Virus record (IMG/VR): IMGVR_UViG_3300017743_002173
Coordinates: 1-21,673 of that record
Length of the DNA: 21,673 nt
Direction: 5' to 3' (one strand)
Source: a virus
A model generated the notes under the pieces. That model did not search any database, was not told the DNA's origin, and was given only the letters and a program-made list of their open reading frames with translations. The stretch's first letter is position 1, and each line of letters opens with the position of its first letter. Of this stretch, positions 1 to 21,673 are shown one piece after another. A program made the translations under genes and the position numbers.

Positions 1-1
1 C

Positions 2-877
2 ACAAAGAAAAGAGTTATTATATCTACATGGCAATCAATATACAATCAACCTAAAAAATGGTTTAGTCAATTCGGTATGGTAATTGGTGATGAGGCACAC
101 TTATTTAAAGCAGTTTCATTAACTAAGATATTAACTAAATTAGAACAATGTAAATATAGAGTTGGTTTAACAGGTACTTTAGATGGTACAAAGACACACA
201 AATTAGTTTTAGAAGGACTGTTTGGTACAGTCAATAAGGTAATATCTACAAGTGAATTACAAGAAAATAAACAACTAGCCGATTTAAAAATATTTTGTTT
301 GGTATTACAACATGATAAAAACGCTAGACATTTTTTAAAAGATAAGACATATCAGGAAGAAATGGATTACTTGGTCGCTAATGAAAAGAGAAATAAATTT
401 ATTAGAAACTTAGCTGTAAACAGTATTGGAAATACACTATGTTTGTTTCAGTATGTAGAAAAACACGGAACAATTTTAAAACAAATGATAGAAGACAAAG
501 CAGAAAACAAAAAAGTTTTCTTTGTCTATGGAGGAGTTGAAACAGATGAACGAGAAAAAATCAGAGAAATCACCGAAAAATCGGATAACGCCATTATTGT
601 GGCTTCTTACGGCACTTTCTCAACCGGAATTAATATACGGAATTTGCATAACATTATTTTTGCTAGTCCTTCTAAATCTCGCATAAGAAATTTACAAAGT
701 ATTGGTAGAGGTTTAAGATTAAAAGATAATAAATCAGAAGCTACATTATACGATATATCAGATGATTTAACTTATAATGAAAAAGAGAATTACACTTTGG
801 CACACTTTAGAGAAAGAATAAATATATATGGACAAGAAGAGTTTAATTACGAAATACATAACGTAGAGTTAAAGTAA
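2..877 (+). CDS. uvsW: UvsW-like DNA/RNA helicase, C-terminal part (5' truncated by window edge)
   Basis: This is the 3' part of an ATP-dependent superfamily 2 helicase of the T4 UvsW type, which unwinds branched DNA and R-loops during recombination-dependent replication. The reading frame is open from base 2, upstream of the first ATG at 77, so the gene begins outside the window. The first visible residues read ISTWQSIYNQP, as expected just before motif II. Motif II itself is GDEAH (about 86-100). A motif III-like GLTGTLDG follows, and the second RecA-like domain carries ASYGTFSTGINIRNL (motif V) and QSIGRGLR (motif VI, near 700-720). About 290 codons are present; T4 UvsW is about 500. One base separates the stop from the next ATG. 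Codons around 520-650 look less AT-biased than the rest. Confidence 0.93.
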   Translation, partial: TKKRVIISTWQSIYNQPKKWFSQFGMVIGDEAHLFKAVSLTKILTKLEQCKYRVGLTGTLDGTKTHKLVLEGLFGTVNKVISTSELQENKQLADLKIFCLVLQHDKNARHFLKDKTYQEEMDYLVANEKRNKFIRNLAVNSIGNTLCLFQYVEKHGTILKQMIEDKAENKKVFFVYGGVETDEREKIREITEKSDNAIIVASYGTFSTGINIRNLHNIIFASPSKSRIRNLQSIGRGLRLKDNKSEATLYDISDDLTYNEKENYTLAHFRERINIYGQEEFNYEIHNVELK

Positions 878-878
878 T

Positions 879-1292
879 ATGGAACAAGATATAAAAATAG
901 TCAAACTGGTAAACGGCGATGATATTGTTTGCAATATGCCAAACGAACAATTGCCAACTAATTCACCAATGTTAAGAGTAGAGCGACCATTTCAAATAAA
1001 GTATGTACCTCAAATGACACCAGGTGGTGTTAAAGATTATGTAGCTTTAATGAAGTGGGCGGCTTACACACATGATATTGTTATTACTATCCCTAAAGAT
1101 AAAATTATAACAATAACAAATGCTACAGATGAGATGAGTAAAAGTTATGCTAATTTTTCCAAAGATTATGATAAACTAGAAAAGAAAATAGACGACAATG
1201 TGTTCCGAAATGATGAATTGTCCGATGAAGAGAATGAGAAATTAAATGAAATATTTAATAGTTTTAGAGATGTTAAGAAGGTACTTAATTAG
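879..1292 (+). CDS. Conserved phage protein, possible Sm-like (LSM) fold
   Basis: A 137-residue soluble protein that starts one base after the uvsW stop, so translation is probably coupled; no Shine-Dalgarno (SD) is visible. The N-terminus (IKIVKLVNGDDIVCNMP) and a central IVITIPKDKIITITNAT look like the two short strand motifs of an Sm-like small barrel. Between them lies a segment (RPFQIKYVPQMTPGGVKDYVALMKWAAYT) of a kind I recall in small uncharacterised proteins beside uvsW and gene 55 in marine T4-like phages. The C-terminal third is charged and probably helical. The Sm-like assignment is inference from pattern only, and no enzymatic residues stand out. A 6-bp inverted repeat (AGGTAC/GTACCT, 1279-1297) overlaps the stop codon. 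Confidence 0.75.
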   Translation: MEQDIKIVKLVNGDDIVCNMPNEQLPTNSPMLRVERPFQIKYVPQMTPGGVKDYVALMKWAAYTHDIVITIPKDKIITITNATDEMSKSYANFSKDYDKLEKKIDDNVFRNDELSDEENEKLNEIFNSFRDVKKVLN

Positions 1293-1325
1293 TACCTAAT
1301 AGCCCTTATCACAGGCGACACGCCT

Positions 1326-1353
1326 ATTATAACTAAAATTATTCAAATGTCAA
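1326..1353 (-). promoter_or_regulatory. Divergent consensus sigma70-type promoter (antisense)
   Basis: Read on the - strand: TTGACA (1353-1348), a 16-base spacer, then TATAAT (1331-1326), both hexamers being exact consensus. It is preceded by GGAGCA, giving GGAGCATTGACA, the same extended -35 as at 16178 and 17793. Transcription would start near 1319 and run antisense to the 3' end of the Sm-like gene. An AGGTAC/GTACCT hairpin followed by TTCTT (1297-1275, - strand) could end it after about 45 nt. No coding sequence is served. Confidence 0.5.
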
Positions 1354-1367
1354 TGCTCCAATGAACA

Positions 1368-1396
1368 TTGACAAAAACAAAAAATAATGATATAGT
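1368..1396 (+). promoter_or_regulatory. Near-consensus sigma70-type promoter of the gp55 operon
   Basis: TTGACA at 1368-1373, a 17-base spacer, and TATAGT at 1391-1396. The predicted start (about 1403) lies only about 3 bases before the gp55 ATG at 1406, so the first cistron would be essentially leaderless. The -35 is the right arm of a perfect dyad, GTCAATG (1349-1355) / CATTGAC (1366-1372), whose left arm contains the -35 of the divergent promoter. Confidence 0.75.
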
Positions 1397-1405
1397 GAGT
1401 ATATT

Positions 1406-1957
1406 ATGAGATCAAAAAAAGAAAAAGAACATTACGTTAATAATAAAGAGTTTTTGCAGGCCATGATTGGTTACAAAAACGCTGTTGAAAAGGCTGCAAA
1501 AGCAAAACAGGAGAAACCACCTGTAACAGATTATATTGGTAGTTGTTTCTTAAAAATCGCAAACCACTTATCGTATAGACCTAACTTTATAAACTATACG
1601 TTTAAAGACGACATGATTTCCGACGGAATTGAAAACTGTTTGCAATATTTGGATAACTTTAATCCAGATAAATCAAACAACCCCTTTGCCTACTTTACAC
1701 AAATTATCTACTATGCGTTTATTCGTAGAATACAGAAAGAAAAAAAACAAACTACAATTAAGAATAAATTAATAATAGACGCCAACTATGATGATATGAC
1801 ATTACAACCAGGTGAAGATAGGGAGTTTAGAAATCAATTCTCAGAATTTTTAAGACAAAATACTACTATAGATGATTCTGTGGTGGCTAAAGAAAAAGTC
1901 AAAAAAGAAAGAAAAAAGAAAACAGTTAAGAAATCGACACTAGAATATTTTTTATAA
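1406..1957 (+). CDS. 55: gp55-like sigma factor for late transcription
   Basis: A 183-residue homologue of T4 gp55, the small sigma-like factor that, with the sliding clamp, directs host RNA polymerase to late promoters of the TATAAATA type. The conserved block is LKIANHLSYRPNFINYTFKDDMISDGIENCLQYLDNFNPDKSNNPFAYFTQIIYYAFIRRI, split here only for reference to residues about 49-110: it matches the sigma region 2-like core (DMISDGIENC, NPFAYFTQIIYYAFIRRI). The ends are lysine-rich. T4 gp55 is of similar length. The ATG at 1406 is the first possible start, because an in-frame stop lies at 1388. No SD precedes it and the promoter sits directly upstream. The stop overlaps the next ATG (TAATG). Two TATAAATA sites downstream are its likely targets. 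Confidence 0.92.
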   Translation: MRSKKEKEHYVNNKEFLQAMIGYKNAVEKAAKAKQEKPPVTDYIGSCFLKIANHLSYRPNFINYTFKDDMISDGIENCLQYLDNFNPDKSNNPFAYFTQIIYYAFIRRIQKEKKQTTIKNKLIIDANYDDMTLQPGEDREFRNQFSEFLRQNTTIDDSVVAKEKVKKERKKKTVKKSTLEYFL

Positions 1958-3522
1958 TGAAAACTGACAGAATAATTATTGTTGGTGGTGGATCAGCAGG
2001 CTGGATGACGGCTGCTACTTTATCACATCAATTTCCTAAAAAAGAAATTACACTAATCGAATCACCAAATGCGCCTATCATTGGTGTTGGTGAAAGTACG
2101 ATAGGTAAAATTAATAATTGGCTATCTTTATTACAAATCAAAGATACTGATTTTATGAAACATACAGACGCTTCATATAAATTAAGTATTAGATTTGAAG
2201 ACTTTTATAAAAAGGGAGCTGGTGCATTTCACTATCCTTTTCAACAACCAAAAACAGATAATACAGCAAATGGATTAAATGATTGGGTATTAAGAAAAGA
2301 CGCCTTAAACGGAGAACTAGATGTTTCTGATTATGCAGACTCGTATTGTTCAATTATGGGTTTAATAAACAATAATACTTTTGCAAAAGATGATATACCA
2401 GACTTCTTATTTAATAGAGATTGTGCTTATCATTTTGACGCTATCAAGTTTGGTCAATACTTAAAAAATCATAGATGTAAAAATGTCAAACATATAGTAG
2501 AAGATATTACAGAGGTAGAAACAGATGAAAGAGGCATTAAGAATTTAAATGGTAAGTATTATGCTGATCTGTTTATTGATTGTACAGGATTTAAAAGATT
2601 ACTAATACAAGAAAACTTAAAAGAAGAGTTTACTAGTTATGAAGATATACTACCAAACAATAGAGCATTAGCAACACATATAGAGTACGGTTATGGTGAA
2701 ATAGAAAAAGATTTAAAACCATATACTAATTGTACAGCTATAGAAAACGGCTGGGTTTGGAATATACCATTGTATAGTAGAATGGGTGCTGGTTATGTTT
2801 ATTCAGATAAGTATGTTACCAGAGAACAGGCAGAAATAGAATTTAAAGAACATTTAAAATCACAAGGATTAAATCATACTAATTTAAAATTTAAAGATAT
2901 AAAATTTACACCAGGTACTATCAACAGACCATTTAGTAAAAATGTTGTTGCAATAGGATTGTCGTCTGGTTTTATCGAGCCTTTAGAATCAAATAGTTTA
3001 TTTACAACACATGATAATCTATTACATTTAATAAGAATTATAAACAGAGGTGAAGTAAACCAGTTTGATAGAGATACTTATAACTTAACAGTAAAAGATA
3101 AGTTTAGAGCATTTGCTGAATTTGTTGCAATGCATTATGCCTTATCACATAGAAGTGATACTCAATATTGGGTTGACGTACAAAATAGAAAGTATGAAAA
3201 GAACATAGATACAAATGAGTTTGTTAGATTTACAGATGGTTTTACTCATGCTATTACCGATAGAATGATACAAAGACAATATCCAAAACATGAAGGATTT
3301 AATTTCATTGCTACAGGTATGAGATACTTTGCTACAGATTTATCTACAGAAATTAAATTTGATTTAAGACCAGAATACGACATAGAACTAACAAAAGAAC
3401 ACATTGTAACAGCTACAGAATATCTAGTAAAACAAAAGAATGAGTGGAATGAATTAGGTAAAAAACAAAAATCATTGTACAAATACTTGAAAGAAAACAT
3501 ATATGAAAATAGCACTTCTTAA
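1957..3522 (+). CDS. Flavin-dependent halogenase (tryptophan halogenase family, VirX1-like)
   Basis: A 521-residue FAD-dependent halogenase. This family uses FADH2, O2 and halide to make a hypohalous acid that passes along a tunnel to a catalytic lysine. Visible features: the nucleotide-binding GGGSAGWMTAA (residues 10-20), GVGESTI (43-49), a lysine at 75 in the context ASYKLSIRF that aligns with catalytic Lys79 of PrnA, the family motif WxWxIP as WVWNIP (266-271), and GFIEPLES (338-345), whose first Glu matches the second catalytic residue. Length is normal for the family. Cyanophage Syn10 encodes a characterised relative, VirX1, with broad substrate range and a preference for iodide. A separate flavin reductase is not seen in the window. 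The gene overlaps gp55 by 1 base and gp47 by 20 bases, so it is embedded in the recombination operon. Its substrate cannot be read from sequence. Confidence 0.92.
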   Translation: MKTDRIIIVGGGSAGWMTAATLSHQFPKKEITLIESPNAPIIGVGESTIGKINNWLSLLQIKDTDFMKHTDASYKLSIRFEDFYKKGAGAFHYPFQQPKTDNTANGLNDWVLRKDALNGELDVSDYADSYCSIMGLINNNTFAKDDIPDFLFNRDCAYHFDAIKFGQYLKNHRCKNVKHIVEDITEVETDERGIKNLNGKYYADLFIDCTGFKRLLIQENLKEEFTSYEDILPNNRALATHIEYGYGEIEKDLKPYTNCTAIENGWVWNIPLYSRMGAGYVYSDKYVTREQAEIEFKEHLKSQGLNHTNLKFKDIKFTPGTINRPFSKNVVAIGLSSGFIEPLESNSLFTTHDNLLHLIRIINRGEVNQFDRDTYNLTVKDKFRAFAEFVAMHYALSHRSDTQYWVDVQNRKYEKNIDTNEFVRFTDGFTHAITDRMIQRQYPKHEGFNFIATGMRYFATDLSTEIKFDLRPEYDIELTKEHIVTATEYLVKQKNEWNELGKKQKSLYKYLKENIYENSTS

Positions 3523-4549
3523 CGATACACACTTTGGTTGTAGAAACGATAGTCCAGCTTTTATGGAGTATCAAAATAGATTTTACAATGAATTGTTTTT
3601 TCCTTATTTAAAAGAACATAACATAAACACACTTGTTCATTTAGGTGATGTAGTTGATAGAAGAAAGTTTATTAACCATAATACAGCACATAACTTTAAG
3701 AAAGTATTTTGGGACAAGATAGATGAAATGAAACTAGATACACATATTATCATTGGTAACCACGATACTTACTATAAGAATACCAATGAAATAAATGCAA
3801 TGTCTAATTTAAGTATTAGTAAAGAGGCTAAAGTATATACAAGACCAACTGAGGTTACATTTGACAATTTAGATATATTGTTTTTACCTTGGATTTGTGA
3901 TGATAATTATGATGATAGTATTTACAAGATAGATAATTCAACATCATTAATAGCTATGGGTCATTTAGAAGTTAAAGGTTTTGAAATGCACAAAGGAGTT
4001 TATAACGACCACGGTTTAGATAAAAGTCAATTTACTAAATTTGAAAAAGTTATATCTGGCCACTTTCATAAAAAATCAGATGATGGTAGAGTGTATTACC
4101 TAGGCACACAATACGAAATAACATGGTCAGATTATGGTTGTCCTAAAGGCTTTCATATATTTGATACAGAAACAAGAGAATTGGAACGTATATCTAATCC
4201 TATAAAAATTCATAAGAAGATAATATACAATGATAAAGAAAACAATTACTTAGATTTTGATTATACTGATTATGAAAGGTGTTTTGTTAAAGTATTCATA
4301 TCACAAAAAACTGATGAAAATATGTACAATACATTTATAGAAAAGTTTTATAACAATACTAACGTACATGAATTACAAATAATAGATGATCCTACAGATT
4401 TAAATACAACAGTAAGTGATAATATATTAGAACAAGGAGAAGATACTATGACATTTTTAGAAAATTACATAGATCAAATAGAAACAGACGTTGATAAACA
4501 AAAGTTAAAAGCTTTTGCAAAAGACCTTTATACAGAGGCAGGTGAATAA
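3503..4549 (+). CDS. 47: gp47-like recombination nuclease subunit (SbcD/Mre11 family)
   Basis: A 348-residue metallophosphoesterase, the nuclease half of the gp46/gp47 complex that resects DNA ends for recombination-dependent replication. The phosphoesterase motifs appear in order: DTH (8-10), GDVVDRR (48-54), GNHD (85-88), a GH at 153-154 and GHFH (186-189). Length is close to T4 gp47 (339). The start lies inside the 3' end of the halogenase gene, and the stop overlaps the ATG of the following oxygenase (TAATGG). In T4, genes 47 and 46 are also close neighbours; here a 2OG oxygenase gene separates them. Confidence 0.95.
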   Translation: MKIALLNDTHFGCRNDSPAFMEYQNRFYNELFFPYLKEHNINTLVHLGDVVDRRKFINHNTAHNFKKVFWDKIDEMKLDTHIIIGNHDTYYKNTNEINAMSNLSISKEAKVYTRPTEVTFDNLDILFLPWICDDNYDDSIYKIDNSTSLIAMGHLEVKGFEMHKGVYNDHGLDKSQFTKFEKVISGHFHKKSDDGRVYYLGTQYEITWSDYGCPKGFHIFDTETRELERISNPIKIHKKIIYNDKENNYLDFDYTDYERCFVKVFISQKTDENMYNTFIEKFYNNTNVHELQIIDDPTDLNTTVSDNILEQGEDTMTFLENYIDQIETDVDKQKLKAFAKDLYTEAGE

Positions 4550-5199
4550 TGGACGAAGAGTACAAATTAGAATACAAATATTATCATTGGGGACCTTTTG
4601 TTATGCAAACAAAGATAACAGAGGAACTTAGATTATGGATGTTAGATGAGGCTAGAAAACAACAAGAAAACTTTAATAAAGAATTAGCTGGTCATTTAAA
4701 ATATCAGTTTAAATATACAGATGAAGTTGCTGGCCAGTTTTATGAAAAAACACAACCAATATTTAAAATGTATAGACAAGGTCATGTTGACTTTCATGGA
4801 TCAAAAGGTAAAGAAGTTAGATATGTTGGCAGGTCATTATGGGTAAACTTTATGAAACCTGGTGATTGGAATCCACCACATATACATGGTGGTGATTTTT
4901 CTTTTGTTGTTTACTTAGATGTACCCGATGAATTAAGAAAAGAGTTTAAAGAGTTTGAAGGAACAAGTGCTGGTCCAGGTAGTATTACATTTGATTATGG
5001 TACAGAATCACGTCCTAAATGGGCTACAAATGCACATCATCATTATCCAGAGTCAGGAGATATGATAATATTTCCAGCATTAACAGCTCATTCAGTAGCA
5101 CCTTTTAAAACTGATTGTACAAGAATATCTGTTAGTGGTAATTTAACTTACGAACTAAATGATAACAATAATTTAGACAGGATAGATGATTACTTTTAA
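4549..5199 (+). CDS. Putative 2OG-Fe(II) oxygenase (first of five)
   Basis: A 216-residue protein with the double-stranded beta-helix pattern of Fe(II)/2-oxoglutarate dioxygenases. RSLWVNFMKPGDWNPPHIHGGD places His111 or His113 with Asp116 as candidate proximal ligands; the exact pair is uncertain. The distal His is probably His181 (FPALTAHSV), and the 2OG-binding Arg is probably Arg192 (TRISVSGNL). The surrounding layout (PGDMIIFP-like ESGDMIIFPALTAHSVAPF) resembles putative oxygenases common in marine T4-like phages. It is inserted between gp47 (1-base overlap) and gp46 (14-base overlap). The substrate is unknown; protein, nucleic acid or a small molecule are all possible. Confidence 0.85.
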   Translation: MDEEYKLEYKYYHWGPFVMQTKITEELRLWMLDEARKQQENFNKELAGHLKYQFKYTDEVAGQFYEKTQPIFKMYRQGHVDFHGSKGKEVRYVGRSLWVNFMKPGDWNPPHIHGGDFSFVVYLDVPDELRKEFKEFEGTSAGPGSITFDYGTESRPKWATNAHHHYPESGDMIIFPALTAHSVAPFKTDCTRISVSGNLTYELNDNNNLDRIDDYF

Positions 5200-6901
5200 G
5201 AAAATAAGATATAAAAACTTTTTATCTACAGGTAATACACCAATAGAAGTAGATTTAAATAAGTCAGATACAACTTTAATAGTAGGTAAAAATGGTAGTG
5301 GTAAATCTACACTACTTGACGCCTTGTGTTACGTCTTATTTAACAAACCATTTCGTATGATTAAGAAAGAACAAATGGTTAACACTATTAACAATGGTGA
5401 TTGTATTGTAGAAGTTGATTTTGATGTTGGTACAAAACAATATAAAGTTATTAGAACAATAAAACCAAACAGCTTTGAGATATATTGCAATGGTAAATTA
5501 CTAAACCAAGACGCAAGTACTATTGACTATCAAAAATACCTAGAAAAAAATATAATGAAATTAAACTATCGTTCTTTTTTACAGGTTGTTTTATTAGGTT
5601 CTTCATCATATGAGCCATTTATGAAGATGAAACCAAGATATAGACGAGAAGTTGTTGAAGAGATACTTGATATCAGAGTTTTTGGCTTAATGGACTTGAT
5701 TTTACGTTCTCAACAGAGTGATTTACAAAAAAAGTTAACGGAGGTACGCCACCAATGTGAATTGATTAAGACGAAGTATCAAACTGAAGCAAAACATCTT
5801 AAATCACTGGAAGACCAAGGGACAGACTTCCAGACCTATAAAAAGAAAACGCTAGATAAAAACGATCAGGATACGAAGAATTATCAGAAAAAGATACAAA
5901 AGTTAAATGAAGAGATAGCCGTGTCAAAAGAGAAGATAAAAGACAGAATGGACCATGACATCAAGCTAAATAAACTTCAAAAATTAGAAACTCAGATAGA
6001 AACTAATCTAAACTCACATAGAAAAACACTCCAGTTTTTTAAAGACAATGATACTTGTCCTACTTGTACACAAACAATAGATGTAAATTTAAAAACTAGT
6101 AAATGTGACCACGAACAAAAACATATTACTAAATTAGAATCTGGTATAAATCAACTACTAGATGAAATATCTAAGACAGAAATTAAAGTCACCGAGTTTT
6201 CTTCTATATCAAATAAAATAAATGATATGAATGTTGAGATTGCTAAAATAACCTCATCATTAGAGAATATTAAAAGATATAGTGATGATATACACGAAGA
6301 GTTACAAATATCTGAAAAAGGTAATATAGACATAGAAAGTATAAAGAAAGACTTAGAGAATATGGCTATTGATCTAAAAGAAGCTGAAGAAAACCTATCT
6401 AAAGTACAAGAAGAAAAAGGTTATGTAGATATACTAAGAGAGATATTAAACGACAAAGGTGCTAAGGCACAGATTATTAAGAAGTATTTACCAATAATGA
6501 ATACATTAATTAATCAACATCTACAATCTATGGATTTTTATGTTAACTTTAACTTAGATGAAGAGTTTAACGAAACAATCAAAAGTAGATTTAGAGATAA
6601 CTTTAATTATAATAACTTTAGTGAAGGTGAGAAGATGAGAATAGACCTTGCCTTACTATTTACTTGGCGACAAATAGCTAAAATGAAAAACAGTACAAAT
6701 ACAAATCTATTAATACTAGATGAAATATTTGATAGTAGTTTAGATGGTCAAGGTATGGATGATTTCTTTAAAATAATAAAACAATTTGAAAAAGAGAACA
6801 TCTTTATAATATCACATAAGGGAGATATATTGTTTGATAAGTTTACAAACATAGTTAAGTTTGAGAAGTATAAAAACTTTACTAGATTAGAGAGGGCTTA
6901 A
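5186..6901 (+). CDS. 46: gp46-like recombination ATPase subunit (SbcC/Rad50 family)
   Basis: A 571-residue SMC-like ATPase, partner of gp47. Walker A is GKNGSGKS (34-41). Coiled-coil arms of about 150 residues each side flank a zinc-hook CPTC (291-294; the usual CxxC). The C-terminal lobe has the ABC signature NFSEGEKMRIDLALLF and Walker B LLILDEIFDSSLD, followed by FIISHKG (switch His). Length matches T4 gp46 (560). It begins 14 bases inside the preceding oxygenase gene, and its last base overlaps the next start codon. Bases about 5720-5960, which encode the first coiled-coil arm, use noticeably more G/C-ending codons (ACG, CTG, GGG, TCC-like) than flanking DNA, suggesting a recombined patch. 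Confidence 0.95.
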   Translation: MITFKKIRYKNFLSTGNTPIEVDLNKSDTTLIVGKNGSGKSTLLDALCYVLFNKPFRMIKKEQMVNTINNGDCIVEVDFDVGTKQYKVIRTIKPNSFEIYCNGKLLNQDASTIDYQKYLEKNIMKLNYRSFLQVVLLGSSSYEPFMKMKPRYRREVVEEILDIRVFGLMDLILRSQQSDLQKKLTEVRHQCELIKTKYQTEAKHLKSLEDQGTDFQTYKKKTLDKNDQDTKNYQKKIQKLNEEIAVSKEKIKDRMDHDIKLNKLQKLETQIETNLNSHRKTLQFFKDNDTCPTCTQTIDVNLKTSKCDHEQKHITKLESGINQLLDEISKTEIKVTEFSSISNKINDMNVEIAKITSSLENIKRYSDDIHEELQISEKGNIDIESIKKDLENMAIDLKEAEENLSKVQEEKGYVDILREILNDKGAKAQIIKKYLPIMNTLINQHLQSMDFYVNFNLDEEFNETIKSRFRDNFNYNNFSEGEKMRIDLALLFTWRQIAKMKNSTNTNLLILDEIFDSSLDGQGMDDFFKIIKQFEKENIFIISHKGDILFDKFTNIVKFEKYKNFTRLERA

Positions 6902-7485
6902 TGAATTTATTTTCAACATATTTACATCATGTAAATAACAAAGAACTATCAGATAGTTTAAAAGGTCATTGTGACCAGATATTAAGTGAAGTACAACCAC
7001 ATAAAGATTACCCGATAGGTAGAACAAGTTACTTTGATAATACACTAAGAAAAAAGTACCAAGAAACATTTTTACCATTTACAGATTTTGTATATGAACA
7101 AACATTAGAATATTTAAAAGTATTAGATGTAAAACAAAATGAAATAAACATTAGTCTGGTAGATTGGTGGGTATCAGATATGCAAAAACATGGTTCACAT
7201 GACTCACACACGCATACGCCAGGTTCAGTAATAAGTGGTAATTTTTATATTGATATTGATCCAGGTAGTTCACAAATAAATTTTTATGACGCTGACGCCG
7301 ATCATAACATATTAGCTGATTTACCCTTTAATAGTTATAATTGTTACAATAGTTCAATTTGGAATGTACCACCTAAAGAAGGATTACTTTTAATGTGGCC
7401 TGCTAATCTAAGACATGGTGTAGAAACTAATATGACAAATAAAAGAATAGCTATCTCTTTTAATGTAAACGTAACCAAAAAATGA
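6901..7485 (+). CDS. Putative 2OG-Fe(II) oxygenase (second of five; TIGR02466-like)
   Basis: A 194-residue protein of the phage-type putative 2OG-Fe(II) oxygenase family. The core reads SLVDWWVSDMQKHGSHDSHTHTPGSVISGNFYIDID, with proximal ligands His103 and His105 (an HxH in place of HxD). It continues through GLLLMWPANLRHGVETN, giving distal His172, to KRIAISFNVNV, giving the likely 2OG-anchoring Arg182. The HxH arrangement recurs in the fifth oxygenase (9159-9788), so those two are probably paralogues. It starts at the last base of gp46 (TAATG) and overlaps the next gene by 4 bases, so it belongs to the same operon. Substrate unknown. Confidence 0.88.
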   Translation: MNLFSTYLHHVNNKELSDSLKGHCDQILSEVQPHKDYPIGRTSYFDNTLRKKYQETFLPFTDFVYEQTLEYLKVLDVKQNEINISLVDWWVSDMQKHGSHDSHTHTPGSVISGNFYIDIDPGSSQINFYDADADHNILADLPFNSYNCYNSSIWNVPPKEGLLLMWPANLRHGVETNMTNKRIAISFNVNVTKK

Positions 7486-8111
7486 AATACCCAATAACAA
7501 TAGTTGATAACTTTTATGGCAATCCAGATAAAGTCAGAGGGTTGGCATTACAACAAGAGTTTAAACAAACTACAAAAGGTGGTTTTCCAGGTAAAAGAAC
7601 AAAATCTTTACATGAAATAAATTCAGAGTTGTTTCATTTCTTTAATCATAAGTTGTTTTCAATATACTATAATGTAGAGGAAGAAAATTTAAGATGGAAA
7701 GTAGATACTTGTTTTGACAAAGCTTATCCTTTTGACAAACACCATAGTGAAGGCTGGATACATAACGACAGTAACGAAAGTAAACTAGTTGGTGTATTAT
7801 ATCTATCACCTCATTGTGATGTAGGTACTTCTTTCTATGATAAACCAGAAGGCTATGATGAGTTTGCATCCGATATAGAATTAAGAAGACAATTTTATAT
7901 AGATAGAAAAGAAAAAGATTTATACTTAGAAAGACAGGCATTACATAATTCTAATTTTACAAAAACATTAGAAGTAAAAGGTAAGTATAATAGATTAGTT
8001 GTATATGATTCAAAGTATTACCATGGTTTTGACAACATAAGTATGGTTGATGAAAGATTAATACAAGTATTTCATGTAGAAGAGTTATCTACAGAAAGAA
8101 CACCGATATGA
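7482..8111 (+). CDS. Putative 2OG-Fe(II) oxygenase-like protein (third of five; DUF6445-like)
   Basis: A 209-residue protein. Residues around 92-110 read WIHNDSNESKLVGVLYLSP, with His94 and Asp96 forming an HxD. RLVVYDSKYYHGFDNI supplies distal His181, and ERLIQVFHVEEL supplies Arg192, the expected spacing for a 2OG oxygenase. The N-terminal sequence ITIVDNFYGNPDKVRGLAL recalls a family annotated as DUF6445, which is fold-related to prolyl hydroxylases. A charged insertion (about residues 121-158) separates the two metal-binding halves. It overlaps both neighbours by 4 bases (ATGA). Enzymatic activity is inferred from the triad only. Confidence 0.8.
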   Translation: MKYPITIVDNFYGNPDKVRGLALQQEFKQTTKGGFPGKRTKSLHEINSELFHFFNHKLFSIYYNVEEENLRWKVDTCFDKAYPFDKHHSEGWIHNDSNESKLVGVLYLSPHCDVGTSFYDKPEGYDEFASDIELRRQFYIDRKEKDLYLERQALHNSNFTKTLEVKGKYNRLVVYDSKYYHGFDNISMVDERLIQVFHVEELSTERTPI

Positions 8112-8614
8112 TAGAAGATTACAAAGTAATAGACGATTTTTTACCAAAGGCAGCCTTTGAAGACCTAAAAAGAGTACATTTAGATACTAACTTTCCTTGG
8201 TTTTATATACCTTTTGTAGCTGAGGAAGAAGACAACGATAACTTTTATTTTATACATCGTTTCTTTTATAACAACAAAGTGAAATCTGATTATTTCAAGG
8301 AGTGTTGCCTTCCTTTATTAAATGGTATAGGATACTATAATATAAAAGATATTATAAGAATTAAATCTAACTTGTTTACTAAATCATCAAGTCAGATTGA
8401 ACATGGTGTACACATTGATTACGATGTAGATCATATAACAGGTGTATATTCAGTAAATACAAATAATGGCTATACACAATTTGATGATGGCACAAAGATT
8501 GAGTCAATAGAAAACAGAATGTTATTATTTCATGGACAAAAACCACATCAAAGTGTATCACAAACAGATACTAAACAAAGAATAAATATCAACATAAATT
8601 ACATAGGGCAATAA
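8108..8614 (+). CDS. Putative 2OG-Fe(II) oxygenase (fourth of five, minimal)
   Basis: A short 168-residue protein. VHIDYDVDHITGVYSVNTNNGYTQF contains an HxD (His102, Asp104) followed by the typical beta-strand pattern. NRMLLFHGQKPHQSVSQTDTKQRININI provides the distal His (His147 preferred over His142) and Arg158. This HxD...H...R order is the classic Fe(II)/2OG layout and is the clearest of the five. It starts within the previous gene (ATGATAG overlap), and its stop directly abuts the ATG of the deformylase gene. Substrate unknown. Confidence 0.85.
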   Translation: MIEDYKVIDDFLPKAAFEDLKRVHLDTNFPWFYIPFVAEEEDNDNFYFIHRFFYNNKVKSDYFKECCLPLLNGIGYYNIKDIIRIKSNLFTKSSSQIEHGVHIDYDVDHITGVYSVNTNNGYTQFDDGTKIESIENRMLLFHGQKPHQSVSQTDTKQRINININYIGQ

Positions 8615-9172
8615 ATGAAAGAACTAAAATTAATACCACCATCTGATCCAAGAGTACAACACGCAATAGCACCATTTACAAATGAGATGTTAAAAGATGA
8701 GGGTTTTGAAACTAGAAAAGAATTGGCTGACTCGATGTATGATTGTATGTCAAAGTTTGGTGGTATAGGTTTAACTTGTAATCAAGTTGGTCTTCCGTTT
8801 AATATGTTTGTATTAGGTAACCACCCTCAAATAGAAAATGGTTTGAAAATGACTTGTTTTAATCCTATGATTGTTTCAGCTAGTGATGAAACCATTATGA
8901 TGAAAGAGGGTTGTTTAACATTTCCTTTTGTCTTTTTAAATATTACAAGACCAAGAAAAGTTGTAGTAAAGTATGAAGACGAGAATGGTGATTTACAAGA
9001 AGGCCATTTAGATGGTATTATGAGTAGAATATTCCAACATGAAACAGATCACATTTTAGGAAGAACATTTACTGAACACGTTTCTAAGATGAAGTTAGAT
9101 AGAGCCTATAAAAAGGCAGAGAAAGATATGACTAGATATAAAAAGGCTGTGAAAGAACATGGAAGAAATTAG
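8615..9172 (+). CDS. def: Peptide deformylase
   Basis: A 185-residue peptide deformylase, which removes the formyl group from the initiator Met of new proteins. All three metal-site motifs are intact: GGIGLTCNQVG (49-59, motif GxGxAAxQ with T and C in place of the alanines), EGCLTFP (98-104, Cys100 a metal ligand) and QHETDH (141-146, His142/His146 ligands, Glu143 catalytic). Unlike many phage deformylases, which stop soon after HExDH, this one has about 40 further, strongly basic residues. Phage deformylases are known from marine T4-like phages, where accelerated processing of phage or photosystem proteins has been proposed. It overlaps the next oxygenase by 14 bases. Confidence 0.95.
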   Translation: MKELKLIPPSDPRVQHAIAPFTNEMLKDEGFETRKELADSMYDCMSKFGGIGLTCNQVGLPFNMFVLGNHPQIENGLKMTCFNPMIVSASDETIMMKEGCLTFPFVFLNITRPRKVVVKYEDENGDLQEGHLDGIMSRIFQHETDHILGRTFTEHVSKMKLDRAYKKAEKDMTRYKKAVKEHGRN

Positions 9173-9788
9173 AGGCAATAAAAAAATACATTATTTCTGG
9201 CCTCAGGTTTTACAAGAGGAAAATATTGGTGTAAAACAAGAACTATTAGATTATGTAAAAACATTAGAGTATATAAGAGTAAAACAAGACAATGGTAGTG
9301 TTAGCAAAAACCATGATATATTAGATGATGAAATATTTAAAGAACTAAAAGAAACAATTATAGACCGTACAAAGTTTTATTTACAAGACCTCTATTCACA
9401 AAATCCTTTTGAATTAGAAATTATTGCCAGCTGGGTTATGAAACATAAAAAAGGTGATTTTGCACAGGCACATTATCATCACAATAGTTATATGAGTGGT
9501 GTTTATTACTTACAATCAGACGAAAAATCAGGTAAAATAAATTTTATCAAAAATGACCAAGAAGATAAATTAAGTCCTACAATAAAACCAGATGTTTATC
9601 GTTGGAATGATATTAACGGTGCAATACACTGGTCAAAGGTTACACCTGGCAATTTACTTATATTTCCTTCAAGGCTTGTACATGACACAGATACAAACGA
9701 ATCAGATATGAATAGATATTGTTTAGCATGGAATATCATGCCTAAGGGTAAAATAGGCGAAAAAGATCATAAATGGCATATAAAATAA
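9159..9788 (+). CDS. Putative 2OG-Fe(II) oxygenase (fifth of five; TIGR02466-like)
   Basis: A 209-residue protein of the same type as the product of 6901-7485. ASWVMKHKKGDFAQAHYHHNSYMSGVYYLQ carries His105 and His107 (HxH) as proximal ligands. TPGNLLIFPSRLVHDTDTN gives distal His175, and NRYCLAWNIMP gives Arg186. The N-terminal start of the domain (KKIHYFWPQVLQEENI) fits the family, in which a short strand is followed by a helical region. It is the last gene of the long operon; a promoter for the next gene lies 8 bases after its stop. Confidence 0.87.
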   Translation: MEEIRGNKKIHYFWPQVLQEENIGVKQELLDYVKTLEYIRVKQDNGSVSKNHDILDDEIFKELKETIIDRTKFYLQDLYSQNPFELEIIASWVMKHKKGDFAQAHYHHNSYMSGVYYLQSDEKSGKINFIKNDQEDKLSPTIKPDVYRWNDINGAIHWSKVTPGNLLIFPSRLVHDTDTNESDMNRYCLAWNIMPKGKIGEKDHKWHIK

Positions 9789-9795
9789 CACACCA

Positions 9796-9824
9796 TTGAC
9801 TTTTTAAATCACTTGTGATATATT
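9796..9824 (+). promoter_or_regulatory. Sigma70-type promoter of the DruA-like gene
   Basis: TTGACT (9796-9801), a 17-base spacer, TATATT (9819-9824). The 12 bases CACTTGTGATAT (9810-9821) are identical to those spanning the -10 of the promoter at 16184, at the same distance from ATTGACTTTTT. The predicted start (about 9831) coincides with the ATG of the next gene, so no room is left for an SD. Confidence 0.7.
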
Positions 9825-9830
9825 AATACT

Positions 9831-11129
9831 ATGGGATATTCGTGGAATAAAGATATGACAATTGATGACCAATGGCAGAGTTGGCAAGACAATACAGATT
9901 TAACTAAAATACCAGACATAGATACAGATACACTAAAAGAAACAATCATTAAAGATTTGACCTTTGTATCTGCTATGACAGTACAAGAATATACGCTTTA
10001 TCAAAAATTTCAGGAAGTAAAGTTTAGATACCCTACAGCAGAAACAAATAGTTTCTTTGATGATAAGCCTGCTATGGTAAGACCAGATCAGGCCACAGTT
10101 ATACAAGAAGTAAAGAATAACTTTTGGTTACCTGAAGACCCCGAAGAATATCAAAACTTACAACCAGAATTAATTTGGACAGATGGTGCTGAGGTACAAT
10201 CACATACAAATGCCAAAGGCAGTGAAATCTGGAATGCATTAAGAACATTTTTATCTACCATGAAAAACAATAGTAATATTGGTAGAAATCTAAACTTTTT
10301 AGTTAGAGATAAAGTAACACAAAAATACTTAGGCGTTATTTGTATGAGTAGTGATTTCTTAGACCTTACACCAAGGGACGAATATATTGGTTGGGAAAGA
10401 GAAGCTAAAACTCAGAGAATGATTAATCATACTTGCATTGGTAGTACAATTGTACCTATACAACCACTTGGTTATAATCTAGTAGGTGGTAAATTACTTG
10501 CGTTATTATGTTTATCAGATACAGTAGAGAAAACATGGGAACACCAATACAAAGATAAATTAGTTGGTGTTACAACTACAAGTTTATATGGTAAAACTAA
10601 AGTAATACCATTATCACAATACGATAGATTAAAGAACTGGAAGAAAATGGGTTGGACAGCTGGTTCAGTTTCATACGAACCAGAAAAAACAACTAATACT
10701 ATGATACAACAATGGTTGATGAAAAATCATACATACAAATACTTTGAATGGTACGTTGCAAAGAAACCTAGTGGCCAACCACATAAGAGAGATCATAGAA
10801 ATAGAAGCAGAGCATTTACATATAGTAAACTAGGTGTTGATAAGAAGCTACAAAAGTCTGAACACGCTAGAGGTATATACTTTGGTGAACTATATGAGAA
10901 TACTAATCAATTTTTAAGAGAAGAAATTAAAGAAGATAAACTAATAAGAAAATTTGACAACTCAGTAGAAGCGTTAACTGATTTGTGGAAGAATAAGTAT
11001 GCTAGAAAAAGACTAGCCAGTTTAAAGAAACAAGATAGAGTATCAAAAGAAACACACTTTTACGATGATATTATATATTTAAATTGGGAAGAGTGTAAGA
11101 ATAAGTACTTACAGGACGTTGGAAGATAG
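9831..11129 (+). CDS. DruA/DUF4338-like protein
   Basis: A 432-residue protein without obvious membrane segments. The centre (about residues 160-290) resembles DUF4338, the domain of DruA from the Druantia anti-phage system. NLNFLVRDKVTQKYLGVICM is followed by PRDEYIGWERE. Next come INHTCIGSTIVPIQPLGYNLVGGKLLALL, then a Trp-containing helix (VEKTWEHQYKDKLVGVTTTSLYG) and finally LKNWKKMGWTAG. Its first 120 residues and its basic C-terminus are phage-specific as far as I can tell. I base this on motif order remembered for the family, not on a search. DruA-like genes in phages have no established role; inter-phage exclusion or DNA processing are guesses. The gene has its own promoter, and the ATG sits at the predicted transcription start. 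Met9 is an alternative start with a weak upstream GGA. Confidence 0.62.
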   Translation: MGYSWNKDMTIDDQWQSWQDNTDLTKIPDIDTDTLKETIIKDLTFVSAMTVQEYTLYQKFQEVKFRYPTAETNSFFDDKPAMVRPDQATVIQEVKNNFWLPEDPEEYQNLQPELIWTDGAEVQSHTNAKGSEIWNALRTFLSTMKNNSNIGRNLNFLVRDKVTQKYLGVICMSSDFLDLTPRDEYIGWEREAKTQRMINHTCIGSTIVPIQPLGYNLVGGKLLALLCLSDTVEKTWEHQYKDKLVGVTTTSLYGKTKVIPLSQYDRLKNWKKMGWTAGSVSYEPEKTTNTMIQQWLMKNHTYKYFEWYVAKKPSGQPHKRDHRNRSRAFTYSKLGVDKKLQKSEHARGIYFGELYENTNQFLREEIKEDKLIRKFDNSVEALTDLWKNKYARKRLASLKKQDRVSKETHFYDDIIYLNWEECKNKYLQDVGR

Positions 11130-11199
11130 TCGATTCGCTACAAAAAATGACTAAAAAGAACAAAATAAGAACAAATATAGTCAAAAAACCCTTGTTTTC

Positions 11200-11264
11200 C
11201 AACGAAAAATAAACGCTTGACATTTACGATCTTTTCCTTTAGGATGGATCTATATTATGAAAAA
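11200..11264 (+). repeat. Upstream regulatory element, copy 1 (before vWA gene)
   Basis: The stretch from CAACGAAAAATAAA through TTTCCTTTAGGATGG to ATGAAAAA is repeated at 13540-13603 with one single-base length difference. The identical blocks are CAACGAAAAATAAA, TTG.CA, and TTTCCTTTAGGATGG. It includes a promoter and the first possible start codon. Reading frames differ between the copies, so it is conserved as DNA or RNA and not as peptide. Confidence 0.75.
11217..11245 (+). promoter_or_regulatory. Promoter of the metalloprotease-like/vWA gene
   Basis: TTGACA (11217-11222), a 17-base spacer, TAGGAT (11240-11245; weak -10). A start near 11252 would give a ~23-nt leader to the ATG at 11275 with AAAAAGGA as SD. 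The same arrangement recurs at 13557. Confidence 0.6.
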
Positions 11265-11274
11265 GGACACACTT

Positions 11275-13515
11275 ATGAATTTAGATGTAAAATCTAATCT
11301 TGCAAAATTACTTGCTACAGAAAATATTACAATTCAACATGATAATGTTAAGACAGCTTCTTTCGATGTAAAGAATAGAGTACTTACATTACCTATATTC
11401 AAACAACAATCTGGTGACGTTACTGATATGTTAATAGCACATGAATGTGCTCACGCATTATGGACTCCTTATAAAGAATGGGAAGGCATTACTGATCCTG
11501 AATTAAGATCATATGTTAACGTATTAGAAGATTGTAGAATTGACTTATTAATTCAAGCAAAATATCCAGGTACTGTTAGAAATTACTTGAATGGTTTTGA
11601 TATACTAGAAAAAAAAGATTTCTTTGGTCTATTTGGTAAAGATATTAATAAAGACCTTATGATTATTGATAAGATCAATCTAAGATCAAAATCATTACAA
11701 AGATTACCATTTGGTTGGTCTGAACAAGATAAACAATGGTTAGCTAAAGTTGACACAATGAAAACTTTTGATGATGTACTTACTCTTGCAAAAGAAATAT
11801 TAGATTGGCAAAAACAACAAGTTGAAGAAATGAGAAAGTTACCTGATTTTGACAATCATGTAATTGCAAAAAATTATGAACTATCTGATGATGAAGACGA
11901 AGACGAGTCAGATACAGAATCACAAGAAGACGGTAACTCTGAGGGTAATAGTGAAGAACAAAATAACTTCTCTAATGAAGAAGCTGATGATGAAAAAGAT
12001 AGTAATCAATCAGGTGCCTCTGAAAAATCAGATGAGAAAAAAGAAGAAGCTAAGTCTGAGGGTGTTGCTCAACAATATGGTTCAGGTTCAGGCGGTGACG
12101 CAACTCAAAGAAAATTATTAAAAGCAGTTACAGATGATTCATATACTCAAAAATCTGAAGAGTTATTAGATGATAAGTCCAAAGGATTTGCTTATGGTAA
12201 TTTACCAGAACCAAACTTAAAAGATATTACATCTTACAAAGAATTTCTAAAGACTTTTGCAACTCATAAATCAAAACAAAATTATGGTAACTATGATGTA
12301 TGGTTAAGAGATACCTTTAAAAGATTTAAAAAAGATAACAAGAAAACTGTTAACTATCTAGTTAAAGAGTTTGAAATGAAAAAGTCTGCTCAAGCATATA
12401 AAAGAGCTAGTCAGGATAAGACAGGTATTATTGATCCTTTAAAATTACCTTCTTACAAATATTCAGATGATATCTTTAAAAGATTAACTATCATTCCTGA
12501 TGGTAAAAACCATGGTATGATGATGTTACTAGATTGGTCTGGTTCAATGTCTGATACTCTAATGCATACAGTTGAACAATTGTTAAACTTAGTTGAGTTT
12601 GTAAGAAAGGTTAATATACCTTTTGAAGTTTACTTCTTTACTAGTGAGAGAAAATATTGGGCGTCTAATGAAACTACTGAAACAAAATCATTTAATCACA
12701 AAGACGGTGATTGGAGATTTGAAGACTTTAATTTAGTAAACTGTTTTAGCCACAGAATGACTAAAAAAGAATTTGAATTAGCTGGTATGTATATGTACCA
12801 CATGGCATTTTATTACAACGCTAGTTATGTTTATCACAAACATATGGATAGCGATATGTGGATGGCAAGAAATGAAAGTTACGGTATACCTGGTGAGTTT
12901 TACTTAGGTAATACTCCATTAAACGAAGCACTTGTATTTTGTAATAAGTTAATACCAATGTTTAAAGAGAAATATGGTATAGAGAAAATGTCATTTATTA
13001 CTTTAACAGATGGTGGTGCCAATTCATTCAGACATACTATCGTAGATAAAAACGACCAGTATGGTACAAAACAAGATTACGATAAAACAGCTATCATACA
13101 ATCTGGTAAAAAGAAAATGGTACTAGAAGGTTATGGTGACTTAACTAACAAACTGTTAAGATTTCTAAGAACTTCATACGATCTTAACAATATTGGTTTC
13201 TATATTCTTAAAAGAGTTAGAAAATGGGATATTGAAAAGCATATGCCTGGAAAAGATTATATGCAACGTGAACAACAGTATATAAAAGCAAGAAAACAAT
13301 TTACTAAAGACAAGGCATTGGCAGTAAACAAAGAAGGATACAATAAGTACTTCTTACTTGATGGTAAAAAACTGAAAGTAGAGAATTTTGATCTATCTCA
13401 GGCTACTGTTAAGAAAGGAACTTCTAGTGAATTAAAGCGAATCTTCGCTGGTTCTATGAAGAATCGACTAGTTTCCAGAGTGATTTTAAGCAAGTTTATC
13501 GAGGAGGTTGCATAA
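11275..13515 (+). CDS. CobT-like protein: zinc-metalloprotease-like domain plus vWA domain
   Basis: About 746 residues. The N-terminal domain has a gluzincin-type HECAHALW (HExxH, codons at 11440-11454) followed about 25 residues later by NVLEDCRID, whose Glu is a likely third zinc ligand. A long Asp/Glu/Ser-rich linker follows (about 11877-12070). The C-terminal vWA domain carries an intact MIDAS start, LLDWSGSMSD (Asp codon at 12532), and a later TLTDGG. This architecture matches CobT-like partners of MoxR/CobS AAA+ ATPases, and a CobS-like ATPase follows directly. In cobaltochelatase, CobS and CobT work together, but no CobN is seen here, so a remodelling or chaperone role is more likely than cobalamin synthesis. 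I prefer the ATG at 11275 (SD AAAAAGGA, 7-base spacing); 11257 in the same frame is possible but leaves almost no leader. Confidence 0.87.
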   Translation: MNLDVKSNLAKLLATENITIQHDNVKTASFDVKNRVLTLPIFKQQSGDVTDMLIAHECAHALWTPYKEWEGITDPELRSYVNVLEDCRIDLLIQAKYPGTVRNYLNGFDILEKKDFFGLFGKDINKDLMIIDKINLRSKSLQRLPFGWSEQDKQWLAKVDTMKTFDDVLTLAKEILDWQKQQVEEMRKLPDFDNHVIAKNYELSDDEDEDESDTESQEDGNSEGNSEEQNNFSNEEADDEKDSNQSGASEKSDEKKEEAKSEGVAQQYGSGSGGDATQRKLLKAVTDDSYTQKSEELLDDKSKGFAYGNLPEPNLKDITSYKEFLKTFATHKSKQNYGNYDVWLRDTFKRFKKDNKKTVNYLVKEFEMKKSAQAYKRASQDKTGIIDPLKLPSYKYSDDIFKRLTIIPDGKNHGMMMLLDWSGSMSDTLMHTVEQLLNLVEFVRKVNIPFEVYFFTSERKYWASNETTETKSFNHKDGDWRFEDFNLVNCFSHRMTKKEFELAGMYMYHMAFYYNASYVYHKHMDSDMWMARNESYGIPGEFYLGNTPLNEALVFCNKLIPMFKEKYGIEKMSFITLTDGGANSFRHTIVDKNDQYGTKQDYDKTAIIQSGKKKMVLEGYGDLTNKLLRFLRTSYDLNNIGFYILKRVRKWDIEKHMPGKDYMQREQQYIKARKQFTKDKALAVNKEGYNKYFLLDGKKLKVENFDLSQATVKKGTSSELKRIFAGSMKNRLVSRVILSKFIEEVA

Positions 13516-13595
13516 TGAGAGGCGGAAACCCTTACCTGGCAACGAAAAATAAAGGGTTGCCAAATGCGAATCTTTCCTTTAGGATGGTATTATAA
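13515..13595 (+). CDS. Possible 26-residue small ORF between the vWA and AAA+ genes
   Basis: The ATG at 13515 overlaps the vWA stop codon (TAATG) and is preceded by GAGGAGG (13501-13507) at good SD spacing. The ORF ends with TAA at 13593-13595, directly before the ATG at 13596. The SD also encodes Glu-Glu of the upstream protein, so it may be chance. The ORF covers the duplicated regulatory element, whose frame is not conserved in copy 1. It could be a translational link between the two cistrons or no gene at all. Confidence 0.25.
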   Translation: MRGGNPYLATKNKGLPNANLSFRMVL

Positions 13596-13603
13596 ATGAA
13601 AAA
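13540..13603 (+). repeat. Upstream regulatory element, copy 2 (before AAA+ gene)
   Basis: Second copy of the element at 11200-11264, with CAACGAAAAATAAA, a TTGCCA -35 and TTTCCTTTAGGATGG conserved, followed by ATGAAAAAG. Both copies precede the two genes of one functional pair. Confidence 0.75.
13557..13585 (+). promoter_or_regulatory. Promoter of the CobS-like gene
   Basis: TTGCCA (13557-13562), a 17-base spacer, TAGGAT (13580-13585). Weaker than the copy-1 promoter at one -35 base. A start near 13592 leaves a short leader with AAAGGA before the ATG at 13620. Confidence 0.5.
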
Positions 13604-13619
13604 GAAAGGACATTACACT

Positions 13620-14840
13620 ATGTTAAACACTAAACAACAAGAATTCGTTGATTATGCTGTTAGTAAGTATAACACAAACGAATTGACGGTTTCTGAACTA
13701 AAAGAAGCCAACAAACATTTTGGTTGCAAGTATGCACCTCAATGGTTGATTAAAAATGCCGATTATAAAATCGGTAAATCATTATTCAAATTACCTGTAG
13801 AAGCTTCAGATGTTTCTACTGTAAAAACTGAATCAAAATCTGGTACTGCCGAAAAACTTATGACTAAGGCACCAGAGGTTGAAACTAAAAGCGAAGCTGC
13901 TTATATTGTTTCATCACTTACTGGTAACATCGTACCTAAAAAAGATCCAGTTTTCGTATCTTTTGGTAATTATCCTGATGTAAAATCAATTATCAAATCT
14001 AATATGTTCTACCCTATCTTTATTACTGGTTTATCTGGTAATGGTAAGACTATGGGTGTTACTCAAGCTTGTGCTGAGAACAAAAGAGAACTTATCAGAG
14101 TTAATATTACAATCGAAACCGATGAAGACGATTTACTCGGTGGTTACAGACTTAAAGACGGTCAAACTGTTTGGCAGAATGGTCCTGTAATCGAAGCAAT
14201 GGAAAGAGGCGCTGTTCTCTTACTTGACGAAATTGACCTTGCTTCTAATAAGATCATGTGTTTACAACCGATCTTAGAAGGATCTGGTGTCTTTGTTAAA
14301 AAGATTAACAGATTTGTAAAACCAGCCGATGGTTTCAATGTTGTTGCTACTGCCAATACTAAAGGTCAAGGTAGTGATGACGGTAAGTTTATCGGTACTA
14401 ATGTACTTAACGAAGCGTTCTTGGAAAGATTTCCAATTACTTTCGAACAAAAGTATCCATCTGTGAGTGTTGAGGAAAAGATCCTTGTAAACACTCTTAA
14501 AAAGTCCGGTTTAGCCGATAAAGACTTTTGTAAAAAGTTGGTTACTTGGGCTGATGTAATCAGAAAAACCTACTTCGATGGTGGTGTTGATGAGATTATA
14601 TCAACAAGAAGATTAGTCCATATCATCCAAGCTTTTTCAATCTTTAGAAAAAAGATTAAAGCGATTGAAGTCTGTACTAACAGATTTGACGATGATACAA
14701 AGAATTCATTTATGGAATTATATTCTAAAGTTGACGGCGGTGCTTCAGCGGAAGAGATTGCTGAACAACAAAGACAATCGGATATATCTTCACAAGTGGA
14801 CGACAATGATAGTGAGTCAGATGACCAAGACGTTATCTAA
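13620..14840 (+). CDS. cobS: CobS/MoxR-type AAA+ ATPase
   Basis: About 406 residues. An N-terminal region of about 120 residues includes a helical, possibly DNA- or partner-binding segment (LTVSELKEANKHFGCKYAPQWLIKN). The AAA+ module follows. Walker A is GLSGNGKT (14028-14051), Walker B is VLLLDEID, and the sensor-1-like segment is FNVVATANT. ERFPITFEQ and STRRLVHII fit the arginine-finger and sensor-2 regions of the MoxR/CobS clade. Genes of this type are annotated cobS in cyanophages. The C-terminus is acidic (DDNDSESDDQD), which may help docking to the vWA partner encoded just upstream. I prefer the ATG at 13620 (SD AAAGGA, 9-base spacing); the in-frame ATG at 13596 abuts the small ORF stop. 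A strong terminator follows. Confidence 0.88.
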   Translation: MLNTKQQEFVDYAVSKYNTNELTVSELKEANKHFGCKYAPQWLIKNADYKIGKSLFKLPVEASDVSTVKTESKSGTAEKLMTKAPEVETKSEAAYIVSSLTGNIVPKKDPVFVSFGNYPDVKSIIKSNMFYPIFITGLSGNGKTMGVTQACAENKRELIRVNITIETDEDDLLGGYRLKDGQTVWQNGPVIEAMERGAVLLLDEIDLASNKIMCLQPILEGSGVFVKKINRFVKPADGFNVVATANTKGQGSDDGKFIGTNVLNEAFLERFPITFEQKYPSVSVEEKILVNTLKKSGLADKDFCKKLVTWADVIRKTYFDGGVDEIISTRRLVHIIQAFSIFRKKIKAIEVCTNRFDDDTKNSFMELYSKVDGGASAEEIAEQQRQSDISSQVDDNDSESDDQDVI

Positions 14841-14865
14841 ATCTATCAAACATAGTGTAGTCCTT

Positions 14866-14894
14866 GGTGGAGGGGTAGTGCCCTCCACCTTTTT
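14866..14894 (+). terminator. Intrinsic terminator after the CobS-like gene
   Basis: A perfect 9-bp stem, GGTGGAGGG (14866-14874) / CCCTCCACC (14881-14889), with a 6-base loop and five Ts (14890-14894). It lies 25 bases after the stop and is among the most GC-rich stretches of the window. It separates the vWA/AAA+ unit from the bS21 gene. Confidence 0.93.
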
Positions 14895-14937
14895 ACTACA
14901 TTCAACAACCAAAAACCTTGGAAAGGAGGTGAGTTAA

Positions 14938-15147
14938 TTGAGTATAACTGTTAAAGTTAGAAATGGTAATTTGGAACAGGCCATGCGTGTACTAAAAAGA
15001 AAGGTACAAAAGGAAGGCATTGTAAAAGAGTTAAGGGAAAGACAATATTACAGTAAACCCTCTCATGTTAAAAGAGAAAAAAAGAAGGCTGCCATAAAGA
15101 ACTATTTAAAGAAAAAACGTAAAGAAGCTAGATTAGAGGGTAGATAG
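14938..15147 (+). CDS. rpsU: Ribosomal protein bS21
   Basis: A 69-residue, highly basic homologue of the small-subunit protein bS21, which sits near the anti-SD end of 16S rRNA. ITVKVRNGNLEQAMRVLKRKVQKEGI, ELRERQYYSKPS and a Lys/Arg-rich helical tail match the family over its full length. The start is TTG at 14938, fixed by the strongest SD in the window, AAGGAGGTGA, ending 5 bases upstream. A TTG start with a full-length SD is unusual beside neighbours that mostly have weak or no SD, and could make its translation depend on ribosome bS21 content. bS21 is one of the ribosomal proteins known from phages, including SAR11 phages. Incorporation into host ribosomes to favour phage mRNA is the usual hypothesis. 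Confidence 0.93.
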   Translation: MSITVKVRNGNLEQAMRVLKRKVQKEGIVKELRERQYYSKPSHVKREKKKAAIKNYLKKKRKEARLEGR

Positions 15148-15168
15148 AGTTTATATATAATTATACTA

Positions 15169-15385
15169 GGCTGTTCGTAAGACCTGGTGTAGCCGAAGAC
15201 TAAATGATCTCGGTGTCGCTGGAGTTGGTGGATCTCCGTAAAAAATACCACCACTAGTTTTGTCGGAGTTTGGCGAGAGTTTAAAACCGACTATGTTTTT
15301 GGCACTTGCGCCTGGTTTCAGTAAAAAACTAAAGCTGCGGATCTCTTTGGTAGTTTAAGACCCTAAACCGAAACTACCATTTTTT
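15169..15385 (+). ncRNA. Structured RNA of unknown family: leader attenuator or independent sRNA
   Basis: This 217-base non-coding stretch is clearly richer in G than its surroundings and dense in complementary pairs: GGCT/AGCC (15169-15194), TGGTGG/CCACCA (15226-15253), GTCGG/CCGAC (15262-15291) and GGC/GCC (15301-15312). It ends in a terminator hairpin (15348-15385). GATCTC occurs three times (15206, 15231, 15340), and GGA four times, partly in unpaired segments. AAACTA (15326-15331) is complementary to TAGTTT in the 5' arm of the terminator, so an antiterminator is possible. The membrane-protein ATG is 4 bases after the T-run, which favours an attenuating leader; an sRNA processed from or started after rpsU is the alternative. 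A possible -10 (TATACT, 15162-15167) has no matching -35. I do not recognise the family. Confidence 0.6.
15348..15385 (+). terminator. Intrinsic terminator directly before the membrane-protein start
   Basis: A 9-bp perfect stem, TGGTAGTTT (15348-15356) / AAACTACCA (15371-15379), a 14-base loop and six Ts (15380-15385). The next ORF starts at 15389. The 5' arm can instead pair with AAACTA at 15326-15331 plus AAG/CTT (15332-15334/15345-15347), a mutually exclusive fold. Confidence 0.88.
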
Positions 15386-15388
15386 ATT

Positions 15389-15613
15389 ATGTTTTTAAGA
15401 ATACTAAAATACACAGCTGCTACAACCATACTAATTGCAATAGCTCTACACGCTTTTGATATGTACCCTTATAATGTATTTGTACATATTGCTGGTGCAA
15501 TCATGTGGACTTATGTAGGTTTTAAATGGAAAGAAGGCAGTATATTACTGAATTTTGTACCTCAAATTTTTATTTTAGGTGCAGGATTAGTTTATTATTT
15601 TTATGGCTTGTAA
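15389..15613 (+). CDS. Small integral membrane protein of unknown function
   Basis: A 74-residue hydrophobic protein with about two to three membrane segments: residues about 8-24 (YTAATTILIAIALHAF), about 29-46 (NVFVHIAGAIMWTYVGF) and about 52-72 (ILLNFVPQIFILGAGLVYYF). A short KWKEG loop lies between the last two. No signal peptidase site or catalytic motif is seen. It is not recognisable as a holin by sequence, although size and topology would allow one. The ATG follows the T-run of a terminator by 4 bases, with no SD, so expression probably requires read-through of that terminator. His22, His33 and Trp residues near the membrane edges are the only notable polar features. Confidence 0.72.
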   Translation: MFLRILKYTAATTILIAIALHAFDMYPYNVFVHIAGAIMWTYVGFKWKEGSILLNFVPQIFILGAGLVYYFYGL

Positions 15614-15631
15614 TTTTAAAGATAATAACTA

Positions 15632-15639
15632 TATAAATA
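15632..15639 (+). promoter_or_regulatory. T4-type late promoter of hsp20
   Basis: TATAAATA, an exact match to the T4 late promoter recognised by gp55-containing polymerase; a gp55 gene is present at 1406. A start near 15645 leaves a ~59-base leader to the Hsp20 ATG. Confidence 0.65.
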
Positions 15640-15642
15640 ATA

Positions 15643-15667
15643 ATGATACGCTCATAAGAGGTATCAT
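15643..15667 (+). promoter_or_regulatory. Hairpin at the 5' end of the hsp20 leader
   Basis: ATGATAC (15643-15649) / GTATCAT (15661-15667), with an inner CTC/GAG stem and an ATAA loop. It lies at the predicted 5' end of the late transcript and could stabilise it; the SD (AAAGGAGG, near 15690) lies outside the stem. Confidence 0.5.
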
Positions 15668-15703
15668 AACATTAACTTTGCTTAATTAAAAGGAGGTTCA
15701 ATT

Positions 15704-16156
15704 ATGACCAATCACAAAGCAATTCAATCAATTTTTACTAACCTAAGACCGTTTACTGTCGGCTTTGACGAAATGTTTGACCATTTAGATATGGTACACA
15801 ATCATATTCCGTCGCTGACACAAAACAATTATCCACCATATAATATTGTTAAGACAGGTTCCCTAACTTATGATATTGAGGTGGCTCTAGCAGGCTATGG
15901 TAAGAAGGACATCACAGTAAATTATGAGGATAATATCCTAAAAATTGAGTCTGTAAAAGATAAAGATACAAAAGAAGTTGAAGACAATGACGGTGTATTA
16001 CACAAAGGCATTGCTAAACGAAGCTTCGTTAAAAACTTTACGATTGCAGATGATGTCGAGGTCAAAGGGGCAGAACTCAAAGATGGTTTATTGAAAGTAT
16101 CTTTAGAGAAAATTGTTCCAGACCATAAAAAAGCAAGAACTATTAACATTAAATAG
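15704..16156 (+). CDS. hsp20: Hsp20/alpha-crystallin small heat-shock protein
   Basis: A 150-residue small heat-shock protein, an ATP-independent holdase that binds unfolding proteins. A short N-terminal arm (FDEMFDHLDM) leads into the alpha-crystallin domain. The domain begins PPYNIVKTGSLTYDIEVALAGYGKKDI (about 44-70) and ends with GAELKDGLLKVSLEK (about 122-136), the family's AxxxxGxL element with Glu-Leu-Lys-Asp. A C-terminal IxI motif (INI, 147-149) for oligomer assembly is present. The SD is a strong AAAGGAGG ahead of the ATG. An upstream TATAAATA suggests late expression, which would fit a role in virion assembly. Hsp20 genes are common in marine T4-like phages. Confidence 0.95.
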   Translation: MTNHKAIQSIFTNLRPFTVGFDEMFDHLDMVHNHIPSLTQNNYPPYNIVKTGSLTYDIEVALAGYGKKDITVNYEDNILKIESVKDKDTKEVEDNDGVLHKGIAKRSFVKNFTIADDVEVKGAELKDGLLKVSLEKIVPDHKKARTINIK

Positions 16157-16167
16157 TTTTTTAAAAC

Positions 16168-16202
16168 AGGTGCCGAAGGAGCATTGACTTTTTTCGGCAC
16201 TT
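16168..16202 (+). repeat. Promoter hairpin, copy 1 (between hsp20 and DUF262/HNH gene)
   Basis: AGGTGCCGAA (16168-16177) / TTCGGCACTT (16193-16202): a 10-bp stem with one G-T pair. The 15-base loop GGAGCATTGACTTTT contains the -35 TTGACT. A second copy at 17785-17814 keeps the loop and the GCCGAA core but changes the outer pairs on both sides (GTG/CAC to TG/CA plus G-C). Confidence 0.8.
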
Positions 16203-16212
16203 GTGATATTAT
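16184..16212 (+). promoter_or_regulatory. Promoter of the DUF262/HNH gene, overlapping a late-promoter match
   Basis: TTGACT (16184-16189), a 17-base spacer, TATTAT (16207-16212). TATAAATA (16210-16217), an exact T4 late promoter, overlaps the -10, so the site could be used both early by host sigma and late by gp55. Start near 16219 for the early form. The leader holds TTGGT/ACCAA and ATTGTTTT/AAAACAAT hairpins. Confidence 0.68.
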
Positions 16213-16267
16213 AAATAGAATCGTCAGCAAAGTTGGTTGCGACCAATCAGTTGACATAAAACGTATC

Positions 16268-16285
16268 ATTGTTTTCAAAACAATA
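16268..16285 (+). promoter_or_regulatory. Leader hairpin upstream of the DUF262/HNH gene
   Basis: ATTGTTTT and AAAACAAT form an 8-base dyad around a single C, which in RNA gives a stem with a small loop. It ends shortly before the SD (AAAGGA) of the gene at 16304. No T-run follows, so termination is unlikely. Confidence 0.5.
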
Positions 16286-16303
16286 TAACAAGAAAGGATA
16301 ATT

Positions 16304-17773
16304 ATGATACAATATGATCTATATGTCAAAACGGCATTAACAAATCTTAGAACAATCTCAGATAACTTTAGAACTGGAAAATGGATCGCATTTTCTAAGT
16401 GGTTACAAAGATTAGAACAAGAGAAAAAATGGACAGCCAAAGATAAGAAAAAGGCTAAGTCTTATTTGAATAGATTACTTTCAACGCAAGGTGCTATTCA
16501 AGGATTTTTGGTGTGTAACATCGAATTTCTAATATCAAATATCAATCAACAAAAAGAAGATCAACCAAATCTTGCCAACTTATGGGAAGAAATGGTAGAT
16601 TGGTTGAAAGAAAAACAGGCTCTAGGTGCTACGGACATAGTACTGGACGGTCAAAACAGATTGAAGTTTGCAATAGTAGGCTTCATGTCAAACCAATTAG
16701 GTATTAGTCTTAATATCGATGGTGAGGAAAAGAGTAATGTATTCTATAAAGATTTAGATACAGATACTAAAAAACAAGTGGATGAACACCAAGTATTGTT
16801 ATCAGTTGCCATTGGTGGCGATATCATAAGTGTTGTACAATCACTTATAGCTATTAACGAGGGTGAACCTTGGAGTGATAATGAAAAAAGAAGTGTTACA
16901 TTAACACCTATCTCTTATCACATTAATAGACTATCTTCACACCCTAGTATTGTTTCACTAAACAAGAAGTTAGGTAATAAAGTATTTTCTGGTGAGAAAT
17001 ATGCTTTAGAGAAGAAAGGTGATATTAGATTTATCGCCGAACACCTACACTATTTAAGAAATAGTAAAGTAGGTTCTGAAACATCTTTAACTTCTATGTA
17101 CAATGCAAAAGATGAAAACATCAAAGATCAACTAAAAAGATTAGATAAGATGTTTCTATGGGTTGCAAAAAACTTATCTCAAAAACTTATTGATAAAATA
17201 GAATCAAAAGAAGTTTATAGAGATTTGTTTTTATTTACAGCAATGTTAACAGATAAAACTGTAACAAATAGTGAAAACATAAACTATACAATACCTTTAA
17301 AACAAATACAATCACCAGAAATATATCTGGAGAAAGTTATCGAATCAGTAAAAGAAATGTTAGCTGACCCTAGTCAGTTTCAATCTTCTACTGATAAAAA
17401 AGGTAATACTGTATATAAAGTTGCAGACGCCAAACCACAGACCTTTTATGTTTACCACAAGAACTCAGCTGAGGTTGATCTTAGAGGTAGAGAAAGGTTG
17501 TTTACAACCACATTCAATAAAATACTGGATGAGTTGGTTGACGAAGGTGCAATTGTAACTGAAAATCCTAGAAAGATTGATAAATTTACCAAAATGCAAG
17601 TGGAACAAAAGTATGAGGGTGATATTTACGAGAGATATCCAACTGAAAACTTAGAATCACTTAACGGTAAAGAGATTGACCACTTTGTTTCTGTAAAGAA
17701 CTTTGGTCAAAATGCTGTTGATAATCTTAATTATACAGCTAAATCGCACAACAGAAAACTAGGTGCAAAATAA
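16304..17773 (+). CDS. DUF262/HNH protein, GmrSD-like nuclease
   Basis: A 489-residue protein. Near the N-terminus, TDIVLDGQNRLKFAIVGF contains DGQxR (115-119), the hallmark of the DUF262 (ParB/Srx-like) domain. SLIAINEGEPWSDNEKR (about 190-206) matches the second DUF262 motif, usually written NxGGxPLxxxE. The C-terminus ends in an HNH-type site, GKEIDHFVSVKNFGQ...VDNLNYTAKSHNRKLG (455-487), with Asp459-His460, Asn474 and His482-Asn483. DUF262 plus a C-terminal HNH is the GmrSD-type architecture, known from type IV restriction enzymes that cut modified DNA. In a phage it could exclude competing phages or act on host DNA; this is inference. It has its own promoter hairpin and SD (AAAGGA), and a sister promoter hairpin follows its stop by 11 bases. 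Confidence 0.78.
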   Translation: MIQYDLYVKTALTNLRTISDNFRTGKWIAFSKWLQRLEQEKKWTAKDKKKAKSYLNRLLSTQGAIQGFLVCNIEFLISNINQQKEDQPNLANLWEEMVDWLKEKQALGATDIVLDGQNRLKFAIVGFMSNQLGISLNIDGEEKSNVFYKDLDTDTKKQVDEHQVLLSVAIGGDIISVVQSLIAINEGEPWSDNEKRSVTLTPISYHINRLSSHPSIVSLNKKLGNKVFSGEKYALEKKGDIRFIAEHLHYLRNSKVGSETSLTSMYNAKDENIKDQLKRLDKMFLWVAKNLSQKLIDKIESKEVYRDLFLFTAMLTDKTVTNSENINYTIPLKQIQSPEIYLEKVIESVKEMLADPSQFQSSTDKKGNTVYKVADAKPQTFYVYHKNSAEVDLRGRERLFTTTFNKILDELVDEGAIVTENPRKIDKFTKMQVEQKYEGDIYERYPTENLESLNGKEIDHFVSVKNFGQNAVDNLNYTAKSHNRKLGAK

Positions 17774-17784
17774 AAATGAATATC

Positions 17785-17814
17785 TGGCCGAAGGAGCATT
17801 GACTTTTTCGGCCA
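17785..17814 (+). repeat. Promoter hairpin, copy 2 (upstream of gp45)
   Basis: TGGCCGAA (17785-17792) / TTCGGCCA (17807-17814), a perfect 8-bp stem. Its 14-base loop GGAGCATTGACTTT again contains the -35 TTGACT. Compare copy 1 at 16168-16202. Confidence 0.8.
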
Positions 17815-17827
17815 TTTATGTTATATT
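17799..17827 (+). promoter_or_regulatory. Promoter of the clamp/clamp-loader block
   Basis: TTGACT (17799-17804), a 17-base spacer, TATATT (17822-17827) with an upstream TG (extended -10). The predicted start, about 17834, falls 2 bases before the closing stem of the leader RNA at 17836. Confidence 0.75.
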
Positions 17828-17835
17828 AAAACAAT

Positions 17836-17909
17836 GAGCGGATATCGTATAAAAGTATTATGGCAGGTTACCAACTTGCAGACCTTGGGGCAGTACCAAG
17901 TATCCGCTC
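17836..17909 (+). ncRNA. Cloverleaf-shaped leader RNA of the gp45 mRNA (possible riboswitch)
   Basis: A closing stem of 9 perfect pairs (GAGCGGATA, 17836-17844 / TATCCGCTC, 17901-17909) encloses three arms. They are CGTA/TATG with a 9-base loop (17846-17862), GCAGG/CTTGC with a 7-base loop TTACCAA (17863-17879), and CTTGG/CCAAG with a 7-base loop GGCAGTA (17884-17900). The outline matches a tRNA, but the last arm lacks the TTCRA loop, the first arm lacks GG, and the closing stem is 2 pairs too long. The loop bases CCAA (17871-17874) can also pair with TTGG (17885-17888), competing with the third arm, and CC/GG contacts between the two 7-base loops are possible. The SD (GAGGAG, 17921) and ATG follow 11 and 25 bases later. 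Confidence 0.6.
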
Positions 17910-17934
17910 CAATTAATAATGAGGAGAATATATA

Positions 17935-18600
17935 ATGAATCTTTCAAGTGATACTTTGTCTGTACTTAAAAACTTTTCTGATATTAATCAAAATTTGTTG
18001 ATTAAACCAGGTAGTAAAGTACAAACAATCTCTACAATGAAAAATATTTTAGCAGAAGCTGAAATACCAGAAAAATTTAATAGTGAGTTTGCTATCTATG
18101 ACTTATCAGAGTTTTTAAGATCAGTAGAACTATTTGATAGTCCTGTTTTAAACTTTAATGGTGGTTCTAACGTAACCATTGCTGAAGAAAAAACAAAACA
18201 GAATATTAAATATTTCTTTGCTGATAAATCTGTAGTTGTAGCCCCTACAAAATCTATTAATATGCCAGACAAAACAATTTCTTTTACACTTACAAAAGAT
18301 AATTTTGGCAAACTTATGAAAGCCACAACGACATTAGGTTTACCTGACATTGCTGTTAGAGGTGATGGTAGTAAAATCAAAATGGTTGCAACAGATAAGA
18401 AAAACAATTCATCAAACGAGTATGCTATTGAAGTAGGCGAAACTGATAAAAAGTTTAGTGCTTATTTTAAAACAGAAAACTTTAAAATGGTTGGTGATGA
18501 TTATGATGTTGCAATATCAGTACAAAAGATATCACATTTTGTTAACAGGAATAAAGCTATTCAATATTGGATTGCATTAGAACCTGATAGTGAATTTTAA
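17935..18600 (+). CDS. 45: gp45-like DNA polymerase sliding clamp
   Basis: A 221-residue homologue of T4 gp45 (228 residues), the trimeric ring that tethers the DNA polymerase and, with gp55, activates late transcription. Recognisable stretches are the N-terminal LSSDTLSVLKNFSDINQNLLIKPG (2-25), EIPEKFNSEFAIYDLSEFLRSVELF and the C-terminal IQYWIALEPDSEF. The SD is GAGGAG. The leader contains the cloverleaf RNA. The gene is followed after 26 bases by gp44, as in T4. Confidence 0.95.
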   Translation: MNLSSDTLSVLKNFSDINQNLLIKPGSKVQTISTMKNILAEAEIPEKFNSEFAIYDLSEFLRSVELFDSPVLNFNGGSNVTIAEEKTKQNIKYFFADKSVVVAPTKSINMPDKTISFTLTKDNFGKLMKATTTLGLPDIAVRGDGSKIKMVATDKKNNSSNEYAIEVGETDKKFSAYFKTENFKMVGDDYDVAISVQKISHFVNRNKAIQYWIALEPDSEF

Positions 18601-18626
18601 ATTATGAATAAAGTGGAGTTTATATT

Positions 18627-19571
18627 ATGTCAGAATACTTGTGGGTTGAAAAATACCGACCAAAGAAGATCGAAGATTGTATCCTATCAGAGGATATTAA
18701 AGAAACATTTAGTCAATTTCTAAAACAAAAAGAAATACCTAATCTGTTATTATCCGGTACAGCTGGTACTGGTAAAACTACAGTTGCTCGTGCTTTGTGT
18801 GAGGAACTTGGTGCAGATTATATTATTATAAATGGTTCAGACGAAGGCCGTCAAATTGATACACTAAGAAATAAGATTAAGAACTTTGCTTCTACTGTAT
18901 CATTAACAGAGGACGCCAATCATAAAGTTGTAATTATAGATGAGGCAGATTATATGAATGCTGATAGTGTTCAACCTGCCTTGCGTAATTTTATTGAAAC
19001 CTTTTATAACAATTGTCGTTTCATATTTACTTGTAACTATAAGAACAAGATTATTCCAGCACTTCATTCGAGGTGTACTGTTATTGACTTTACAATTAAA
19101 AACGGTCAAAAGGTAAAAACTGCCAAATCTTTTATGCAGAGAATGTCCATTCTCCTTAAATCTGAAGGTGTGGAATTTGACAAAAAAGTGTTGGCTGAGT
19201 TAATTCAAAAGTATTATCCAGACTTCCGTAGAACTATTAATGAACTTCAAAGGTATTCCGTTAGAGGTAAAATCGATAATGGTATACTCTTTAGTATATC
19301 CGAGGCTAATAATAAAGAACTTATTAAGACTTTAAAAGACAAAAAGTTTTCAGAAATGCGAAAATGGGTGGTTCAAAATATAGATAAAGAACCAGCTTCA
19401 TTGTTTAGAGGTATCTATGATATTCTCTATGAGAACTTAGAGGCCAATTCTGTGCCTCAATCAATATTAATTATTGCAAATTATCAATATAAATCTGCTT
19501 TTGTTGCTGACCAAGAGATAAATATGGTCGCTTGTCTAACTGAAATTATGGCAAGTTGCAAATTTAAGTAG
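18627..19571 (+). CDS. 44: gp44-like clamp loader, large (AAA+) subunit
   Basis: A 314-residue AAA+ ATPase, homologue of T4 gp44 (319), which with gp62 opens the gp45 ring on primed DNA. The N-terminal WVEKYRPKKIEDCIL is the RFC-type start. Walker A is GTAGTGKT (44-51), Walker B is VIIDEAD (102-108) and the arginine-finger motif is SRC (148-150). The C-terminal collar domain follows. The SD is weak (GTGGAG). The gene order 45-44-62-regA matches T4, with one extra small ORF before 62. Confidence 0.96.
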   Translation: MSEYLWVEKYRPKKIEDCILSEDIKETFSQFLKQKEIPNLLLSGTAGTGKTTVARALCEELGADYIIINGSDEGRQIDTLRNKIKNFASTVSLTEDANHKVVIIDEADYMNADSVQPALRNFIETFYNNCRFIFTCNYKNKIIPALHSRCTVIDFTIKNGQKVKTAKSFMQRMSILLKSEGVEFDKKVLAELIQKYYPDFRRTINELQRYSVRGKIDNGILFSISEANNKELIKTLKDKKFSEMRKWVVQNIDKEPASLFRGIYDILYENLEANSVPQSILIIANYQYKSAFVADQEINMVACLTEIMASCKFK

Positions 19572-19579
19572 GGAATATA

Positions 19580-19720
19580 ATGGCGAAGAAAACATTATTT
19601 AGAGTAATGATAGTTAAGTTAAGAATGTGGTATGCAGATATAAGAGGTCATCATGGAAAACGCTGGGATTATGAGCCAGGTGATTGGTATATGGGCAGAC
19701 ATAACAAGATTAAAAAATAG
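19580..19720 (+). CDS. Small basic protein of 46 residues, unknown
   Basis: A short ORF starting 8 bases after the gp44 stop with GGGAA just upstream as a weak SD. It begins MAKKTLFRVMIVKLRMWYADIRGH and ends GDWYMGRHNKIKK. It is rich in Lys, Arg, Trp, Tyr and His, with a central GHHGKRWDYEPGDWYMG. Its fit in the gap between genes 44 and 62, in the same direction and with phage-like codon use, argues for a real gene. I recognise no family. It could bind nucleic acid or a clamp-loader subunit, but nothing shows this directly. Confidence 0.6.
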   Translation: MAKKTLFRVMIVKLRMWYADIRGHHGKRWDYEPGDWYMGRHNKIKK

Positions 19721-19737
19721 ATAATAAGGTTTATATC

Positions 19738-20130
19738 ATGTATGAGTTGAAAGATTATTTAAACGCAATCAATTATTCAAAAGAAAAATTATTAGATACA
19801 GACGATTTAACTTGGGAGAAGAAGTACCCTCCTTACATAGTTAATAAGTGTCTTTCTATGCATTGGGATTGCTTAGCATCCGCCAATGAAATCAACACAT
19901 ATCACTTCTTGGACAAGAAGCTGCAGTTTCATTTTTTGATAAATAGTATCCGTAAGAAAAAGCGATTTGGTGGTAAATGGTTATCACAAACCAAATTGAA
20001 GAACTTAGAGTATGTAAAAGAGTATTATGGATTTGGTAATGAAAAAGCAAAAGAGGCTCTAACCATACTTACAAAGGAACAAATTGAAAATATAAAAGAG
20101 ACCTTATCAAAAGGTGGGAGAAAAAGATGA
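19738..20130 (+). CDS. 62: gp62-like clamp loader, small subunit
   Basis: A 130-residue protein recognised as the small clamp-loader subunit by its position between genes 44 and regA and by LTWEKKYPPYIVNKCLSMHWDCLASANEINTYHFLDKKLQFHFLINSIRKKKRFGGKW (about 24-81). The pattern YPPYIVNKCLS, an asparagine-rich helix, then KKKRFxxKW is typical of marine T4-like gp62. It is shorter than T4 gp62 (187), as usual in that group. It has an AAGG SD and overlaps regA by 4 bases (ATGA). Confidence 0.9.
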   Translation: MYELKDYLNAINYSKEKLLDTDDLTWEKKYPPYIVNKCLSMHWDCLASANEINTYHFLDKKLQFHFLINSIRKKKRFGGKWLSQTKLKNLEYVKEYYGFGNEKAKEALTILTKEQIENIKETLSKGGRKR

Positions 20131-20573
20131 GTGAAGAAATACAATGGTCGCCTGAAAGTATGCTAGAAGTTACAATTAGTCAACCAGACGACTTTTTAAA
20201 AGTCAGAGAAACATTAACAAGAATTGGTGTAGCAAGTCGTAAAGATAAGACACTATATCAATCATGTCATATTTTACACAAACAAGGTAAGTATTACATA
20301 ACACACTTTAAAGAACTATTTGCTTTAGATGGCAAGAAGTCAACTTTAGTGGAAAATGATATTCAAAGAAGAAATACGATTGCAATTTTATTACAAGATT
20401 GGAACTTAATTAACATTGTTGAAAAAGATAGAACTGAGAATAAAGCACCATTAAGTCAAATAAAAGTTTTGCCTTATAAAGAGAAAAAAGAATGGACTTT
20501 ATCAGCTAAATATAATATAGGTAAAAGTAACAATGAAACTGAGGACAATACATCTAGTAGTGCAAATGCATAA
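20127..20573 (+). CDS. regA: RegA translational repressor
   Basis: A 148-residue homologue of T4 RegA (122), which binds initiation regions of early mRNAs, including those of genes 44, 45 and regA itself, and blocks translation. The family core is visible: LEVTISQPDDFLKVRETLTRIGVASRKDKTLYQSCHILHKQGKYYITHFKELFALDGK (about 12-70), then DIQRRNTIAILLQDWNLI. An Asn/Ser-rich tail of about 25 residues is extra. The gene overlaps gp62 by 4 bases and the RimK-type gene by 1 base. Confidence 0.95.
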   Translation: MSEEIQWSPESMLEVTISQPDDFLKVRETLTRIGVASRKDKTLYQSCHILHKQGKYYITHFKELFALDGKKSTLVENDIQRRNTIAILLQDWNLINIVEKDRTENKAPLSQIKVLPYKEKKEWTLSAKYNIGKSNNETEDNTSSSANA

Positions 20574-21135
20574 TGCAAGTACCAAATTTTAAAGATTATA
20601 TAACAGAAGCTAAAGGCGATAAAAAGTTTTTGCGTCTGCTCATTATTACAGATGAACCAGATAATGCAAAAGAATTTCATACTGCCGATAGACTACAAGA
20701 AGAGTGTAAGAAGTTAAACTATCCTTATTATTTGTTTAAACTTACAGGTGGTTATACTACATTTGAGGACGGTGTTCGTAAGTTTCATAACAAAGACGAC
20801 AAAAAAGGTTTTGAAGTTGGCGCTATGACCGTTGCTATTATAAGAGGTAGTATAACAAGAAAAGATAGTTGGATGGACTTTGTTTCTATTTTAGAAAGAG
20901 CTAATGCAACACTTGTAAATCCTAGAACTACAATTAATATGTGTGCTGACAAATATAGAACAGCATTAAGACTTGCAGATTATGGTCTAACACAACCTCA
21001 AACAAAACTAATTAACGACCACGAAAAATCAAATGATATAGTTGATGAATCGGGTATAAAGTTTCCTTTAATTATGAAAACTCTTAGAGGTAGTAAGGGT
21101 GTTGGTGTTTTATTTGTTGATAGTCCAAAAGGTTT
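20573..21135 (+). CDS. RimK-type ATP-grasp ligase, N-terminal part (broken by chimeric junction)
   Basis: Begins at the regA stop (TAATGC). The first ~188 residues contain an N-terminal alpha/beta domain (FLRLLIITDEPDNAKEF; LYxFKLTGG-like YLFKLTGGYTTF) and the start of the ATP-grasp domain. There, NPRTTINMCADKYRTALRLADYGLTQPQTKLI is followed by FPLIMKTLRGSKGVGVLFVD, the family's VxKxxxGSxGxGV element. After DSPKGL at 21135 the reading frame runs into foreign sequence (IVSISL, stop at 21157). Joining 21135 to the reverse complement of 21589-21136 restores a continuous, homologous frame of 339 codons with no stop. RimK-type enzymes add amino acids such as glutamate to protein C-termini or make small peptides; the phage target is unknown. 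Confidence 0.85.
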
Positions 21136-21673
21136 GATTGTAAGTATTTCTTTATAACCACATTCTGTTGGTACTGTAAATCTGTTTTCTATATTTGCAA
21201 AATGTTCAATAACTTCTTTTGCAATATTTTCACCTGTAGCTTCTTCAATACCCTCTGTACCAGGTGATGAGTTTACCTCTAAGAAATATGGTGGTTGTTT
21301 AACTCTATCTTTACTAGGTATAAAATCTACTGCCGTCCAGTAACCACCAACTGCCTTAGAAGCTTTTAAACATTCTTCTATTTCTAATTCTGTTAACTTA
21401 ATTTTTTCTGGTTTAGAACCTTGCGATACATTTGATCTAAAATCTCCTTCGATTACAGGTCGTTTCATAGCTGCTAGAAACTTACCACCTAAGATATGTA
21501 CTCTAACATCATAATCTGTTTTAATATATTCTTGTATTAGTAGGTCAGCGTCTTCATCTTGTTTATGAATTAACTGTACTATAGAATCTAAACCTTTTGG
21601 ACTATCAACAAATAAAACACCAACACCCTTACTACCTCTAAGAGTTTTCATAATTAAAGGAAACTTTATACCC
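21052..21673. repeat. 84-bp perfect inverted repeat with 454-bp spacer at the window end (fold-back chimera)
   Basis: 21052-21135 is the exact reverse complement of 21590-21673, and the repeat may continue beyond the window. It lies within one gene, and its spacer is the inverted continuation of that gene. This geometry is expected when a polymerase or assembler switches to the opposite strand a short way downstream and copies back. Confidence 0.93.
21136..21673 (-). CDS. RimK-type ATP-grasp ligase, C-terminal part on the opposite strand (same gene, inverted)
   Basis: Read on the - strand from the window end, the first 84 bases repeat the + strand segment 21052-21135 exactly, and the frame then continues where the + copy breaks. 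It reads DSIVQLIHKQDEDADLLIQEYIKTDYDVRVHILGG, GGYWTAVDFIPS and PPYFLEVNSSPGTEGIEEATG. These are the expected ATP-grasp Mg/ATP residues (LIQEYI, DVRVHILG, FLEVNSSPG). After it comes TVPTECGYKEILTI, which resembles the beginning of the retropepsin-like zinc-protease domain (PF05618) that some phages fuse to RimK; this is inference. The true 3' end is not in the window. Confidence 0.8.

What the first reader, a model, noticed from the sequence alone, without database searches (positions are those of the whole stretch)
17828..17937. tRNA-shaped leader RNA on the sliding-clamp mRNA
The predicted transcript of gene 45 starts about 2 bases before a 74-base element with a perfect 9-bp closing stem and three arms (4/9, 5/7 and 5/7 stem/loop sizes), the outline of a tRNA. 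Tests against tRNA rules fail in the T- and D-loops. Two 7-base loops carry CC and GG for a possible kissing contact, and CCAA in one loop can displace a strand of the neighbouring arm. A switching leader on the gene that controls both replication and late transcription would be a natural control point, possibly with RegA, or with a tRNA-processing or tRNA-binding protein.
Basis: partly seen in the sequence, partly recalled or inferred. Interest (0 to 1): 0.82.

Follow-up and report, generated by a model that had tools for sequence, protein, structure and literature searches.

The report
Rewired glycine tRNA heading phage mRNAs
The "tRNA-shaped leader" in front of this marine phage's sliding-clamp gene is a phage glycine tRNA gene whose normally universal elbow contact has been exchanged for a different matched pair; it belongs to a large, previously unannotated family that standard tRNA finders partly miss and that phages place right in front of their replication and translation genes.

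Summary
The element is real: window 17838-17911 is a full cloverleaf with a 7-bp acceptor, D, anticodon and T arms, and an encoded 3' CCA. Its promoter is placed so that transcription would start 3-4 nt before it. It is not a private leader of gene 45. Over 90 distinct relatives occur in marine and freshwater phages, with strong covariation in all four stems (99.2% of cells paired). All have Gly features: G1-C72, C2-G71, U73, CCA and anticodon NCC, with N34 = A, U, G or C. With relaxed filters, Rfam tRNA scores 37.5 bits (gathering 29); ARAGORN and fast Rfam miss it. The elbow is exchanged rather than decayed: G18·U55 becomes A18·G55 while G19-C56 stays. Two same-site orthologues differ at six positions, exactly the pairs 7-66, 18-55 and 51-63. 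Copies precede gp45, gp62, rpsU or a redoxin gene, or lie in tRNA arrays. No conserved alternative fold of the ribosome-binding site was found. Best reading: an elbow-variant tRNA-Gly(ACC) gene heading the gp45 mRNA. A cis-regulatory or non-proteinogenic role is not excluded. Charging, processing and decoding are untested.

The parts
17785..17814 (+). terminator-like hairpin TGGCCGAA..TTCGGCCA that encloses the -35 box
   Evidence: in 29 of 94 leaders with TTGAC a perfect inverted repeat of 7 bp or more, with changing arms, surrounds it
17799..17827 (+). sigma70-type promoter TTGACT-17-TATATT; predicted start about 17834, 3-4 nt before tRNA G1
   Evidence: 74 of 78 gp45 and redoxin-like leaders have such a promoter, the -10 box ending 7-9 nt before G1 in 59 of the 74
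17838..17911 (+). tRNA-Gly-like gene with variant elbow, 74 nt including encoded CCA
   Evidence: Rfam tRNA 37.5 bits; family alignment A1 and covariation; model R1
17838..17844 (+). acceptor stem 5' strand GCGGATA, pairs with 17901-17907
   Evidence: 100% of cells paired; pairs 1-3 invariant G-C, C-G, G-C; pairs 5-7 covary
17847..17861 (+). D arm; D-loop AAAAGTA with A18 = 17854 (normally G) and G19 = 17855
17863..17879 (+). anticodon arm; loop TTACCAA, anticodon ACC (Gly, GGU) at 17870-17872
   Evidence: U33, C35, C36 and A37 invariant in 54 sequences
17884..17900 (+). T arm; loop GGCAGTA at 17889-17895 with G55 = 17890 (normally U) and C56 = 17891
17908..17911 (+). discriminator U73 and encoded CCA
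   Evidence: present in 38 of 39 distinct copies in loci not selected for it
17921..17926 (+). Shine-Dalgarno GAGGAG of gene 45
   Evidence: sequence
17935..18600 (+). gene 45, sliding clamp
   Evidence: PF09116, E = 7e-13

Best explanation
It is a phage tRNA-Gly gene (anticodon ACC, reading GGU) that forms the 5' end of the gene 45 transcript. Shown: a cloverleaf under strong covariation; retained Gly identity positions and CCA; a coupled exchange of the elbow contact (G18·U55 to A18·G55) with G19-C56 kept; a promoter whose predicted start is at the tRNA 5' end; and the same gene type found in front of other genes or inside tRNA arrays. Inferred: the tRNA is cut out of the gp45 transcript by RNase P and 3' enzymes, charged by host GlyRS, and used to read phage Gly codons (GGU is 73% of Gly codons in the window). 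The gp45 mRNA left behind has a 23-nt leader with its own Shine-Dalgarno. The exchanged elbow cannot receive Gm18, T54 or pseudouridine 55, so the tRNA may fold without those host modifications; this last point is the most speculative.
For: Rfam tRNA 37.5 bits; ARAGORN calls the HTVC008M copy tRNA-Gly(acc) and the second class tRNA-Gly(gcc). Covariation: 269 double-sided changes against 64 in shuffles, score 0.743 against 0.197. U33, C35, C36, A37 and U73-CCA are conserved. Elbow co-change: Gly elements 97 A18-G55, 7 G18-U55 and 2 others (probable misalignments); other tRNA-like genes 11 and 125; G19-C56 in 104 of 106. Same-site orthologues L201 and L006 differ only at pairs 7-66, 18-55 and 51-63. 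In tRNA-rich phages the element lies in tRNA arrays. The same leader sites can hold canonical tRNAs: tRNA-Thr before gp62, tRNA-Arg before rpsU in Melnitz (PMC9004378). Anticodons look complementary: ACC copies are the only Gly element found in all 58 loci, while UCC copies have a GCC or ACC partner in 36 of 53.
Against: No transcript, processing or charging data exist. G18, U54, U55 and A58 are missing, so ribosome or EF-Tu use is unproven. The anticodon complementarity is not independent of descent (only 3 well-supported independent pairs, sign test not significant). ACC anticodons are unusual: none among the roughly 30 alphaproteobacterial tRNA-Gly genes seen. Seventeen loci have only UCC although GGU dominates. 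Close placement, 4-30 nt before start codons, could also serve a cis role.
Confidence: 0.62

Rival explanations
1. Cis-acting tRNA-Gly mimic: the element stays in the mRNA and is bound by GlyRS (as in the thrS operator), EF-Tu or RNase P, so that clamp translation follows Gly charging or tRNA maturation.
For: Placed 4-30 nt upstream of start codons of gp45, gp62, rpsU and a redoxin gene. Position 34 varies while the GlyRS identity positions are kept. The CUCC at the 3' end can pair with GGAG of the ribosome-binding site.
Against: Not tied to one gene; found in tRNA arrays; U33 and G19-C56 are kept; ribosome-site pairing equals control chimeras; canonical tRNAs occupy the same leader sites.
Confidence: 0.2
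2. Non-proteinogenic Gly-tRNA: charged by GlyRS but kept off the ribosome by its elbow, acting as a glycine donor or a GlyRS sink, like the cell-wall tRNA-Gly of staphylococci.
For: Changed D- and T-loops with intact Gly identity. The second class has T-loop UGCGAAU, which resembles the staphylococcal cell-wall tRNAs (from memory).
Against: G19-C56, the surface used by the ribosome (PMC4810234), is kept in 104 of 106; U33 and A37 are kept; anticodons look complementary; no Gly-tRNA-using enzyme was identified.
Confidence: 0.1
3. Metabolite- or protein-sensing switch in the gene 45 leader.
For: Structured 5' end just upstream of the ribosome-binding site.
Against: The element moves between genes; no conserved alternative fold; the CC/GG contact is not conserved; it scores as tRNA.
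Confidence: 0.03
4. Decaying tRNA pseudogene.
For: Non-canonical T-loop; missed by ARAGORN.
Against: Near-perfect pairing with compensatory change in all stems; invariant CCA and identity positions; coupled elbow change.
Confidence: 0.02

Closest known systems
Bacterial elongator tRNA-Gly (Rfam RF00005; host-like tRNA-Gly UCC and GCC)
   Same: Cloverleaf, acceptor GCG..CGC, U73-CCA, U8, A14, G19-C56, U33, anticodon NCC, A37
   Different: A18-G55 instead of G18-U55; 54-58 is G-G or A-U instead of U-A; anticodon often ACC; lies at the 5' end of phage mRNAs
Non-proteinogenic (cell-wall) tRNA-Gly of Staphylococcus (from memory)
   Same: Gly identity kept while G18 and U55 are lost; T-loop UGC in the second phage class
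   Different: Staphylococcal forms also lose G19; the phage forms keep G19-C56 and carry several anticodons
tRNA genes co-transcribed ahead of an mRNA, e.g. E. coli thrU-tyrU-glyT-thrT-tufB (from memory) and Melnitz tRNA-Arg before rpsU (PMC9004378)
   Same: tRNA placed directly upstream of a protein gene in one transcript
   Different: Single elbow-variant tRNA-Gly; predicted transcript starts at the tRNA itself; the downstream gene changes between phages
tRNA-like operators such as the thrS leader bound by ThrRS (from memory)
   Same: tRNA-like shape with synthetase identity elements near a ribosome-binding site
   Different: Controlled gene is not a synthetase; full cloverleaf with CCA; no fixed target gene

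Membership tests
canonical bacterial tRNA-Gly | four-arm cloverleaf with 7/5/7 geometry, conserved by covariation | tested here: met
canonical bacterial tRNA-Gly | Gly identity: G1-C72, C2-G71, U73, C35, C36 | tested here: met
   invariant in 54 non-redundant sequences
canonical bacterial tRNA-Gly | 3' CCA after the discriminator | tested here: met
   38 of 39 distinct copies in loci not selected for it
canonical bacterial tRNA-Gly | Rfam RF00005 score above gathering | tested here: met
   37.5 bits against 29
canonical bacterial tRNA-Gly | G19-C56 tertiary pair | tested here: met
   104 of 106 Gly elements
canonical bacterial tRNA-Gly | G18-U55 and U54-A58 contacts in the elbow | tested here: not met
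   A18-G55 in 97 of 106; 54-58 is G-G 57, A-U 34, U-A 14
canonical bacterial tRNA-Gly | processed, aminoacylated and used by the ribosome | not testable with these tools
   needs infection RNA and biochemistry
riboswitch or switching leader | conserved mutually exclusive structure involving the ribosome-binding site or a terminator | tested here: not met
   SD pairing 0.560 natural against 0.562 control
riboswitch or switching leader | association with one gene or pathway | tested here: not met
   gp45, gp62, rpsU, redoxin, other genes and tRNA arrays
aaRS-binding operator (thrS-like) | synthetase identity elements present in the leader | tested here: met
aaRS-binding operator (thrS-like) | synthetase binding represses translation | not testable with these tools
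   needs binding and toeprint assays
staphylococcal non-proteinogenic tRNA-Gly | both D-loop G18 and G19 lost | tested here: not met
   G19 kept

The most novel reading that the evidence does not exclude
A widespread family of phage Gly-tRNA mimics with an exchanged elbow acts in cis: GlyRS or tRNA-processing enzymes read the leader, so that clamp, clamp-loader, S21 and redoxin synthesis follow glycine charging or tRNA maturation in glycine-dependent SAR11 hosts.
Probability: 0.15. Interest if true: 0.88.

Novelty: new variant of a known kind. Interest (0 to 1): 0.62.

Why it matters
The 18-55 contact of the tRNA elbow is treated as essentially universal; PMC4810234 calls pseudouridine 55 universally conserved. 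Here is a large natural set in which it has been exchanged for another matched combination, in apparently functional tRNAs, so its role and that of the T54, pseudouridine 55 and Gm18 modifications become testable. It also corrects annotation: HTVC008M is listed with 0 tRNAs in PMC7029224, and Mosig carries a hypothetical protein over the element. It shows a recurrent design in which a predicted mRNA 5' end is itself a tRNA.

Tried and rejected
Kissing CC/GG contact: GG is not conserved. Alternative fold hiding the ribosome-binding site: equal to control chimeras; the long-range alternative in the window alone depends on where the fold is cut. 9-bp stem as defining feature: two pairs are private to few members. 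Pseudogene: refuted by covariation. The genome contigs pattern scan returned unrelated bacteria, apparently chance matches, and the class-wide D-arm pattern search found only 3 unrelated matches. Anticodon complementarity was tested on a gp45 tree: the data do not show independence. Codon-usage difference between ACC and UCC phages is small (GGU 0.71 against 0.67-0.71) and not decisive. Literature searches gave no description of this element or of an A18/G55 elbow; coverage is open-licence papers only.

Full report
WHAT IS THERE. Window 17838-17911 folds as a cloverleaf (-26.7 kcal/mol for 17835-17910, z -3.8). A TTGACT-17-TATATT promoter ends at 17827, so the transcript should start about 3-4 nt before the acceptor. 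Gene 45 begins at 17935, 23 nt after the CCA, with GAGGAG at 17921-17926. ARAGORN and the fast Rfam scan find no tRNA. The same Rfam model with relaxed filters gives 37.5 bits (gathering 29).

A FAMILY. Relatives were found upstream of gp45 in IMG/VR contigs, in Pelagibacter phages Mosig (gp45) and HTVC008M (in front of rpsU, not gp45), and by pattern scans. A non-redundant set of 54 (alignment A1) shows covariation in all four stems: 99.2% of cells pair against 73% shuffled and at most 45% when slid; 269 double-sided changes against 64. Two scan patterns required CCGCTCCA, so 3'-end conservation was recounted in loci not selected for it: 38 of 39 distinct copies carry U73-CCA.

IDENTITY. G1-C72, C2-G71, G3-C70, U33, C35, C36, A37, G53-C61, C56, U73 and CCA are invariant; U8, G10 and A14 nearly so. 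Position 34 is U, A, G or C. These are the positions known for bacterial Gly identity (established knowledge).

ELBOW. Across all tRNA-like genes in these phage loci, position 18 and position 55 switch together: Gly elements 97 A-G, 7 G-U and 2 others; other tRNA-like genes 125 G-U and 11 A-G. G19-C56 is kept in 104 of 106 Gly elements. The 2 others (L309, L381) have a longer D-loop and are probably misaligned. At the gp44-gp62 junction, L201 (canonical) and L006 (variant) have the same order Gly-Thr-protein gene and differ at six positions, namely 7, 66, 18, 55, 51 and 63: three exchanged pairs and nothing else. This argues for an exchanged elbow, not a lost one.

CONTEXT. Copies lie mostly 4-30 nt before start codons of gp45, gp62, rpsU and a redoxin-like gene (gp45, gp62, redoxin and S21 domains confirmed). 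Of the 78 gp45 and redoxin-like leaders, 74 have a promoter, with the -10 box 7-9 nt before G1 in 59 of them. gp62 and rpsU copies are intergenic, usually without a promoter. In tRNA-rich phages the same element sits among ordinary tRNA genes. Ordinary tRNAs also occupy the leader sites: tRNA-Thr before gp62, tRNA-Arg before rpsU in Melnitz. On a gp45 tree, location needs at least 9 changes and anticodon set at least 15.

FUNCTION. ACC copies are the only Gly element found in 58 loci; UCC copies have a GCC (or ACC) partner in 36 of 53. This looks like decoding logic, but the tree leaves too few independent cases to prove it. GGU is 73% of Gly codons in the window. A cis switch is not supported: ribosome-site pairing equals control chimeras. 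Inference: the tRNA is excised and used. The reason for the elbow exchange is open; independence from T54, pseudouridine 55 and Gm18 modification is a guess.

VERDICT. An elbow-variant tRNA-Gly family, new as a variant, at the 5' end of the gp45 transcript. Published tables list HTVC008M with 0 tRNAs (PMC7029224), and Mosig has a hypothetical protein annotated over the element.

Noticed in passing
window 17785-17827: The -35 box of the tRNA-gp45 promoter lies inside a terminator-like hairpin; 29 of 94 related leaders with TTGAC show a perfect inverted repeat of 7 bp or more around it with different arms, a terminator/promoter overlap.
   Followed up: partly
window 15155-15388: About 230 nt without a called gene, with several hairpins, between the S21 gene and the next ORF; no Rfam match even at E <= 5.
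   Followed up: partly
L066, L130, L190, L197, L281 upstream of gp62: Canonical tRNA-Thr(UGU) ends 7-10 nt before the gp62 ATG with no visible Shine-Dalgarno, so initiation there is puzzling.
   Followed up: no
L356, L369, L347 tRNA arrays: Phage tRNAs of several amino acids with A18-G55, or with A54-U58 in place of U54-A58, suggesting wider elbow rewiring in phage tRNAs.
   Followed up: partly
L202:773-846: A Thr-type (anticodon GGT) element with the same D arm as the Gly family and T-loop AGCATTA.
   Followed up: no
L082:3998-4093: Mosig record annotates hypothetical protein QOI68975.1 across the tRNA-Gly element.
   Followed up: yes
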